Source of the DNA: Lacrimispora sphenoides
GTDB lineage: Bacteria; Bacillota; Clostridia; Lachnospirales; Lachnospiraceae
Direction of reading: 5' to 3'
Length of the DNA: 64,000 bases
Assembly (NCBI RefSeq): GCF_900105215.1
Contig: NZ_FOIP01000002.1
Coordinates: 1,240,001-1,304,000, forward strand
In this document: positions 1-64,000 of the stretch, piece by piece
Layout of the letters: every line of letters starts with the position of its first letter
How positions within the stretch are numbered: the stretch's first letter is position 1
The notes under the pieces: model-generated
Database searches by the model: none
What the model was told of the DNA's origin: nothing
What the model saw: only the letters and a program-made list of their open reading frames with translations
Position numbers and translations under genes: made by a program

Positions 1-421
1 ATAAGATTGAGAAGCTAAACCAGTTGATACGTGGCTGGATAAACTATTTCAAAATCGGAAGTATGAAAGTGCTATGCAAGAAGTTTGATAGTAACATCAG
101 ATATAGACTTCGCATGTGTATCTGGAAACACTGGAAGACACCACAAAACAGAGCAAAGAACCTTATGAAGTTAGGGATAGACAGAAGAACTGCATTTAGA
201 ACGGCATATGCAGGAGCAAGGATAGCCTATATATGTAATAAGGGTGCAGTGAACGTGGCTATAAATAATGAGAGACTAACCCGATTCGGATTAGTCTCCA
301 TGTTGGACTATTACACCGCAAGGAGTGTTTAATGTTAAGTTGATTGAACCGCCGTGTACCGAACGGTACGCACGGTGGTGTGAGAGGTCGGGGAATTTAC
401 AAAATTCCCCTCCTACTCGAT
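1..421 (+). mobile_element. Group II intron, 3' part (cut by window edge)
   Basis: The segment holds the C-terminal part of an intron-encoded maturase followed by a structured 3' end. A domain V-like hairpin spans 348-379: a 9-bp lower stem with one G-U pair, a CG bulge at 369-370, and an upper TACC/GGTA stem closed by a GAAC loop. A domain VI-like stem follows (GGGGAATTT with AAATTCCCC, 390-410). The 3' splice site is probably near 420-421, after CTACTCGAT. The 5' part lies outside the window, so completeness cannot be judged. Confidence 0.8.
3..332 (+). CDS. ltrA: Group II intron reverse transcriptase/maturase, C-terminal fragment
   Basis: The reading frame is open from the window edge to a TAA at 330-332 and covers about 109 residues. 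It matches the maturase (GIIM, domain X) end of intron-encoded reverse transcriptases, with RGWINYF near the start, RRTAFRTAYAGARIAY in the middle and ERLTRFGLVSMLDYY near the end. This domain binds intron RNA and promotes splicing and retrohoming. The domain V hairpin directly downstream supports the assignment. The catalytic reverse transcriptase domain lies outside the window. The recognisable C-terminal motif is intact, so I call it a partial gene, not a pseudogene. Confidence 0.88.
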   Translation, partial: KIEKLNQLIRGWINYFKIGSMKVLCKKFDSNIRYRLRMCIWKHWKTPQNRAKNLMKLGIDRRTAFRTAYAGARIAYICNKGAVNVAINNERLTRFGLVSMLDYYTARSV

Positions 422-474
422 TACGAGTAAAACAGTCTTTTATGAAAACACGGTTTGAAAGAGATATTTTATAA

Positions 475-603
475 GAATTTACCACGGTTTCTATCCCATC
501 TAATTTAATAGGATTTTATGAGAAGTATGGATTTAAACCGATAGATAAATTGATAAATTATGGTAGCGATATTGATACAATCTTTATAAAAAACATATTA
601 TAG
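475..603 (+). pseudogene. GNAT acetyltransferase, C-terminal remnant
   Basis: About 42 codons are open, with no start codon, between the intron end and a TAG at 601-603. The peptide contains GFYEKYGFKPIDK, the FYxKxGF signature at the end of GNAT N-acetyltransferases. The acetyl-CoA binding half is missing. It sits directly before an integrase C-terminal fragment, the same order as the intact GNAT (22771) and integrase (23306) genes later in the window. It is best read as the decayed counterpart of that pair. The substrate is unknown. Confidence 0.55.
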
Positions 604-608
604 AAACG

Positions 609-755
609 AACGCTCCGGATAAAAGCCAGGCATTATTAGAAGTATCAAGTCAGCTTGGCCATAGTGATCTAAGAATTACAGAAAAATACGCCTGTTTAGA
701 AAAGAAAAATATTGAGGCTGGAAAACAGAGAATGTCATTTATATACGGTAAGTAA
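609..755 (+). pseudogene. Tyrosine recombinase C-terminal remnant (duplicate of the 23306 gene)
   Basis: The frame encodes the last 48 residues of the integrase found intact at 23306-24109, with only scattered substitutions. It includes QLGHSDLRITEKYACLEKKN, which carries the conserved LGH box and the catalytic Tyr. Nucleotide similarity continues past the stop codon into the sequence after TAATGTGGTAGAAT. There is no start codon and the Arg and His-x-x-Arg boxes are gone, so it cannot be an active recombinase. It marks the left, decayed copy of the island. Confidence 0.8.
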
Positions 756-813
756 TGTGGTAGAATTATGGAAGAGTTTGTGGAATAAAAAGATTTATTT
801 TTAGGAAGTTCAA

Positions 814-1212
814 ATGAAGTTAGACAAAAACTGGGACTGGAAAAATAGCCTTCCTTTAATTTTATGTATTGTAACATTGATTTTTGCAAACGTTATTGCT
901 GATCGCCCTATGCAGGGCAATTTTATCGGTAGTATAACGAATAGCAATACTTATCCTGACCTTATGGAAATTGATGATTTGAAGCAATATTTAGGCTTAT
1001 TTCCGAATTATGATGAAAACAATAGCGAAAGTTATGGCGATAATTATGACAAAATTGATAATGAACTTCGTTACGATTTAGAAAATAGCATTCTGAATGG
1101 AGAGTGGCCAGGGTTTCCTTATGTTCAACTTAATGATCGACTATATTTTAGTAAGCAAGCAGTTGATGATTGGTTTGCTGAACAGAGCAAACAACAACTT
1201 CGCGTAAATTAA
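814..1212 (+). CDS. Small membrane-anchored protein with excisionase-like C-terminus
   Basis: 132 residues. An N-terminal hydrophobic segment (about residues 12-30, LPLILCIVTLIFANVIA) predicts one membrane anchor or an uncleaved signal. The remainder is acidic and soluble. Two stretches resemble the two halves of an excisionase/MerR-type helix-turn-helix: IDDLKQYLGLFP and PYVQLNDRLYFSKQAVDDWF. They are separated by an Asp/Asn-rich insert, which is unusual for that fold. An AGGAAG ribosome site precedes the ATG. I do not recognise a named family; the DNA-binding reading is an inference from motif shape. Confidence 0.55.
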   Translation: MKLDKNWDWKNSLPLILCIVTLIFANVIADRPMQGNFIGSITNSNTYPDLMEIDDLKQYLGLFPNYDENNSESYGDNYDKIDNELRYDLENSILNGEWPGFPYVQLNDRLYFSKQAVDDWFAEQSKQQLRVN

Positions 1213-1255
1213 GCTTATATGTAGTATTCATGGACTGCTAGCGATCAGTATTAAA

Positions 1256-1766
1256 ATGCATGAGGCGGAACTAAACTGGCTTAACGGCAAATACCCGCTG
1301 GCAATGGATACTATCCGGAATATGGTCATAGATCGATGTGATTTACCGGAGGGTTATGATGTCAACACTTACAAGATCTTTCAGGGAATGCCTACAAGGA
1401 TACTAAAAGACGGTGATATCATCGATTTGGGTGGGTGTAAGATTACTGTACTACATACACCAGGCATTCCCCAGGGCATCTGTGTTTTTGGGAGCCACAA
1501 CGTGGTATTTATTTACCGGCGACCTTGTCTACAAGGATACGTTGTTTGCGTATTACCCTTCCACCGATCCGCAGGCATATCTCGCATCGCTTGAAAAGAT
1601 AGCGGTACTGCCCGTGAAAAAAGTATTTCCGGCTCATCACAGTCTGGATATACAACCGGAGATTCTGAGCCGTATGCGAGACGCTTTCCTCCAGTTGAAA
1701 GTCGATGGTAACCTTCATCATGGTGGCGGTACTTTTGATTACGGCGATTGGGCTGTTTGGCTGTGA
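1256..1766 (+). pseudogene. MBL-fold hydrolase, truncated and frameshifted
   Basis: Two overlapping frames together give the C-terminal half of a metallo-beta-lactamase fold hydrolase. The first (from 1256) carries LGGCKITVLHTPGIPQGICV. The second, entered near 1500, carries LFTGDLVYKDTLFAYYP and then KVFPAHHSLDIQPEIL. The order LHTPG, TGD, AHH is normal for the family. The N-terminal HxHxDH zinc motif is absent and a frame change near 1495-1505 breaks the protein. It is not closely similar to the intact MBL protein at 24216. Confidence 0.7.
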
Positions 1767-1876
1767 TATATATTTTAATTAACTGTACATGTTAGTAACG
1801 CATGATGAGCATAATGTGAAGCCAAAAAGAAATATTTAACCATAGAAGAACAATTCAAAGAAACATTGAATAACAA

Positions 1877-1930
1877 GCGAGAAGGGGCGAGAGGCTAATC
1901 ATAAAGGATACTGTCAAAAATGTGATAAAA
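1877..1930 (+). pseudogene. Fragment of the Cys-rich peptide gene found before rtcB
   Basis: About 53 bases nearly match 27483-27535, the middle of the small Cys-rich gene that overlaps rtcB in island B. The shared stretch includes GCGAGAAGGGGCGAGAGGC and GGATACTGTCAAAAATGTG. No open frame remains. With the rtcB 3' fragment at 2474 it shows that this cassette once existed here and was disrupted. The intact GNAT gene at 1965 now occupies the gap. Confidence 0.7.
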
Positions 1931-1964
1931 TATGGGTTATCCGTAAAGTTAGGAGGAATAGTTA

Positions 1965-2462
1965 ATGGTAATAAAACGTCTGGAACTCAAAGATGTCAAT
2001 TTTTATAGGGAAATTCGATTAGAAGCATTAAAGTCTCATCCTGAAGCGTTCAGTACCAGCTATGAAAGCGAAGTAACGGCTCCAATTGAACAGTTTGAAA
2101 GCAAGTTGGAATTTGAGCATTTTTATATATTCGGTGCATTTGAAGACGATAAACTGATAGGAACAGTTACACTAATCTTGGAGACCAAAACTAAACTTAG
2201 CCACAAGGCTCATATTGTTGCAATGTATGTTCGCCCACATTTCCGTAGGCTTGGTACCGGAAGAAACTTAATGATTAAGGCGATTCAAAAGGCGAAGGGA
2301 ATAGAACGGATTGAACAAGTATATTTAACTGTTACCGCAAGTAATGAACCTGCAAAAAAACTTTATCAGTCTTTAGGTTTTAAAACATATGGAATTGACA
2401 AAAGAGGTTTGAAGATTGAAGATTCGTACTTTGATGATGAACTTATGGTTTTAGTTCTTTGA
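1965..2462 (+). CDS. GNAT family N-acetyltransferase
   Basis: 165 residues, the usual length for a single-domain GCN5-related acetyltransferase, which transfers acetyl from acetyl-CoA to an amine. The acetyl-CoA binding region is visible as VRPHFRRLGTGRNLM (the R/Q-x-x-G-x-G/A loop), followed by YLTVTASNEPAKKLYQSLGF, the typical motif B. The N-terminus (LEALKSHPEAFSTSYE) resembles RimI-like members annotated as acetyltransferases of unknown substrate. The start is supported by AGGAGG eight bases upstream. The gene is intact although it is flanked by broken gene pieces. Confidence 0.88.
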   Translation: MVIKRLELKDVNFYREIRLEALKSHPEAFSTSYESEVTAPIEQFESKLEFEHFYIFGAFEDDKLIGTVTLILETKTKLSHKAHIVAMYVRPHFRRLGTGRNLMIKAIQKAKGIERIEQVYLTVTASNEPAKKLYQSLGFKTYGIDKRGLKIEDSYFDDELMVLVL

Positions 2463-2473
2463 GCTAATGGTTA

Positions 2474-2732
2474 CGATTGATGACTGGAATAAATCTGATC
2501 CACATGAAGACGGTAGATTGATAGGCAGATCACAGGGAAAAGAAACGTTTACTGTATCAGAGTTAAAAAACAAATGAATGGAATTTATACGACATCTGTA
2601 AATAAGGATACTTTATACGAATGCCCCATGGCATATAAAGGTATGGAAGACATCGTAAATAATATAGCTGCCACTGTAAATATTGAAAGTGTCATCAAAC
2701 CTATTTACAATTTCAAAACCGGCGGTGAATAA
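2474..2732 (+). pseudogene. rtcB 3' fragment, decayed copy
   Basis: The sequence matches the last part of the intact rtcB (28565-28821). It includes the equivalent of the peptide AYKGMEDIVNNIAATV and the C-terminal IKPIYNFK region, ending in TAA at 2730-2732. Relative to the intact gene there is a one-base loss near 2568 (GAGTTAAAAAAC versus GAGTTTAAAAAGC), and the first two-thirds of the gene is missing. It cannot encode a ligase. Confidence 0.85.
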
Positions 2733-2954
2733 AATAACTATTTTATGATTCGTGATTGAGATGACCATGTATGGACTTTTAAATAGTTTGTAGAGCAAGG
2801 CTAAACTCTCCATGCTATGAATTGAATTATTGAGATAATTTAAATTTTATACTATATTGTTATGAACAGGTAGAAGTGGCATTAGCCACTTCTGGATAAT
2901 GCCATGTGAGTAAATTACTATCAATTAACTATAGATAAGACTTTTAAAGCCATA

Positions 2955-3248
2955 TTAACACTTTTCATTGCAATCAAAAATAGTCTTGGCTGCAAGATAT
3001 TTCCCGAAATCATCCTTCCATTTTTGGTGAATCTCTGATGAATCCCATACATTCAGAGCATCAGCTTCCAGATCCATTTTTATCATTAAATCATGACGGT
3101 TTGTTCTGTCAATGCAAGAGGAAAATATATGAACCTGGTGGATACCGGGGACTTCGGTTGCATGTGAAAAAAGATCATTAATTTGGCTGATTAATTCTTC
3201 TTTAATAGATACAGTATCTTGAAATTTTACAATTATATAGTGTGTCAT
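2955..3248 (-). CDS. Dabb (stress-responsive A/B barrel) domain protein
   Basis: 97 residues. The opening MTHYIIVKFQDTVSIKEEL, then GIHQVHIF and NRHDLMIKMDLEADAL, fit the Dabb ferredoxin-like alpha/beta barrel family, small dimeric proteins whose cellular role is mostly unknown in bacteria. The conserved block SEIHQKWKDDFGKYL and the terminal KTIFDC are also typical. AAGGAGG lies six bases upstream of the ATG. It stands alone among degraded genes and faces the rtcB fragment. Confidence 0.75.
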   Translation of the reverse strand: MTHYIIVKFQDTVSIKEELISQINDLFSHATEVPGIHQVHIFSSCIDRTNRHDLMIKMDLEADALNVWDSSEIHQKWKDDFGKYLAAKTIFDCNEKC

Positions 3249-3378
3249 AGTGCCTCCTTATATAGTTTAGTTTCATAATAGCATATTTTATAGTTTTTGA
3301 AAACCTTGGTTATGTGGGAATTGATGTGTACTTTACGATTGTGATTACGGAGAAACTTTAATTGACCCAAGACACTTT

Positions 3379-3644
3379 TATGATTTGGTTGATGAACAAC
3401 AGATTATTGGTATTAAAAATGATTGGGTAACTACAAAAGATAAACTACCGGAGATGATGTTAGGTATATTGGCAAGCATATAATTAACGTAATTGTAGAA
3501 ACCAATAAAGGTTTGATTACGAAGGTGCAACGTATTCGCCACAAAAATTACGACGGAATTTATGATGATTGGTATTGGGGGAGTATTTTTGGAGAGGTAA
3601 AGGCATGGCGGCATTTACCAGAACCATATAAAGAACGGAGTTGA
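3379..3644 (+). pseudogene. DUF551-like protein, frameshifted
   Basis: Two frames together give NDWVTTKDKLPE, then after a stop and frame change YDDWYWGSIFGEVKAWRHLP with EPYKERS at the end. The pairing of an N-terminal W-x-x-x-x-D-x-LPE with a C-terminal W-x-x-LPEP is the layout of the DUF551 family, common in prophages and islands. No start with a ribosome site was found. The function of DUF551 is unknown. Confidence 0.4.
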
Positions 3645-3666
3645 AAGACACATTTCATTTTAATGG

Positions 3667-3790
3667 GGAAGACCGGTAAGATCGGGGGGACCCTACCGGC
3701 AATAAAAAGGTTATAACTGAAAAAACAAGTAAGGGATTTTAAATGTAATACCTGTTTTTTCTCTAAGATAATAATATCCAATATCTGAGC
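3667..3790. repeat. Diverged dispersed repeat, copy 1
   Basis: This stretch and 5159-5285 share an ordered set of blocks: GGTAAGATCGGGGG / GGCAAGATCGGGGG, an A-rich block, CCTGTTTTTTCT, AATAATA and AAAAGAAnGGTTA. Similarity is moderate and no protein frame is shared, so this looks like a decaying repeat or two relics of one non-coding region. The boundaries are approximate. Confidence 0.5.
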
Positions 3791-3877
3791 AAAAGAACGG
3801 TTAATGTAATGAATAGTTATTTTAATGTAATTAAATTAGGACTTAGCGAAGCACAGAAGAAGTGTAAAGGAACTATA

Positions 3878-4024
3878 TTATGAATCTCTTGATTCACGGA
3901 TTGCATTCTTCACTGCTTTTTTTATTACAAAATATAATATTACAAAAAATAAAATTGGGCCTACAGTTATAAATAGTAGATTGAGAACAGTTATAAAACC
4001 GTCAAATAGTAAATTGGCATCCAT
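3878..4024 (-). CDS. Small single-pass membrane protein (48 aa)
   Basis: 48 residues from an ATG preceded by AAGGAGG. A longer in-frame extension exists but lacks a ribosome site, so I use the ATG at 4024. Residues about 8-37 are strongly hydrophobic (ITVLNLLFITVGPILFFVIL) and are followed by the basic tail KKAVKNAIRESRDS, predicting one or two membrane helices with a cytoplasmic C-terminus. The family is not recognised. The leader and first codons resemble the tiny open frame at 19803-19838. Confidence 0.6.
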   Translation of the reverse strand: MDANLLFDGFITVLNLLFITVGPILFFVILYFVIKKAVKNAIRESRDS

Positions 4025-4039
4025 AGTCTGCACCTCCTT

Positions 4040-4460
4040 ATACTTCCATTGTATATCATATAGGAGATAAAGAATAGTGATTTTACAATTAACAAAAAAG
4101 AAAGTCCAAGTAGGGGATATTAAAATACTCGGACTTTCATGACAAGGTAATATCATTATACCCTATTAAATAGAAAAAATAAAGAGCTTTGAAAACAAAA
4201 AAAGAGCACCGCGAATTTTGGGGAAAAGCGGCACCCTAAGAAGAGTTGATTAAATAATATCACAAAATGATGAATTTGTAAATAAAATTCTATAGATTAT
4301 ACACATTAGTTATATACTTAATATAAAAGAAACAATAATGTTAAAATATTAAAGCGTTTGATATGATTAGACAAGATTAAGTGAGCTTGGATACGATGAT
4401 GTTGGTAATTGTGTGTACATAATTAGATTTACAGAACAATAAAGGTTGAGAAAAGAAGGG
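4040..4460. other. No gene recognised
   Basis: This AT-rich stretch lies between the small membrane protein gene and the zinc-ribbon remnant. I see no convincing reading frame with a ribosome site. The only unusual part is a short GC-richer patch near 4205-4240 with no clear stem. Confidence 0.5.
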
Positions 4461-4467
4461 AACATAC

Positions 4468-4644
4468 ATGATAAAAGGCGGATTAATAAATTAAAACGGG
4501 GATTGTGAGAAAATTGAGGACGGAGTATCTGTCTGTTACCCTAATGGTTGGCATCATGACATCACAAGCAGATCGTGCATGGACTGAGGCACCCAGCATA
4601 TTACCTTCCGGCCTGACTGGCAGTGCCGGGGCCGTAGGATATAA
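4468..4644 (+). pseudogene. Zinc-ribbon-like small protein with two in-frame stops
   Basis: One frame from an ATG with a GAAGGGAAC leader reads through TAA at codon 9 and TGA at about codon 42. It gives DGVSVCYPNGWHHDITSRSC, then MD-stop-GTQHITFRPD and a C-terminal QCRGRR. The pattern looks like a zinc ribbon in which the TGA has replaced a Cys codon of a C-x-D-C-G knuckle. The upstream TAA makes selenocysteine use unlikely. The ITFRPDxQ tail recurs at about 6410-6450, so at least two relics of this family are present. Confidence 0.45.
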
Positions 4645-4673
4645 ATAAATGCATGCCGGGTAATCGTTAAAAA

Positions 4674-4823
4674 TTAATCAGTTTGATCAAATGGCTTTTT
4701 AGAATATGTAACTTTTTCGTTTTTGTCTATTTTGAAATAAGTTTGATCAATTAATTTTTCGTTAGCTTGAGGGAGTTTAACCTTTTCGTCACTAACTTTA
4801 GCGGCTTCATGTTTCTTACTCAT
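4674..4823 (-). CDS. Lys-rich 49-aa protein, copy 1 of a twin pair
   Basis: 49 residues beginning MSKKHEAAKVSDEKVKLP and ending TYSKKPFDQTD. A near-identical 49-residue protein lies at 19976-20125 with the same leader and promoter. It is strongly charged, with no membrane segment or cysteine. AAAGGAGA precedes the ATG, and a -35/-10 pair is present (4852-4880). Conservation of length, frame and promoter between the two copies supports a real gene. The function is unknown. Confidence 0.8.
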   Translation of the reverse strand: MSKKHEAAKVSDEKVKLPQANEKLIDQTYFKIDKNEKVTYSKKPFDQTD

Positions 4824-4851
4824 TGAATAATCTCCTTTCATATGTGGTTAC

Positions 4852-4880
4852 ATTGTATCAGATTTTAGATCGAATGGCAA
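4852..4880 (-). promoter_or_regulatory. Sigma-A-type promoter of the 49-aa gene, copy 1
   Basis: Read on the minus strand: TTGCCA (4875-4880), a 17-base spacer, then TACAAT (4852-4857), about 28 bases before the ATG. The same arrangement, with TTGTCA, is present in front of the twin gene. Confidence 0.75.
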
Positions 4881-4938
4881 AGAAATAAAACAGAGCAACT
4901 ATTGGATTAACAAAATTAGTATTTCCCGATCTTTCTAT

Positions 4939-5076
4939 CTAAAATGCTATTGCTAAAATAATCGCCAAGGTACAATAGAACACTACGCCATCTATATTTT
5001 TATTTCTCCAGTACCGCAAAGCCATTATCAAATCAAAAAACGTTACAATTACACGTGAAACAACAATAATAGTCAT
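4939..5076 (-). CDS. Small membrane protein (45 aa)
   Basis: 45 residues from an ATG with CAGGAGG eight bases upstream. Two hydrophobic stretches (TIIVVSRVIVTFFDLIMAL and VVFYCTLAIILAIAF) flank a short polar loop, RYWRNKNIDG, so two membrane helices are likely. I do not recognise the family. The good ribosome site and compact layout support a real gene. Confidence 0.6.
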   Translation of the reverse strand: MTIIVVSRVIVTFFDLIMALRYWRNKNIDGVVFYCTLAIILAIAF

Positions 5077-5158
5077 TGTATATACCTCCTGTCATGCTTC
5101 CATCATTCGCCTTGTTCTCCCAAAATGATTTTCCAGAGTTATATGCCGTAAAATTATA

Positions 5159-5285
5159 GTAGCTGGCAAGATCGGGGGCGACTTCTGGCTGAGAAAAGGT
5201 TTTTACTTAGAGAAAGCAAGTATGAAAAATACAATCCTGTTTTTTCTAAGGTAATAATACCTGATACATAAATAAAAGAATGGTT
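5159..5285. repeat. Diverged dispersed repeat, copy 2
   Basis: Partner of 3667-3790. It shares GGCAAGATCGGGGG, CCTGTTTTTTCT and AAAAGAATGGTTA in the same order. The boundaries are approximate. Confidence 0.5.
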
Positions 5286-5331
5286 AGTTTGATAAACTGT
5301 AGTTTTTTTGTTATGAACTACAGTAAATCGG

Positions 5332-5473
5332 GATAGCAGAGATAAAAATTGATCTGGCGCTAGGGATTTTTAAATATGAATGTCCTGAGTATGGAGAAGA
5401 TGAAATTGAGCTTGGACAGAATTTTTGCCATACCTGTGGCGAACCGTTTGAGTGGATAGAGGAGTATGATTAG
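5332..5473 (+). pseudogene. Small zinc-ribbon-like remnant without start
   Basis: An open frame with no usable start encodes IDLALGIFKYECPEYGEDEI, then ELGQNFCHTCGEPFEWIEEY. The C-x-x-C-G knuckle in FCHTCGEPFEW is typical of short zinc ribbons, and its expected partner knuckle has become CPEY. The ribbon is therefore probably non-functional. Confidence 0.4.
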
Positions 5474-5514
5474 TATTTCCCAGAGTGTTGGGCTGAAGGG
5501 AGAAAGGAAATAAG

Positions 5515-5676
5515 ATGTATTCAGTTGAGGATATCAAATCATGCACACAAGAGTGGTTTGCAGAATGTATAGATACGGTTGATGTGGTAAAAACCTATTC
5601 TGAAATTCTGAAAGAAACTGAGAAACAAATGGAATTTATGATAGAGCAATATTCTAAAAGGAATAAGCAAAATTAG
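5515..5676 (+). CDS. Hypothetical protein (53 aa)
   Basis: 53 residues beginning MYSVEDIKSCTQEWFAECID, mostly helical in character, with a basic end (QYSKRNKQN). AGAAAGGAAA precedes the ATG at a good distance. There are no membrane segments or known motifs. It is close to other short genes of the accessory region. Confidence 0.5.
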   Translation: MYSVEDIKSCTQEWFAECIDTVDVVKTYSEILKETEKQMEFMIEQYSKRNKQN

Positions 5677-5722
5677 GATTTCCCGTAGTACTATGAGGAA
5701 GGAAAAGGCATGGGAAAAAATA

Positions 5723-6054
5723 TCAACAGACCCACATACCTTCTTTGGGCAGTTGGTTGGTCGTTTGATAAAGGGATATGATTTTTTGAATCGTTATTAG
5801 GGCGAATATATCGAAATTCTCAAAGTTAAATTCGGCATAATAACAGGGCGTAACCTGAATTATTTGATTTTCAATTGCATCTGCAATCGCATTACGGTCA
5901 TTGAAAAGATGCAAAGGAATTTGAATTCTTCCATCAAGAGAGTTAAAGATATCCTCATCATATGGAAAACTGAAGTCTGAACCACCATAGCATAATATGC
6001 AATATCATTTTCTGTATTAAGTAACCTGAATTTGGCATGGATTCCTCTGCTCAT
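5723..6054 (-). pseudogene. Hypothetical protein split by a one-base frameshift
   Basis: A strong AAGGAGG precedes an ATG at 6054. The first frame gives MSRGIHAKFRLLNTENDIAY. Near 5990 the sensible frame changes: read in the next frame it continues YGGSDFSFPYDEDIFNSLDG and later HLFNDRNAIADAIENQIIQV. The two halves overlap for about 55 bases in different frames. The joined protein would be about 110 residues of unknown family. A single-base insertion or a base-calling error would explain it. Confidence 0.55.
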
Positions 6055-6468
6055 ATGGATACCTCCTTAAATGATGTTGGACAATTATAATCTTTACCAT
6101 AATAATACGATTCCTAAATGTTCTGCCGAGTTTTACTACATTTATTATAAAAAATTTATCTGGAATGGCAAGAAAAAGTATATGAGAGTGAAAAAAATAG
6201 GGTTTAACCTAAAAGGGGTGAAAACCTATGATTTCCACCCCAGGAGTGCACAATACAATCAAAGTGCTACAGAACATTTTATCAGGAACTAGGGCGAAGA
6301 AGTAATAATGAGGTGTTCTTTCTCTGAAAGAAGTGCAAAGAGTTTCCCCTACGTTTGATAATCTGTTCGTAACAATAATATATGCGTTTACATAAAAAGA
6401 GTGAACAAGCTGACATAACCTTCCGGCCTGACGGGCAGGACCAGGGCCGGAGGGAGAAAGGATCACAA

Positions 6469-6681
6469 ATGAAATGTAAGGATTGCGGAAAAAGCTTCAC
6501 ATATTTGGATACTTCTTGTTGCTGGTTAGCGAGGTGTGACTTGCTGGGGACAGCGCAAGTGGTTGGCGATTGTCTTGGCGGCGATGGTGAAAGTATGTGT
6601 AATTGTTCGGATCAGGAGCCGCCAGATTGGTACTGTGATCTTGGCAGGGACCATCAATATTGCATTCATCATGAAAATTAG
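6469..6681 (+). CDS. Cys-rich small protein (70 aa)
   Basis: 70 residues, with the start chosen at the ATG after GGAGGGAGAAAGG. It begins MKCKDCGKSFTYLDTSCCW and ends CDLGRDHQYCIHHEN. Eleven cysteines and three C-terminal histidines suggest metal binding, probably zinc. The region just upstream (6405-6450) repeats the ITFRPD tail of the broken zinc-ribbon gene at 4468. The family is not recognised. Confidence 0.5.
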   Translation: MKCKDCGKSFTYLDTSCCWLARCDLLGTAQVVGDCLGGDGESMCNCSDQEPPDWYCDLGRDHQYCIHHEN

Positions 6682-6689
6682 GATTTATT

Positions 6690-6723
6690 GATCTTTGATA
6701 ATTGAATATTAATAGTTGATAGC
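6690..6723 (+). repeat. Short direct repeat, copy 1
   Basis: CTTTGATAATTGAATATT, then A/G-ATAGTTG, occurs here and at 7113-7146, on either side of the small membrane protein gene at 6772. The second half recurs near 20218-20240. It could be a promoter region duplicated with a cassette. Confidence 0.6.
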
Positions 6724-6771
6724 AAATGCGGTATGATAAATCATATAATTCATACTAAGGGGGAAAGAGGA

Positions 6772-7005
6772 ATGCTACAGATTGGAGCTTTGCTGATGTT
6801 GATTTCAGGACTGTGGGATATATTTGGTGCTTCAAAGAGGATTGACAAGAGCAAGCTTGGGGTGGGAGAGACCGAGGAAATTGCCGCTGAGAAAATTAAG
6901 AGTAGGGGAAGGCGTTTTATATTGCTGGCAATAGTAGCATCTATAGTTAGCTTATTCATGCCGCAGATTGTATTGTTAATTCTTTATTTCGTCAATTTGT
7001 TCTAG
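6772..7005 (+). CDS. Small two-helix membrane protein (77 aa)
   Basis: 77 residues, with the start taken at the ATG following GGGGGAAAGAGG. Hydrophobic segments at about residues 1-18 (LQIGALLMLISGLWDIFG) and 50-75 (LLAIVASIVSLFMPQIVLLI) enclose a charged middle, KSKLGVGETEEIAAEKIKSR. A hairpin terminator follows at 7032. The family is unknown. Confidence 0.6.
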   Translation: MLQIGALLMLISGLWDIFGASKRIDKSKLGVGETEEIAAEKIKSRGRRFILLAIVASIVSLFMPQIVLLILYFVNLF

Positions 7006-7031
7006 AATTTGTTTTATAGATAAAATAGATT

Positions 7032-7064
7032 ACCAACTATCAACCAGGTAGTTGGTTTTTTTGT
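7032..7064 (+). terminator. Rho-independent terminator
   Basis: ACCAACTA pairs with TAGTTGGT across a short loop and is followed by a run of Ts. It ends the small membrane protein gene. Confidence 0.8.
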
Positions 7065-7112
7065 ACTCAAAACTGAGAAGTTAATCCAGTAAACGAATAT
7101 TTAAAGGATTAT

Positions 7113-7146
7113 TGTTCTTTGATAATTGAATATTGATAGTTGGTGA
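7113..7146 (+). repeat. Short direct repeat, copy 2
   Basis: Second copy of the CTTTGATAATTGAATATT repeat seen at 6690-6723. It lies just beyond the truncated IS110 end. Confidence 0.6.
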
Positions 7147-7181
7147 GTTTGGTGGTACTCTATTTGTTAATATGGTTTCAT

Positions 7182-8273
7182 TTACAATATGAAAAAAGGG
7201 GAGCGGTTTTCAGGCTTATGTACTTTTAGCGAGTGCATGACTTGGTAACAGGTCTTTCTTAAGTATGCAGAACCACGTTTGGATATATGCCGGTTTGTTC
7301 CTTCAAACTGTCCTGATTGATAAGGAGGAGCATCGTTTCCGGCATAAGCATTAAGCGCCTTGGCACTGGTGAATCTGCGAACGTCTCCTATTTCAGCAAT
7401 CAGGAGAGGGGCTAAGCGATCACCAACGCCATGCATCGATCGAACAACATTATATTCAGGAAGCGTATATGCTACTGACTGCATCTGCCGCAATAACAGA
7501 TCAGCGGATGAACTGGTCTGCTTAAGCAGTGAAAGGCATTGAGAGAGCGCAAGAGAAGTACTGACATCGAGGCTGCGAGTAATAATACTATTGGAGGCAG
7601 TTTCGTATATAGCAAGAGCTTTCTTATGGGAGCTTCTGCAACGGTGCTTTTGGGCAAAGGAAATATAACTATTTATAAATCGCTTTTCCCCCATATGGAC
7701 GATCTTTTCATAGTTTTGATATTTTTCTATGAAGTCATAGAATAGTGTGTTTTCTAAGTATTTGGAGGATATGGGGATAATGTTTTGAATGCCAGGCATG
7801 ATTTCATCAAGGAGATTAGCTGTTTGTACTCTGGCTTTGACTTTCATGGAAACACACTGGTTGTACTGCCTTGAGAGAAATTTTAAGTCATCGTATTTTT
7901 GATCAGCAGGGCTGTAAGGTTTCAGCTGGTATGACTTTTCTAAAGCAAAATAGGCAATTCGGACAGCATCTTTTTTATCAGTTTTTCCTTTTCTGATATT
8001 GTTGTCCATAAACTTTTTAACAAGGAAAGGATTGATTACAAAGACAGAAAAGTTCTCATTAAGAAGAGCTTTAACGATTGGGTAATGATAGTGGCTGGTG
8101 GATTCCAGGGCGATTTTAGCGTCTTCCTGGTAAGAACGAATCAGGTTTGAAAGCTGTGAAAGATCGCTGCTGGTATGAGCGAATTCATGAGGTTATAATA
8201 GGATAGTTCCATCGGGACGTACTATAGCTACGGTACTTTTAGATTTGGATACATCAATGCCTACAGCTATCAT
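7182..8273 (-). pseudogene. IS110 family transposase, nonsense-mutated and C-terminally truncated
   Basis: From an ATG at 8273 with AAGGAGG the frame reads MIAVGIDVSKSKSTVAIVRP, the DEDD RuvC-like start of IS110 transposases. It hits TAA at 8193-8195 after 26 codons. It then continues through KIALESTSHYHYPIVKALL and the transposase_20 region, VVRSMHGVGDRLAPLLIAEI. The protein stops at LKVHKPENRSPFFIL, about 35-40 residues short of the usual end. Both lesions point to an inactive copy. IS110 enzymes recombine DNA using an RNA guide encoded in the element's non-coding end. Confidence 0.88.
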
Positions 8274-8470
8274 GGTGTTCCTCCTTTGTGAATTAGTATG
8301 ATTGGGTCCAACACTCAGTTATCGATTCATTTTCGTTCTTTACCCGGGAGCGAATCCCAACTTGCTTAATCGAATTCATGATAATGAGTGAAGGTTAACA
8401 CTTTCAGTTGCGGGAGCTGCGTCCCATATTTGCCGACGTTAACCAATCAACCTCATCATAACAAAAAAAA
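8274..8470 (-). ncRNA. Candidate IS110 bridge RNA region
   Basis: About 200 non-coding bases lie directly upstream of the transposase start. In IS110-group elements the left non-coding end is transcribed into a bridge RNA whose loops pair with target and donor DNA. The segment has GC-richer patches (TACCCGGGAGCG near 8342; GTTGCGGGAGCTGCG near 8408) that contrast with the AT-rich surroundings. I could not fold it, so this rests on element type and position. Confidence 0.35.
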
Positions 8471-8499
8471 TAAGAATAGGGAGTATTTCCCTACTCTTA
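8471..8499. terminator. Hairpin with AGTAGGGA stem, first of two
   Basis: TAAGAATAGGGA pairs with TCCCTACTCTTA around a GTATT loop, with one mismatch. It is flanked by A and T tracts and could terminate in either direction. A related perfect palindrome lies at 8592-8613. Confidence 0.6.
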
Positions 8500-8591
8500 T
8501 ATTGTACGATATTTATAAGATGAAAGAGAGGATTTAAAGGAAAGGAGCTAACGTGGAAAAAAACAACGAAACCTAGAATTAACAAAAGAAA

Positions 8592-8613
8592 AAGTAGGGA
8601 TATATCCCTACTT
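8592..8613. repeat. Perfect 22-base palindrome with AGTAGGGA arms
   Basis: AAGTAGGGATA is followed directly by its own reverse complement. The arm sequence is the same as the stem of the hairpin at 8471-8499, so the two are related structures about 120 bases apart. Confidence 0.65.
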
Positions 8614-8711
8614 AGTCCTTAGAGTTTTAAGATCAACTCATAAACTATTACGAGCGCTATGAACATATTTGACTTATCCATACAAGCACTTCCACTAAAG
8701 TGGTAGATCTA

Positions 8712-8846
8712 TCAAACAAGCATCGCACTATCGATAAAATCATCACTGATGCTTTGAACAGGTAGTTTATTCATTAAGTCAGCCAGCTGCTGCGAGGAAT
8801 TTTCAAAATGTTTTCTGAAATATTGCTTCTTTTGATAGGGAATATT
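8712..8846 (-). pseudogene. Unknown protein C-terminus inside the long repeat, copy 1
   Basis: The reverse strand is open for 44 codons, giving KKQYFRKHFENSSQQLADLM, then NKLPVQSISDDFIDSAMLV and a stop. The composition looks like real protein and is kept in the second copy (33059-33193). There is no start codon and the family is not recognised. Confidence 0.35.
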
Positions 8847-8852
8847 TCAATG

Positions 8853-8945
8853 GGGGGTGTTGCTACCGGATCAAAGGGTGTGATGACGATGAACGTCAAC
8901 CGTTTTGTCCAGATTGCAACAAGAGATGGTAAAGACATTATAGTC
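8853..8945 (+). pseudogene. nrdD fragment, copy 1
   Basis: About 30 codons encode GVATGSKGVMTMNVNRFVQ, which fits anaerobic ribonucleoside-triphosphate reductase near its C-terminal half. The longer copy at 33213-33610 makes the identification firm. Here the preceding part is deleted. Confidence 0.65.
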
Positions 8946-8964
8946 AAACTGTGTAGGCAATGCT

Positions 8965-9213
8965 TTGAGACGTGCCTGTGTCAAAGCTAATATAACTCAA
9001 AAGTCAACACATAAGATAAGGAAGACATTCGCTAGCAAATTAGATGCAAATGGCGTTCCGACTGATGAGATCCGCATTTTACTTGGACGTACGGACACAC
9101 AAATGACATTAGGATATATCTATAATCCATTACCAAAGAATGAAACTCTTGAAATGATTCGAAATGCTTTTTTAATGTTAACAAGGTGTAGTCAAGTGTA
9201 TTTATTTTGTTAA
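8965..9213 (+). pseudogene. Tyrosine recombinase C-terminal remnant, copy 1
   Basis: The frame encodes STHKIRKTFASKLDANGV, then IRILLGRTDTQMTLGYIYNP, the H-x-x-R box, the LGH-like box (His replaced by Arg here) and the catalytic Tyr region of a phage-type integrase. The N-terminal domains are absent. It is the counterpart of 33629-33877, where LGH is kept. Its place beside the tRNA-derived att sequence is where island integrases usually sit. Confidence 0.75.
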
Positions 9214-9216
9214 AAA

Positions 9217-9254
9217 AAGCCTCAAACCCTTGCGGCACAAGGAATTTAAGGCTT
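9217..9254. terminator. Hairpin after integrase remnant, copy 1
   Basis: AAGCCTCAAACCCTTG pairs imperfectly with CAAGGAATTTAAGGCTT. It lies between the integrase stop and the att sequence and is repeated after copy 2 (33881-33918). Confidence 0.6.
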
Positions 9255-9262
9255 CATCACAG

Positions 9263-9288
9263 AGCAGATAACGGGAATCGGACCCGCC
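9263..9288 (-). repeat. Island attachment site: tRNA-Gly 3' fragment
   Basis: These 26 bases are identical to 33927-33952, the 3' end of the tRNA-Gly(CCC) gene on the minus strand. The sequences diverge immediately afterwards (AAACCAAC here, TCCTCAGC in the intact tRNA). This is the expected junction between two elements integrated in tandem in the tRNA 3' end. Confidence 0.85.
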
Positions 9289-9475
9289 AAACCAACAAAA
9301 AATGACGTAAAATAAAGGAGAAAGTGGTACTTCATCCAAACTGTATTCAACTGTGGGGTCAAAATTTTACTACAAAATAGAAAATACAAACAAATGTATA
9401 TATAAACATTTTTAATATACTTCGTTTTATTAAGTATGCTTATATATGAATTTGTTTTATTACCATAATTATCCA

Positions 9476-9505
9476 TTGTATAGATTTGGAAATATGTGGT
9501 ATAAT
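9476..9505 (+). promoter_or_regulatory. Probable promoter of the 81-aa coiled-coil gene
   Basis: TTGTAT (9476-9481), an 18-base spacer and TATAAT (9500-9505), about 38 bases before the ATG at 9543. Confidence 0.5.
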
Positions 9506-9542
9506 TTACATATTAATATTTTTATGTAGAGGAGGAGATACT

Positions 9543-9788
9543 ATGCCACGTGGAGTCCGCAAATCACCACTCGTAAAACTTAGAGATGAACTAAAAAATA
9601 CACAAGATTCGATAGAACAATATAAGAACGAAATCAAAACACTTCAGGAAAAAGAGAAGCAAATACAAGATGAAATTAAGTTAGAAGAGTTTAAAGAAGT
9701 TTCAACTATACTTGAAGAGCAAAACATGTCTTTATCGGAATTAAAGGAATTACTTATATCAAAAGCAGAAATTGAACAAGGTAGCTGA
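9543..9788 (+). CDS. Small coiled-coil protein (81 aa), DUF4315-like
   Basis: 81 residues. The start is the ATG after GGAGGAG; an upstream in-frame extension lacks a ribosome site. After MPRGVRKSPLVKLRDELK comes a heptad-rich helix of about 45 residues, then NMSLSELKELLISKAE. A coiled coil followed by a short SLSELKELL end resembles DUF4315-type proteins of integrative elements, but the match is loose. There are no catalytic motifs. A hairpin follows. Confidence 0.65.
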   Translation: MPRGVRKSPLVKLRDELKNTQDSIEQYKNEIKTLQEKEKQIQDEIKLEEFKEVSTILEEQNMSLSELKELLISKAEIEQGS

Positions 9789-9792
9789 ATTT

Positions 9793-9825
9793 ACGCCGAG
9801 AATCTTCGCAATGGAGGTTTTCGGC
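9793..9825 (+). terminator. Hairpin after the coiled-coil gene
   Basis: GCCGAGAATCTTC pairs with GGAGGTTTTCGGC using G-T pairs, around a short loop. There is no long T run, because the IS30 left end starts a few bases downstream. Confidence 0.45.
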
Positions 9826-9829
9826 ATTT

Positions 9830-11489
9830 GGTTAAATAAAGAAGTAACTTCTATAAAAGACATAATGCTTGCAAAAACAGTACTTACTTCCACATATTCT
9901 TTACTTAACAAATACGATTCATGGGTCTATAATAATGATTAAGGCATCATTTCGGTTTTTAGTAGTACCTTATTAAGACATCTGGAAAAAGTGTACGAGA
10001 CTAAGTTCCACATGCCAAAAATATAGGACTAAGTTCAAGACAATGGAACCGTCTGTGCCAAGTTAACTTATTTCTTTATCAGTTCAGGACGCAATGTTAC
10101 CTCATCTGGTGCGATTTCTTTTAGATGAAGTGCATCATGCAGTTTATGATCAAGGAGCATTAGGGACAGTTTAAATGGTGTGCAGCCATTCAGACTGTCC
10201 CTTGCTTCACTATTGATATGGTTCATTAACTTGGTGATATTTTCTTGAGCGTAACTGTCCATGCTGTACCCTTTGGGGATTACAAGACGGATATACTCAT
10301 GGTTCTTTTCAATCATGCCTTTCTGCCAGGCAGCATTCGGATTACAGTAGAAAACCTTGGTTCGGATCTCTCCATTTGGATCACATTCCATTCTCACACG
10401 ATTTTGAAATTCCGTTCCGTTATCCGTTAGAATTACCGGAAAAAGTTTTTGGAATACATCTATTCCTAATGCCTCTGTTAGCCTGTCAAAGGTCTCTATA
10501 ACACAATTGGGCGTTTTGTCTTTTAGAAGAATAATAAGCATTAAGGAACAATTGCGAAAGAAAATAGTTAAAAGTACTTGTTCGTCACCTGATTTCCCAA
10601 TCACTGTATCTAACTCAACTACAGGAACATTTGGGTGCTTCTTCATGTATTTTTGATAATCTTCATAGGTATGTCCGATTCGGAATTCTCTAGCCGCAAA
10701 ACTGACACGTGTCGGGGTTTTACGAGGTTTATAACGAACTTTTTTTCTCATGTCAATGTTACGTGCAGTAAACAATCCCATATCAATGTATTTGTAGAGC
10801 GTGACACGACTGCAGGGAATCTCGCTGCCGTGGTTTGCATAAATATGTGCAATGAATTGTCCCTTTTTGAGAAGAGGAGAGATTAATTGATCCAGAAACG
10901 CTATATCTGCCGCGTCTTGATTAATCCCATCTCTTGATGAGACCAATACGTTAAAGTATTCATCCTGAGCATATTGTGCCGTATAGTAAGCTTTTTGCAT
11001 AAGGCAACTACCGTTTTTATTGCAGCCATTGCAGACATATGGAGGCTTCTTCACTCTTTCGCATTCTTTCGGAACATATTTTGAGCAATAATCCGTACAT
11101 TGCTTTCCTGGCTCCCTACATATCTTGCAGATATTGCTGCAACTATTACCACACAAGAATCGTATTGTACAGCCCGAACGATTATTGCAAGGAATTACTC
11201 TCTTCTGGTCAACTTTTCTACAGAAAGTTCTGTGCTTCACCACCTCTTTAGAGATTGTACTTGGTGATTTTTCAGTTATCCGTGCTATTTCAACAAATGA
11301 TTTTCCATCAATCAACCCCTTTTCAATTAGAATTCTAAGGGACAAGGTAAGATGTTTTCCATCATGTTTCTTCTCGCTCATATATACCATCCTTTCTGAC
11401 CAGACGGTTCTATGAAAATAAGTATAGCACTAACTTCGACATAAATAGAAGTTATTCATTGAAACTAGAAGTTACTTCTTTATTTTACC
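9830..11489. mobile_element. IS30 family insertion sequence, complete
   Basis: The element of about 1,660 bases is bounded by 24-bp inverted repeats with one mismatch, GGTTAAATAAAGAAGTAACT on the left and GGTAAAATAAAGAAGTAACT as read inward on the right, each followed by TCTA. The transposase gene inside is intact. Flanking target duplication is not obvious. The left non-coding part (about 215 bases) contains two GACTAAGTTC motifs. Confidence 0.8.
10068..11381 (-). CDS. IS30 family transposase
   Basis: About 437 residues. An N-terminal helix-turn-helix region (SFVEIARITEKSPSTISKEV) is followed by a Cys-rich insert (CNNRSGCTIRFLC and CNGCNKNGSC), seen in clostridial IS30 proteins. The DDE core is visible: VVELDTVIG for the first Asp, LTDNGTEF for the second and WQKGMIEKNHEYIR for the Glu. 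The start is set at the ATG with AAAGGA eight bases upstream; another ATG nine bases earlier overlaps that site. The protein is intact and may be active. Confidence 0.92.
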   Translation of the reverse strand: MSEKKHDGKHLTLSLRILIEKGLIDGKSFVEIARITEKSPSTISKEVVKHRTFCRKVDQKRVIPCNNRSGCTIRFLCGNSCSNICKICREPGKQCTDYCSKYVPKECERVKKPPYVCNGCNKNGSCLMQKAYYTAQYAQDEYFNVLVSSRDGINQDAADIAFLDQLISPLLKKGQFIAHIYANHGSEIPCSRVTLYKYIDMGLFTARNIDMRKKVRYKPRKTPTRVSFAAREFRIGHTYEDYQKYMKKHPNVPVVELDTVIGKSGDEQVLLTIFFRNCSLMLIILLKDKTPNCVIETFDRLTEALGIDVFQKLFPVILTDNGTEFQNRVRMECDPNGEIRTKVFYCNPNAAWQKGMIEKNHEYIRLVIPKGYSMDSYAQENITKLMNHINSEARDSLNGCTPFKLSLMLLDHKLHDALHLKEIAPDEVTLRPELIKK

Positions 11490-11514
11490 CCTTCCATTAA
11501 TTTCCACTACTATA

Positions 11515-11536
11515 CGAACATACATTCGAATATAAT
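11515..11536 (+). promoter_or_regulatory. LexA-like SOS box and -10 of the Y-family polymerase gene
   Basis: CGAACATACATTCG (11515-11528) matches the Gram-positive LexA box pattern CGAAC-N4-GTTCG with one change, and TATAAT follows at 11531-11536. The gene starts at 11554. Overlap of the operator with the promoter fits LexA repression. Confidence 0.7.
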
Positions 11537-11553
11537 GTGTTAGAGGTGATTAT

Positions 11554-12816
11554 GTGAATAAGGTAATTTTTCATATCGATGTAAACTCTGCTTTTCTGAG
11601 CTGGGAAGCAGTATATCGAATACACCATTTGGGTGGGAATTTAGATTTGCGCGATATACCATCGGCGGTTGGTGGTGACGTTACAAAGAGACATGGTATT
11701 ATTCTTGCAAAAAGTATACCGGCAAAGAAGTATCATATAAAAACCGGGGAGTCCGTGCCTGAAGCACTAAGAAAATGTCCTGATCTTGTACTTGTGCCGC
11801 CCAATTACAATCTATATCAGAAGTCGTCAAAAGCGTTTATGAGTATTTTGAAGGAATATGGCCCCGTAGTAGAGCAGTATTCCATCGATGAAGCGTATAT
11901 GGATATGACTGGCACTGAATCATTATTTGGGAAGCCAGAAGATATTGCAAATGAAATAAGAGAGCGTATTTATAGAGAACTTGGCTTTACAGTGAACATT
12001 GGTATTTCAAATAATAAAGTCCTTGCAAAGATGGCATCAGATTTTAGAAAGCCTGATAAGGTGCATACGCTGTGGCTAAGTGAAATAAAAGAAAAAATGT
12101 GGCCATTATCTGTAAAAGAATTATTTTTCGTGGGCAGGGCAACCTTTCAGAAATTACGGAATCTGGGAATCAAGACCATAGGAGAATTGGCGCAGACTGA
12201 TTTATCAATCATTAAAAGTCATTTCGGCAAACACGGGGAGGTCATATGGTCTTTTGCAAATGGAATTGATTTCTCGGCAGTTGAACCCGTACCTCCACCA
12301 AATAAGGGTTATGGTAACAGTACTACAATCGCATTTGATGTTACGGATTCCAATACGGCAAAATTAGTCTTGCTCTCATTAGCGGAAACGGTCAGTGCGA
12401 GATTAAGAGATGACAATGTGAAAATCAAAGTAATATCCGTGGGGATAAGGGATTATAACCTTGGATATTACAGCCACCAGAAAAAGTTAAAGACAGCGAC
12501 AAATATTACAAGAGAAATCTATGAAGCGGCTTGCCAAGTATTCGATGGGATGTGGGATAAGGTTCCAATTCGACACCTCGGAATTCACACTAGCCAAGTA
12601 GTAACAGAAGAAATAAGACAGCTTAATTTATTTGACGACCTGGATTACGAAAAATTAGAACGATTGGATAGGGCAGTAGATGATATTAGAAAGAGATTTG
12701 GCACAGATTCTATTGTGAGGGCAAGTTTTATTAAGGCAGACAAGGTTGACCATATGAGCGGCGGAATCAGTCGTGAAAAGAGAACCGTGAACTATGAAAC
12801 TCAAAATATATTATAG
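11554..12816 (+). CDS. Y-family DNA polymerase (DinB/UmuC type)
   Basis: 420 residues, a translesion polymerase. The palm motifs are intact: FHIDVNSAFLSWEA carries the first catalytic Asp and YSIDEAYMDMT the catalytic Asp-Glu pair. GISNNKVLAKMASDF is also typical. RQLNLFDD near residue 370 is a sliding-clamp binding motif. The start is GTG with AGAGGTG upstream; an overlapping ATG is followed directly by TGA. A LexA-like box lies in the promoter, so DNA damage induction is expected. The gene after it is 13 bases away and probably co-transcribed. It is carried by the island, not the backbone. Confidence 0.92.
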   Translation: MNKVIFHIDVNSAFLSWEAVYRIHHLGGNLDLRDIPSAVGGDVTKRHGIILAKSIPAKKYHIKTGESVPEALRKCPDLVLVPPNYNLYQKSSKAFMSILKEYGPVVEQYSIDEAYMDMTGTESLFGKPEDIANEIRERIYRELGFTVNIGISNNKVLAKMASDFRKPDKVHTLWLSEIKEKMWPLSVKELFFVGRATFQKLRNLGIKTIGELAQTDLSIIKSHFGKHGEVIWSFANGIDFSAVEPVPPPNKGYGNSTTIAFDVTDSNTAKLVLLSLAETVSARLRDDNVKIKVISVGIRDYNLGYYSHQKKLKTATNITREIYEAACQVFDGMWDKVPIRHLGIHTSQVVTEEIRQLNLFDDLDYEKLERLDRAVDDIRKRFGTDSIVRASFIKADKVDHMSGGISREKRTVNYETQNIL

Positions 12817-12829
12817 GTGGTAAGGTAAC

Positions 12830-13141
12830 ATGGGTGCATTTGGGATTGGAACAAATGTAAAAGAGATTGATAGCGGAGAGCTACACGGTAAGATGTATAA
12901 TATTGCTTGCAAGGCATGGTTTACCGCTAATTGCAGCCCTCGTCCACTTAGCTTTAAGTTTGAAGGCGACGACGGTATCATACAAACAATTTCTGATATA
13001 ATCATAAAATGCACTGAAGATAAAAATTATAACGGAATTCCATCAAAAGAATTCAAGTGCGATGCAATTATAGGTGGCATACGTCATGAATTTAAACTGG
13101 TTTTTTATATGGAATCATGCAAATGGGTCATGGTAATATAA
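12830..13141 (+). CDS. Hypothetical protein downstream of Y-family polymerase
   Basis: 103 residues beginning MGAFGIGTNVKEIDSGELHG and ending YMESCKWVMVI. It appears soluble, with SPRPLSFKFEGDDGIIQTI in the middle suggesting beta structure. It follows the polymerase by 13 bases and is therefore likely induced with it. I do not recognise a domain. A role as an accessory to translesion synthesis is a guess from position only. Confidence 0.7.
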   Translation: MGAFGIGTNVKEIDSGELHGKMYNIACKAWFTANCSPRPLSFKFEGDDGIIQTISDIIIKCTEDKNYNGIPSKEFKCDAIIGGIRHEFKLVFYMESCKWVMVI

Positions 13142-13405
13142 GTGCGTGTATAGGATATCCGGTTATTAATACAATAATTGGCGTACTGATAACATGACAA
13201 GCGAAACAAGAGAGTATACGTCAACCAACGTTCAAAAGTGTGCGAGTCGACAAATTGCCTGAAAAATGTAGATTACACAATACACATTGATTTATAATAA
13301 AACTCAGATTTGCTTAAAATATGGGAGCTGAAATGCTTCTATATTTTTTAACAATAAAAAGAAAATATGTGCTATTGATAAAAGGCGGGCCAACAGAAAC
13401 AACGC

Positions 13406-14080
13406 CTACAGACAGACATCCCCTGTATTGGTATAAGCGGGAAGCCACCCTGCAAGCAGGCCAGATACCTTGTCTATAAAAAAGTGAGAAATACTTCCTA
13501 CAATAAGAGCAGCGATCACTGTTCCCTCCCTGATTCCCAGCACGCTGCCTGTCACAAGTACAGACACAATCACAGCACCGATAACAATACTCAGGTCAAA
13601 TCCGGTCTTAACCCTGCCGAACCTCCAGCCTGTAAGCCCTGCTATCACCCTTACCAGACCTTCTCCAGGCAGGATAAGCACATTGGGAATCACTTCAAGT
13701 GATATTCCAAAGCCTAAGAATACACAGCCTGAGAGCAGCATCAGAGCCTCACCCAGATAATTTCCCACCTGCCAGAAGGAGAGCAGATACATCCATACGT
13801 CAATGCACAAGGAGAACAGAAGTGCGGCAGGAAGCTGCAAAAGCTGGATCTTCTTAAAGGTTTTTCCCAAAAGAACAGCCTGTAGCAGAAACATAGCAAA
13901 ATTAACCATCATTGTAAATACGCCCAGGCTCTTAGGAAAGATAAAGGTCAACACAAAAGCAAGGCTTGTAATCGGTGATGTACCAAGCCCTGCTTTTGTT
14001 ATAAGGCTGATTCCCAATGCACTGATTATAACTCCTGCAATAAACAGTCCATAACGTTTAAACATGTCTGAATTTTTCAC
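13406..14080 (-). CDS. YczE/YitT-like integral membrane protein
   Basis: About 224 residues with five or six hydrophobic segments. The opening RYGLFIAGVIISALGISLIT and KAGLGTSPITSLAF are typical of the YczE/YyaS membrane family, whose transported or sensed substrate is unknown. Further segments include LMLLSGCVFLGFGISLEV and LSIVIGAVIVSVLVTG. I chose the GTG at 14080, seven bases after AAGGGGAG; the TTG two codons upstream is too close to that site. The base composition is richer in GC than its island neighbours, suggesting a separate origin. Confidence 0.85.
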   Translation of the reverse strand: MKNSDMFKRYGLFIAGVIISALGISLITKAGLGTSPITSLAFVLTFIFPKSLGVFTMMVNFAMFLLQAVLLGKTFKKIQLLQLPAALLFSLCIDVWMYLLSFWQVGNYLGEALMLLSGCVFLGFGISLEVIPNVLILPGEGLVRVIAGLTGWRFGRVKTGFDLSIVIGAVIVSVLVTGSVLGIREGTVIAALIVGSISHFFIDKVSGLLAGWLPAYTNTGDVCL

Positions 14081-14269
14081 AAGCAAACTCCCCTTATTTT
14101 TCTAAATATTTTTTATTCAATAATCTTATCACTAAGGATTCACACCTACAATGGACATTGTTACTTAAATTCCATATGAAAATTCGGCATTGTGTACAAT
14201 TAATTTTAGTATGCCTAAAATTTTTTTAGTTTTTTATATCCTGTTTTATCACATTATTACAGGCTGGAG

Positions 14270-14519
14270 GCCAAATCAGCCTCTTCTGGACATCGTTATA
14301 AATATTTTGTGTACGGTATTTTTAATGTCAATTTTTTAACTGTAATTGGATCATGGATAGGAAACATGCAAGTTAATATGGAGCCAATTCGATTATTCTT
14401 TTATAAGTGGTCGCGTAATACTGCAATTTCCTTTGCAGTAGAGCATTTATTGCACAGCCTATAGCAAGAGCGACTATGCTAAAAATACATCAGATCAATG
14501 ATAAAAAAGAATATGACTA
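14270..14519 (+). pseudogene. Possible degraded membrane protein (DUF2798-like end)
   Basis: After a frame change the sequence reads WSRNTAISFAVE and then AFIAQPIARATMLKIHQ before a stop. This resembles the last helix of DUF2798-type membrane proteins. Upstream frames are interrupted by stops. The rest of 14081-14814 shows no other gene that I can support. Confidence 0.3.
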
Positions 14520-14814
14520 ATATTGTATCATAAATCCTGTTATTGGAGAGGATACCAGCAATGGAAATATATAATACTGCGTAAAATAGATAATAAACTA
14601 AAACAGAATCGTGGCTACTAAAACAACGGTACGGGCCAAATTGTTACAACTGTAAGCTATCCGAATCTTTGTCAATCGCTATTACTCGTCTTGCTACTCT
14701 AATTACATACCATAACCCGATAAAAGAGTACTTTCATGTAGTAAAAAATAGGGAATAGAAGAGTGTTAAACTCAACTATTCCCTCTCTAATTCACTTTTA
14801 AAACTAGAAACCAC

Positions 14815-14988
14815 TCAATTCAATATTGCCATTAATTCGGTATACTGTTCTTCAGTAATTCTTCCAGCCATCAGAAAAACGTCAACAACTCCAAGTTGCA
14901 TTTCAACAAAATCTGGAGTCAGCTCATCTTTAGTTTTCTTTGTGGTATACAGTTTCTTACAATTGTTATAAGTTAATATACTTGCCAT
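14815..14988 (-). CDS. Prophage-type small protein (57 aa)
   Basis: 57 residues beginning MASILTYNNCKKLYTTKKTK and ending AGRITEEQYTELMAILN. GAGAGGAGA precedes the ATG. The composition and the final ITEEQYTELM resemble small proteins encoded next to XkdX in clostridial prophage tail regions. The preceding gene fragment (15002-15172) is also phage-like. With no other phage genes around, this is a prophage remnant. Confidence 0.55.
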   Translation of the reverse strand: MASILTYNNCKKLYTTKKTKDELTPDFVEMQLGVVDVFLMAGRITEEQYTELMAILN

Positions 14989-15001
14989 GTTTATCTCCTC
15001 T

Positions 15002-15172
15002 CTATTCTGTTAATCCAAGTTCTAAAGCTGTTTGCCTATAGTCTAAGTCTACCAAGGTTTCCATTGTTTCATCATGCAAACCAGTAAGAATAGAAACCTG
15101 TTGTTCTTGCGTAGGAACATAGGCTATTTCTTCTACTTCATTCCCATCGTCATCTACTCTTCCCGGCAGTCA
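15002..15172 (-). pseudogene. Phage-like protein, C-terminal remnant
   Basis: The reverse strand is open for about 56 codons from an in-frame stop, giving VDDDGNEVEEIAYVPTQEQQ and later DLDYRQTALELGLTE before TAG at 15002-15004. It ends ten bases before the ribosome site of the 57-aa gene, as in an operon. No start codon is present, so the N-terminus has been lost. Confidence 0.45.
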
Positions 15173-15273
15173 GAAAGTGATTGCTGCTTACCATAGGAGA
15201 ATTAGTGGTTGATCTGGCATAGGTCACTAACCGCACATAATTAGCGGTAGATTTAATATAGGAGGTGTTTTGT

Positions 15274-15462
15274 ATGGGGTATAGAGAATTAGAACAGTGC
15301 AAGGACTTTGACAAACTGAAGGCGGTATTTGATGATGATATGCTTGGGTACTTTGAAAGGCAGCTTGAGAGTTATTTAAACGGATCGAGAGTAATGTCAG
15401 GAGCTGCCTGTTGGTATGAAGGTATGATTACAACAGAAGCGTTTATTGATGAGTATAGATGA
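15274..15462 (+). CDS. Hypothetical protein (62 aa)
   Basis: 62 residues starting MGYRELEQCKDFDKLKAVFD, with the ATG nine bases after AGGAGG. It is acidic and soluble, and ends WYEGMITTEAFIDEYR. No family was recognised. The strong ribosome site supports it. Confidence 0.6.
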   Translation: MGYRELEQCKDFDKLKAVFDDDMLGYFERQLESYLNGSRVMSGAACWYEGMITTEAFIDEYR

Positions 15463-15621
15463 ATGTGTTCGGATAAAAGATAAAAAGAGTTTTCCTCATA
15501 AATGGTTACAAATAGAAAAAATATGGCATTATATTCAAGTTTTTGTTGTAATAGGCATGATAATAAATTATTATAAGAATAAGTTATGAGGTGTAGTTGC
15601 ATCTCATCATAGGAGGCAGCC

Positions 15622-16029
15622 ATGAAAAAGACTATACTTTTCGCATTTCTCTTCATTTTTATTACACTAGCATGTCTAACTATTTTGATTGGTGGTACAG
15701 AGTTAATAAAACACTATACACGGCTTAACGAGCAATTCTATGCTTACATGTATCAAATTATGATTCTACGGTTGCTCTTGCCTTTTAGCTTGGGACTTTT
15801 GCTGTTTTTTCGTCAATGGCTTAGAGAGAAAATCCATCCAATTCCCAGAGTTGACGTAGACGGGTTGGCAACCCTTGCCGTGGTAGTATATTTATCCATT
15901 ATATCCCGAAAATTTTTTCCTGAAATATTTATTGGACCTGAAGCCCTATTATGCTTTGCCTTGTTCCTTAGCTCCTTTGTGAATAGCTTGTTGGTATGGA
16001 AAAAGTATAAAGAGAATTTAAAGTTCTGA
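15622..16029 (+). CDS. Hypothetical membrane protein (135 aa)
   Basis: 135 residues with about four membrane helices: ILFAFLFIFITLACLTILIG, LRLLLPFSLGLLLFF, LATLAVVVYLSIIS and ALLCFALFLSSFVNSLLVW. The C-terminus is basic (KKYKENLKF). TAGGAGG lies six bases before the ATG. The family is not recognised. A terminator is present further on at 16203. Confidence 0.7.
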   Translation: MKKTILFAFLFIFITLACLTILIGGTELIKHYTRLNEQFYAYMYQIMILRLLLPFSLGLLLFFRQWLREKIHPIPRVDVDGLATLAVVVYLSIISRKFFPEIFIGPEALLCFALFLSSFVNSLLVWKKYKENLKF

Positions 16030-16202
16030 ATTAAGCAGTCCATAACAAAGGCTAGGCATTAACTGTTGAAAGATATTTATATATCATCTTCCAAGTAATA
16101 AAAATTCATAAAGTAATTACAATAAGGTATTCTATGAAAAAACGTAGAAGACCTTATTAATGTATAGAATCGAAAAGTTGTCCATAAGAGAATGAAGTCA
16201 TT

Positions 16203-16238
16203 AGTCGATAATAGTCATACGTTATCGACTATTTTTTT
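16203..16238 (+). terminator. Rho-independent terminator
   Basis: AGTCGATAA pairs with TTATCGACT and is followed by eight Ts. It probably ends the transcript of the membrane protein gene at 15622. Confidence 0.75.
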
Positions 16239-16323
16239 TAACGAAGAGTGAATCTATCTACTAGATTTTCTCTTCTTAATTGAAAGCGTGTTTTCATTAG
16301 TGAAATATAGGGAGGAAGAAAAA

Positions 16324-16536
16324 ATGAACAAGAATATTAATAGAAATCCATCTACACCATACGAGTCGACTTTTAAATGTCAGCTATGTGGAGAGAAATT
16401 TAATGGCTTTAGTACAAATATGGTTACAGATGAAGATATCATGGAATATCCATTGAAAGATATTCGCAAACACAGGTGCAAAGATGGGAGCGTAGGAGTT
16501 GCATTACTGATAGGATATAAGTATGTAAAACAATAA
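16324..16536 (+). CDS. Small zinc-finger-like protein (70 aa)
   Basis: 70 residues, with the start at the ATG after GGGAGGAAG. The segment FKCQLCGEKFNGF followed about 27 residues later by KHRCKDG gives a C-x-x-C...H-x-C arrangement, consistent with one zinc site. The C-terminus is VGVALLIGYKYVKQ. The role is unknown. Confidence 0.55.
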   Translation: MNKNINRNPSTPYESTFKCQLCGEKFNGFSTNMVTDEDIMEYPLKDIRKHRCKDGSVGVALLIGYKYVKQ

Positions 16537-16715
16537 AATGCTGATTTGAATGGAGGATTCAAAATATGATTAGAGCATTGTCTATTACCATTTATCGTCA
16601 ATTCAGAAACGGTTCAAAACACTCAGCTTCTTTTGTTTTTAAAAAAAAGCATTAAGAATTAATTGGTAAGGTCGATTATAATAATGTAGTATTATAAAAA
16701 GAAAGAGGTAATAAG

Positions 16716-17042
16716 ATGAATGAAGAAACATTAGTATTTGGTAAAGGTATTAAAATCTGGAGTATCATTTGCATCGTTTTTAGCGCTCTTGCTCTAATTG
16801 TCAATTGTACAGCAGGATTTTTTGATTTGGCTGTTATAGGTGTCGCTGGCTGCGCAGCTTATATACTGTTGTTAATTAAGAAAAGAAAGATTGCTTTTTA
16901 TGCCATTATAGTTTTTACAATAATTACAATGGTTCTAAATGTGGCAATACATGATATAGGTATTATAACCTCATTAACCGGTTTAATAAATCCTATTATT
17001 ACATTTGCTTTTCTATCAAAATACTGGAAACAGATGAAATAG
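16716..17042 (+). CDS. Hypothetical four-helix membrane protein (108 aa)
   Basis: 108 residues, mostly hydrophobic: IWSIICIVFSALALIVNC, LAVIGVAGCAAYILLLI, IAFYAIIVFTIITMVLNVAI and LTGLINPIITFAFLS. AAGAGG precedes the ATG, and a strong terminator follows at 17067. The family is unknown. Confidence 0.7.
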   Translation: MNEETLVFGKGIKIWSIICIVFSALALIVNCTAGFFDLAVIGVAGCAAYILLLIKKRKIAFYAIIVFTIITMVLNVAIHDIGIITSLTGLINPIITFAFLSKYWKQMK

Positions 17043-17066
17043 GTTAATACCCATAGGCTTATATGT

Positions 17067-17097
17067 AAGCAACTATCTAAAAGGTAGTTGCTTTTTT
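17067..17097 (+). terminator. Rho-independent terminator
   Basis: AAGCAACTATCT pairs with AGGTAGTTGCTT around AAA and is followed by a T run, 25 bases after the membrane protein stop. Confidence 0.85.
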
Positions 17098-17206
17098 ATG
17101 TTTGCCCGTTATGGGCGGGCTCTAATGGGTGAAAGGTAAGCGTCAAATAAGTCGGTGTGTATTTTTTTACTTTTAGTTGTGAGATAATAGCTCTAATTCT
17201 AAAAGT

Positions 17207-17230
17207 CTTAAGGAACTTAAGTACCTTAAG
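17207..17230 (+). repeat. Three CTTAAG hexamers at 9-base spacing
   Basis: CTTAAG occurs at 17207, 17216 and 17225, separated by GAA and TAC, just before tnpA of the IS66 element. It may be a regulatory site for the transposition operon. Confidence 0.5.
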
Positions 17231-17247
17231 GGATTGGAGATTTATCT

Positions 17248-17622
17248 ATGGATAGCTTAACAGTAGCGACTCATTCCCAAAAACTTAGCCTTTGGATAGA
17301 GCGGATTCAAAAATGCAGGGCAAGCAATCAGAAAGTGTCTGATTGGTGTACCGCTCATGATGTCAGTATAAAATCCTATTATTACTGGCTTCGCAAAATC
17401 AAGCATGAAGCGTTTGATACGATTCCTGCTGAAAGAAAACCTAAAGTTTCAACAGTTGTCTCCCATCCCTCCATGTTTGCTGAAGTTCCGTATGCAGTTG
17501 CCAAATCCAGCTCATCAACCGCTGTCATCATCAGAATTGGAAATATGACTCTGGAAATTCAAAATGGGGCAAACCAGGAAACAATCGAAAATACTCTTCG
17601 TACCATTAGGCATCTATGTTAG
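17248..17622 (+). CDS. tnpA: IS66 TnpA (orf1)
   Basis: 124 residues. The N-terminal region LWIERIQKCRASNQKVSDWC and SIKSYYYWLRKIKHE is the helix-turn-helix part typical of IS66 orf1 proteins, which are needed for transposition along with TnpB and TnpC. The C-terminus, VIIRIGNMTLEIQNGANQET, is also typical. GGATTGGAG precedes the ATG. It overlaps tnpB by seven bases, suggesting translational coupling. Confidence 0.88.
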   Translation: MDSLTVATHSQKLSLWIERIQKCRASNQKVSDWCTAHDVSIKSYYYWLRKIKHEAFDTIPAERKPKVSTVVSHPSMFAEVPYAVAKSSSSTAVIIRIGNMTLEIQNGANQETIENTLRTIRHLC

Positions 17623-17972
17623 GCGACATTTCAAAGGCAGAACATATCTATCTTGCCTGCGGTTATACGGATATGCGCAAATCCATTGATAGCCTGTCCG
17701 CCATTGTACAACAGAACTTCAAACTTGATCCTTTTTCCAACAGCCTGTTTTTGTTCTGTGGCCGTAAATGCAACCGCATCAAAGCTCTCTTCTGGGAGGG
17801 CGATGGTTTTGTCTTACTTTATAAGAGACTTGAGAATGGAACTTTCCAGTGGCCCAGGACACAGGCTGAAGTGAGGCTAATATCGGGGCAGGAGTTCCGG
17901 TGGCTCATGGAAGGGCTGTCCATCAACCAACCAAAAGCAGTGAAAAAATCCTATCCAGAAATGATTATATAA
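17616..17972 (+). CDS. tnpB: IS66 TnpB (orf2)
   Basis: 118 residues of the IS66 orf2 family (PF05717 type): IYLACGYTDMRKSIDSLSAI, LFLFCGRKCNRIKALFWEGD and GFVLLYKRLENGTFQWP are the conserved blocks. The length is normal. It starts inside the end of tnpA and is followed by tnpC after 86 bases. The biochemical role of TnpB in this family is not established. Confidence 0.95.
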   Translation: MLGDISKAEHIYLACGYTDMRKSIDSLSAIVQQNFKLDPFSNSLFLFCGRKCNRIKALFWEGDGFVLLYKRLENGTFQWPRTQAEVRLISGQEFRWLMEGLSINQPKAVKKSYPEMII

Positions 17973-18058
17973 AGTGCCGAAAAGTGCCGTATTTACTGGA
18001 TTTTACGGCGCTTTTATGGTATAATTATGACAGTTAAAAAGCAAAGGGACTGTCATCA

Positions 18059-19597
18059 ATGGCGCATAACAATCAGGTTGAAAATCTCGAAAACCGCATC
18101 GCTGAGTTAGAAAAAGAAAACCTTCTTCTTCACGAAAAGGTTGTTTTTCTGACCAGAAAACTTTATGGCAGGACTACGGAGCAGACATCATCTCTTGGAC
18201 TCGAGGGACAGATGTCTCTTTTTGATGAAGCTGAAACCTCCTCGGACCCGAAGGCGGCAGAGCCAGATTTGAAAGATGTTGCGTCTTATCGCCGCCGCAA
18301 ACACAAAGGGCAAAAAGAAGAACTGTTGAAGGATCTCCCCCATGAAAAGAAACTTTGTACTCTTGCGGAAGAAGACCGCTTCTGCGAAACCTGCGGCACT
18401 CCACTTGAATCTGTTGGGGAGGAATTCGTCCGTACTGAAATTGAATTTATTCCTGCTAAAGTGCGTGTCATCGATTATTACCATGAGACCTTTGAATGCA
18501 GAAAGTGCCGTAAGGAGGGAAAAGAATACATGGAGAAATCTCCAATGCCTTATCCGGTAATCCAACACTCTTATGCTTCCCCCGGAGCGGTTGCATGGGT
18601 CATTCATCAAAAGTATGAACTTGCTGTTCCTTTATACCGTCAGGAAAAGGAATGGGAAAGCCTCGGAGTAGCCTTAAGCCGTGCAACGATGTCAAACTGG
18701 ATTCTTACCAGTTATCGGGACTGGCTTTCCCCGGTTGTTGGACTCCTTCATAAAAAACTATTAGAGCAGCAATACCTTCACATAGATGAAACACCCGTAC
18801 AGGTCATGAATGAACCAAATCGAAAGAATACAACGGATTCTTATATGTGGGTATACTGCTCTATCAAAGGCTTTGAGCAGCCAATTCGCCAGTTCGTATA
18901 TCAACCAGGGCGAAGCGGAAAATATCCTCAGGAATATCTGGAGGGATACCATGGATTCATTCATACCGATGCTTACAAAGGATATGAAAAAGTATCTGGT
19001 ATTATCCGGTGCATCTGCTGGACCCATCTACGGAGATACTTTGTTGAAACTCTCCCCAAAGATGTAGACAGCCCAGAAGCAACCATTCCAGCTCAGGCAG
19101 TCAAATATATCAACCAACTTTTTGAGATTGAGAAAAAACTGGAAATCCTATCCCCCGTAGGGCGGAAAGAACAGCGTCTACTACAGGAAAAACCTGTACT
19201 GGATGCCTTTTGGTCATGGGTAAAAGAAATCTCACCTAAAGTACTTCCGAGTTCCAAACTGGGCAAAGCCTTTCAGTACGCGAATAACCAAAAAGATGGA
19301 CTGTTGAATTATCTTCTTGATGGTAACTGCAGCATATCAAACAATCTGGCGGAGAACAGCATCCGGCCATTTACAATCGGCCGCAAGAACTGGCTGTTCT
19401 CAGGAAGTCCCAAAGGGGCAGAAGCAAGTGCAGGTATTTATACTTTAATTGAAACCGCCAAAGCCAATGGATTAAATCCATGGAAGTATATCCAATTCAT
19501 TCTCAGCGATATTCCCGGAACTGCATTTCTTGAATATCCAGAATATCTGGAAGAATATATGCCATGGGATCCAATGGTTCAAAAACTTTGTCGCTAA
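18059..19597 (+). CDS. tnpC: IS66 transposase TnpC
   Basis: 512 residues, full length. An N-terminal coiled coil (VENLENRIAELEKENLLLHE) and LTRKLYGRTTEQ are followed by a zinc-binding region (FCETCGTPLE and CRKCRKEG). The DDE catalytic core includes YLHIDETPVQV (Asp), FIHTDAYKGYE (Asp) and SNNLAENSIRPF with a Glu. The C-terminal IS66 domain is present (NGLNPWKYIQFILSDIPG). The start is the ATG after AAAGGGACTG. It is apparently intact. Confidence 0.95.
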   Translation: MAHNNQVENLENRIAELEKENLLLHEKVVFLTRKLYGRTTEQTSSLGLEGQMSLFDEAETSSDPKAAEPDLKDVASYRRRKHKGQKEELLKDLPHEKKLCTLAEEDRFCETCGTPLESVGEEFVRTEIEFIPAKVRVIDYYHETFECRKCRKEGKEYMEKSPMPYPVIQHSYASPGAVAWVIHQKYELAVPLYRQEKEWESLGVALSRATMSNWILTSYRDWLSPVVGLLHKKLLEQQYLHIDETPVQVMNEPNRKNTTDSYMWVYCSIKGFEQPIRQFVYQPGRSGKYPQEYLEGYHGFIHTDAYKGYEKVSGIIRCICWTHLRRYFVETLPKDVDSPEATIPAQAVKYINQLFEIEKKLEILSPVGRKEQRLLQEKPVLDAFWSWVKEISPKVLPSSKLGKAFQYANNQKDGLLNYLLDGNCSISNNLAENSIRPFTIGRKNWLFSGSPKGAEASAGIYTLIETAKANGLNPWKYIQFILSDIPGTAFLEYPEYLEEYMPWDPMVQKLCR

Positions 19598-19734
19598 CAG
19601 ACAACCTTCAATTATAAACAGAGGTTGTCTGTTTTTCTATACACCAACTTATTTGACGCTTACATACTAGAAATTAGGCGTAAATTTAACGTTGAAAAAA
19701 TCATTTCTTTGTACTGGAATCATAAGATATAAAG

Positions 19735-19770
19735 AAAAATGTCCCCAAATTAATTTTGGGGACATTTTTC
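19735..19770. terminator. Bidirectional terminator
   Basis: GTCCCCAAA and TTTGGGGAC form a stem flanked by AAAAAT on one side and ATTTTT on the other. It can end transcripts from both directions, including the tiny reverse frame at 19803. Confidence 0.8.
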
Positions 19771-19802
19771 GAACTAAGGGTTAAGCTGTTAACAACACTT
19801 CG

Positions 19803-19838
19803 CTAACAGCTAACTGTTATTTCCGCATTGCCATCCAT
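19803..19838 (-). CDS. Possible 11-residue peptide gene
   Basis: An ATG with a strong GGAGGTG seven bases upstream opens the frame MDGNAEITVSC and stops. The leader and first codons resemble those of the 48-aa membrane protein gene at 4024, so it may be a truncated relative instead of a true peptide gene. An AGCTGTTA/TAACAGCT stem overlaps the stop and the strong terminator follows. Confidence 0.3.
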   Translation of the reverse strand: MDGNAEITVSC

Positions 19839-19975
19839 AGCCTGACACCTCCGTTTTATAATGATGTGTTATTGAACACAATATTAATATGGACATAATC
19901 TAAAAAAATATTAAGGAAATAAATAGAAAATAATAAATTAGGCTAACTATAGGATGTCAATAAGAAATCAATAAA

Positions 19976-20125
19976 CTAGTTAGTTTGGTTAAATGGCTTT
20001 TTAGAATATGTAACTTTTCCGTTTTTGTCTATTTTGAAATAAGTTTGATCAATTAACTTTTCGTTAGCTTTAGGGAGTTTTACCTTTTCGTCACTAACTT
20101 TAGCAGCTTCATGTTTCTTTTTCAT
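19976..20125 (-). CDS. Lys-rich 49-aa protein, copy 2 of a twin pair
   Basis: 49 residues beginning MKKKHEAAKVSDEKVKLP and ending TYSKKPFNQTN, aligning end to end with the protein at 4674-4823 with only a few changes. Ribosome site, leader and promoter are also conserved. It is highly charged, with no cysteine and no hydrophobic segment. Retention of an open frame in both a decayed and a less decayed island argues that it is expressed. The function is unknown. Confidence 0.8.
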   Translation of the reverse strand: MKKKHEAAKVSDEKVKLPKANEKLIDQTYFKIDKNGKVTYSKKPFNQTN

Positions 20126-20152
20126 TGATAATCTCCTTTCATATGTGGTTAC

Positions 20153-20181
20153 ATTGTATCAGATTTTAGATCGAATGACAA
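20153..20181 (-). promoter_or_regulatory. Sigma-A-type promoter of the 49-aa gene, copy 2
   Basis: On the minus strand TTGTCA (20176-20181), a 17-base spacer and TACAAT (20153-20158). It is the same layout as at 4852-4880. Confidence 0.75.
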
Positions 20182-20402
20182 AGAGATTAATAAATGAAAT
20201 AATGTACATTGGAAACTTAATATTGATAGTTGATAACTTTAGTGATATTCTATTTAAGGAGTTTTTAAATAATAAGCGTAAAGCTGGAATTTGGAAGGAG
20301 CCTTGTAAGATGGGGATTTGGATGTAACGGCAAGGCCGTTTCAAAAAATATTCGGCCTTGCTGTACTATAATAATAGAATTATAGAAAAACAGGAGGCTT
20401 AT

Positions 20403-21158
20403 ATGGCTTATTTTATTTATCAAAAACAGAAGATTTACTATCAAGAGATTGGTACAGGTACTCCTTTACTGATGCTGCATGGAAATACAGCATCATCTGT
20501 CATGTTTTCCGATATTGCATCTAAGTATGCAAAGGACTATAGAGTCATCTTAATTGATTTTCTTGGTTATGGGAAATCTGATCGTGTTACAGAATTAGCA
20601 GAAGACTTATGGTATGATGAAGGAATGCAAGTAATTTGCTTTTTGGAAGAAAAGAAATACCGGAATGTAAAACTTATCGGTACAAGTGGCGGTGCTCTCG
20701 CAGCTCTAAATGTTTCGCTGGAACGCCCAGATCTTGTTAGTCACCTCATTGCTGATAGTTTTGAAGGCGAACAGGCAAATCCGGATATAACTGAAGCTCT
20801 GCGACAGGGGCGTAAGGTATCTAAAAATGATTATGGTGCAAGAATGTTTTATAAAATGATGAATGGCATAGATTGGGAACGTGTCGTAGATGCGGACACA
20901 CGCGCCGTGATTGCTCATGCAAATCATATAAGGAACTTTTTCCATAAGTCGCTTTATGAATTAAAACCGAAGGTGCTGTTTACTGGAAGTAAAGAGGATC
21001 CATTATTTCCATGTGGTTTTTATGAAGCCTTATTTAAGAATATGCTTCATAAGATAGAACACGGACAACAGTATTTGTTTGAAAGCGGCGGACATCCTGC
21101 AATGCTGTCAAATCAAGAGGAGTTTATTGAAATTAGTAAAAACTTTTTAAACAAGTAA
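20403..21158 (+). CDS. Alpha/beta hydrolase
   Basis: 251 residues, with the start at the ATG after CAGGAGG. The fold is clear: PLLMLHGNTASS supplies the oxyanion-hole HG, VILIDFLGYGKSDR follows, LIGTSGGALAALN carries the nucleophile Ser in G-x-S-x-G, KVLFTGSKEDPLFP the acid region and SGGHPAML the catalytic His. The substrate cannot be told; the family includes esterases, peptidases and lactonases. It stands alone, with a terminator downstream at 21193. Confidence 0.92.
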   Translation: MAYFIYQKQKIYYQEIGTGTPLLMLHGNTASSVMFSDIASKYAKDYRVILIDFLGYGKSDRVTELAEDLWYDEGMQVICFLEEKKYRNVKLIGTSGGALAALNVSLERPDLVSHLIADSFEGEQANPDITEALRQGRKVSKNDYGARMFYKMMNGIDWERVVDADTRAVIAHANHIRNFFHKSLYELKPKVLFTGSKEDPLFPCGFYEALFKNMLHKIEHGQQYLFESGGHPAMLSNQEEFIEISKNFLNK

Positions 21159-21192
21159 CGGATAAATAAATCTATCAATAAATTAGCAAAGA

Positions 21193-21230
21193 AAACTACT
21201 AACTATCATTAATTAAGTTAGTAGTTTTTT
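21193..21230 (+). terminator. Rho-independent terminator
   Basis: AAACTACTAACT pairs with AGTTAGTAGTTT and is followed by Ts, 35 bases after the hydrolase stop. Confidence 0.85.
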
Positions 21231-21389
21231 ATGCACCAATTTAATCAAGTAAACTGATATTTTACTGATGAAAGAACTATTTCGATGGTATGATATGGTG
21301 ATTAGAAGGCGATTGAGTGGAGCGTGGCAATAACTTGAAACGGTAAAAATAATAGAGAAGCAATTACCAAATAAATAGGAGATGATAAT

Positions 21390-21559
21390 ATGGGAGCATT
21401 AGCATTTATAGGATTAATTATAGGCTTGTTTTTAGAGAAAGTACGGCACCTAACACACCGGCTGAGAACACAAGAGAACTAGATGGGATCATGAGAGATT
21501 CTAGTAAATATTCAAAGAAAGAAATGACGAAAAGAATCAACAACGGGCATTACAAATAA
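21390..21559 (+). pseudogene. Small membrane-anchored protein, probably frameshifted
   Basis: An ATG after AGGAGATG opens MGALAFIGLIIGLFLEK, a single hydrophobic helix. In the next frame the sequence continues APNTPAENTRELDGIMRDSS and KYSKKEMTKRINNGHYK before TAA at 21557-21559. Without the shift a 30-residue peptide would result. The second part reads as real protein, so a one-base lesion near 21445 is likely. Confidence 0.45.
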
Positions 21560-21646
21560 AGAATAGAATACATTGCTGACGGCCATCGGATTATGAAAAT
21601 CTAGTGGCTTTTGTATTATGAAAATAGTATAATGTAGGAAGATTAT

Positions 21647-21841
21647 ATGAATGGCTTAGATGGATATAAAGTGATTGGTATGTTTTGTTGCGGCAATGAG
21701 TATATGGTGGTTATTGAGGCAGCACATGGGACTCATGTAATGTCATCTGACGATTGGGAACAGCTAAAAAGAAGTCTAGGTTGGGAGCAGACTCCTACTG
21801 GAATGCGTTGTTTCCGAAAAGAGAGTAGTAATGTAGCATAG
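21647..21841 (+). CDS. Hypothetical protein (64 aa)
   Basis: 64 residues beginning MNGLDGYKVIGMFCCGNEYM and ending MRCFRKESSNVA. An AGGAAG ribosome site lies at a good distance. The pattern of short beta strands and a terminal basic stretch gives no family. Its neighbours are other short unknown genes. Confidence 0.55.
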   Translation: MNGLDGYKVIGMFCCGNEYMVVIEAAHGTHVMSSDDWEQLKRSLGWEQTPTGMRCFRKESSNVA

Positions 21842-21935
21842 TTAAAAGGATTGTTTTATTGGATTAATATAATAATATTTAGATGTCAATGTATTTTATA
21901 TAAAATATTAAAGATGAAATGAGGGGCGAAGCACA

Positions 21936-22190
21936 ATGAGTTGGGAATTAATAAGCACTAACAAGAGATCATGTTCGTGCGGTAAAGGGTTTGTAATTGA
22001 AAGACACTACATGGATGACTGGAATAGAACAAAAGAAGAAAGCTGTTTAAAGTGCAAGGATTGTGAGAGGAAACAAATTGAAGAGCATAATAAACAGAAA
22101 GAAATGCGTAATGCGTGTGACAAACTCATATCTTATTTTAATGAAAAATACTTGAATCAATATAAATTATCGACTTTTATAAGAATATGA
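21936..22190 (+). CDS. Hypothetical Cys-rich protein (84 aa)
   Basis: 84 residues. RSCSCGKGFVIERHY and SCLKCKDCERKQ supply two Cys clusters in the first half, consistent with a zinc site. The second half is helical and charged (EEHNKQKEMRNACDKLISYF). GAGGGGCG precedes the ATG. The function is unknown. Confidence 0.6.
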   Translation: MSWELISTNKRSCSCGKGFVIERHYMDDWNRTKEESCLKCKDCERKQIEEHNKQKEMRNACDKLISYFNEKYLNQYKLSTFIRI

Positions 22191-22231
22191 ATGATAAATA
22201 AATTTTGAGTTTGATTGAGGAGATTTTGAAT

Positions 22232-22708
22232 ATGACATTAGATGATTTAATTAAAGAAGAACATAACGGAGCAATTTTTTGTAAGATCGGTAAGAGTTCC
22301 ATAAATATGTGGGGTAAAGGTGGATATTTTCCATATAGAGACTATATAGGTAAAGTGGTTATTTTAGAAGAAGGCTCAATTACTTTTGAGTCGTTAGAAG
22401 AAGTTGTTAAATATCTTCATTATGGAGATGACTTAGTAATCTTTAATTTTATGAAAGGTAAGGATTTGTTACCAGAAGACGGTTATAGAGATAATGGCAT
22501 GAATAAGGGGTGTTATAATACAAAATCTATATATGTAGACAATGTGTTATCATTCTGTGATCCTAATACAGTTGACTTTATTTATTCAAATATAAGAAAT
22601 AAAAATGAATTTTATGAATATTGCGGTTTAGCAACTAGCCATTTAGAAGATAGAAATTTAATTGATGCGGCTAAAAGGTGGAAAGCTTTAGCCGGAAATA
22701 AAATCTAA
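22232..22708 (+). CDS. Hypothetical protein (158 aa)
   Basis: 158 residues, with the start at the ATG after GAGGAG; upstream TTG codons are less well placed. It begins MTLDDLIKEEHNGAIFCKIG and includes EEVVKYLHYGDDLVIFNF and DPNTVDFIYSNIRNKNEFYE. It is soluble, with no recognised domain. It lies six bases before the longer reading of the GNAT gene, so they may be co-transcribed. Confidence 0.65.
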   Translation: MTLDDLIKEEHNGAIFCKIGKSSINMWGKGGYFPYRDYIGKVVILEEGSITFESLEEVVKYLHYGDDLVIFNFMKGKDLLPEDGYRDNGMNKGCYNTKSIYVDNVLSFCDPNTVDFIYSNIRNKNEFYEYCGLATSHLEDRNLIDAAKRWKALAGNKI

Positions 22709-22770
22709 GTTTTATGATAAAACAACTTAAGTTATGGGATAATCAAATAATTACTTGGAGATATAGGGAA

Positions 22771-23214
22771 ATGGAAAATATAGTAGTAACCAGAATGGAA
22801 GAAAATATGATAGATGAAAGCGTTGATCTATTTATTTCAACTTTTTCGAGAGAACCTTGGAATGACGAATATGAATCAAGAGACCAGGTTAGAGATTTTT
22901 TTAAGAATCATTTTGCTAATAACTATTTTTTAGGGTATGTGATTAGTATTAATGGAAAGATACAAGGGTTAAGTATTGGTATGAAAAAACCTTGGATAAA
23001 AGGATTTGAATACTATATAGATGAATTTTGTATAAATTATGCTTTACAAGGAAGAGGCATTGGGAGTAAATTTATTAAAGAAATTGAAATGGATATTAAA
23101 AAAGAGGGATTAAATGGTATAATATTAAATACAGAAAAAGATTTTCCATCTTTTCAATTTTATAAAAAGAATGGCTTTGAAGATTTTGGAGATTTAGTTA
23201 TAATGGGAAAGTAA
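22771..23214 (+). CDS. GNAT family N-acetyltransferase
   Basis: 147 residues from the ATG at 22771 (GGAG ten bases upstream); a longer frame starts at 22714. The acetyl-CoA loop is visible as EFCINYALQGRGIGSKFI, followed by IILNTEKDFPSFQFYKKNGF, the terminal FYxKxGF motif. The substrate is unknown. It precedes the integrase gene, the same order as the GNAT and integrase fragments at 475-755. Confidence 0.85.
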   Translation: MENIVVTRMEENMIDESVDLFISTFSREPWNDEYESRDQVRDFFKNHFANNYFLGYVISINGKIQGLSIGMKKPWIKGFEYYIDEFCINYALQGRGIGSKFIKEIEMDIKKEGLNGIILNTEKDFPSFQFYKKNGFEDFGDLVIMGK

Positions 23215-23305
23215 AAATAATTAGCAGTAAATGGGCATTGGAGAATAATAATCCAGTGCCTTTTATAGTGCTTATAAGGCAATGAATTATAAGGAGGTAG
23301 TCAAT

Positions 23306-24109
23306 ATGCTAGCTATGCAGGAGAGTCGCTGTATAATGGAAAATAAGAGTGCAGACGTGATCAAATATCCTCATTTAAAAGCGGATGGCACACCAGATTT
23401 GCGTTATGGATCTAAGAAAAAGATCGGCATAAGAGAATCTACAAAAATGGAGTGCTTATATGAACGTGATGAAATCATTGCGATATATAAGATATTCCAA
23501 GACAGAATTGAATACGCTGCTTCTTTATCTAAAGAGAAAATTGCAAGGCGGAACCTCACAATGTTTGTTTGTGCTATCAATGTAGGCCTACGAGGTGGAG
23601 ATTTTTGCTCCCTTAAATGGTCTGATATTTTTGATACGGATTGGAGTTATAAATCATTGGCTGATTACGTACCTGAAAAAACGATTAGGAGAGATGATGG
23701 CGGGGAAATCGTCAAGGCTAAACACATTGAACTATCCTGGAATGATGATTTTGAAATTGCACTTTCTAATTGGTTAACCTGGTTAAATAACTATGATTCA
23801 GAGCAGGAGCTTGTTGCCTATATATTCAAAAGCCAAAAAGGTGAAAATATCAATCCTAAAGAGTGGTGGAAGATAATGGAGAATATAAGGAAAGAGGCTG
23901 GCATTAAACAGAAGATAGGGACTCATGGACTTAGAAAAACGATGGCCTACCAGTATATTACAAACGCTCCTGATAAAAGCCAGGCATTATTGGAAGTGTC
24001 CAGTCAGCTAGGTCATAGTGATCTAAGAATCACAGAAAGATATGCCTGTTTAGAAAAGAAAAATATTGAGGCTGGAAAACAGAGAATGTCATTTATATAC
24101 GATAAGTAA
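23306..24109 (+). CDS. Tyrosine recombinase/integrase
   Basis: 267 residues from the ATG eight bases after AAGGAGG; an earlier in-frame ATG would place that site inside the gene. The catalytic set is present: Arg in INVGLRGGDFCSLKW, the H-x-x-R box in GTHGLRKTMAY, LGHSDLRITERYAC with the second His and the nucleophile Tyr. A SAM-like DNA-binding region precedes them. It is 35-40 residues shorter than XerC/XerD. A fragment of the same gene lies at 609-755. It may drive excision of the island or serve another site, since it does not sit next to the tRNA. Confidence 0.93.
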   Translation: MLAMQESRCIMENKSADVIKYPHLKADGTPDLRYGSKKKIGIRESTKMECLYERDEIIAIYKIFQDRIEYAASLSKEKIARRNLTMFVCAINVGLRGGDFCSLKWSDIFDTDWSYKSLADYVPEKTIRRDDGGEIVKAKHIELSWNDDFEIALSNWLTWLNNYDSEQELVAYIFKSQKGENINPKEWWKIMENIRKEAGIKQKIGTHGLRKTMAYQYITNAPDKSQALLEVSSQLGHSDLRITERYACLEKKNIEAGKQRMSFIYDK

Positions 24110-24215
24110 TGTGGTAGAATGATGGTATGTTATAATTTATGTAGCAAGTAAATACTTAGATTTGAAAGATTGATTTTATTGGACGTAATAGTGAATCAAT
24201 AAAAAGGAGTAGTTT

Positions 24216-24917
24216 ATGAATAAACTAATATTTTTAGGTAGAGGTTCTGGATATCATTCTACAGAAACCAATACATCAGCATATATTAAAGAAAATGAAG
24301 CATTATTATTAATTGATTGTGGAGAAACGGTATTTAAAAAAATCTTAGAGAAAAATTTAATGAATGGGGTTAAGGAGGTTCATATATTAATAACTCATAT
24401 GCACTCAGATCATATAGGTTCATTAGGTGGATTTATTGGCTTTTGTTATTGGAAATATAAAATAGCAACAAAAGTATACTTTAATGAAAAAGAAAGAATG
24501 AAAGTATTTTTAGAGCTATTAGGCCTTAAAGAAAATGAAAGTTTTGAAATATTAGACTCCAATGAGAAAAGAATTGAATCATTGGGGTTAAATATAAACT
24601 CAAAAATAACTAAACATGTAAAGCCACTTAATACTTATTCGTATATTTTAAGGTTTGATATAGGAAATAGCATTTTTTATAGTGGAGATACCTATGAGAC
24701 TAATATCGATATCTTTAATTTTTTAAAGCATGGAAATTTAGTATATCATGATACATGTATAGATGATTCAAAAGACAGTGTTCATACATCATTAAGAAAA
24801 TTATGTGAATTAGTGCCTGAAGAATATAGAAGTCAAGTTTTTTGCATTCATATAGATGGGGAGAATTTTGATGAAAAGGCGAATAAACAGGGCTTTAGTA
24901 TAGTTAATATTGAATAG
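24216..24917 (+). CDS. MBL-fold hydrolase, RNase Z-like
   Basis: 233 residues. The first zinc motif is ILITHMHSDHIGSLGG (H-x-H-x-D-H), with LLIDCGETV before it and IFYSGDTYETNID after it. LGRGSGYHSTETNTSAYI at the N-terminus resembles RNase Z and related phosphodiesterases. The last His is in FCIHIDGENF. The substrate is unknown: it could cleave RNA ends or small phosphodiesters. AAAAGGAG precedes the ATG. Confidence 0.9.
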   Translation: MNKLIFLGRGSGYHSTETNTSAYIKENEALLLIDCGETVFKKILEKNLMNGVKEVHILITHMHSDHIGSLGGFIGFCYWKYKIATKVYFNEKERMKVFLELLGLKENESFEILDSNEKRIESLGLNINSKITKHVKPLNTYSYILRFDIGNSIFYSGDTYETNIDIFNFLKHGNLVYHDTCIDDSKDSVHTSLRKLCELVPEEYRSQVFCIHIDGENFDEKANKQGFSIVNIE

Positions 24918-25056
24918 AAGAAACTCATTTGAAGTAGTTACAGAGGGCTATGCTTTTCATTGATAAAGATGATAAGCATATAGGACAGATGAATTATAGG
25001 CAAATATAATTGAACGATAAAATCCGGTTTTCAAGTCGGTAGAAAGTGAGAATGTT

Positions 25057-25305
25057 ATGAAAAATGGTTTGCTAGATAGACTAATTACTATACAAGATTA
25101 TGGTAACTGTGATAAGGCAACGGATTCTGAGGATATGGCTGATTTTTTAATCGAGGTAATAGACGAGCTGCATTTATGCCCAGAAATAGACAAGACTGTA
25201 GAACGGCTAAAAATAATTATGGATGATGACAATATTAGATTTATAGATCAAGCAGTCAGAAGAGCTATAAATATCGTAAATGACGAATATGAAGATATTC
25301 TATAA
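25057..25305 (+). CDS. Hypothetical acidic protein (82 aa)
   Basis: 82 residues, very acidic and helical: MKNGLLDRLITIQDYGNCDK, then DMADFLIEVIDELHLCPEID and RAINIVNDEYEDIL. The ribosome site is weak (GAAAGTGAG). There is no recognised family. A second frame overlaps its end (25280-25522) but has no ribosome site. Confidence 0.5.
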   Translation: MKNGLLDRLITIQDYGNCDKATDSEDMADFLIEVIDELHLCPEIDKTVERLKIIMDDDNIRFIDQAVRRAINIVNDEYEDIL

Positions 25306-25481
25306 TGCTATGAAATGCTGTTTTCCTTGGAGGTATATGATTTTGGAAGGGATAGCATATATCTATGCAATTCCTTTATTTTGCGGAGGGGCGACTGAAA
25401 AGAATACACCTGCTTTCTTTCAAAAGCAAGGTGTATCTATGATAGTTAATTATGGCAAAAAGGGTCGTAAACATTGTAAAA

Positions 25482-26066
25482 TTATTTTTTCTCGGGGATT
25501 TCGGCAATTACACGGGAGGTAAGACCACTTACTCCCTTGAGTGCCAATGGATAAGTGTGAACTATAAAATTCCGGTTTTTATATTGCATTAATTTAGAAA
25601 GACTACTCAAATTCTCAACGATAAATGCATCATGATTGGCAAAAAGTTGATCTGCTTCGGCATGTTCCTTGCCTTTCCGTACACCTGCTATATCTATGCC
25701 CAGAATAGATATTTTTTTCTTAATTAGACTTTGAATCAACTCATGTGATAATTGTGGAGCCTGTTCAAAATATTCCTTTGAAGCATATCCGTACTTTTCT
25801 AAAATGCCTGTATGCAAAATCACAAAATTGCCTTCCTCAATTTCTTGCAAAGGAATATCTGATACTGTAATCTCTCTTTCCGTGACATGGTAAACGTCAA
25901 ATATTTTCCCTTTTCTTTCACAGTAATCCAAAGGGAATTCCTTATCCATTACATCAAAATGTGTTCCAAAATGACCAAATTTCTGTACTAAAATATCCTT
26001 ATTGTTGCTCCCAATGAGATTCTTAAAGGTTTCATTTTCAATTGGGATTGTTAGATCAATATACAT
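25482..26066 (-). CDS. Cyclase family protein (kynurenine formamidase-like)
   Basis: 194 residues of the PF04199 cyclase/formamidase fold. The metal site motif is seen as KFGHFGTHFDVMDKEFPLD, and ILHTG and GIDIAGVRKG follow. Members hydrolyse N-formylkynurenine or related amides and lactones; the exact substrate is unknown. AAGGAG precedes the ATG. It is transcribed away from a MarR-type regulator with shared promoter architecture and paired operators (26093-26169), so the regulator very likely controls it. Confidence 0.9.
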   Translation of the reverse strand: MYIDLTIPIENETFKNLIGSNNKDILVQKFGHFGTHFDVMDKEFPLDYCERKGKIFDVYHVTEREITVSDIPLQEIEEGNFVILHTGILEKYGYASKEYFEQAPQLSHELIQSLIKKKISILGIDIAGVRKGKEHAEADQLFANHDAFIVENLSSLSKLMQYKNRNFIVHTYPLALKGVSGLTSRVIAEIPEKK

Positions 26067-26092
26067 AGTGAATGCTCCTTATTATAATATAG

Positions 26093-26169
26093 TTTCCATG
26101 GAAATAATGTTATAATATAACTATTTCGCTTGACTGTCAAGAGTTTTAGAAATATAATTTACATGGAAA
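26093..26169. promoter_or_regulatory. Divergent promoters with twin MarR operators
   Basis: The centre TTGACTGTCAA (26130-26140) supplies overlapping -35 boxes for both directions. To the right, TTGACT, 17 bases, TATAAT (26153-26158). To the left, TTGACA, 17 bases, TATTAT (26112-26117 on the other strand). Just beyond each -10 lies a matching palindrome: TTTCCATGGAAA at 26093-26104 and TTTACATGGAAA at 26158-26169. The symmetry fits a MarR dimer repressing both genes. Confidence 0.8.
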
Positions 26170-26187
26170 CAAATAGTGAGGTGCAGT

Positions 26188-26655
26188 ATGAATAAAAACG
26201 CGAATCAAATTATTGAACAAATTCTTACCATTGTAAATCGCAGCAATATAAAAGACTTTTCAACATCTACATTCTACAATGGATTAACAAAAGAAGTTAG
26301 TGTCTATGATAATCTACAAGGGTTATCTTTGTCAGAACTGCATGTTATTGCCTATATTGGTAGTAATGAATTTACAAATGCTACAGATATTTCTCTTGGA
26401 ACGAGCATTACAAAGGGTGGAATTTCAAAAATTACAAACCGGTTAGTTACAAAAAAATTAATTGTGTGTGACTTTAAAGCGGGCAATAAAAAAGAAAAGT
26501 ATTACGCCTTAACAAAAGCCGGAAAAGAAGTATTTCTGCTCCATGAACAATTTCATCAAGAGTCATTAAATAAATTAATCAAATTAATAAGTTCTTTTTC
26601 AGAACATGAGTTAAGCATTCTGAAAAGGTTTTTTGACGGACTTGTAGAGATATAG
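26188..26655 (+). CDS. MarR family transcriptional regulator
   Basis: 155 residues from the ATG after GAGGTG. The winged helix is visible: LSLSELHVIAYIGSNEFTNA, then DISLGTSITKGGISKITNRL as the recognition part and EKYYALTKAGKEVFLLHEQ as wing and start of the dimer helix. MarR proteins are dimeric repressors released by small ligands. It is divergent from the cyclase gene with operator-like palindromes in between, so autoregulation and control of the cyclase are likely. Confidence 0.93.
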   Translation: MNKNANQIIEQILTIVNRSNIKDFSTSTFYNGLTKEVSVYDNLQGLSLSELHVIAYIGSNEFTNATDISLGTSITKGGISKITNRLVTKKLIVCDFKAGNKKEKYYALTKAGKEVFLLHEQFHQESLNKLIKLISSFSEHELSILKRFFDGLVEI

Positions 26656-26680
26656 AATGTCAATTAAGCCATCTAAAAGG

Positions 26681-26714
26681 AATGGACTTTCAGTAACAGA
26701 CTGTGAAGTCCATT
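26681..26714 (+). terminator. Hairpin after marR-type gene
   Basis: AATGGACTT pairs with AAGTCCATT, with an inner CAGT/ACTG stem. No T run is present, so termination is less certain. Confidence 0.5.
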
Positions 26715-26862
26715 AAAAGTTCAGTTTTATGTGTGCTCATGGTTGGCTTGCAGATACATCTATACGTAATATGTAAGAAGGGGATAAAAATGAAAATTGG
26801 ATATAAACAATAAAAATAGACATACTTATTTTACACAATAAAATAAGGAGTTGTATGAAAAT

Positions 26863-27297
26863 ATGAGAGAATCAGATACAATAAAACTGTTACGTGAGTG
26901 CGATGCAGGGATAAAAATGGGGGTTGCGTCAATTGATGAAGTTTTAGAATATGCCTATGATGATAAGCTGAAAAAATATCTGATTGACTGCAAAGATAAA
27001 CATGTTAAATTAAAAGAGGAAATTCGCACCCTCTTAGATGAACTTCATGACGACGGCAAAGAGCCGAACCCAATGGCTAAAGGTATGTCGTGGATAAAAA
27101 CAAATGTGAAATTGATTATGAAGGAGTCAGATCATACAATTGCTGATTTGATAACTGATGGATGCAATATGGGCGTAAAATCGCTCAATAAGTATCTAAA
27201 CCAGTATAAGGCGGCTGACGAAAAGCCTAAAGATATTACGAAACGGCTTATTAGCCTTGAAGAAAAGCTTTCCGAAGATATGCATCAGTTTTTGTGA
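26863..27297 (+). CDS. Four-helix bundle protein (ferritin-like, DUF2383-type)
   Basis: 144 residues from the ATG twelve bases after AAGGAG. It is nearly all helix: TIKLLRECDAGIKMGVASID, YLIDCKDKHVKLKEEIRTLL, SWIKTNVKLIMKESDHTIAD and CNMGVKSLNKYLNQYK. The layout, including D-x-H and E-containing helix pairs, resembles DUF2383/PA2169 four-helix proteins. Metal binding is possible but unproven. It lies upstream of the Cys-rich peptide and rtcB. Confidence 0.75.
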   Translation: MRESDTIKLLRECDAGIKMGVASIDEVLEYAYDDKLKKYLIDCKDKHVKLKEEIRTLLDELHDDGKEPNPMAKGMSWIKTNVKLIMKESDHTIADLITDGCNMGVKSLNKYLNQYKAADEKPKDITKRLISLEEKLSEDMHQFL

Positions 27298-27430
27298 GAA
27301 AAAAAGAAATTGAGACATGTGTTTTCAGTGATACATGTCTTGATTCCTACATATTGTTAAATGCTTAGTATGGGCTGAAAGAAGTTGGTAGGAGTGAAAG
27401 AATGGTGAAACGAAAACTGAAGGTGTAAAT

Positions 27431-27616
27431 ATGGCTAAAGATAGAGAAACTCCCTGCAAATATTACATATGCGCGGGAAAGTGCGAGAAGGGGCGAGAGG
27501 CAGATCATAAAGGATACTGTCAAAAATGTGATAAATATTTACCTCGTGCCAGGGTAAGACATATAAATATAAAGAAGAAAAAGTTGGATAAGATCAAGAG
27601 GAATGAAAGGGAATAA
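27431..27616 (+). CDS. Cys-rich small protein coupled to RtcB
   Basis: 61 residues. MAKDRETPCKYYICAGKCEK and DHKGYCQKCDKYLPR give five Cys in a pattern suggesting a zinc knuckle, followed by a basic tail, KKKKLDKIKRNERE, suited to RNA binding. The stop codon overlaps the rtcB start (TAATG), so the two are translationally coupled. A fragment of the same gene near 1877, close to an rtcB fragment, shows that the pair travels together. A partner role in RNA repair is an inference. Confidence 0.8.
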   Translation: MAKDRETPCKYYICAGKCEKGREADHKGYCQKCDKYLPRARVRHINIKKKKLDKIKRNERE

Positions 27617-28821
27617 TGATAGGATTAAAAGGAAAATATAACGAAGCAAAAATATTTACAGATGTTGTAGATGAGGCATCAATAGCACAGGTAATGCTTT
27701 TATTAAATCAAGAATTTGTTGCTGGAAGCAAAATAAGATTAATGCCAGACATTCACGCTGGGGCTGGTTGTACCATTGGTACTACGATGACCATTACTGA
27801 CAAGATTGTTCCTAACCTTGTTGGAGTGGATATAGGGTGTGGGATGGAATGTGTCCAGATTAAAGAAAAACACATCGAATTGCAGAAACTAGATAAATTA
27901 ATTTATGAAAAGATTCCATCAGGCTTCAATGTTAGAACTAAAACGCACAGATATTTTGACAAATGCCAAATTGAAGAATTATATTGTGTAGACAAGGTAA
28001 ATTTAGATAGAGCTGAGAGGAGCCTTGGATCACTTGGTGGTGGTAATCACTTTATTGAGTGTAATAAGGATGATGATGGCAATATTTATATAGTTGTTCA
28101 TTCCGGGAGCCGTCATCTTGGGCTTGAAGTGGCTAATTTTTATCAAAATCAAGCATATGAGGTGTTAAATGGCTCATCGTCTTCTGACAGAGAGAACCTA
28201 ATTGATGAGTTGAAGAAACAAGGCAGAGAGAATGAAATTCAGAAGGCATTGTCAGATCTGAAAAATGTGAAAAGAACAAATGTACCAAAGCAACTTGCTT
28301 ACGTAAGCGGAAAATTATTTGAGCAGTATATCCATGATATGAAAATAGTACAGGAGTTTGCGATGTATAACCGTCAGGCAATGATGGATGAGATAATTAA
28401 AGGAATGGGAGTTCGTGTAACTCAACAATTTACAACAATTCACAATTATATAGATGTAAACAATATGATTCTCCGGAAAGGGGCTGTATCAGCCCAAATT
28501 GGAGAACGCTTGATTATTCCTATAAATATGAGGGATGGCAGCCTAGTATGTATTGGAAAGGGAAATGATGACTGGAATCAATCTGCCCCACATGGAGCTG
28601 GTAGATTAATGAGTAGGTCGCAAGCAAAAGAGACGTTTACTGTATCAGAGTTTAAAAAGCAAATGAATGGAATTTATACGACATCAGTAAATAAAGAAAC
28701 TTTAGACGAATGCCCAATGGCATATAAAGGTATGGAAGACATCGTAAATAACATTGCTGCTACTGTAGATATTGAAAGCGTCATCAAACCGATTTACAAT
28801 TTCAAAGCTGGCGGCGAATGA
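27616..28821 (+). CDS. rtcB: RNA 3'-phosphate ligase RtcB
   Basis: 401 residues. RtcB joins RNA 2',3'-cyclic phosphate or 3'-phosphate ends to 5'-OH ends using GTP and Mn2+. The active site motifs are all present: MPDIHAGAGCTIGTTM, VGVDIGCGMEC with the metal-binding Cys, LGSLGGGNHFIE, VVHSGSRHLG, HNYIDVNN and SAPHGAGRLMSR with the His that is guanylylated. The length matches the shorter RtcB2-like group. It starts on the stop codon of the Cys-rich gene. On a mobile island it may repair tRNA or rRNA cut by toxins or defence nucleases. Confidence 0.95.
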   Translation: MIGLKGKYNEAKIFTDVVDEASIAQVMLLLNQEFVAGSKIRLMPDIHAGAGCTIGTTMTITDKIVPNLVGVDIGCGMECVQIKEKHIELQKLDKLIYEKIPSGFNVRTKTHRYFDKCQIEELYCVDKVNLDRAERSLGSLGGGNHFIECNKDDDGNIYIVVHSGSRHLGLEVANFYQNQAYEVLNGSSSSDRENLIDELKKQGRENEIQKALSDLKNVKRTNVPKQLAYVSGKLFEQYIHDMKIVQEFAMYNRQAMMDEIIKGMGVRVTQQFTTIHNYIDVNNMILRKGAVSAQIGERLIIPINMRDGSLVCIGKGNDDWNQSAPHGAGRLMSRSQAKETFTVSEFKKQMNGIYTTSVNKETLDECPMAYKGMEDIVNNIAATVDIESVIKPIYNFKAGGE

Positions 28822-28844
28822 AATAACTATTCTAAGGGGTATGG

Positions 28845-29048
28845 GTGAAGGAGGTAGAGAATTTCTCTGTGTTGAGAAAAGGTGATAGGGTAAGAAAATA
28901 TAATCGAGAAGACGGCTCATTTAAAGATGGTACAATAGATAAGGGTACAATATTTGGTTTGGCTTATGTAAAATGGAATGACGATGCAGATCATATTGAT
29001 ATGAGTGTTAACTTATATGATGTTGTAAAGCTAAAAGAGAATAAATAA
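28845..29048 (+). CDS. Small SH3-like protein (67 aa), start uncertain
   Basis: About 67 residues if the GTG at 28845 is used; AAGGAGG just inside that frame could instead serve a later GTG or TTG. The core VLRKGDRVRKYNREDGSFKD then KGTIFGLAYVKWNDD looks like a short SH3/KOW-like barrel. It lies 23 bases after rtcB and is probably co-transcribed. The function is unknown. Confidence 0.55.
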   Translation: MKEVENFSVLRKGDRVRKYNREDGSFKDGTIDKGTIFGLAYVKWNDDADHIDMSVNLYDVVKLKENK

Positions 29049-29076
29049 AAGAACTGTTTCTTATAAGGTAAATACT

Positions 29077-29640
29077 ATGGATAAAACAGTTTTAGTTGAA
29101 ATTGACAGAACGATAAAAGAAATTTGGAAAGTAGACGTAAAAAGCGATTATGATAAATATCGCCTTTTACGAGAAGATAGTCTAAAGTGTGCATTATATT
29201 ATCATATGAGAAGAAAACTGGATAGCATTTTAAAAGAGAACAATCTTCGTATATACCCAGAATATTATATAAATATGGGAGGACTAAAATATCGTCCAGA
29301 TATCGTGATTGTAAAAGTAGGTAGTGAAGAAAAACGATTCTTGAAAGATATGATCACAGAAATTGTTGCAATTATTGAGTTAAAATATGAATATGGAAAC
29401 TCTCAGGGTACAGCAAATGTTATTAAACGTGATATCCAAAAAATGAAAGAATATAGACAGAAGATGAAACTGGATTGCCAGTGTTATTTTGCTGTGATTT
29501 ATGAGGAAGAACGTGATTATTTAAACTGGACTGATAAGCGCACATCGAATAGATGGGGAAGGGGCTGTTTGACAGAGATGAATGCTGGATATATTAATGG
29601 CGAAATGACGTTTGAAGTCAATTCTTATAATAATTTGTGA
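29077..29640 (+). CDS. PD-(D/E)XK nuclease-like protein
   Basis: 187 residues. KYRPDIVIVKVG followed about 25 residues later by TEIVAIIELKYEYGN gives the D...(E)xK spacing of restriction-like nucleases, and IKRDIQKMKEYRQK continues with a typical helix. The N-terminal helix LKCALYYHMRRKLDSILKE fits the same fold. A nuclease role is an inference from motif layout; no family name is certain. It is close behind rtcB and the SH3-like gene, so it could be part of the same cassette. Confidence 0.65.
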   Translation: MDKTVLVEIDRTIKEIWKVDVKSDYDKYRLLREDSLKCALYYHMRRKLDSILKENNLRIYPEYYINMGGLKYRPDIVIVKVGSEEKRFLKDMITEIVAIIELKYEYGNSQGTANVIKRDIQKMKEYRQKMKLDCQCYFAVIYEEERDYLNWTDKRTSNRWGRGCLTEMNAGYINGEMTFEVNSYNNL

Positions 29641-29671
29641 GTTGGTTTCCGATTTCGTTTAAGCCGAAGTC

Positions 29672-29705
29672 AGAAAGACGATAGATTTATTCACTATCGT
29701 CTTTC
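29672..29705 (+). terminator. Strong hairpin terminator
   Basis: AGAAAGACGATAG pairs perfectly with CTATCGTCTTTCT around an eight-base loop, 30 bases after the nuclease-like gene. Confidence 0.75.
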
Positions 29706-29832
29706 TTTGCGTCTTAGGCTATACGACTTTGGTTATAAGAACATCGTACCAAGTGACGCGTATGAGAAAATTAAGAGTTATTTATAGCCAAGAAATGGTT
29801 CTTTAAATTGAGAAATGGGGAAATGATTAAAG

Positions 29833-29997
29833 ATGATAGCCGGTAAAGATTTATGGTGGTACGATTATTATAAATATGGATATACAGAAGAAGATTTTGA
29901 AGATAATGTGGTAGCTGACATTGAATGGGAAGAGGTTGTTGAACCAAAGGTGCTGCCAGAAAACATTGAAAGAAATTTTGATAGAAGACATAAATAA
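29833..29997 (+). CDS. Acidic small protein (54 aa)
   Basis: 54 residues beginning MIAGKDLWWYDYYKYGYTEE and ending LPENIERNFDRRHK, rich in Glu, Asp and aromatics. A weak ribosome site (GGGGAAATG) precedes it. It ends in a bidirectional hairpin shared with the cold-shock gene. The function is unknown. Confidence 0.5.
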   Translation: MIAGKDLWWYDYYKYGYTEEDFEDNVVADIEWEEVVEPKVLPENIERNFDRRHK

Positions 29998-30027
29998 AAA
30001 AGACCACTTATAAGCAGTCTTTTTTAT
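29996..30027. terminator. Bidirectional terminator
   Basis: AAAAAAGAC and GTCTTTTTT enclose a CTTATAAG centre. It serves the acidic small protein gene on one strand and the cold-shock gene on the other. Confidence 0.75.
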
Positions 30028-30035
30028 CACTTGGT

Positions 30036-30236
30036 TTATGCAAGACGAACATTAACAGCCTGTGGCCCACGATTACCTTCTGCTACATCAAATGTTACAG
30101 ACTGTCCCTCATCTAATGACTTATAACCGTCCATAGCCAGGCCTGAAAAATGAACGAAATATTCGGTGCCTCGCCCGTCGCTGATAAAGCCAAATCCTTT
30201 TTGTGCATTAAACCATTTTACTGTACCTTTATTCAT
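30036..30236 (-). CDS. Cold-shock protein, CspA family
   Basis: 66 residues, the standard CSD length. [18 protein letters not shown] contains RNP1 and [17 protein letters not shown] contains RNP2. CSPs bind single-stranded RNA and DNA and melt mRNA structure. AAGGAGG precedes the ATG. The leader of about 120 bases has a long stem (30283-30334) and a good promoter (30363-30391), typical of genes controlled after transcription by temperature. It is carried on the island. Confidence 0.95.
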
Positions 30237-30282
30237 GAAAGATACCTCCTTAAATAAAAATTATATTTGTTAAAACCAAAAA

Positions 30283-30334
30283 TCGCATATATAAGTAAAT
30301 CATCAATAGAATAATGACTTACGTATATATGCGA
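30283..30334 (-). promoter_or_regulatory. Long leader hairpin of the cold-shock gene
   Basis: On the minus strand TCGCATATATACGTAAGTCA pairs with a matching arm to form a stem of about 21 bp with two mismatches and a ten-base loop, followed by TTTTTGGTTTT. It could act as an RNA thermometer or an attenuator. Confidence 0.6.
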
Positions 30335-30362
30335 AATCAAGACTTTATTAAAATACTATTTT

Positions 30363-30391
30363 AACATAACACAATAATTAGTATAAGTCAA
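30363..30391 (-). promoter_or_regulatory. Promoter of the cold-shock gene
   Basis: On the minus strand TTGACT (30386-30391), a 17-base spacer and TATGTT (30363-30368). Confidence 0.65.
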
Positions 30392-30498
30392 TAGAGGATT
30401 ATAAGAAAAAAGGTATATGTAATAAAAGAAATCTATAAGAGCATGTAGAGTATTTAAAACAATAACCAAAGGAGAAATACAACCTTGTAAGGAGGATA

Positions 30499-30534
30499 AA
30501 AAACTCCCTGCAAGCTTTGCCTACAAGGAGTGCT
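30499..30534 (-). terminator. Terminator of the secreted Gly-rich protein gene
   Basis: On the minus strand ACTCC pairs with GGAGT around an inner GCAAAGCTTGC palindrome and is followed by six Ts. Confidence 0.65.
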
Positions 30535-30562
30535 TTTTAATTTCTCGTTTGTTTGTCAGGGA

Positions 30563-30892
30563 TTATCTTCCGCAACCACGACCGCCGAAGCCTCTTCCTC
30601 CAAAGCTGCCGCCGTTTGCCACACAGTAATCGTACATTTTAACATAATATCCCCTGTCAGCAGAAGCAATATCGCCGTCTGCGATCGCCTTGTCGAGATT
30701 GGCCTCAAAATCTTCTTGGCTTAAAAAGTTTCCGTTGGCATCTCTCATCAGGTCATACCCTAAGCCGCCGCAAGCGCCATAGGCGGCGGCCTCTGTTTTG
30801 TACCGTGTATTTGTAGGAGCTGCAAATGCAACTGTTGCCATAGACAGTGCCAATACTACTACTGATACGAGTGAAATTAGTTTCTTCATCAT
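30563..30892 (-). CDS. Secreted protein with Gly/Arg-rich tail
   Basis: 109 residues, with the start at the ATG after GAAAGAGG; an upstream in-frame extension has no ribosome site. A classical signal peptide is present (MMKKLISLVSVVVLALSMAT then VAFAA), cleaved near VAFA-A. The mature part contains a YGACGG motif, DLMRDANGNFLSQEDFEANL and a tail of SFGGRGFGGRGCGR. Two or three Cys could form a disulfide or bind metal. The family is not recognised. Confidence 0.7.
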   Translation of the reverse strand: MMKKLISLVSVVVLALSMATVAFAAPTNTRYKTEAAAYGACGGLGYDLMRDANGNFLSQEDFEANLDKAIADGDIASADRGYYVKMYDYCVANGGSFGGRGFGGRGCGR

Positions 30893-31095
30893 ATTAACTA
30901 CCTCTTTCTTAATATATCTGCATTTTACTAGCATACATAAAGGATAATATTATTATGTGTAGATAGTATGGAGAAATTGTAGAAATAAAACTATTTTGAG
31001 AAGAAAATCGTCATCATAGGGTAAGACTTTTGTTTTAGTTTATCAAAGCACTCTGTGATAAGCATTGTCCACAGAGTGCTTTGATATTTTACCAA

Positions 31096-32960
31096 TTAAT
31101 TGATTTTCCGCGTAACTGAAAAAGTTGTACATCTCATACGATTTATGGCGGCGCGCAACTCAAACTCACGAGGCAAGTCAAGGAATCTATTCATTGCTAT
31201 AAAAAAAACTGTATCAACGATATTTATACCCTCTTGCTCGATTTGTGCGTATAATTTGCCTACGTGCTCGGCAACATCAATCTCATGCGTAGTCATATTG
31301 CAAGTAAGACCGCGCATTGCACGCGCCAGAATTTCAAGTTCGTTGCCGTCATCAGCTCCGCGTTGCAAAAAACGTAGCATAAATGCAAGCGCATCCACCT
31401 GTGCCGTCGTTGCGATGTCGTGCAGAGCGCGAACGTCAATGCACTCATCGCCAATTACTATGAAGCCTGTGTCGGATACCTCAAGTCTTTCGGAGCCGCT
31501 ACCTTCAGGATATGACGTGAAACGGTTATTAATTAAAATTCGCCGCGTTGTCCAATCAGCGATGCTCGGAGGTTCTGAAGGTGCCGGCGAGATGCTTTTT
31601 GCTCGCGAAGTCGCGTCATTGATTACAAAGTCATCCATTATATAGATTTTATCCGCAACGGAGAGATATTCACCGCTTCCGCCGATTACCAGTATTGTTG
31701 ATACACCGTTGGTCGAAAGTTCACGCACACGATCAGTAAAAGGTGTAATTGGTTCTTTTTCAATAAGCTTTTTCATCAGCGTGTCGCGAATCATAAAGTT
31801 TGTCGCGCTCCTATCCTCATCAATAAGAAGAAGTGTTGAGCCACATTCTATGGCTTCCATAATATTTGCGGCTTGTGATGTAGAGCCAGAAGCATTAGCT
31901 GTTGAGAAAATTTGAGTGTCGCCGTTGGGAATCCACTTGATGAACGGCGAGATGTTCAGGCTCGACACAGCGCGTCCATCCTCTGCTGTTATCGTAACGG
32001 CGCTGTTAACGGTTATGCACAGCTCACGTCCATCGCCCGCGGCGTGGTTGTATATTCCTGCCGAAATAGCGTTAAGTACCGTTGACTTGCCGGAATATCC
32101 ACCACCGGTTATAACAGTTATGCCGCGCCGAACACCCATGCCGCGCACACCAACAATTTCGATTTCGTCCTCGATTGTACTCTGGAAAGGCAGTGCGGCC
32201 TTCATTGGCAATTCAGTACCTTTCTCTCTTGCAAGTATGCTACCATTAGCGATAAACGCACAATAATTTTCCTCTCGCAAAAAAATTACGGATTGCGTTT
32301 TGTTTTGCTTCGAGAGTGAGTGCGGAACGCAACCCTTCGCTGTCAAATTCACGGATAAACCGTTCCGTTTCATCAGGTAGATTACCAGCGAGCATTTTTC
32401 GCATTCTCTTGAGCTTTCCGTGTGGAAGCTGTACTTCAATTCGCACACAAAGGCACATCTGACCCAGGGGTGGGTCAATAAATTTTGTTACATAAATACC
32501 TGCCCCGCGTCCGTTCTCATAGTCTTTCGCCGGACGTAAGGAGAAATAAGCCGCATTGCGAGAAAGAATCTCTCCGCCCGGCACATAGATATAAAATTTT
32601 CCATTATCGCTCGGTGGACGGGACTTATTCTCGTACTCCGTATTCACTCTATTAAAATACGGCGCGATCCTGCGTAGCGGCAGGAGTAAAATTATCAATA
32701 CCGAGACGCGTGGCGGGAATTGCGATTGTGATTGTTGGACGGTCAAGAGCCATACGGTTTGTGCGTTCAAACGTATATGAAATACCATCGCGCCAATAAG
32801 TAGGCTCACGACGTACTCCCTCGCGTTCACTGGCGACTTCACCTCCGGGCTTGAGGTATGTCACTGCGCACTTACCATCGTAAATTTCTTTTTGCACTGG
32901 ACTACCGTCAACAACGACCGTATATCGGAAAGTAATTGTATCGTTGTCTGTGATTTGGTT
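31096..32960 (-). pseudogene. ABC-class ATPase (PF09818 type), frameshifted
   Basis: Three frames must be joined. The C-terminal frame (from about 32270 down) has Walker A GGGYSGKST, Walker B STLLLIDEDRSATNFM, GSILAREKG, VRRGITVI and ICITVNSAVTITAEDGRAVS-like blocks of the predicted ATPase family. The middle frame gives GEILSRNAAYFSLRPAKDYE and VRIEVQLPHGKLKRM. The upstream frame gives PTITIAIPATRLGIDNF and has no start before the long repeat cuts in. At least two frame changes (near 32270 and 32655) disable it. GC content is clearly higher than in neighbouring DNA, so it came from elsewhere. Confidence 0.8.
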
Positions 32961-33058
32961 GAGATACCATAAATTAAGATCAACTCATAAACTATTACGA
33001 GCGCTATGAACATATTTAACTTATCCATACAAGCACTTCCACTAAAGTGGTAGATCTT

Positions 33059-33193
33059 TCAAACAAGCATCGCACTATCGATAAAATCATCACTGATGCT
33101 TTGAACAGGTAGTTTATTCATTAAGTCAGCCAGCTGCTGCGAGGAATTTTCAAAATGTTTTCTGAAATATTGCTTCTTTTGATAGGGAATATT
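33059..33193 (-). pseudogene. Unknown protein C-terminus inside the long repeat, copy 2
   Basis: Same reverse-strand frame as 8712-8846, ending DDFIDSAMLV. No start codon is present and the family is unknown. Confidence 0.35.
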
Positions 33194-33212
33194 TCAATGG
33201 AATATTCAATAA

Positions 33213-33610
33213 CTTTATTTTTCCTGATGGTACGTAGCCTGTATGGAAGAGTGTTAGTTGGTCACAGATGCGATTTATGAAATGGTTTAATCACGAAAGA
33301 TCTAAAACGGTTTTAACATTTCCTGTGGAAACAATGAACTTGCTCAACGATGGCAATGATTATGTTGATAAGGAATACAAGGATTTTACGGCGGAAATGT
33401 ATACTGAAGAGCATTCTTTCTTTACATATACAAGTGATAGTGTGGATTCGTTGGCGTCATGTTGCCGGTTAAGAAACGAAATTCAGGACAACACATTCTC
33501 TTATACTCTTGGGGCGGGGTGTGTTGCTACCGGATCAAAGGGTGTGATGACGATGAACGTCAACCGTTTTGTCCAGATTGCAACAAGAGATGGTAAAGAC
33601 ATTATAGTCA
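33213..33610 (+). pseudogene. Anaerobic ribonucleotide reductase (nrdD) internal fragment
   Basis: The frame encodes MKWFNHERSKTVLTFPVET, DKEYKDFTAEMYTEEHSFF, SVDSLASCCRLRNEIQDNTF and SYTLGAGCVATGSKGVMTMN, a continuous internal stretch of the class III ribonucleotide reductase large subunit, including the SCCRLRNE active-site Cys region. Both ends are lost: on the left it begins abruptly after the small repeat segment, and on the right it joins the integrase remnant. It is non-functional. It marks where an island boundary or deletion joined unrelated genes. Confidence 0.85.
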
Positions 33611-33628
33611 AACTGTGTAGGCAACGCT

Positions 33629-33877
33629 TTGAGACGTGCCTGTGTCGAAGCTAATATAACTCAAAAGTCAACACATAAGATAAGGAAGACATTCGCTAGC
33701 AAATTAGATGCGAATGGCGTTCCGACTGATGAGATACGCATTTTACTTGGACATACGGACACACAAATGACATTAGGATATATCTATAATCCATTACCAA
33801 AGAATGAAACTCTTGAAATGATTCGGAATGCTTTTTTAATGTTAACAAGGTGTAGTCAAGTGTATTCATTTTGTTAA
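33629..33877 (+). pseudogene. Tyrosine recombinase C-terminal remnant, copy 2
   Basis: The frame encodes STHKIRKTFASKLDANGV and IRILLGHTDTQMTLGYIYNP, the H-x-x-R, LGH and Tyr boxes of an integrase, without N-terminal domains. It ends 50 bases before the tRNA-Gly 3' end, the classic location of an island integrase. It is almost identical to 8965-9213. Confidence 0.75.
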
Positions 33878-33880
33878 AAA

Positions 33881-33918
33881 AAGCCTCAAACCCTTGCAGC
33901 ACAAGGAATTTAAGGCTT
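33881..33918. terminator. Hairpin after integrase remnant, copy 2
   Basis: Same stem as at 9217-9254, between the integrase stop and the tRNA 3' end. Confidence 0.6.
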
Positions 33919-33926
33919 CATCACAG

Positions 33927-33997
<71 letters not shown>

Positions 33998-34152
33998 ATA
34001 ATCTCATTCGATACGTTTTATATTATAGCATAGATTGTTGGAAAAGTTCAATACTTTTTTATGAATTTAGCAAAAAAAATGCCAGAAACTTGCCAAAACT
34101 GGAAAAGGCATTGTATAATGGGAAATGACAATACCAGATGTGGAGGAGTAAC

Positions 34153-36072
34153 ATGGCAAAAGCACAGTATAATGCGGATAGTATTACCGTATTGGAAGGC
34201 CTGGAGGCGGTTCGTAAACGTCCGGGCATGTATATAGGCAGTGTTGGGACAAAGGGATTGAACCATTTGATTTATGAGATTGTAGATAACGCGGTGGACG
34301 AGCATCTTGCCGGTTACTGCAGTCAGATATGGGTCACCCTGGAAGCAGATGGATCCTGTACCGTAAAAGATGCAGGACGTGGAATTCCGGTGGAGATGCA
34401 CAAAAAGGGAATATCGGCAGAGAGAGTAGTACTGTCTACCCTTCATGCAGGCGGTAAATTTGACAATGACGCCTACAAGACCAGCGGCGGCCTTCACGGA
34501 GTCGGCTCCTCGGTTGTGAACGCCCTGTCTGCCCACATGAAAATTAAAATATATAAGAATGGTCTGATTCATTACGACGAATATGAGCGGGGCATACCAA
34601 CGGTAGAACTGGTGGATGGCCTGCTTCCCACGTTAGGGAAAACAAAAGAGACAGGAACAGAAATCAACTTCCTGCCTGACGGGGAGATTTTTGAAAAGAT
34701 TCGTTTTAAAGCGGAGTGGCTGAAAAGCCGTCTTCATGAAACTGCGTATTTGAATCCGGATCTTCATATCACCTATGTGAACAAAAGGCAGGGAGAAGAG
34801 GAAACCGTCATTTATCATGAACCGGATGGAATCATCGCCTATGTAAGGGAATTAAATGCCGGAAAGGATGCAATACACGATCCGATTTATTTTAAGGGAA
34901 CCATGGATAAGGTTGAAGTGGAGGTTTCCCTGCAGTTTGTGGATACTTTTGAGGAGAATATCCTGGGCTTCTGCAACAATATTTTCACCCAGGAAGGGGG
35001 AACCCACCTGGCTGGATTTAAGACCCGTTTTACTCAGATGATCAATAACTATGCAAGAGAGCTGGGGATTTTAAAAGAAAAGGATGCCAATTTTACAGGA
35101 GCCGATACGAGAAACGGTTTAACTGCCGTGGTTGCGGTAAAGCATCCGGATCCCATCTTTGAAGGACAGACAAAGACAAAGCTTGCAAGCGCCGATGCCA
35201 CAAAGGCGGTATTCACTGTGGCAGGAGATGAGCTGCAGCGGTATTTTGACCGGAATCTGGAAGTCTTAAAGGCAGTGATTGGCTGTGCGGAAAAATCTGC
35301 AAAGATCCGTAAAGCGGAAGAGAAGGCAAAGACCAACATGCTTTCCAGGTCAAAGTTTTCCTTTGACAGCAACGGAAAGCTTGCAAACTGCGAAAGCAGG
35401 GATGCAAAAGAATGTGAAATTTTTATCGTAGAGGGAGATTCCGCGGGCGGTTCTGCGAAAACGGCCCGTAATAGACAGCATCAGGCCATTCTTCCGATCC
35501 GAGGAAAGATATTAAACGTAGAAAAGGCTTCTATGGACAAGGTTCTGGCCAATGCGGAGATTAAGACCATGATCAATACCTTTGGCTGCGGCTTTTCCGA
35601 AGGATACGGCAATGATTTTGATATTTCAAAGCTGCGGTATCATAAAATCGTCCTTATGACCGATGCCGATGTGGATGGAAGCCATATCGATACCCTTCTT
35701 CTCACCTTTTTATACCGGTTTATGCCGGAGCTTATTTATAACGGCCATGTGTTTATAGCCATGCCGCCTCTGTTTAAGGTAGTTCCAAAGCGGGGAGAAG
35801 AACAGTACCTTTATGATGAAAAGGAGCTGGAGCGCTACCGCAGGACCCATACGGGAGAATTTACCCTGCAGCGGTATAAGGGACTTGGTGAAATGGATGC
35901 AGAACAGCTGTGGGAAACCACTCTGGACCCTGAAAGGCGGGTGCTGAAACAGGTGGAAATCGAAGATGCCCGTATGGCTTCGGAAATCACCGAAATGCTC
36001 ATGGGAAGCGATGTGCCTCCAAGGCGGCAGTTTATCTATGAGCATGCGGATGAAGCTGAGATTGACGCGTAA
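34153..36072 (+). CDS. parE: DNA topoisomerase IV subunit B (ParE)
   Basis: 639 residues from the ATG after GGAGGAG. The GHKL ATPase motifs are clear: IYEIVDNAVDEH, KDAGRGIPVEMH and GGLHGVGSSVVNALS. The TOPRIM motifs EGDSAGGSAK and LMTDADVDGSHID follow, then the C-terminal RYKGLGEMDAEQLWETT. Together with the next gene it forms an ATP-dependent type II topoisomerase for decatenation. The partner begins 13 bases downstream. I call it ParE, not GyrB, because the partner lacks a GyrA box. Confidence 0.85.
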   Translation: MAKAQYNADSITVLEGLEAVRKRPGMYIGSVGTKGLNHLIYEIVDNAVDEHLAGYCSQIWVTLEADGSCTVKDAGRGIPVEMHKKGISAERVVLSTLHAGGKFDNDAYKTSGGLHGVGSSVVNALSAHMKIKIYKNGLIHYDEYERGIPTVELVDGLLPTLGKTKETGTEINFLPDGEIFEKIRFKAEWLKSRLHETAYLNPDLHITYVNKRQGEEETVIYHEPDGIIAYVRELNAGKDAIHDPIYFKGTMDKVEVEVSLQFVDTFEENILGFCNNIFTQEGGTHLAGFKTRFTQMINNYARELGILKEKDANFTGADTRNGLTAVVAVKHPDPIFEGQTKTKLASADATKAVFTVAGDELQRYFDRNLEVLKAVIGCAEKSAKIRKAEEKAKTNMLSRSKFSFDSNGKLANCESRDAKECEIFIVEGDSAGGSAKTARNRQHQAILPIRGKILNVEKASMDKVLANAEIKTMINTFGCGFSEGYGNDFDISKLRYHKIVLMTDADVDGSHIDTLLLTFLYRFMPELIYNGHVFIAMPPLFKVVPKRGEEQYLYDEKELERYRRTHTGEFTLQRYKGLGEMDAEQLWETTLDPERRVLKQVEIEDARMASEITEMLMGSDVPPRRQFIYEHADEAEIDA

Positions 36073-36084
36073 GGAGAAGGAATA

Positions 36085-38319
36085 ATGGCAGAAAAAATCA
36101 TTAAAACAGAATATTCCGAGGAAATGCAGAAGAGCTACATGAACTATTCCATGAGCGTGATCACAGCCAGAGCGATCCCGGATGCAAGAGACGGATTAAA
36201 GCCGGTACAGCGGCGAGTATTATATGACATGAGCGAGCTTCGATTAAACCATGATAAGCCCCACCGGAAGTCGGCACGTATCGTGGGCGATACCATGGGT
36301 AAATACCATCCCCATGGAGACAGTTCCATTTACGAAACCTTGGTAGTCATGTCCCAGATATTTAAAAAGGGGATGCCTTTAGTCAACGGCCACGGAAACT
36401 TCGGTTCCATTGAGGGCGACGGAGCGGCAGCCATGCGTTACACAGAAGCCAGGCTGGAAAAGTTCGCAGAGGAAGTCTATTTAAAGGACTTGGATAAGAC
36501 GGTCGAGTTTGTCCCAAATTATGATGAAACGGAAAAGGAACCGGAAGTTCTTCCAGTTAGGGTTCCTAACTTACTGATCAACGGGGCGGAAGGGATTGCG
36601 GTAGGCATGAGCACCAGCATTCCCCCTCACAACCTGGGTGAAGTGTTAGATGCGGTTCGTGCGTATATTGACAATCCGGATATTTCCATACAGGAATTAA
36701 TGGAATATTTACCTGGGCCGGATTTCCCCACTGGCGGTATTATAGCCAATAAAAGTGATCTGCCTGCCATTTACGAAACCGGCGCAGGAAAAATCAAGCT
36801 CAGAGGCAAAATAGAAGTGGAGCTTGGAAAACGAAAGGCAGATAAGGATAAACTGGTAATCAATGAGATCCCCTACACCATGGTGGGAGCCGGAATCAAT
36901 AAATTTCTGATCGATGTGGCAGACCTGGTTGAGAGCAAAAAGCTTACGGATGTGGTAGATATTTCCAACCAGTCCAACAAAGATGGGATCAGGATTGTTC
37001 TGGAGCTGAGAAAGGATGCAGATGTGGAGAAAATCCGCAACATCCTTTATAAGAAAACAAAGCTGGAAGATACCTTTGGTGTCAACATGCTGGCCATTGC
37101 AGGCGGGCGCCCGGAAACCCTGGATTTAAAGGGAATCCTTAAAAACTACCTGGATTTCCAATATAAAAATGCCACCAGAAAATATCAGACCCTTTTGGAA
37201 AAAGAGTTAGAGAAGAAAGAGATCCGGGAAGGCCTTATAAAAGCCTGTGACGTCATTGACTTGATCATCGCTGTTTTAAGAGGTTCCAAGAACCTAAAAG
37301 ACGCAAAGAACTGTTTGATGACCGGAGATATCTCCAATATTAATTTCCGGGTCAAGGGATTTGAAGAGGATGCAAAGAAGCTGTGCTTTACGGAAAAACA
37401 GGCGGGAGCCATTCTGGAAATGCGTCTTTATAAGCTGATCGGCTTAGAGATCCTTCAGCTGGAAAAGGAGTATAAGGAAACGCTTGCAAAAATCGCTGAA
37501 TATGAAAAAATCCTGTCCAGCCGCAAAAACATGGATGCAGTCATTAAAAAAGACTTAGACAATATCAAAGCTGAATATTCGACTCCAAGAAGAACTCTTA
37601 TTGAAGATGGCAGGGAAGCAGTTTATGAGGAAGACGCAGTCGCCGTATCAGAGGTCACCTTTGTCATGGATCGTTTTGGTTACTGTAAGGTGCTTGATAA
37701 GAATACTTATGAAAGAAACAAAGAAACCATTGAAACAGAGAATCCTTATGTGGTAAACTGTCTGAATACGGATAAAATATGTATCTTCACCAATACGGGA
37801 AACTTACATCAGGTGAAGGTCCTGGATATTCCAGGCGGCAAGCTGCGGGATAAAGGGACGCCCATTGATAATTTAAGCAAGTTTGATGGGGCAAAGGAAG
37901 AGATCATACACCTATGCCATGCACAGAGCTTCAAGAACCGTAAATTTTTATTCGCTACCAGACAGGCTCTTGTAAAACTGGTACCGGGCGAGGAATTTGA
38001 AACAAATAACAGGACTGTAGCGGCTACTAAGCTTCAGGACGAAGATGGGGTCATCAGCGTTCAGGTTGTGGAAGGACAGACGGATGTGGTGCTGCAGACG
38101 TCGGCAGGCGTATTTTTACGTTTCCAGACGGAAGAGATTCCTGAGATGAAGAAGAATGCAAGAGGCGTGCGGGGAATCAAGCTGGCGCCAGGCGAGGAGC
38201 TGGAGACAGTGTATCTTTTAGGCGAGGATCCTATCATTCATTACAAGGAAAAAGAGGTCCATTTAAACCGGCTGAAGATTGGAAAACGTGACGGAAAGGG
38301 CAGCAAGGTGCGCCTTTAA
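36085..38319 (+). CDS. parC: DNA topoisomerase IV subunit A (ParC)
   Basis: 744 residues. The breakage-reunion domain has [34 protein letters not shown] and the catalytic Tyr in [13 protein letters not shown] coiled-coil region around residues 370-480 is followed by the C-terminal beta-pinwheel ([18 protein letters not shown]). No QRRGGKG-type GyrA box was found, and the length is shorter than GyrA, favouring ParC. The quinolone-determining positions read Asp-Ser-Ser-Ile-Tyr-Glu, the common sensitive form. It is co-transcribed with parE. Confidence 0.88.
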
Positions 38320-38479
38320 TGCTTTACTCCAGCATACATTTTAAAGAAATGTATGCGTATGGCGTACAAATGTATTTTTCTGGCGAATAAATATTGATTT
38401 TTTTTTCACTTTGTTATAGGATAGTTAAGAATTTAGCATATGATAAGATTACAAAATGAAAAGAAAAGAGGAGAAAGCG

Positions 38480-39568
38480 ATGGAAAAAAGATTGCGAGTT
38501 GGCGTTTTAGGAGCAACCGGTATGGTGGGACAGAGATTTATTTCTCTTCTGGAGAATCATCCATGGTATGAGGTGGTGACAGTGGCAGCAAGTCCTCGTT
38601 CTGCTGGCAGAACTTATGAGGAAGCAGTGGGCGACCGTTGGAAAATGACCACTCCAATGCCTGAGGCCGTAAAGAATCTAACTGTCATGAACGTAAATGA
38701 AGTGGAAGCGGTTGCTGCCAGTGTTGATTTTGTTTTCAGTGCTGTGGATATGACCAAGGAAGAAATAAAGGCCATTGAGGAAGCATATGCAAAGACCGGA
38801 ACACCGGTCGTATCAAATAACAGTGCCCATCGGTGGACGCCGGATGTTCCTATGGTGGTGCCTGAGATCAATCCTGAGCATTTTGAAGTCATTGAGGATC
38901 AGAAAAAGCGTCTGGGCACAGACCGTGGATTCATTGTGGTAAAACCTAACTGCTCCATTCAAAGCTATGCTCCTGTTTTGACAGCCTGGAAGGAATTTGA
39001 ACCCTATGAAGTGGTGGCTACGACCTATCAGGCAATCTCCGGAGCCGGAAAGACCTTTAAGGACTGGCCGGAGATGGTAGAAAATATCATTCCTTATATC
39101 GGAGGAGAAGAAGAAAAGAGCGAGCAGGAACCTCTTCGCCTCTGGGGAAAGATTGAAAACGGAGAGATCGTAAAAGCCAGTGAACCGGTCATCACCTGCC
39201 AATGCATCCGGGTACCTGTATTAAATGGACATACGGCGGCTGTATTTGTGAAATTCCGCAAAAAGCCTACCAAAGAGGAATTAATTGACCGCATAGTGAA
39301 TTTTAAGGGTCTTCCGCAGGAACTTGAGCTTCCAAGCGCTCCCAAGCAGTTCATACAGTATCTGGAAGAGGATAACCGTCCACAGGTTACCCTTGATGTG
39401 GATTTTGAAAAAGGAATGGGAATTTCAGTAGGACGTTTAAGAGAAGATTCGGTTTACGATTATAAATTTGTGGGTCTGTCCCACAACACAGTCCGCGGAG
39501 CGGCCGGCGGTGCGGTTCTCTCAGCAGAGCTTTTAACCGCAAAGGGATATATCAAAGCCAAAGAATGA
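38480..39568 (+). CDS. asd: Aspartate-semialdehyde dehydrogenase
   Basis: 362 residues from the ATG after GAGGAG. It reduces aspartyl phosphate to aspartate semialdehyde with NADPH, the branch point to lysine, diaminopimelate, threonine and methionine. VGVLGATGMVGQRFISLL is the nucleotide-binding loop, VVKPNCSIQSYAPVL holds the catalytic Cys, TTYQAISGAGKTF follows, and VPVLNGHTAAVFV carries the acid-base His. The longer layout matches the archaeal/clostridial form. A hairpin follows at 39580. Confidence 0.95.
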   Translation: MEKRLRVGVLGATGMVGQRFISLLENHPWYEVVTVAASPRSAGRTYEEAVGDRWKMTTPMPEAVKNLTVMNVNEVEAVAASVDFVFSAVDMTKEEIKAIEEAYAKTGTPVVSNNSAHRWTPDVPMVVPEINPEHFEVIEDQKKRLGTDRGFIVVKPNCSIQSYAPVLTAWKEFEPYEVVATTYQAISGAGKTFKDWPEMVENIIPYIGGEEEKSEQEPLRLWGKIENGEIVKASEPVITCQCIRVPVLNGHTAAVFVKFRKKPTKEELIDRIVNFKGLPQELELPSAPKQFIQYLEEDNRPQVTLDVDFEKGMGISVGRLREDSVYDYKFVGLSHNTVRGAAGGAVLSAELLTAKGYIKAKE

Positions 39569-39579
39569 TTGGATCATAG

Positions 39580-39608
39580 AGCTCTCGACTGAAAGGGAGA
39601 GAGCTTTA
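39580..39608 (+). terminator. Hairpin after asd
   Basis: AGCTCTC pairs with GAGAGCT followed by TTTAAG, 12 bases after the asd stop. Confidence 0.6.
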
Positions 39609-39635
39609 AGTAAAAAGGTATATGGAGGAAGGAAA

Positions 39636-40697
39636 ATGGCATACAAGAAAGAGCTTTGGGGAAACATGCCCGATGGAAGGGAAGTGTATTTGTATACACT
39701 GGTAAATAGAAACGGAGTTTCCGCTTCTTTCACAAATCTGGGTGCAGTTTGGGTCAATATGAATGTGCCTGACAGGGATGGTGCTGTGGTTGATGTGGTC
39801 CTGGGATTTGACAGCGCGGAGGAATATCTTTTAAATCCGCCTCATTTTGGAGCTCCCATCGGAAGGAATGCCAACCGTATTGCAGGTGCGAAATTCAGTA
39901 TTAATGGAAAAGAGTACAAACTGGATCCTAATAATGGGCCTAACAATCTTCATAGCGGCCCGGATCTTTACCAGAGCCGTCTTTGGGACAGTGAGGCAGA
40001 GGAAAATGATCTTGGAACCAGTGTCAGCTTTTCTCTGTTTTCACCGGATGGAGATCAGGGATTCCCAGGGAATGCTAACATTACAATAACCTATACGCTT
40101 ACACCGGATAACAGCCTTGATATTTCCTACCATATGATCTGCGATGCAGATACCGTAGCAAACTTTACCAATCACAGTTATTTTAACCTGGATGGACTTA
40201 ACGGTGCAGATGCCATGAAGCAGCGTGTCTGGATTGATGCAGATACATATACAAGGGCGGATGAAGGTTCGATTCCCACCGGGGAGTTCACCCCTGTTAA
40301 GGGAACTCCTATGGACTTCACTGTGATGAAACCTATTGAGCAGGATATCAATGAGAACTATGAGGCGCTGATATTCGGCGGAGGTTATGATCATAACTGG
40401 GTCTTAAACCACCCCCAAGGTGAGGTTTCCCTGTGTGCCGCATCGGAATCAGATAAGACAGGCATCCGGATGGAGGTATATACAGACCTTCCTGGAATAC
40501 AGTTCTACACTGCAAACTTCTTAAAAAATGGAATGACGGGCAAAGGCGGAGCGGTATACGAAAAGCGTTGCTGCTATTGCTTTGAAACCCAGTATTATCC
40601 TGATTCCGTAAACAAATCGGAATTCCAGTCTCCAGTCATAAAAGCCGGCGAAGAATATAAGACAACAACCATTTACAAGTTTTCTAATATAAAATAG
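39636..40697 (+). CDS. galM: Aldose 1-epimerase
   Basis: 353 residues. It interconverts alpha and beta anomers of galactose or glucose. The catalytic residues are visible: NFTNHSYFNLDG with the His, GGGYDHNWVLN with the Asp and CFETQYYPDSVN with the Glu base. GRNANRIAGAKF is another family signature. GGAGGAAGG precedes the ATG. It is a single gene with its own terminator downstream, so general sugar metabolism is more likely than a dedicated pathway. Confidence 0.95.
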   Translation: MAYKKELWGNMPDGREVYLYTLVNRNGVSASFTNLGAVWVNMNVPDRDGAVVDVVLGFDSAEEYLLNPPHFGAPIGRNANRIAGAKFSINGKEYKLDPNNGPNNLHSGPDLYQSRLWDSEAEENDLGTSVSFSLFSPDGDQGFPGNANITITYTLTPDNSLDISYHMICDADTVANFTNHSYFNLDGLNGADAMKQRVWIDADTYTRADEGSIPTGEFTPVKGTPMDFTVMKPIEQDINENYEALIFGGGYDHNWVLNHPQGEVSLCAASESDKTGIRMEVYTDLPGIQFYTANFLKNGMTGKGGAVYEKRCCYCFETQYYPDSVNKSEFQSPVIKAGEEYKTTTIYKFSNIK

Positions 40698-40718
40698 AAA
40701 TGAGCAGGTAAAATAAAC

Positions 40719-40752
40719 CAGGGACGCAGAATACTGCGCCCCTGCTCTTTTG
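40719..40752 (+). terminator. Terminator after galM
   Basis: CAGGG and CGCAG pair with CTGCG and CCCTG around AATA, with one internal mismatch, and are followed by CTCTTTT. Confidence 0.75.
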
Positions 40753-40775
40753 TGAAAGGACATCTAGGTGTACAT

Positions 40776-41666
40776 ATGAATAAACAGGACGGAAAAGGGA
40801 TTAAGGCATTATCTGCCTTGGGTCTGATTATAACAACCATCATATGGGGCAGCGGCTTTGTTGTGATGAAGAATTCGGTGGAAGTGGTTACTCCGGCTTA
40901 CTTGCTGGCTTTACGTTTTACCATTGCGTCTGTTGCGCTGGTAGCCGTATTCTGGAAGCGGGTGAAAAAGATCAGTAAATCGGATGTGATGTGCGGCGGA
41001 CTTTTAGGCGTATTTTTGTTTGTCAGTTATTTTTTTCAGACCTATGGGCTTAAATATACCACTGCCAGTAAAAATGCATTTATCACCACATTATACGTGA
41101 TCCTGGTGCCATTTCTTCATTGGTTTTATAACAGAAAAAAGCCTTCCAGAAACAATGTGGCAGCAGCAGGTATCGCAGTGCTGGGACTTGCGCTGTTGTC
41201 CCTGGAGGGAGACTTTTCCGTGAATATTGGGGATTTGATGACTTTGGTATGCGGCTTTTTCTTTGCGTTTCATATTGTTTTTATTGATCGTTATACCGAA
41301 GATCATGATCCCATTATCCTGACTGTGATCCAGATGGTCATGGCTGCGATCTTAAGCTGGGTAATTGCTCCGCTTTTGGAAGGTTCCTTAGATTTAACCG
41401 TGATTGACACTTCCATGATGACCGGATTGTTATATCTGGGTATCTTTTGCACGATGATCTGTTTTCTTCTTCAAAATGTGGGACAAAAGCATCTGACTCC
41501 CAATACTTCCTCCATTATTTTATCCTTTGAAGCTGTATTCGGCCTGATGTTTTCCGTTCTGTTTTTGGAGGAGCAGGTGACGATAAAACTGGCTGCAGGA
41601 TGTGTGCTGATGTTCACCTCCGTCCTCTTATCTGAATATAAAAGGAAAGGCTCCGCAAAGGCATAG
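40776..41666 (+). CDS. DMT-superfamily (EamA) permease
   Basis: 296 residues from the ATG at 40776 (an upstream GTG is possible). Ten membrane segments form two EamA repeats: LGLIITTIIWGSGFVVMKNS opens the first, and GDLMTLVCGFFFAFHIVFID opens the second. The end, SSIILSFEAVFGLMFSVLFL, is the typical second-repeat signature. The family exports amino acids, nucleosides or other metabolites; the substrate is unknown. Confidence 0.9.
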   Translation: MNKQDGKGIKALSALGLIITTIIWGSGFVVMKNSVEVVTPAYLLALRFTIASVALVAVFWKRVKKISKSDVMCGGLLGVFLFVSYFFQTYGLKYTTASKNAFITTLYVILVPFLHWFYNRKKPSRNNVAAAGIAVLGLALLSLEGDFSVNIGDLMTLVCGFFFAFHIVFIDRYTEDHDPIILTVIQMVMAAILSWVIAPLLEGSLDLTVIDTSMMTGLLYLGIFCTMICFLLQNVGQKHLTPNTSSIILSFEAVFGLMFSVLFLEEQVTIKLAAGCVLMFTSVLLSEYKRKGSAKA

Positions 41667-41743
41667 TTATCAGAAAGATTTGCCATTCATGAATTTTAGT
41701 GTTATAATGAACAGGTTACTATCATAAGGCGGTAGGGAGATAT

Positions 41744-43869
41744 ATGTCAAAATCGTTATACATTGCAGAAAAACCAAGTGTGGCCCAGGAATTTGCCAAT
41801 GCTTTAAAGGTGAATGGAAGGCGCAGGGATGGATATATAGAATCGGATCAGGTGATCATAACCTGGTGCGTAGGGCATCTGGTAACGATGAGCTATCCGG
41901 AAAGCTATGATCCCAAATTCAAACGGTGGAGCCTATCCACCCTTCCTTTTCTTCCCAAGGAATTTAAGTATGAGGTGATCCCAAACGCTGAAAAACAATT
42001 TAAGATTGTAAGCAGTCTGCTCAACCGTCCTGATGTGGATACCATTTATGTGTGCACGGACTCCGGGCGGGAAGGAGAGTACATATACCGCCTGGTGGCG
42101 CAAATGGCAGGAGTGGAGGACAAGAAACAGAGACGTGTGTGGATTGATTCTCAGACAGAGGATGAGATTTTAAGAGGCATCCGGGAAGCAAAGGATGAAT
42201 CCGAATACGATAATCTTTCTGCCTCAGCCTATTTAAGGGCAAAAGAAGATTATCTCATGGGAATTAATTTTTCCCGATTGCTTACACTAAGGTATGGGCA
42301 GCATATTTCCAATTACTTAAAAAGCGGGAAGAATACGGTAATATCTGTTGGCCGGGTCATGACCTGCGTCATGGGGATGGTGGTGCGGAGAGAACGAGAG
42401 GTTCGGGACTTTGTTAAAACACCGTTTTACCGTGTGATCGGAACCTTTTCCAGAGAGGATGCAGCGAATCCCGAATTATTGGGTATGGATTTTGATGGGG
42501 AGTGGAGAAGTGCTCCAGGATCCAAATATTTCGAATCCCCGTTCCTTTATAAGGAAAACGGCTTTAAGGAACGAAAATATGCAGAAGATCTGATAAACAC
42601 CCTGTCTCTCATGGATCCCATGGAAGGGACCGTTGCTTCCATAGAAAAGAAAAAGGAAACAAAGAATCCCCCTTGCTTTACAATCTGGCTGAGCTTCAGA
42701 ATGACTGTTCCAAGATGTTTAAGATCAGTCCTGATGAGACCTTAAAGGTGGTTCAGGAGCTTTATGAAAAGAAACTGGTCACTTACCCAAGAACCGATGC
42801 CAGGGTTTTATCTACGGCGGTTGCAAAGGAGATCCATAAGAACATAGCCGGGCTTAAGGGCTTTGAACCTATGGCGGAAGCAGCGGCAGAGGTTATGGAG
42901 AAGGGATCTTACAAGACCATTGAAAAAACCAGGTATGTCAATGACAAGCAGATAACGGACCATTATGCCATCATACCCACCGGCCAGGGACTTGGCGCAT
43001 TGAGGGGACTGTCTCCCCTGGTGTTGAAAGTTTATGAAGTCATAGCAAGAAGATTTATAAGTGTCTTTTATCCGCCGGCTGTTTATCAGAAATATGCCCT
43101 GGAGCTTATGGCGGATACTGGGAACCCTGCTACAGATCCTGCCCCGAATCAGGTATCAGGAAAGGAACATTTTTATGCCAATTTCCGGGTCATGCTGGAA
43201 GCGGGTTATTTAAAAGTTGCAGAGGTGTCCTGGGGGAAAAAGAAGCAGCAGGATGAAGGAAACAGAGAAAAGCCTTCTGAGGAAAATGGACAAGAGGAGA
43301 ACAACCAGGAATCCTCTCAGAATCAAATGGATAATCCCGCATTCGTTGCCATGCTTGGCACCCTGAAAAAGGGAATGAAGCTTCCTCTTAAAAAGCTGAC
43401 GATTAAGGAAGGAGAAACTTCCCCTCCCAAGCGCTATACATCCGGTTCCATGATCTTAGCCATGGAAAATGCCGGACAGCTTATAGAAGATGAAGAGCTC
43501 CGCGCCCAGATAAAGGGAAGCGGAATAGGAACCAGTGCTACCCGGGCTGAGATTTTAAAAAAGCTGTGCAATATCAAGTATCTTTCCTTGAACAGCAAAA
43601 CCCAGGTAATTGTTCCCACTCTATTGGGAGAAATGATTTTCGACGTAGTCAATGCTTCCATCAGACAGCTTCTTAATCCGGAATTGACGGCAAGCTGGGA
43701 AAAAGGGCTGACTTATGTGGCCGAGGGGTCCATAACCCCGGAAGAGTATATGCAGAAGCTGGAGAATTTTGTTGCCGGGCGGACCGCAGGAGTTTTAAGA
43801 CTCAATAATCATTACGATCTGCATGGTGTATTTGATGCTGCGGCAGCTAATTATAATAAACAAAAATAG
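41744..43869 (+). pseudogene. topB: DNA topoisomerase III, split by a frameshift
   Basis: The first frame gives MSKSLYIAEKPSVAQEFANA with TOPRIM motifs (CTDSGREGEYIYRL). It loses sense after EKKKETKNPP at a run of five Cs (42668-42672). The sensible continuation, LLYNLAELQNDCSKMF, is one base out of phase and carries the catalytic Tyr in KLVTYPRTDARVLS and GIGTSATRAEILKKL. Joined, the protein is about 708 residues, normal for TopB. A missing C in the homopolymer would restore it, so this may be a sequencing error or a recent mutation. Confidence 0.88.
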
Positions 43870-43880
43870 GAGAATATAAA

Positions 43881-44564
43881 ATGAAAAAAGAAGATATGAC
43901 AAACCAGGACTTATTTGATACTAACCATACAATAGCAAAATTATTATTTGAGCAGACCACTTATCCATGGGAAATCCTCCCGAAAATCAGTGAATTCATT
44001 GTTTCTCTGGGAGAGCGTCTACCAAAGGATGAGTATGTTCACGTAGGAAAAGCAGTATGGATCCATAAATCCATCAATCTTCCGCCAACAGCATGTATGG
44101 GTGAGCATGTGATCATATGTAAGGGCGCACAGATCCGTCATTGCGCATTTATCAGAGGCAACGCCATCATTGGAGAAGGCGCAGTGATAGGAAACTCTTC
44201 TGAAATTAAGAACTCCATTCTTTTTGATGGTGTGCAGGTTCCTCATTATAACTATGTAGGAGATTCCATCTTAGGCTATAAGTCTCATATGGGTGCTTCT
44301 TCTCTGGCTTCCAACGTAAAATCCGATAAGTCTTTGGTTACGGTTCATGCAGAAGACGGGGATATTGAGACCGGTCTTAAGAAATTCGGTGCGATCATAG
44401 GTGATTTCACAGAAGTTGGCTGCGGTGCAGTCTTGAATCCTGGTACCGTGATCGGACCAAAATCCAATATTTATCCTCTTTCCTGCGTCAGAGGCTGTGT
44501 AGATGCTAACTCCATCTATAAGAATCAGGGTGAAATCGTAGAGAAAAAAATCATTGAGGAATAA
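43881..44564 (+). CDS. Hexapeptide-repeat (left-handed beta-helix) protein, GlmU-C-like
   Basis: 227 residues. The central region is built of hexapeptide turns: GKAVWIHKSINLPPTACMGE, GNAIIGEGAVIGNSSEIKNS and VGCGAVLNPGTVIGPKSNIY. These form the left-handed beta-helix of acyl and nucleotidyl transferases such as the GlmU C-terminal domain. The N-terminal 40 residues are helical, and no uridyltransferase domain exists. Homologues are often labelled UDP-GlcNAc pyrophosphorylase, but that activity is not supported here. TAGGAG precedes the ATG. Confidence 0.82.
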   Translation: MKKEDMTNQDLFDTNHTIAKLLFEQTTYPWEILPKISEFIVSLGERLPKDEYVHVGKAVWIHKSINLPPTACMGEHVIICKGAQIRHCAFIRGNAIIGEGAVIGNSSEIKNSILFDGVQVPHYNYVGDSILGYKSHMGASSLASNVKSDKSLVTVHAEDGDIETGLKKFGAIIGDFTEVGCGAVLNPGTVIGPKSNIYPLSCVRGCVDANSIYKNQGEIVEKKIIEE

Positions 44565-44575
44565 GGAACAGTACA

Positions 44576-45904
44576 ATGGATAAACAACACACTGCGGCGA
44601 AGAACGGAACCTTTGGTTCTCGGATTGGGTTTATTCTCGCCTCTGTTGGCTCTGCGGTAGGTATGGGGAACATCTGGATGTTTCCCTACCGCCTGGGGCA
44701 GTACGGGGGAGCCGCTTTTTTATTGGTGTATTTTGGTTTTATTTTTTTGTTTGGTATGGTTGGTCTTTCCGGCGAGTTTGCCTTTGGCAGGCTGACGGGG
44801 ACAGGCCCTATTGGTTCCTACGACTATGCCATGAAGACCAGAGGGAAAAAAGGAGGCGGATTTATTGGAGCCATCCCCTTGATCGGGTCTTTTGGCATTG
44901 CAATTGGCTATGCCATCATTGTAGGCTGGGTTCTTAAGTATCTGTTCGGTTCCTTAAGCGGCGTGATGATGAATACGGAGGCAACGGAATACTTTTCCAG
45001 CATGACAGGAAAATTCGGCAGCGTACCCTGGCATTTCCTTGTGGTGGTCATTACTGTGGCTGTGTTAGCAGGGGGTGTTTTAAAGGGGATTGAAAAAGTA
45101 AATGCAATCATGATGCCGTCTTTTTTCATCCTGTTTGCGATCATTGCGATCCGAGTATTTTTTCTTCCTGGTTCTATGGCTGGCTATGAATATCTGCTGG
45201 TTCCCAGATGGGAATATTTATTGAAGCCGGAAACCTGGGTCATGGCCATGGGTCAGGCATTCTTTTCCTTATCCATTACAGGATCCGGAATGGTCATTTA
45301 CGGAAGCTACCTGGATAAAAAAGAAGATATTCCCAAAGCAGCCATTACCACTGCATTCCTTGACACAGTTGCTGCGCTTTTGGCTGGATTTGCCATCATT
45401 CCGGCGGTCTTTGCCTTCCAGATGGATCCTGCAAGCGGCCCGCCTCTTATGTTCATCACAGTACCAAAGGTCTTTTCCATGATTCCGGCAGGAAGATGGG
45501 TGGCAGTGCTGTTTTTCCTTTCCGTATTATTTGCAGGGGTGACTTCCCTGGTAAACATGCTTGAGGTATGCTCAGAGGCTGTACAGACCCACTTGCACTT
45601 TTCACGTAAGAAGGCTATTTTTTTAGTAGGGGCAGCGGTGTTTATTCCAGGACTCTTCATAGAACACGAGCCTTATATGGGATTCTTTATGGATCTGATT
45701 ACAATATACGTAGTTCCTTTTGGCGCTGTTTTATGCTCTATTATGATTTACTGGGTCTTAAAAGACGGAAAGATCATGGAAGAATTAAACAGGGGAAGGA
45801 AAAAGCCTTTAGGGGCGGCTTATCTTTTTACTGCAAAATACATCTATGTTTTTCTTGCTGCGTTAGTGTTCGCACTTAGCATCCTATATAAAGGAATCGG
45901 ATAA
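44576..45904 (+). CDS. Sodium-dependent transporter, NSS (SNF) family
   Basis: 442 residues with about eleven membrane helices. The first, SRIGFILASVGSAVGMGNIW, continues MFPYRLGQYGGAAFLL and is the NSS signature that forms the sodium and substrate sites. ITGSGMVIYGSYLDKKEDIP is helix 6-7 and GVTSLVNMLEVCSEAVQTHL helix 8. The family co-transports amino acids with sodium (MhsT, LeuT, TnaT). The exact amino acid is unknown. It follows the preceding gene by 11 bases, so may be co-transcribed. Confidence 0.92.
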   Translation: MDKQHTAAKNGTFGSRIGFILASVGSAVGMGNIWMFPYRLGQYGGAAFLLVYFGFIFLFGMVGLSGEFAFGRLTGTGPIGSYDYAMKTRGKKGGGFIGAIPLIGSFGIAIGYAIIVGWVLKYLFGSLSGVMMNTEATEYFSSMTGKFGSVPWHFLVVVITVAVLAGGVLKGIEKVNAIMMPSFFILFAIIAIRVFFLPGSMAGYEYLLVPRWEYLLKPETWVMAMGQAFFSLSITGSGMVIYGSYLDKKEDIPKAAITTAFLDTVAALLAGFAIIPAVFAFQMDPASGPPLMFITVPKVFSMIPAGRWVAVLFFLSVLFAGVTSLVNMLEVCSEAVQTHLHFSRKKAIFLVGAAVFIPGLFIEHEPYMGFFMDLITIYVVPFGAVLCSIMIYWVLKDGKIMEELNRGRKKPLGAAYLFTAKYIYVFLAALVFALSILYKGIG

Positions 45905-45918
45905 AATATAGTCAAAAA

Positions 45919-45967
45919 GAAACGCACTTTGAAGCGGCAGGATATGCCGGATCAAGGTGCGTTTTTA
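45919..45967. terminator. Bidirectional terminator between NSS transporter and upp
   Basis: AACGCACTTTGA pairs with TCAAGGTGCGTT around an inner CGGCA/TGCCG stem and ends in TTTTT, with A-rich sequence on the other side. Confidence 0.8.
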
Positions 45968-45986
45968 AGTGGTCCTTAGTTGTCTG

Positions 45987-46628
45987 CTATTTTGTACCGA
46001 AGATTCTGTCTCCTGCATCTCCCAGACCAGGACAGATATAGGCGTTATCATTTAACTGGCGGTCCAGATGCCCGATGTAGATCTGAATGTCCGGATGTGC
46101 CTCACGGAGTCTCTTTAAGCCCTCCGGAGCAGCGATAATAGCCATGAATTTGATGTTTCTTCCGCCATGCTGTTTGATGAAATCCACAGCGGCTACTGCG
46201 GAACCGCCGGTTGCCAGCATAGGATCTGTCACAACAATGGTTCTCTGCTCGATTGGGCTTGGCAGCTTACAGTAGTATTCGTGAGGCTCATGGGTAACTT
46301 CATCCCGGTACAGGCCGATGTGGCCTACTTTTGCAGAGGGAACCAAAGCCAGGATTCCGTTGACCATGCCCAGTCCTGCACGAAGGATAGGAACGACAGC
46401 CATTTTTTTACCGGCAATCATAGGAGTCATGCAGGTCTCAATAGGAGTTTCCACCTCTACATCCTGTAAGGGGAGATCTCTTAAGGCCTCAAATCCCATC
46501 AGCATTGCAATTTCTTCGATGAGGGCACGGAACTCATTGGTGCCTGTCCTCTTATCTCTTAAAATAGAGATCTTGTGCTGAATAAGCGGGTGAGTAAAAA
46601 CGGTTACATTGTCCATTGAAAAGTCCAT
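45987..46628 (-). CDS. upp: Uracil phosphoribosyltransferase
   Basis: 213 residues. It makes UMP from uracil and PRPP for pyrimidine salvage. The PRPP loop is [18 protein letters not shown], and the uracil-binding end [16 protein letters not shown] is typical. [16 protein letters not shown] is a further signature. The start is the ATG after GAAAGGA; a second ATG lies four codons on. Directly upstream, in the same direction, is a broken uracil permease gene, so uptake and salvage were once coupled here. Confidence 0.95.
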
Positions 46629-46656
46629 AATTGTTTTAAATCCTTTCTTTATTCTC

Positions 46657-47121
46657 TTAGAGTATCAGGGTTTCCGGTAATATGAGGTTCATGAGAACAA
46701 CGATTATGACTGCTAGAGACAGACCTAAGCTGTTTCTTGTAATAGAGCCTGCTATAACATTAAGTTCTCCAAGCTGTGCGAATCCAGGTTCGAATATCAG
46801 AATCAGTCCAACGATGGTCTGGCCCTCGGGGCGAAAATAATTCCACCCTGTACTAAAGGTACGTTTCCTGGGATCACGGTTCCAACCGGCCGGATAACTG
46901 CAGTGGCAGCGGCCAGAAAAGTAAAGGAGGAACCAAGAAATGCAGGAACTCTAAATTTAGTACAGCAGTGGAATATTAAGTTGCCGTCGCTTGCTGAAAA
47001 TAATGCCAACGATAGATTGTGACCTGTCATTTAGGGTATGCACGGTTGCAACGAAGATGACGAACATATGTCTGATACTGAGCAGATAATCTCGGGTTGT
47101 CAGTTTTGCGTTGTTACTCAT
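46657..47121 (-). pseudogene. Uracil/xanthine permease remnant with internal deletions
   Basis: An ATG at 47121 opens MSNNAKLTTRDYLLSIRHMF, matching the start of uracil permeases (RHMF then VIFVATV). After a break come FRVPAFLGSSFTFLAAATAV, a conserved helix of the UraA family, then LIFEPGFAQLGELNV, and a C-terminal helix, LAVIIVVLMNLILPETL. Only about 465 of the expected 1,300 bases remain, in several frames. It lies 28 bases before upp, the usual uraA-upp order. Confidence 0.7.
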
Positions 47122-47192
47122 TTTTCTACCCCATTTCTTTTTATTTTCCGTACTATTCTAACAGAGAAAGAGGTAAAAGGCAACTATTTTTC

Positions 47193-48035
47193 CTATTTTG
47201 TCTCAGGAGTATATTTTATCAGCGCAAAATCACCCAGGCTATGAGGCACCGGAATGGAAATAATTATGGTACCGCTATCTTCATAGCTAAAGGATTCCGG
47301 AAAGGCAGGAGTGTTGCCTGAGGATGCTGCTTCCAAGGGAAAATCAGCTTTTTGGAACATTTTGGCATATGTATCCATGCTGGTTTGAACAAAATAAGGA
47401 ATTAAGGCTTTTGCAAGTTCAGGAGATGCATCATAGAGCAGACAGTCATCAGAACGGATGTATTCAGCCAGCGCATTGGGATCTGCATAATCCGTGAGTC
47501 TTATATCCTTAGCCAGAGACATATCAACCGTGTTGGTAAAAAACACATTGACCGGATGCGCAGCTCCATCCCCGGAAAAGAGTCCGGTGTATATAACTGT
47601 GATACGCTTCCTGTCTACGGAGTTTACCTTGGCTGTAAGGGAAAGGCTGTCCTTTTCTACATTGACGGAATAGGCTTTTAATATCTCTAAGGCATTGCTT
47701 TTTAACAGGTCGTTTATTTTTTCCTCCATGGCCCCATCCTCCAATCCGGAGACAGCCGGATACTGAATGGAAACATTTCCATCCTTATAGGTGTGGAGGG
47801 CAGCGGTGATGCCGGCGGCAGAGGTGTTCTTGCCCGATTCCTTTTGCTGAGCCAGGGTATCCGGGTTTTCGATCTTTACAGGTTCTGGTGCTTCTGTGGC
47901 AGAGGACATGGATTCTCCTGTTACAGCAGTGGTAGTGGCTGGCACGTCGGTTTTAACATAATTCTTTTGTCCGCAGCCGCTTAAAATCAGGGTGCAGCCG
48001 ATGAAAAGGGCTGGGATAACAGTATTTCGTTTCAT
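47193..48035 (-). CDS. Lipoprotein with DUF3298/RsiV-like domain
   Basis: 280 residues from the ATG after GGGAGG. The signal peptide ends in a lipobox (LFIGCTLILSGCGQ), so the protein is anchored outside the membrane. A Thr/Ser/Glu-rich linker (about residues 25-70) leads to the folded part: NVSIQYPAVSGLEDGAMEEK, VIYTGLFSGDGAAHPVNVFF and LRSDDC-like acidic loops. This layout resembles the DUF4163-DUF3298 region of RsiV and PdaC. The ligand is unknown. Confidence 0.82.
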   Translation of the reverse strand: MKRNTVIPALFIGCTLILSGCGQKNYVKTDVPATTTAVTGESMSSATEAPEPVKIENPDTLAQQKESGKNTSAAGITAALHTYKDGNVSIQYPAVSGLEDGAMEEKINDLLKSNALEILKAYSVNVEKDSLSLTAKVNSVDRKRITVIYTGLFSGDGAAHPVNVFFTNTVDMSLAKDIRLTDYADPNALAEYIRSDDCLLYDASPELAKALIPYFVQTSMDTYAKMFQKADFPLEAASSGNTPAFPESFSYEDSGTIIISIPVPHSLGDFALIKYTPETK

Positions 48036-48263
48036 AGGATTACCTCCCTTCATTTTTGCTGATTTTTTACAGTATATCACAAATATTGCAGTTGTGCCCG
48101 TGATTTTCCCCGAATTAAGAAAAAGTATAGGAAAATTTTGGAAGTAAGGTATTGCAGAAAATGCCGTAAGATACGAAGATGAACAAGCCGCAGAATAGAG
48201 AAAAGGCCCTGGAAAACTGAATGTTTCAGCTTTCCAGAGCCTTGCTCCCTGCCAAGGGTGTAG

Positions 48264-48346
48264 TGCCGGCAGTGGGACTTGAACCCACACGATGTTGCCA
48301 TCAACGGATTTTGAGTCCGCCTCGTCTGCCATTCCGACATGCCGGC
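48264..48346 (-). tRNA. tRNA-Leu(CAA)
   Basis: Class II tRNA on the minus strand with acceptor GCCGGCA/TGCCGGC, anticodon arm GCGGA-CTCAAAA-TCCGT with anticodon CAA, a long variable arm (TGATGGCAACATCG) and T arm GTGGG-TTCAAGT-CCCAC. CCA is not encoded. Confidence 0.93.
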
Positions 48347-48480
48347 CTTTCCTTACAACGCTCATTATTTTATCATAGGATTTTCCATTTGGCAAGTGTT
48401 TTTTTACGATTATTAAATTGAAAATGAGCAAAATATATTGTATGATAGACAAAAGATATAATTAAGGAGGTGTCTGGACC

Positions 48481-48828
48481 ATGACATGTAAGGAAGCAGA
48501 ACGTCTGGTTATGCCATACATCAATGATGAACTGACAGACGAAGAGCTGTGTGAATTTCTGGAACATATGGAATCCTGCCCGGATTGCCGGGAGGAACTG
48601 GAAATATACTTTACTGTGGACGTGGGAATCAGGCAGCTGGATTCCGAAACGGGGAATTATAATATAAAAGGAGCGCTGGAGGCCGCCATAGAACAGTCCA
48701 GACAAAGGCTTCAGGTTATACGGTGTATTAAAATTGCCAGGTATGCGGTTGCTACGGTAAGTGTAATGGCACTGTTTTTTACGGTCCTTCTGCAATGCCG
48801 GATTTGGCTGCAGTGGGGCTTACTATGA
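48481..48828 (+). CDS. Zinc-finger (zf-HC2) anti-sigma-like membrane protein
   Basis: 115 residues. The N-terminal MTCKEAERLVMPYINDEL and FLEHMESCPDCREELE give the H-x-x-x-C-x-x-C zinc site of anti-sigma factors of the ZAS/zf-HC2 type. One membrane helix is near the end (VATVSVMALFFTVLLQ). TTAAGGAGG precedes the ATG. No sigma factor gene is adjacent, so the partner is unknown. Confidence 0.82.
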   Translation: MTCKEAERLVMPYINDELTDEELCEFLEHMESCPDCREELEIYFTVDVGIRQLDSETGNYNIKGALEAAIEQSRQRLQVIRCIKIARYAVATVSVMALFFTVLLQCRIWLQWGLL

Positions 48829-48857
48829 TGGGAGAAAGTGACCAATGAGTATACCTA

Positions 48858-48951
48858 GTATACCTTTATGCCCAAACAGCATGGGCAGGAAAGAGGAAAT
48901 ACCCTGCGGGTATACCTTAATGCCAAAAAAAATGGGTAGGAAAGAGGAAAC
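48858..48951 (+). repeat. Two-hairpin intergenic repeat, tandem pair before polA
   Basis: Two units, GTATACCTTTATGCCC...GGAAAGAGGAAA (48858-48900) and GTATACCTTAATGCC...GGAAAGAGGAAA (48910-48951), lie head to tail. Each holds a TGCCC/GGGCA-type stem, and TACCC-TGC-GGGTA forms another. The second unit ends in the polA ribosome site. Related copies lie at 52195 and 55519. Confidence 0.75.
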
Positions 48952-51504
48952 ATGAGTAGAAAAAATATCGTTTTAGTAGATGGAAACAGTATGCTAAGGA
49001 ACGCCTTTTATGGTCTTCCTTCCAATGGGGCGAGAGGGATTCAAAGCCTGATCGTGAAGCTTTTAGAGACAAAAGAAGCGGACTATGTGGCAGTGGCCTT
49101 TGATTCCGAAACAGAAGGCAGCCATAAAGAAATATATAAAAATACGGCGGTGAACCAAGGCCTTTTAAAGGAGGAAGAGCGCTTAAGGGAGGCGTTGCTT
49201 TCCCTGGATATTCCTGCTTTGGATAAGGACGGATATACTTCCGCCGATATTCTGGCCTCATTGGCAAAAAGGTGTCAGGAAGAGGAAGGGGAAGTCCTGC
49301 TTCTGACTGGGGAGCGAAAGCTTTTGCAGGCAGTGGAAGAACATGTGACCCTTAAGATACCGGTTGTAAGAGAAGAGGGTCTGGAGTTTAAATCCTATTC
49401 CATAGAGCTCATACGGGAAGAATTTGGCCTGGAGCCGGAGTCCCTGGCCGGAGTTTTTGCGCTATCCGGAGCATGGGGGATTGGTGAGAAAACTGCCTGT
49501 CAGTTGATCAGGGAGTACCATAATGTAGAAAATATTTATAACCACATAGAAGAAATAGGGTCTCAGAGAATCCGGGAGGCACTTACCGGGAATCAGGAAG
49601 AGATAAAGCGTAAGGTAGAACTTGCTGCCCTTCGCAGGGATTGCGATATCAGCCTGGACTACACAAAAACTCCCCAGCAGGCAGAGATTCAGAAAATTAT
49701 TGATATGGATTTTGTTCCGGCCGTTTTCCCTGGAGAAGATGAGGAACCTTCCCTGGAATCTGACTTTCATGCTGTTACAGACCTTTCAGAAGCTGAAACC
49801 ATATTTTTAAAGTGCAAAGTGGGTTGTCGGTTGGGGCTGCAGCTGGTAATTGAGGACAAGGCTGTGTCAGCTCTGTCTCTTTGCCTAAGTGAGACAGAGT
49901 GTTACTGCTTTATTCCCCAGGGGACTCTTACGCCGCAATATCTGGCAGAGAAAGCAGAGGAAGTCTGTAAAAGAGCGGGGCAGACAACTGTTTTTCACTT
50001 AAAGAGCCAGCTGGCGTTTTTAAAGCTTACGCCGGAACAACCGGTGTTTGATGCAGGAGTTGCCGGATATCTGTTAAACCCGTTAAAGGATTCCTATGAA
50101 TACAATGATCTGGCGGAGGATTATCTGGATCTCTCCATTCCATCTAAAACAGAGCTTTTAGGAAAAAGCTCCTTTAAACGTGCGCTGGAGGGTGATAAGG
50201 AAAAAGCCGTTATCTGCATCTGCTATATGTCCTATGTCGCTTTAAAAAGCCAAGACCTGCTTCGTGAATCATTGGAACAGGCGGGCATGGATAAGCTGTA
50301 TTATGAGATCGAAATGCCTTTGATCTACAGCCTGTTTCATATGGAAGAGGCAGGAATACGCGTGGAAAGGGAACGCCTGAAGGAATATGGTGACCGTTTA
50401 AAGGTCCGCATCACAGAGCTTGAGCAAAAGATATATGAAGAAACGGGAGAAACCTTTAATATCAATTCCCCTAAGCAGTTAGGAGAGGTTCTCTTTGACC
50501 ATATGAAGATTCCGGGAGGGAAAAAGACCAAAACCGGTTATTCAACGGCAGCGGATGTATTGGAAAAGCTGGCATCTGACTGGCCTGTGGTCAACCTGAT
50601 TCTGGATTACAGACAGCTGACGAAATTAAATTCCACCTACGCAGACGGGCTGGCAGCTTACATTGGGCCGGATGAGCGGATTCACGGAACCTTTAACCAA
50701 ACAATTACAGCCACGGGAAGAATCAGCAGTACAGAACCTAACTTGCAGAACATTCCGGTCCGCATGGAGCTTGGAAGGGAAATCCGGAAGGTTTTTGTTC
50801 CTCAGGAGGGATGCCAGTTTGTTGATGCGGATTATTCTCAGATTGAGCTGAGAGTACTGGCCCATATGTCAGGGGACCAGCGTCTTATCGACGCTTACCG
50901 GCAGGCAGAGGATATCCATGCCATCACGGCTTCCCAGGTGTTTCATGTTCCGTTAAATGAGGTGACGCCTCTCCAGAGAAGGAACGCAAAGGCCGTAAAC
51001 TTTGGCATTGTATATGGAATCAGCTCCTTTGGACTAAGCGAGGGCTTAAGCATTACCAGAAAAGAGGCTTCGGAATACATTAGTAAATATTTTGAAACCT
51101 ATCCGGGTGTGAAGTCATTTTTAGACAGCCTTGTATCTGAGGCGAAAGAACAGGGCTATGCAGTCAGCATGTTTGGGAGACGCCGTCCCGTCCCGGAGCT
51201 TAAATCCTCTAACTTCATGCAGCGCTCTTTTGGAGAACGGGTCGCCATGAATTCTCCCATCCAGGGTACTGCGGCAGATATTATCAAGATTGCCATGATC
51301 CGGGTGGATCATGCTTTGAGAAAACAGGGATTAAAATCCAGGATCGTCCTTCAGGTTCATGATGAGCTTCTCATTGAAGCATATCATGATGAGGTTGATA
51401 AGGTAAAAGAGCTTCTTGTGGAAGAAATGAAGCATGCTGCGGACCTTGCAGTGTCCCTTGAAGTAGAGGCCAATATAGGAGACTCCTGGTTTGATGCAAA
51501 GTAA
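48952..51504 (+). CDS. polA: DNA polymerase I with degenerate 5'-nuclease domain
   Basis: 850 residues. The polymerase domain is intact: motif A DADYSQIELRVLAHMSGD, motif B RRNAKAVNFGIVYGIS and motif C VHDELLIEA. The N-terminal domain keeps VLVDGNSMLRNAFYGLP and VAFD but has lost most other metal ligands: the usual EADD is TSAD, TGDRD is TGERK, and the GDxSDN-x-PG segment is missing before GIGEKTA. The 3'-5' exonuclease DxE box is also absent. It therefore probably polymerises without either nuclease, and primer removal would need another enzyme. AAAGAGG precedes the ATG, inside a repeat. Confidence 0.93.
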   Translation: MSRKNIVLVDGNSMLRNAFYGLPSNGARGIQSLIVKLLETKEADYVAVAFDSETEGSHKEIYKNTAVNQGLLKEEERLREALLSLDIPALDKDGYTSADILASLAKRCQEEEGEVLLLTGERKLLQAVEEHVTLKIPVVREEGLEFKSYSIELIREEFGLEPESLAGVFALSGAWGIGEKTACQLIREYHNVENIYNHIEEIGSQRIREALTGNQEEIKRKVELAALRRDCDISLDYTKTPQQAEIQKIIDMDFVPAVFPGEDEEPSLESDFHAVTDLSEAETIFLKCKVGCRLGLQLVIEDKAVSALSLCLSETECYCFIPQGTLTPQYLAEKAEEVCKRAGQTTVFHLKSQLAFLKLTPEQPVFDAGVAGYLLNPLKDSYEYNDLAEDYLDLSIPSKTELLGKSSFKRALEGDKEKAVICICYMSYVALKSQDLLRESLEQAGMDKLYYEIEMPLIYSLFHMEEAGIRVERERLKEYGDRLKVRITELEQKIYEETGETFNINSPKQLGEVLFDHMKIPGGKKTKTGYSTAADVLEKLASDWPVVNLILDYRQLTKLNSTYADGLAAYIGPDERIHGTFNQTITATGRISSTEPNLQNIPVRMELGREIRKVFVPQEGCQFVDADYSQIELRVLAHMSGDQRLIDAYRQAEDIHAITASQVFHVPLNEVTPLQRRNAKAVNFGIVYGISSFGLSEGLSITRKEASEYISKYFETYPGVKSFLDSLVSEAKEQGYAVSMFGRRRPVPELKSSNFMQRSFGERVAMNSPIQGTAADIIKIAMIRVDHALRKQGLKSRIVLQVHDELLIEAYHDEVDKVKELLVEEMKHAADLAVSLEVEANIGDSWFDAK

Positions 51505-51545
51505 AATACCTTGCAGCAGACTGCAAAGTATTTGATGGGCTGTCG

Positions 51546-51575
51546 CCAGATGGACATGCAGACATGTCCATCTGG
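51546..51575 (+). terminator. Strong hairpin between polA and coaE
   Basis: CCAGATGGACATG pairs perfectly with CATGTCCATCTGG around CAGA, 42 bases after the polA stop. No T run follows, so it may be a processing or attenuation element. Confidence 0.55.
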
Positions 51576-51612
51576 GCCGCTGCCTTTACGAGAATAAAGG
51601 GTTGGTGATAGG

Positions 51613-52194
51613 ATGAGAGTGATTGGATTGACCGGAGGGGTCGGAGCCGGAAAAAGTCTGGTTCTTTCTATTTTAAAAGAGGAATACGGTGCGGAAGTAA
51701 TCAAGGCGGATGAAGTGGCCCATGAGCTCATGGAGCCGGGAAAAGAAGGCTACCTGGCCGTTAAGTCAGCCTTGGGGGAAGACCTTCTAAACCCCGATGG
51801 AACCATTGACCGCAAAGCTTTGGCCGCACGTATCTTTGAGGATGACAGCGCAAGGAAAACCGTAGATGGAATCATTCACCCTATGGTATGGAAAACCATT
51901 GAGGATAAAATTTCTGCTTCCCAAGCAGGGCTTATTGTGGTAGAATTTGCAATTATGAATGAAAATATGGATGACAGCTGGGATGAGATGTGGTACGTTC
52001 ATGCTTCAAAGGAGAACCGGATCCGCCGTTTGGCGGAAAGCAGGAGCTATACGAGAGAGCATTCGGAGCGTATCATGGCGAGTCAGGCCTCTGAATCTGA
52101 GTTTTTAAACCGCAGTACGCGGGTGATTGAAAATAACGGTTCCATGGAGGATGTAAAGCAGCAGCTGGCTGAATTATTGAAAAGCAGAGGGTAA
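51613..52194 (+). CDS. coaE: Dephospho-CoA kinase
   Basis: 193 residues. It phosphorylates dephospho-CoA with ATP, the last step of coenzyme A synthesis. The P-loop is LTGGVGAGKSLVLSIL; IKADEVAHELMEPG carries the catalytic Asp region and HPMVWKTIE the substrate lid. RRLAESRSYTREHSERIMAS near the end is a family signature. Placement just after polA is common in Firmicutes. GGTGATAGG precedes the ATG. Confidence 0.95.
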   Translation: MRVIGLTGGVGAGKSLVLSILKEEYGAEVIKADEVAHELMEPGKEGYLAVKSALGEDLLNPDGTIDRKALAARIFEDDSARKTVDGIIHPMVWKTIEDKISASQAGLIVVEFAIMNENMDDSWDEMWYVHASKENRIRRLAESRSYTREHSERIMASQASESEFLNRSTRVIENNGSMEDVKQQLAELLKSRG

Positions 52195-52230
52195 TACCCT
52201 GTGGGTATCCCATTACACCCGGAAAAGCGG
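52195..52230 (+). repeat. Two-hairpin intergenic repeat, variant copy after coaE
   Basis: TACCC-TGT-GGGTA is followed by TCCCATTACACCCGGAAAA and GCGGGGGG, a diverged version of the unit in front of polA. Confidence 0.55.
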
Positions 52231-52268
52231 GGGGATCATCCAGAATGCAGGGCTGAAAAGAGGATAAT

Positions 52269-53066
52269 ATGAGATTGGTAAGTATTGCAAGCGGAAGCAG
52301 CGGAAACTGCATTTATGTGGGCTCCGATACCACGCATATCCTGGTGGATGCCGGGATAAGCAACAAACGGATCCAACAGGGATTAAACGAAATCGGAGTA
52401 AAGGGCAGTGAACTCACAGGAATCGTCATCACCCATGAACACTCCGACCATACGAAAGGACTGGGAGTTCTGGCCAGGAAATATGGGGTTCCTATTTATG
52501 GGACCAGTGAGACCCTGGAAGAGATATCAAAGCAGAAGTATTTAGGGGAATACCCCAGGGAATTATTTTGTGCCATCAGGCCTGATGTGGATTTTAATGT
52601 TGGGGATCTGGAAGTAAAGCCTTTTTCCATTGATCACGATGCGGTAAAGCCGGTGGCTTACCGGATCCAGCATGGACACAAGTCTGTTGCGGTTGCCACG
52701 GATATGGGGCATTACGACCAGTATATTATTGAGCATCTTCAGGGACTAGATGCGGTATTAATCGAGTCCAATCACGATGTAAATATGCTGCAGGCAGGGC
52801 CTTATCCCTACTATCTGAAACGCCGGATCCTGGGAGATCACGGACACCTTTCCAATGAGAATGCGGGACGGCTTTTGTGCTGTATTCTTCATGATAATTT
52901 AAAGAAGATTTTGCTGGGCCACTTAAGCAAGGAGAACAATTATGAAGAGCTTGCTTATGAGACGGTAAGGCTTGAGATCACAGAAGGAGATAATCCATTT
53001 AAGGCATCTGATTTTTCCATAGCGGTTGCAAAAAGGGATCAGATGTCAGAGATTATTACGATATAA
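52269..53066 (+). CDS. MBL-fold hydrolase, WalJ/YycJ family
   Basis: 265 residues. SIASGSSGNCIYVGSDTTHI is the N-terminal signature of the YycJ/WalJ group, and VITHEHSDHTKGLGVLA holds the H-x-H-x-D-H zinc motif. ATDMGHYDQYIIEHL, LIESNHDVNML and LGHLSKENN supply the remaining ligands. WalJ proteins are linked to DNA replication and cell wall control; here the walRK genes are not adjacent. AAAAGAGG precedes the ATG. Confidence 0.9.
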   Translation: MRLVSIASGSSGNCIYVGSDTTHILVDAGISNKRIQQGLNEIGVKGSELTGIVITHEHSDHTKGLGVLARKYGVPIYGTSETLEEISKQKYLGEYPRELFCAIRPDVDFNVGDLEVKPFSIDHDAVKPVAYRIQHGHKSVAVATDMGHYDQYIIEHLQGLDAVLIESNHDVNMLQAGPYPYYLKRRILGDHGHLSNENAGRLLCCILHDNLKKILLGHLSKENNYEELAYETVRLEITEGDNPFKASDFSIAVAKRDQMSEIITI

Positions 53067-53171
53067 CGAGCGCAAGAGAGCGAAGATAAGCTTGCTCATC
53101 GGCGCGAAGGTTGAATGTTGATTATGAACCGCAGGTCCATGATATAATTCTAATGAAAGAGGAGAAACATT

Positions 53172-53444
53172 ATGAACAAAACGATTATTACAGTAGTTGG
53201 AAAAGATACCGTAGGGATCATAGCAAAGATTTGTACTTATTTAGCAGGCAACCAGGTGAACATATTGGATATTTCCCAAACCATTGTCCAGGGCTTCTTT
53301 AATATGATGATGATCGTGGATATCAATGATGCAACAAAGCCTTTCGGTGAACTGGCTGATGAACTGGAACAAATTGGCGATGAAATCGGAGTAAAGGTGA
53401 AATGCCAGCGTGAAGAGATTTTTACCAGCATGCACCGTATCTGA
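53172..53444 (+). CDS. ACT domain protein (UPF0237)
   Basis: 90 residues forming one ACT domain: TIITVVGKDTVGIIAKICTY, then NILDISQTIVQGFFNMMMIV. ACT domains bind amino acids or other small ligands. AAGAGGAG precedes the ATG. The next gene, a UPF0210 protein, is 39 bases away. The two are a conserved pair in many bacteria and archaea, but the joint function is unknown. Confidence 0.92.
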   Translation: MNKTIITVVGKDTVGIIAKICTYLAGNQVNILDISQTIVQGFFNMMMIVDINDATKPFGELADELEQIGDEIGVKVKCQREEIFTSMHRI

Positions 53445-53483
53445 TAACAAGTTCAAGGCATAAGAAAAGGATGGGTTCCCGAT

Positions 53484-54848
53484 ATGTTAAATATGTTTGA
53501 AGTTAATGAAACCAATAAAATGATCGAACAGGAGCTGCTTGATGTACGTACCATTACCATGGGCATCAGTCTTCTTGACTGCAGTGACAGTGACTTAAAA
53601 ACGGTGAATGAAAAAATTTATAATAAAATTACAACCGTTGCAAAAGATCTTGTGGCAGTAGGTAAGGAGATTGAAAAGGATTTTGGAATTCCCATTGTAA
53701 ATAAAAGAATTTCTGTAACTCCCATTGCCATAGTCGGCGGTGCGGCCTGCAAGAGTCCGGAAGATTTTGTGACCATTGCACAGACCCTTGACCGTGCGGC
53801 CAAGGAAGTGGGCGTTAATTTCATTGGCGGCTATTCTGCCCTTGTGAGCAAGGGAATGACCGCTGCGGATAAAAACCTGATCTGCTCCATACCAAAAGCT
53901 CTCGCCTGTACAGACCGTGTATGCAGCTCTGTGAATGTAGGTTCCACAAAGACAGGCATTAACATGGATGCAGTGGCTCTTATGGGAAAAACTGTAGTGG
54001 AAACGGCAAAGGCCACCAAGGACATTGATTCCCTCGGCTGCGCCAAACTGGTGGTATTTTGCAATGCGCCGGATGATAATCCTTTTATGGCAGGAGCGTT
54101 TCACGGGGTGACGGAAGCGGATGTCATCATTAATGTGGGAGTCAGCGGTCCTGGGGTTGTTAAGACCGCCATTGAAGCAGCCAGAGGAAAGGATTTTGAA
54201 GTTCTTTGTGAAATCATTAAGAAAACCGCCTTTAAGATAACCCGTGTGGGTCAGCTGGTTGCCCAGGAGGCGTCAAAAAGGCTGAATGTTCCATTTGGTA
54301 TCATTGATTTATCTCTTGCACCGACTCCAGCTGTTGGTGACAGTGTGGCTGAAATCCTGGAAGAGATCGGTCTGGAACGGGTAGGCGCACCGGGTACCAC
54401 GGCTGCCCTTGCCCTATTAAATGACCAGGTAAAAAAAGGCGGCGTTATGGCATCCTCCTATGTGGGCGGTTTGAGCGGTGCGTTTATTCCGGTCAGCGAA
54501 GATCAGGGAATGATCGATGCGGTAGCCATGGGAGCATTAAATATTGAGAAACTGGAAGCCATGACCTGTGTCTGCTCAGTGGGACTTGATATGATCGCAA
54601 TTCCTGGAGACACACCTGCTACTACCATTGCAGGGATTATTGCAGATGAATCTGCGATCGGAATGGTAAACCAGAAGACAACGGCAGTCCGCATTATTCC
54701 GGTTATTGGAAAATCCGTGGGAGAGACGGTGGAATTCGGCGGTTTATTGGGATATGCTCCTGTTATGCCGGTCAGCAAGTACTCCTGCGAGAAATTCGTA
54801 ACCAGAGGCGGACGGATTCCGGCGCCTATTCACAGCTTTAAAAATTAA
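53484..54848 (+). CDS. UPF0210 (DUF711, PFL) family protein
   Basis: 454 residues, full length for the family. [58 protein letters not shown] and [20 protein letters not shown] are the conserved blocks. Structures of the family resemble glycyl-radical-like barrels, but activity is unknown. It pairs with the ACT protein just upstream. The start is at the first ATG; a second lies three codons on. Confidence 0.92.
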
Positions 54849-54874
54849 GTACCGGTGGAGGATGGATACAGGGA

Positions 54875-55516
54875 ATGAATATCTATTTGATTCGCCATGG
54901 ACGGCAAAACAGCAAACTCTGTAATATCGATGTAGATCTATCTGAAGAAGGCCGACGTCAGTCGGCCTTAGTCGGGGAACGGCTTGCCTCCATAGGCATT
55001 GAAGCGGTATATTCCAGCCATTTGATCCGGGCGGTGGAAACCGCCAGGGAAGCAAACCGGTACTGGAATGCAAAGCACATCATAAGACAGGAGCTTAGAG
55101 AGATTTCCTTTGGAGATATGGAAGGCATGGCGGATGAGGAGATAGCGGCAAAATACGGGGATTTTCAGAAAGAACAGGCACGGCTGGAACAGGATTTGCC
55201 CTACCCCGGAGGCGAGTGTGCCGGGGATGTGATGAAACGGGCCATCCCTGTCCTTGAAGAAATAGTCGCAAGCGGTTACCAGAATGTAGCCGTTGTGACT
55301 CACGGAGGCGTGATCCGCTCCGTGACATCTGCACTGCTTCATATGGAACCGAAATATTATCGTCTCCTTGGAAATTCCCTTGAGAACTGCAGTATTACAG
55401 AAGTGCACTGGAACGAAAAAACAGGGCGTTTTTTAATGGAACGTTTTAATGATTATGCGCATCTTGAACCTTACCCGGAGCTTTTGCGGGCAAGCTGGGT
55501 GGATGCAGAAAACTGA
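54875..55516 (+). CDS. Histidine phosphatase family protein
   Basis: 213 residues of the phosphoglycerate mutase-like superfamily. MNIYLIRHGRQNSKLC carries the catalytic RHG, SSHLIRAVETAREA the second Arg, EISFGDMEGM the Glu region and VAVVTHGGVIRSV the second His. It is a phosphatase or mutase on a small phosphorylated metabolite; the substrate cannot be told. It is 26 bases after the UPF0210 gene. Confidence 0.9.
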   Translation: MNIYLIRHGRQNSKLCNIDVDLSEEGRRQSALVGERLASIGIEAVYSSHLIRAVETAREANRYWNAKHIIRQELREISFGDMEGMADEEIAAKYGDFQKEQARLEQDLPYPGGECAGDVMKRAIPVLEEIVASGYQNVAVVTHGGVIRSVTSALLHMEPKYYRLLGNSLENCSITEVHWNEKTGRFLMERFNDYAHLEPYPELLRASWVDAEN

Positions 55517-55518
55517 AA

Positions 55519-55570
55519 CACCCATCGGGTGTACCTTTATGCCCAAAGAGCATGGGCGAGAAATAGGAAA
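55519..55570 (+). repeat. Two-hairpin intergenic repeat, copy before methyltransferase
   Basis: CACCC-ATC-GGGTG followed by TACCTTTATGCCC and GCATGGGC, then GAGAAATAGGAAAGG. It matches the first unit before polA. Confidence 0.7.
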
Positions 55571-55586
55571 GGAATTGCCTAATTTC

Positions 55587-56759
55587 ATGGAAGAAAAGGA
55601 AAAAGAACATTTAATTCAGATTGGAAGAGAGTTTCTTGATGAAAATCTGCTTCGGATCGTAATCAGCAATCCATCAGATAAGCAGGGCGTTTCCAAAGTA
55701 AAGGTACGCCCGCTTTTGCTAAAAGGGAGCCTGATTTTTCAAGCGGAAGAGCTGGTAGGAAACCAGGCTTTTCATAAGAATTATTCTGCAGGAGAATGCA
55801 TCTCTTATATCGTTGATCTGCTGGATGGAACGCTTCGTCAGATGGAACTGGAATCCAGGAAAGGTCAGGTCAGAGTGCTGATGAGCAAGAAAGGAAGCCC
55901 AAGCATCAAGATAAAGCGGCAGCAAAAGATTGCGGCTCCTTCCCCGGTCCTTCAGCATAACAGACAGAAAAGTTATATATTAAAAGAAGGCACACCAGTC
56001 CCCTTTCTGGTGGATCTGGGAGTCATGACGGCGGAAGGAAAAGTCATTGCTTCCAGATATGATAAGTTTCGCCAGATCAACAGGTTCTTAGAATTTATTG
56101 AGGATATCCTACCCAGGCTTGATAAGAGCAGAGAGAATGTGATCATTGATTTTGGCTGCGGGAAATCCTATCTGACCTTTGCCATGTATTACTATCTTCA
56201 TGAGCTGAAAGGGTATTTGATCCGTGTCATCGGGCTTGATTTAAAGCAGACGGTCATTGATGACTGTAACCGCCTGGGAGAGCGGTATGGATATGATAAG
56301 TTAAAATTTTATCATGGAGATATCGCTTCCTACGAGGGAGTGGACCATGTGGATATGGTAGTAACTCTTCATGCCTGTGATACCGCTACAGACTATGCCT
56401 TGGCAAAGGCAGTCCGCTGGGGAGCCTCTGTCATTTTATCAGTTCCCTGCTGTCAGCATGAGCTGAATAAAACCATGCATCAGGAGCTTATGGCTCCCGT
56501 ATTTCAATATGGTCTGATCCAGGAACGGATGGCAGCTCTATATACGGATGCACTTAGGGCAGAAATTCTGGAAAACCAGGGATACCGGACTCAAATTCTG
56601 GAATTCATCGACATGGAGCATACACCGAAAAATATTTTGATTCGCGGAGTAAAACAGGGCGAAAAGAAAGATAACCGAAGGGAGATCCAGGAAATCATGG
56701 AATTTCTCCACGGGAAACTGACTCTTGCTGACCTGCTTATAGAAGAGGATAAGAATTAG
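55587..56759 (+). CDS. SAM-dependent methyltransferase
   Basis: 390 residues from the ATG at 55587; the frame is open further upstream but runs through the intergenic repeat. Motif I is VIIDFGCGKSYLTFAMYYYL, with VIGLDLKQTVIDDCNRLGER as the ribose-binding strand. ILSVPCCQHELNKTMHQELM carries a Pro-Cys-Cys motif near the active site. It resembles methyltransferase_32-type proteins. The N-terminal 170 residues form a separate region of unknown role. The substrate is unknown, possibly RNA. Confidence 0.85.
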   Translation: MEEKEKEHLIQIGREFLDENLLRIVISNPSDKQGVSKVKVRPLLLKGSLIFQAEELVGNQAFHKNYSAGECISYIVDLLDGTLRQMELESRKGQVRVLMSKKGSPSIKIKRQQKIAAPSPVLQHNRQKSYILKEGTPVPFLVDLGVMTAEGKVIASRYDKFRQINRFLEFIEDILPRLDKSRENVIIDFGCGKSYLTFAMYYYLHELKGYLIRVIGLDLKQTVIDDCNRLGERYGYDKLKFYHGDIASYEGVDHVDMVVTLHACDTATDYALAKAVRWGASVILSVPCCQHELNKTMHQELMAPVFQYGLIQERMAALYTDALRAEILENQGYRTQILEFIDMEHTPKNILIRGVKQGEKKDNRREIQEIMEFLHGKLTLADLLIEEDKN

Positions 56760-56824
56760 AAAGTGGATGGTAATTTTTGATTATATGTGGTATGATATAT
56801 AAAACAATTAAGGAGGAGAAATCA

Positions 56825-57169
56825 GTGCCTTTCATCAACTCGAAAGTAAATGTCGCATTATCAGAAGAGGAAAAAGCAGCACTAAAAACAAAGCTTGGAC
56901 AGGCCATCAGCCTCATTCCCGGTAAATCGGAAAGCTGGCTTATGGTTGGCTTTGAAGATAACTGTTCCCTTTACTTTAAAGGAAATAATAATACAAAGCT
57001 AGCTTTTGTGGAAGTAAAGATTTTTGGTCATGCATCAGAACGGGATTACGACAGGCTGACCGCTGAGATCTGTAAAATCTATAAAGATGTGCTATCCATC
57101 GCCCAGGATAAAATTTATGTGAAATATGAAGAAGTGGATCACTGGGGTTGGAACGGAGGAAACTTTTAG
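56825..57169 (+). CDS. MIF/phenylpyruvate tautomerase-like protein
   Basis: 114 residues starting at GTG, nine bases after AAGGAGGAG. The protein begins Met-Pro-Phe-Ile-Asn; the Pro exposed after Met removal is the catalytic base of the tautomerase superfamily. KTKLGQAISLIPGKSESWLM and NTKLAFVEVKIFGHASERDY match the MIF family, which is about 115 residues long. A further upstream frame is open but lacks the Pro start. The cellular substrate is unknown. Confidence 0.9.
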   Translation: MPFINSKVNVALSEEEKAALKTKLGQAISLIPGKSESWLMVGFEDNCSLYFKGNNNTKLAFVEVKIFGHASERDYDRLTAEICKIYKDVLSIAQDKIYVKYEEVDHWGWNGGNF

Positions 57170-57205
57170 CTGCACCAGCTGATTCTTATTCGGGAGGAAT
57201 GGTTT

Positions 57206-57712
57206 ATGGAGCTTTGGGATGTTTATGATGAAAACCGGGTGGCCACTGGAAAAACCCATGTCCGCGGAGTACCGCTTGGTACAGGAGAATATCACCTTGT
57301 GTCGGATATCTGGCTTGTAAATGGAAATCAGGAGATTTTGCTCACCAAAAGGCATCCGGATAAGCCTTACGGTCTTATGTGGGAATGCTCCGGGGGCTCT
57401 GTTCTTGCGGGAGAAACCAGCATAGAAGGAGCCCTTCGGGAACTTTCTGAAGAAGTTGGGATCCGGGCGGAAAAAGAGCAGCTCATCCTGATTCATGCAA
57501 TCCGTCTGAAAGAGCGGTTTGTGGACACTTATATCACCAGACAAAAGGTTACCATAAATGACATAACCATTCAGCAGGAAGAAGTGGTAGATGCGAAGTT
57601 TGTTACGTTTGAACAGCTCCTTGAAATGTGGAAACAGGGAATCGTAGTTCCTAAATCCCGGTTTCTTCTATATAAAGATAGGATCAGGGAATTCATTCAG
57701 CCGCCATCATAG
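57206..57712 (+). CDS. NUDIX hydrolase
   Basis: 168 residues. The NUDIX box is clear: GGSVLAGETSIEGALRELSE then EVGI, fitting G-x5-E-x7-REUXEE-x-GU. MELWDVYDENRVATGKTHVR at the N-terminus resembles the IDI-like subgroup. The enzyme cleaves a nucleoside diphosphate linked to another group; the substrate is unknown. Its end overlaps the end of the convergent tmcAL gene by six bases. Confidence 0.92.
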   Translation: MELWDVYDENRVATGKTHVRGVPLGTGEYHLVSDIWLVNGNQEILLTKRHPDKPYGLMWECSGGSVLAGETSIEGALRELSEEVGIRAEKEQLILIHAIRLKERFVDTYITRQKVTINDITIQQEEVVDAKFVTFEQLLEMWKQGIVVPKSRFLLYKDRIREFIQPPS

Positions 57713-58966
57713 GATGACGACGGAATGAGTGAACTCATTTTTCATTTTTATGCGATATTTGTCCTGCACAATGGTCTGATAAATGTGGGAGCAGTAAAAA
57801 TCCTGGCGGAGCATGGACCAGGCTGCTCCGGAAAGAATGAGTCTTGCATCGGCAGTTTTTGTGATGAGAGGGATGCTCCCTCTCTTTTTTATTTCTCCCA
57901 TAAGACCTGCGGAAGTTTTTTTAAAGCCTAAAACCCGGGCATATGGGGCGTAACCGGCGTTCCGGCCTAAAACAACCTGATGGGCAGTGATTCCAAGGGC
58001 GATATGAAGAAGCGCCCGGCTGATCCGTGTATAAGTATATTGCCTTGTTTTTAAGAGGTTGATTTTTTCCTCAAAAGGTAGGAAATCCGGAAGCTGCCTT
58101 AAGAGTCTGGCTGCCAGTTCTTCAGAAACGTCGGCATACTTCTTATAGGGAATATCTTCGCAATCCAATTTAAGCAGGGTTGTATTTAATAAGGCGCTGA
58201 AATCGTCAATAAACACAGGAAAGCTCTGGGACATCATCTGTTTTACTGAATCCGGCACCTGTATCAGGGAAGACTCCGCCTGCATCAGGATATCCGGATT
58301 TTCATAAATGGCTTTCCTGATTCCGGTTGCAGAACTGAAACCTTCGGAGGCAAGACTGGTATCGTGATACCCATATCCTTTTCTGGATATTGTAACTGGA
58401 GTCATTGGGCTTTTCTGCCTGTAAAGAGCCTTGCAATATTCGATTCCCAGGATGTTATTTGGGGAGGCCAGAATGGAAGCCTCATCCTCATTTAAGATTC
58501 CACAGGAAATAAGGGCCAGATTTCTGGCCTGGGGAAAGGTGGCCCCCTTTTTCAGCTCTCTGCGCAGCTCTTTCGTATAAACAGGGGGTTCTGTGGCTAA
58601 AATAGAAGCAATACCGGTAAGTTTTTCCACATTACCGCATTCGCTTCCAAAGCAGACGCTGCCAACCACTCCCAGATTGTTAAGAAGGGCGATCCCACTT
58701 GCCGCAAAATCCTCTGCACTGCTGGAAGCAAAGACAGACGGAAGCTCGATTACCAAGTCGGCTCCGCAAGACAATGCCATGGCTGTCCTTGTATATTTAT
58801 CATAGATGGCAGGAGCTCCTCTTTGGACAAAATCCCCGCTCATAGCCACGATGCAATAGTCTGCATGAGAGATTTCCTTGGCTTTCCTGATATGGTAAGC
58901 ATGTCCATCGTGGAAAGGATTGTATTCAGCGATAATACCAACGGCTAGAGAACTTTTGTTTTTCAT
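57707..58966 (-). CDS. tmcAL: tRNA(Met) cytidine acetate ligase
   Basis: 419 residues. TmcAL (YlbM) activates acetate with ATP and makes N4-acetylcytidine at the wobble position of elongator tRNA-Met. VGIIAEYNPFHDGHAYHI holds the HxGH nucleotidyltransferase motif; VAMSGDFVQRGAPAIYDKYT and VCFGSECGNVEKL are family blocks; SSATGIRKAIYEN is further on. The length is normal. The stop overlaps the NUDIX gene on the other strand. Confidence 0.93.
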   Translation of the reverse strand: MKNKSSLAVGIIAEYNPFHDGHAYHIRKAKEISHADYCIVAMSGDFVQRGAPAIYDKYTRTAMALSCGADLVIELPSVFASSSAEDFAASGIALLNNLGVVGSVCFGSECGNVEKLTGIASILATEPPVYTKELRRELKKGATFPQARNLALISCGILNEDEASILASPNNILGIEYCKALYRQKSPMTPVTISRKGYGYHDTSLASEGFSSATGIRKAIYENPDILMQAESSLIQVPDSVKQMMSQSFPVFIDDFSALLNTTLLKLDCEDIPYKKYADVSEELAARLLRQLPDFLPFEEKINLLKTRQYTYTRISRALLHIALGITAHQVVLGRNAGYAPYARVLGFKKTSAGLMGEIKKRGSIPLITKTADARLILSGAAWSMLRQDFYCSHIYQTIVQDKYRIKMKNEFTHSVVIL

Positions 58967-59048
58967 GTTAAAAGATATCCTTTTTCTTATTCTTATCCTC
59001 TATTATGCGATTGTTTCGCAAAAAATGCAAATTATTTTAGCACAACAC

Positions 59049-59077
59049 TTGAAAATTTTAGCGAATCCTCATAGAAT
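59049..59077 (+). promoter_or_regulatory. Promoter of pduL-ackA
   Basis: TTGAAA (59049-59054), a 17-base spacer and TAGAAT (59072-59077), about 54 bases before the pduL start. Confidence 0.6.
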
Positions 59078-59130
59078 AGAGTGAGAATCGGTGAAAAACA
59101 TCGATTAAAAGAACAGGAGAATAGATAGGT

Positions 59131-59700
59131 ATGAATTTTATCGTTGAAACATCAGCTCGACATGTACATCTAACTCAGGAACATCTTGAGATTTTATTTG
59201 GAAACGGCTATGAGTTAACAAAGAAAAAATCTTTATCCCAGCCAGGCCAGTATGCCTGTGAGGAGAGAGTAACTGTTGTTGGTTCCAAGGGCGAGTTTAA
59301 AGGAATTTCCATTTTAGGCCCGGTTAGAAAAGCGACTCAGATAGAGCTTTCCGCAACCGATGCCCGTTCCATTGGAATTGTTGCGCCTTTAAGAGAATCC
59401 GGCGACGTTGCCGGCAGCGGTGCATGCAAGATCGTAGGACCTGCTGGTGAAATTGAGATAACAGAGGGCGTGATCGTTGCAAAACGTCATATCCATGCAA
59501 CTCCTGCAGAAGCAGAAAAGCTTGGTGTTAAAGATGGTGAAGTTGTTTCTGTGAAAATAGACACAGACGGTAGAAGCCTTATTTTCGGAGATGTGGTTGT
59601 GCGTGTAAATGAAAATTATGCTTTAGCTATGCACATTGACACAGACGAATCCAACGCAGCAAGCTGTGGCAGAGAACAGTACGGCGAAATTATTAAATAA
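59131..59700 (+). CDS. pduL: Phosphate acyltransferase PduL
   Basis: 189 residues. PduL converts acyl-CoA and phosphate to acyl phosphate and replaces Pta in many clostridia. FIVETSARHVHLTQEHLEIL and VAKRHIHATPAEAEKLGV carry the paired zinc-binding His motifs, and GPVRKATQIELSATDAR lies between. No microcompartment targeting peptide is seen at the N-terminus, so it is likely cytosolic. The stop codon is adjacent to the ackA leader. With AckA it makes acetate and ATP. Confidence 0.94.
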   Translation: MNFIVETSARHVHLTQEHLEILFGNGYELTKKKSLSQPGQYACEERVTVVGSKGEFKGISILGPVRKATQIELSATDARSIGIVAPLRESGDVAGSGACKIVGPAGEIEITEGVIVAKRHIHATPAEAEKLGVKDGEVVSVKIDTDGRSLIFGDVVVRVNENYALAMHIDTDESNAASCGREQYGEIIK

Positions 59701-59721
59701 ATGAAGGAGAATCAAAGGAAT

Positions 59722-60915
59722 ATGAAAATTTTAGTTATTAACTGCGGAAGCTCTTCCTTAAAGTACCAGCTGATCGATATGGAGAACGAGGGAGTCTTAG
59801 CAATAGGCTTATGCGAGAGAATCGGCATTGCCGGTTCCAAGCTGACTCACAAGTCAGAAGGCAATGAGGATATGGTAGTAGAGAAAGAGATGCCGAACCA
59901 TACCGTTGCTATCAAGCTGGTTTTGGATGCATTGGTTGACCCGAAATACGGTGTAATCAAGGATACCAGTGAAATTTCTGCAGTAGGACACAGGGTTCTC
60001 CATGCAGGAACGATTTACAGCGATTCTATCGTAGTAAATGAAGACGTGAAAAAGGTTATCCGTGACTGCTTTGATTTAGGACCTTTGCATAATCCGGCAA
60101 ACCTTATGGGAATTGAAGCATGTGAGGAAGCTGTACCGGGAGTTCCTAATGTAGCGGTATTTGATACTTCTTTCGGTATGGGTATGCCAGATAAAGCAGG
60201 CATGTATGCTATTCCTAATGAATATTATGAGAAATACAGCATTCGCCGTTACGGCTTCCATGGAACAAGCCACAAATTTGTATCCAATGAAGCTTTAACT
60301 TATTGTGATCTGGATCATAAGAATGGCAAGGTAATCGTATGCCACTTAGGAAACGGAGCCAGCATTTCTGCCTCCATCGGCGGCAAGTGCGTGGATACCA
60401 GCATGGGACTGACTCCTTTAGAGGGTCTTATCATGGGTACCAGAAGCGGTGACATCGATCCTACTGTTATTCAGTTTATCTGTAATAAGGAAGGCAAGAG
60501 CGTTAATGAGGTACTGGACATTTTAAATAAAAAATCCGGTATCCTTGGTATGTCCGGCGGTATTTCCAGCGATTTCCGTGATGTGCAGAAGGCACAGGGA
60601 GAAGGAAATCGTCTGGCTGATATTGCGATCCAGGCATTTATTTACCGCGTGGCAAAATATATCGGTTCCTATGTAGCAGCTATGAACGGTGTTGACGCTA
60701 TTGTGTTTACTGCTGGCGTGGGTGAGAACGATAAGCCGATCAGAGGTGCGGTTTGTGAATATTTAGGCTACCTTGGTATTTCTATTGATGCTGAAGCCAA
60801 TAAAGCAAGAGGAAAACGTGTCATGATCTCCACACCGGATTCCAAGGTAAAGGTATGCGTAATTCCTACCAATGAAGAGCTGGCCATTGCAAGAGAGACA
60901 AAAGCTCTGGTATAA
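59722..60915 (+). CDS. ackA: Acetate kinase
   Basis: 397 residues from the ATG at 59722, preceded by AAAGGA; an in-frame ATG at 59701 would add seven residues. KILVINCGSSSLKYQLIDM is the phosphate-binding start, VAVFDTSFGMGMPDKAGMYA, RRYGFHGTSHKFVSNEAL and VCHLGNGASISASIGGKCVD are the catalytic blocks, and VFTAGVGENDKPIRG the adenine site. It converts acetyl phosphate plus ADP to acetate plus ATP and is transcribed with pduL. Confidence 0.96.
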   Translation: MKILVINCGSSSLKYQLIDMENEGVLAIGLCERIGIAGSKLTHKSEGNEDMVVEKEMPNHTVAIKLVLDALVDPKYGVIKDTSEISAVGHRVLHAGTIYSDSIVVNEDVKKVIRDCFDLGPLHNPANLMGIEACEEAVPGVPNVAVFDTSFGMGMPDKAGMYAIPNEYYEKYSIRRYGFHGTSHKFVSNEALTYCDLDHKNGKVIVCHLGNGASISASIGGKCVDTSMGLTPLEGLIMGTRSGDIDPTVIQFICNKEGKSVNEVLDILNKKSGILGMSGGISSDFRDVQKAQGEGNRLADIAIQAFIYRVAKYIGSYVAAMNGVDAIVFTAGVGENDKPIRGAVCEYLGYLGISIDAEANKARGKRVMISTPDSKVKVCVIPTNEELAIARETKALV

Positions 60916-60953
60916 TCCGGAATAAAATGGTACATGATGTTGAGTATGGGTTA

Positions 60954-60992
60954 CAGTTCAGCCATACCATTCATTAGTATGGCTGAACTGTT
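60954..60992 (+). terminator. Hairpin after ackA
   Basis: ACAGTTCAGCCATAC pairs perfectly with GTATGGCTGAACTGT around a nine-base loop. No long T run is present. Confidence 0.65.
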
Positions 60993-61015
60993 ACTTCAAA
61001 TATGGAAATATTTGT

Positions 61016-61043
61016 TGACAAATGTTGCACCCATATGTATAAT
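61016..61043 (+). promoter_or_regulatory. Promoter of DUF177-rpmF
   Basis: A consensus TTGACA (61016-61021), a 16-base spacer and a consensus TATAAT (61038-61043), 27 bases before the DUF177 start. Confidence 0.8.
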
Positions 61044-61070
61044 AACATAGGTGCGTATTAGGAGACTAGT

Positions 61071-61598
61071 ATGCTTATTAATTTAACTGAGTTGTTCACC
61101 CTTGAAGGGAAAGAGAAAACTTACACACCCGATCTTGATATGAAGGTCTATCACGGGCCAGGCGGTGATTATGAAGTAGTAGATGCAGAACCTGTGCTGC
61201 TGCGGATTATGAATCTTGGAGGCAAAAAGCTGGTAGTGGAAGGAAAAGCGAAATTAGCTTTGATCATTCCATGTGACCGCTGTTTGGATCCGGTACGTGT
61301 TGACCTAAGTTTTGATGTAATCCGTGCTCTTGATTTGAGCGAAACGGATTCGGGAATTGTAGAAGATTTCGAAGAACAACCATTTATTAATGGTTATAAT
61401 CTGGATGTAGACCAGTTGGTTTGTGATGAACTCATACTGAACCTGCCTATGAAAGTTCTCTGCAGTGAAGACTGCAAGGGGATTTGTAATAGATGTGGAA
61501 CAAATCTCAATCATGAGACTTGTGACTGCGATATTAGGTCTGCAGACCCTAGAATGGCAGTCATCCAGGATATTTTTAAAAAGTTTAAGGAGGTGTAA
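61071..61598 (+). CDS. DUF177 (YceD) family protein
   Basis: 175 residues. ALIIPCDRCLDPVRVDLSF and LCSEDCKGICNRCGTNLNHE supply the Cys motifs of the DUF177 family, linked to 23S rRNA maturation in other organisms and nearly always encoded just before rpmF. The last codons overlap the rpmF ribosome site, so the two are coupled. The start is the ATG after TAGGAGA. Confidence 0.93.
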   Translation: MLINLTELFTLEGKEKTYTPDLDMKVYHGPGGDYEVVDAEPVLLRIMNLGGKKLVVEGKAKLALIIPCDRCLDPVRVDLSFDVIRALDLSETDSGIVEDFEEQPFINGYNLDVDQLVCDELILNLPMKVLCSEDCKGICNRCGTNLNHETCDCDIRSADPRMAVIQDIFKKFKEV

Positions 61599-61600
61599 CC

Positions 61601-61783
61601 ATGTCTATCTGTCCAAAGAACAAATCTTCTAAAGGAAGAAGAGACAAACGTAGAGCAAACTGGAAGATGAGCGCTCCAAACTTAGTGAAGTGCAGCAAGT
61701 GCGGTGCACTTATGATGCCTCACAGAGTATGCAAGGCTTGCGGTTCTTACAACAAGAAAGAAATCATCAATGTTGAAGCTTAA
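61601..61783 (+). CDS. rpmF: 50S ribosomal protein L32
   Basis: 60 residues. CPKNKSSKGRRDKRRANWKM is the basic N-terminal part, and KCSKCGALMMPHRVCKACGS the zinc ribbon with C-x-x-C pairs. AAGGAGGTG lies in front of the ATG and inside the end of the preceding gene. Confidence 0.97.
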   Translation: MSICPKNKSSKGRRDKRRANWKMSAPNLVKCSKCGALMMPHRVCKACGSYNKKEIINVEA

Positions 61784-61845
61784 TTTTCTGCAGATTTTGT
61801 GGAAATAAGATTTAAACCGTGTCAGACTTAATTAGTAATTTACTT

Positions 61846-61887
61846 TAAAAAAAGCTGTTACTCAAGGAATTGAGTAGCAGCTTTTTT
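61846..61887. terminator. Bidirectional terminator
   Basis: AAAAAAGCTGTTACTCAA pairs with TTGAGTAGCAGCTTTTTT around GGAA, with one mismatch. It separates rpmF from the convergent MBL gene. Confidence 0.9.
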
Positions 61888-61891
61888 AATG

Positions 61892-62593
61892 TTATCGATT
61901 ATTTAATAAATGGTATTTGTATGCGGACCGAATTGCTTCCTTTGCGTTGTTGATGATGAGAGGAATCCCATGACCTCCTAATATAATATTTGGATCTAAG
62001 TTGAGATTCCATAATTTTTGAAAGCTTATCCCCAATTTTTCAGCATTATAACTTAGGTCCCCTTTCCAGCCAGTTCTAACATCTGTCCCGGTTTCCCCTT
62101 CTACGAAAAACATGTCTCCTGTAAATAGGATCCTGTCATCATCAACCTTGGTATAATAAAGAATAGTTCCATCGGTATGTCCGGGCATGGGATAAACGAT
62201 TATATGCAAGTCATCAAATGTTAAAATTTGATCCTCCTTAAGTATAACATCAGCAACACAGGGAGGCGCCATATGATTAGTAAAGGGACTATTTGGCCCA
62301 AAGTCACCTTTTTGGAGCGTCTCATTATCTACACCAACATATATTTTTGCACCTTGATTCTGGAAATAGGCCGCACAACCAGCATGGTCATCATGACCAT
62401 GGGTAAGGAGAACGGCTGAAATTTCTTCCTCTTTAATTTTCCAATAAGCTAGATTATTTCGGATAGTCGTCAAAGCATCCGGTTTACTGCTATCAACCAT
62501 TATATAACCATTCTTGGTTTTAATCAGATAGGCATTTCCCAATTCGCCATAGCTGCCTCCTGAGATCAGATAAAGATTATCTCTAATTTTCAT
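61892..62593 (-). CDS. MBL-fold hydrolase
   Basis: 233 residues. AVLLTHGHDDHAGCAAYF holds the H-x-H-x-D-H motif, YPMPGHTDGTILYY the next His, LFTGDMFFVEG the Asp and LGGHGIPLIINN the last His, as in glyoxalase II-like enzymes. The start overlaps the end of the PTS gene by 11 bases, so the two are translationally coupled, and the hydrolase probably acts in the use of the transported sugar or its by-product. The substrate is unknown. Confidence 0.9.
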   Translation of the reverse strand: MKIRDNLYLISGGSYGELGNAYLIKTKNGYIMVDSSKPDALTTIRNNLAYWKIKEEEISAVLLTHGHDDHAGCAAYFQNQGAKIYVGVDNETLQKGDFGPNSPFTNHMAPPCVADVILKEDQILTFDDLHIIVYPMPGHTDGTILYYTKVDDDRILFTGDMFFVEGETGTDVRTGWKGDLSYNAEKLGISFQKLWNLNLDPNIILGGHGIPLIINNAKEAIRSAYKYHLLNNR

Positions 62594-64000
62594 TATGATT
62601 CCTCCTGTTGTAGCTTTCGATATATTCTTCCAATTCAGTTTTGATGGTACTGACCTTAGTACCGTAGATCACCTGCAGATTATTACCTTTTTGAATAACT
62701 CCTGCAGCACCCGTAGATTTAAGGAGTGCCTCATCGGTTTTTGCGGCGTCTTTTACAACCACTCTTAAACGTGTAGCACAATTATCTAAATCCACAATAT
62801 TATCCATTCCACCCAGTCCATCAACGATTTGCACATACATATCTGTGGATGTACCTGCTTTTTCTTTTGCCTCAGCTTTCTTCTTTTCAAGGTAATCCGC
62901 TTTTGTATATAATTTAGAATCCTCATCGTCTTCCCGGCCAGGTGTTTTTATATTTAATTTCGTTATGGCAAACCGGAAAACAACATAATAAATAATTGCG
63001 TAAGCGAAACCTACGAGTAATACGGCAATCCAGTTTGTTCGCGCGTTCCCGGGTAAAATACCATATAAGGCGAAATCAAGGGCTCCGCCTGAGAAAGTAT
63101 ACCCCACACCTGCATTCAGTATGTTTACAACCGCAAAGGAGATGCCGCCTAAAACACAATGGATCCCAAAGTATAGAAGCGGAGATACAAATAAGAATGA
63201 AAACTCAAGCGGTTCTGTAATGCCTGTTAAGAAAGATGCAAGGGCGGAAGAGAAGAGGAGGCCTTTGATTTTAGCTTTTTTCTGTTTGTAAGCCGTATGA
63301 TACATAGCCAGGGCAGCGGCCGGAAAGCCGAACATCATAATGGGATAGTTGCCGGAGTAAAATTTTGCAACAGACGGACTGATCACATCTCCATTTGCAA
63401 GCTGGGCAAATAAGATGTTCTGAGCTCCCTCTAAAACCGTTCCATTGACCTCAGCAGTTCCGCCTAAAGCAGTTTGCCAGAAAGGCATATAAAAAACATG
63501 GTGCAGTCCTGTTGGTATCAGCGCCCGCAGAATAAAACCGTAAAGGAAACTCCCGAAATAACCTAATTTTGCAATCCCTATACCAAGTAAGGCGATCCCT
63601 TGTCCCAGAAGCGGCCAGATGATGGCGAAAACAATTCCCATAGCAATAGCTGCGCAGGCAGAAATGATCGGGATAAAGTGGGTTCCTCCAAAAAAGGATA
63701 ACATATCAGGCAATTTTATTTTATAATATCTGTTATGAAGCCGGGCAACCACTAAGCCGATGATAACTCCGCCTAAAACACTTGTATTCATCGTATTTTC
63801 AAATCCTAAAAAGCTGCTTATTAGCCCTGGGGTTTGATTAAGCTTTTCCAGGTCCATAAAATTCTTAACAATACTCATGATGGCCATATTCATGACAAAG
63901 TAGGCAATAACGGCGGATAAAGCGGCAATCTCTTTGCTTTTTTGAGCCAGGCCAATCGCAATTGCAACGGCAAATAAGAGAGGAAGAAGCCCAAAGACAA
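62583..64000 (-). CDS. PTS sugar transporter EIICB, glucose/maltose superfamily (partial)
   Basis: The frame is open from the right window edge and covers about 471 residues. The EIIC membrane domain has ALIPTGLHHVFYMPFWQTA and LTGITEPLEFSFLFVSPLLY, with the sugar-binding Glu. After a charged linker (KADYLEKKKAEAKEKAG) the EIIB domain has DNIVDLDNCATRLRVVVKDA with the phosphorylated Cys. The EIIC details resemble maltose or alpha-glucoside members more than PtsG, but specificity is not certain. There is no EIIA domain at the C-terminus. The start lies outside the window. Confidence 0.9.
   Translation of the reverse strand, partial: VFGLLPLLFAVAIAIGLAQKSKEIAALSAVIAYFVMNMAIMSIVKNFMDLEKLNQTPGLISSFLGFENTMNTSVLGGVIIGLVVARLHNRYYKIKLPDMLSFFGGTHFIPIISACAAIAMGIVFAIIWPLLGQGIALLGIGIAKLGYFGSFLYGFILRALIPTGLHHVFYMPFWQTALGGTAEVNGTVLEGAQNILFAQLANGDVISPSVAKFYSGNYPIMMFGFPAAALAMYHTAYKQKKAKIKGLLFSSALASFLTGITEPLEFSFLFVSPLLYFGIHCVLGGISFAVVNILNAGVGYTFSGGALDFALYGILPGNARTNWIAVLLVGFAYAIIYYVVFRFAITKLNIKTPGREDDEDSKLYTKADYLEKKKAEAKEKAGTSTDMYVQIVDGLGGMDNIVDLDNCATRLRVVVKDAAKTDEALLKSTGAAGVIQKGNNLQVIYGTKVSTIKTELEEYIESYNRRNHNEN

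Follow-up and report, generated by a model that had tools for sequence, protein, structure and literature searches.

Described RNA-repair systems and the locus

RtcB ligases join RNA ends bearing a 2',3'-cyclic phosphate or a 3'-phosphate to 5'-OH ends, the ends left by metal-independent RNases. To our knowledge, the targets and helpers of most bacterial RtcBs are largely open. Burroughs and Aravind are said to have described, in 2016, modular RNA-repair operons composed of a ligase, a kinase/phosphatase, a nucleotidyltransferase and a scaffold. The locus considered here lies in a window of 64,000 nucleotides (the whole stretch of DNA analysed) from Lacrimispora sphenoides and encodes an RtcB together with a Cys-rich peptide of 61 aa. 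It resembles such operons, often phage-borne, in which RtcB or an ATP-grasp ligase is accompanied by accessory genes, and the partners RlaP and Band_7 occur in phage clusters carrying the peptide. However, the available part of PMC7824862, which treats jumbo-phage RNA repair, mentions no peptide of this kind.

According to the part of PMC9223846 at hand, RtcB2-PrfH protects against colicin E3 and is, like our locus, a sporadic small rtcB operon, there countering a ribotoxin. Membership of this system was rejected: the locus RtcB scores 97.2 bits against TIGR03073 (cut-off 271.8), no prfH is adjacent, and the two matches in the genome, both below cut-off, lie on another contig. Archease is a small partner encoded beside rtcB (PMC3973293, in the portion available), from which the partner here differs in being 61 aa long, Cys-rich and basic; Archease is found neither in this genome nor in more than 1 of the 150 genomes of the family sample. 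Membership of an Archease-RtcB operon was rejected as well, and so was that of an RtcA-RtcB operon with RtcR, with no rtcA or rtcR among the ten locus proteins scanned, peptide and RtcB included. Several loci in which the peptide accompanies clade II rtcB also contain a pair formed by a MoxR AAA+ protein and a DUF2201 metallopeptidase-vWA protein, which was not found at this locus; jumbo phages carry a MoxR and metallopeptidase-vWA pair too, proposed to serve virion assembly and not RNA repair (PMC7824862, available part). Phage RtcBs (PHROG 1075) belong to the same subfamily of ~400 aa, with 58% identity in Bacillus phage BM15, and the locus RtcB matches 633 phage records, 587 of them with a query coverage of 80% or more. 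They differ in their surroundings, as the peptide was found neither by tblastn at 1e-5 in the 50,697 annotated phage records and in plasmids nor at any of 18 viral rtcB loci.

The two-gene unit and its neighbours

The features of the locus are as follows.

26851..27297, + strand: putative four-helix-type protein, a neighbour outside the unit (weak DUF2383 match, E 0.0075, below cut-off)
27415..28834, + strand: two-gene unit, the block common to the closest congener copy, G167 (88% nucleotide identity, surroundings differ)
27431..27616, + strand: Cys-rich, Lys/Arg-tailed peptide of 61 aa, probably zinc-finger-like (109 homologues including its own)
27616..28821, + strand: rtcB, 3'-5' RNA ligase of 401 aa (PF01139, phrog_1075, active-site residues)
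28845..29048, + strand: 67-aa protein, a neighbour with no match among the congeners listed (weak DUF7464 match, E 0.054, below cut-off)
29077..29640, + strand: 187-aa PD-(D/E)XK-like protein, a neighbour outside the unit (conserved residues, fold model)
1877..1929, + strand: decayed second copy, fragment of the peptide gene (codons 18-35)
2475..2791, + strand: decayed second copy, fragment of the rtcB 3' end with a broken frame

That the locus RtcB is an RNA ligase is well supported by family membership, as judged from its sequence. It scores 216.5 bits against PF01139 (curated cut-off 27) and 468.6 bits against phrog_1075, and alignment blocks place its metal and guanylate ligands at D72, C75, N144, H145, H162 and H326, a seventh, H276, being assigned by motif alone. 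The reference ligands of P. horikoshii RtcB we take to be D95, C98, N202, H203, H234, H329 and H404.

The peptide is less easily placed. In its family alignment, C9 and C33 are conserved in 109 of 109 members, C30 in 108 and C18 in 106, which supplies the four conserved Cys/His ligands of a zinc-finger type; the peptide is predicted on this pattern to be zinc-finger-like and to bind zinc, and it may bind RNA. The family has no significant match in Pfam, NCBIfam, PHROG or PADLOC, and a profile search of the PDB gave nothing significant (best, fragments of S26e and PAN2 at E 0.18 and 0.22). Its AF2 model, built from an alignment of 30 rows, is poor (pLDDT 55), and a viral scan with P0031 returned no relative. 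No description of the family was found in the literature searched, some of it available in part, which is not proof of its being unpublished.

As the preliminary description had stated, the stop codon of the peptide gene overlaps the rtcB start: both reading frames are real, and TAA and ATG share 1 nt. Comparison with G167 shows that the common sequence is confined to 27415-28834, and dN/dS values against G167 of 0.032 for the peptide and 0.046 for rtcB indicate that both genes are under purifying selection. The same description had placed fragments of both genes together at 1877-2732; we locate them at 1877-1929 and 2475-2791, separated by an ORF of 165 aa at 1965-2462 that, read by eye, appears to encode a GNAT acetyltransferase. 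At the gathering threshold, the only Rfam family in 15000-36000 is a tRNA at 33927-33997, and seven related loci contain two tRNAs and nothing else from Rfam.

The locus had also been proposed to form one cassette of five genes, in which the four-helix protein, the peptide, RtcB, an SH3-like protein and a nuclease work jointly. The five genes are close and co-directional, and in one genome (G154) the four-helix gene adjoins an rtcB remnant. Nevertheless, only the peptide and rtcB are common to G167, and the four-helix gene is separated from rtcB in G155 and present in G158, a genome that lacks rtcB. The 67-aa protein has no match among the congeners listed. The product at 29077 does appear to have the nuclease-like fold suggested for it: D75, E101 and K103, a D...E-x-K arrangement, are invariant in 30 rows, the model is confident (pLDDT 92.9), and Foldseek returns many PD-(D/E)XK nucleases, albeit with low TM-scores and with only 1 PDB and 13 viral matches at E <= 0.001. 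Yet nothing ties this protein to the unit: its family is present in 3 of 150 genomes, and the other two contain neither a match to this RtcB nor, in the surroundings fetched, the peptide or rtcB. The four-helix and SH3-like folds are putative; the corresponding Pfam matches (DUF2383 and DUF7464) are below cut-off. Joint action of all five genes is thus largely refuted and seems to us very improbable. Since G167 shares only 27415-28834 and the four-helix and PD-(D/E)XK genes occur elsewhere without rtcB, the unit comprises two genes, not five.

Linkage of the peptide to rtcB and to phage repair genes

In a class-wide draw the peptide occurs in 1 of 391 genomes, namely its own. Among 150 family genomes there are 14 peptide matches, 9 of which have rtcB, intact or as a remnant, no more than ~2 kb away, where 0.033 are expected (7 of 12 against 0.028 with the own genome excluded). 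In 26 of 49 named peptide loci rtcB lies within 120 bp, directly before the peptide in 16 and directly after it in 10, so that the adjacency anticipated by the preliminary description is not rare; 3 further loci have rtcB at ~3 kb, all 29 linked pairs share one strand, and several overlap by 1 nt or 4 nt. The link is far above chance and is seen repeatedly, with either gene first, in different genera.

It is also optional, given that 20 of the 49 named loci have no rtcB in the flanks fetched (some of which end at contig ends), that within two related clades 15 of 22 RtcBs have no peptide within 4 kb, and that the viral rtcB loci have none. In 2 of the 20, MoxR and DUF2201 genes take the place of rtcB. 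The peptide is found at most 4 kb from the remaining 7 of the 22 RtcBs, but at this distance from none of the 25 that make up the next clade. Mapped onto the RtcB tree, the peptide label shows no clustering (5 rows, 5 changes), and 107 of 200 shuffles gave a score this low for all labels together. Inspection by eye of 14 loci with peptide-less rtcB revealed no convincing divergent small Cys-rich partner.

These data bear on the idea that the peptide takes the place of Archease, specifically activating RtcB or assisting its folding, with an effect on guanylylation or turnover, and itself has no RNA-binding role. The tight coupling to rtcB, with overlaps of 1 nt or 4 nt in several loci, and the near absence of Archease from the family would agree with it; the loci that lack rtcB, the majority of family RtcBs, which lack the peptide, and the phage clusters, which use another class of ligase, argue against it, and we consider it unlikely.

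In two phage lineages, the peptide occurs inside clusters of ATP-grasp ligase, kinase and Thg1 genes from which RtcB is absent. One lineage (L098, with L140 nearly identical) encodes RlaP, an AAA_33 kinase with HD, a phosphoesterase, an RNA ligase, the peptide, PTH2 and Thg1, and the other (L141) Band_7, an RNA-ligase-like protein, Thg1, the peptide and an AAA_33 kinase with HD. These clusters lend some independent support to a role of the peptide in RNA repair. In the reverse test, which started from phage Thg1 and covered 26 loci, the peptide was found at a single one, on the contig that had served as query. A repair cluster was not seen in 6 of 9 viral peptide contigs among the matches listed, and viral copies of the peptide are undercounted, as all such counts refer to the matches listed.

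Alternatively, the peptide could be a general nucleic-acid binder, such as a regulator, carried by mobile elements and phages, and could lie near rtcB through co-inheritance in accessory clusters and not through a common function. Many copies lack rtcB, large phage contigs without RtcB are among the matches listed, and the same uncharacterised protein follows the peptide in 8 named loci, of which 3 also include, within the 3.5 kb listed, a gene of phage-integrase type. Against this stand the adjacency, within ~120 bp and in both orders, to two related RtcB clades, a linkage of 9 of 14 matches that exceeds loose co-inheritance, and the position of the peptide among RNA-repair genes in two phage lineages; this explanation appears rather doubtful.

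Possible function in RNA repair

Our best reading is that the locus is a mobile two-gene RNA-repair unit, a variant of the known RNA-repair operons. In its full form, with a zinc-binding and RNA-binding accessory acting beside RtcB, we give this reading an even chance. RtcB would seal RNA ends left by metal-independent RNases, while the strongly basic, zinc-finger-like 61-aa protein would bind RNA that has been cut, or else the tRNA or ribosome bearing the break, and deliver it to the ligase or aid ligase loading. We infer that the unit may thereby shield the element or its host against toxins or defences that cleave RNA. The preliminary description had suggested tRNA cut by anticodon nucleases, which is a candidate substrate. 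A search of the genome for AAA_13, presumably of PrrC/RloC type, found nothing, but damage may have other sources.

The ligase half of this reading is the well-supported one. The accessory role we infer for the peptide draws on the confinement of the unit to two genes, their 1-nt overlap, purifying selection, linkage in both orders and the phage ligase, kinase and Thg1 clusters; it is weakened by the loci without rtcB, the RtcBs without peptide, the unclustered tree label, the absence from viral rtcB loci, the result from Thg1 and the low pLDDT of the peptide model.

As to the substrate, the unit could mend a break in 16S rRNA or another ribosome-associated break instead of tRNA, much as RtcB2-PrfH counters colicin E3 (PMC9223846, part available), and the basic tail of the peptide would fit ribosome binding. 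However, PrfH is not adjacent, the RtcB scores far under the TIGR03073 cut-off, and Thg1 and PTH2, the partners in phages, are enzymes of tRNA, making such a target improbable in our view.

Beyond the two-gene unit, a more tentative proposal, possible although we would not favour it, is that the 61-aa family is a ligase-independent cofactor of RNA repair, a small protein binding zinc and RNA that mobile elements combine either with RtcB or with sets of ATP-grasp ligase, kinase and Thg1, and that marks broken tRNA or ribosomes for repair. If so, it would be unusually small for an adaptor dedicated to repair, and its sequence would serve as a tag for unknown RNA-repair systems on mobile DNA. A conserved peptide that accompanies RtcB in both orders and, in two lineages of phages, an RNA ligase of the other main class is a concrete, testable candidate helper, and the family gives a hint of a new factor in the repair of broken RNA. 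It also offers a handle for locating RNA repair on the mobile elements of Lachnospiraceae and in the phages of these bacteria.

A two-gene unit of peptide and rtcB

The genes and remnants discussed here are as follows.

Features of the window
27431-27616, + strand: peptide ORF, 61 aa, with four cysteines that hardly vary and a tail rich in Lys/Arg
27616-28821, + strand: rtcB, 401 aa, matching PF01139 and phrog_1075
29077-29640: PD-(D/E)XK-like protein, 187 aa, with invariant D75, E101 and K103 and structure matches
1877-1929: peptide remnant (codons 18-35), fragment of a decayed second copy
2475-2791: rtcB tail remnant, fragment of the same decayed copy

One base is common to the TAA stop of the peptide and the ATG of rtcB, which bears out the overlap proposed in the preliminary description. 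By its sequence, the product of the second gene is RtcB: it scores 216.5 bits against PF01139 and 468.6 bits against the phage family phrog_1075, and it keeps the residues aligned with the archaeal RtcB active site (the seventh ligand by motif only). Searches of Pfam, NCBIfam, PHROGs and PADLOC give nothing significant for the peptide (best E 0.038). A large protein set yields 109 peptide relatives, own included, in which the cysteines are kept almost throughout (C9 109/109, C18 106/109, C30 108/109, C33 109/109), as is H26 in 100 rows.

Counting the own one (5.93 Mb, two contigs), 25 genomes represent the genus; 9 of them have any RtcB match, and a full-length close copy is found only in G167, at 93% identity. 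The block common to G167 and the intact copy comprises only 27415-28834, at 88% nucleotide identity, and the genes on both sides differ. Within it, the peptide gene (3 nonsynonymous, 14 synonymous differences) has a dN/dS of 0.032 and rtcB one of 0.046. The unit consists of two genes, peptide and rtcB. A second pair, earlier described as fragments, is indeed present as remnants, separated by an intact 165-aa ORF; the flank that this decayed copy has in common with G167 is slightly longer than that of the intact copy, with 72 bases upstream (797-868) and about 44 bases downstream. Window 797-868 matches the G167 stretch just upstream of the peptide (L121 9046-9117) at 89%.

The four-helix gene preceding the peptide is found in other congeners. 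In G154 (L122 8737-9629) it is 97% identical and joined to what is left of rtcB, its 3' end; the peptide gene and the greater part of rtcB are gone, and this locus is a deletion derivative. G155 has the four-helix gene and rtcB genes on separate contigs, and G158 has the four-helix gene with no rtcB match.

Elsewhere in the window, 24216-24917 codes for a protein of metallo-beta-lactamase fold that is similar to Apyc1, an anti-Pycsar protein (46.1 bits, below the cut-off of 50). Near-identical direct repeats (98-99%) lie at 8627-9288 and 32974-33952, the second running into the tRNA-Gly gene at 33926-33997. A multi-copy element occupies 18000-19664, and three more copies, listed at 100% identity, lie on the genome's other contig.

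Linkage of peptide and rtcB across the family

In 150 family genomes drawn irrespective of the peptide, 11 hold 14 peptide matches and 50 hold RtcB matches. By coordinates, rtcB or a remnant lies within about 2 kb of 9 of the 14 peptide matches, as against 0.033 expected by chance (7/12 against 0.028 with the own genome excluded). The linked matches are the intact and decayed ones of the own genome, two with the peptide first (G144, G024), three with rtcB first (G112, G033:C7, G119), a divergent pair about 1.8 kb apart (G025:C6) and one linked to remnants (G046); five are unlinked (G122, G131, G025:C13, G104, G033:C35). Among 49 named loci collected with the peptide profile, rtcB stands directly before the peptide in 16 and directly after it in 10, all 26 within 120 bp (rtcB being in pieces in L072 and cut by a contig end in L082), and about 3 kb downstream in three; 20 have no rtcB in the fetched flanks, some of them at contig ends. 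Both genes share one strand in all 29 linked named loci. The two samples overlap (G144 = L059, G024 = L094, G112 = L065, G122 = L052, G131 = L054) and are therefore not independent. That the peptide adjoins rtcB in other genomes is supported.

In a tree of 47 RtcBs of the family sample and 8 anchors, 7 of the 22 RtcBs of two related groups have the peptide within 4 kb (3/11 in clade I, which holds the window RtcB, with its neighbour L133; 4/11 in clade II). This compares with 0/25 in the next clade, where flanks mostly reach only about 1.5 kb, and the peptide matches in the 150 genomes include none beside these loci. The Fisher p of 0.0027 is optimistic, the rows being related, and counts contig-end rows. 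G016:C280, G002:C25 and G051:C170 (with identities like those of the next clade) and distant classical RtcBs were left out. In these two groups the peptide has a scattered distribution (5 changes for 5 rows), and all labels taken together show no more clustering than in shuffles (107/200 as low); this fits repeated gain or loss. A larger, 75-row tree gives the same clades, with a bias in that most clade II rows entered through the peptide. Here the peptide comes first in all 11 linked rows of clade I, and the 20 rows of clade II include 14 rtcB-first, 4 near and 1 peptide-first.

Loci of clade II often carry two further genes, for a MoxR-type AAA_5 ATPase and for a DUF2201 protein (5/11 rows of the sample), and both occur in 11 of the 49 named loci. 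Clade II RtcB stands beside the ATPase and a DUF2201 metallopeptidase/vWA protein in L061, L162, L164, L167, L170 and others; none of the papers searched has both terms, DUF2201 and RtcB.

The own genome's other, classical rtcB, which lies outside the window (G000:C2:1054465-1055622; L001 1414-2646), has an in-frame TGA. In congeners G155, G163, G169 and G170 the classical frames match, with no stop. The island copy may be the genome's only intact rtcB.

The nuclease-like neighbour and rtcB-less peptide loci

The protein at 29077 had been described as a nuclease-like neighbour in the cassette. Its resemblance to PD-(D/E)XK nucleases stands: all 30 rows keep D75, E101 and K103, and many structure matches of its confident predicted model (pLDDT 92.9) are nucleases of this fold, though at low TM-scores and with E <= 0.001 for only 1 PDB and 13 viral matches; it has no Pfam match and 40 relatives, own included. 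Its membership does not stand. The family occurs in 3/150 genomes, and the other two carriers, G029 and G099, lack any match to the window RtcB and show neither peptide nor rtcB in the fetched surroundings; hence we rule it out as a component.

The peptide also occurs on at least nine viral contigs (at least seven in a first scan, two more later; L139 repeats L098, and L100 yielded no ORF of at least 40 aa), none with rtcB in the fetched flanks. Three of the nine, representing two lineages, carry an RNA-repair cluster around it. That of L098 (1949-10620; L140 is nearly identical) comprises RlaP (23.3 bits, cut-off 23), an AAA_33 kinase with HD, a metallophosphoesterase, SIR2, an RNA ligase with OB fold, YpsA, the peptide, PTH2, Thg1 and a second phosphoesterase. 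That of L141 (2009-9678) comprises Band_7, an OB-fold RNA-ligase-like protein (24.4 bits against RNA_ligase, below the cut-off of 27), Thg1, the peptide and an AAA_33 kinase with HD. Other loci speak against such a link: the peptide is missing at 25 of 26 phage Thg1 loci and at all 18 viral rtcB loci, and in eight rtcB-less named loci (L049, L052, L057, L060, L063, L066, L069, L087) it is followed by a recurrent protein, about 187 aa long. A scan of one copy, that of L049, gave no Pfam or PHROG match; three of the eight have a phage-integrase-type gene within the listed 3.5 kb.

Relation to known systems and putative role of the peptide

RtcB joins RNA ends bearing a 2',3'-cyclic phosphate or 3'-phosphate to a 5'-OH. 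Identity with RtcB2-PrfH was rejected, since the window RtcB scores 97.2 bits against a cut-off of 271.8 for the RtcB2 model and no PrfH is adjacent. None of the ten scanned proteins of the locus is rtcA or rtcR, and a search of the own genome for AAA_13 (PrrC/RloC type) gave no match. A 2016 review reportedly sets out a general pattern of modular RNA-repair operons. The unit fits this pattern. RNA repair in jumbo phages is treated in PMC7824862.

Archease is absent from the own genome, so that an Archease operon is rejected, and it is found in only 1/150 relatives, as might be expected if the peptide replaced it as an activator of RtcB only. Yet the ligases beside the peptide belong to two unrelated classes, which speaks against such an activator. 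The new element is a small peptide family, not named in the titles and abstract openings searched, which is no proof of its being unpublished. The peptide is most likely a basic, putatively zinc-binding adaptor that would hold damaged RNA for the ligase. Since PTH2 and Thg1 occur in the phage clusters, this RNA is probably tRNA.
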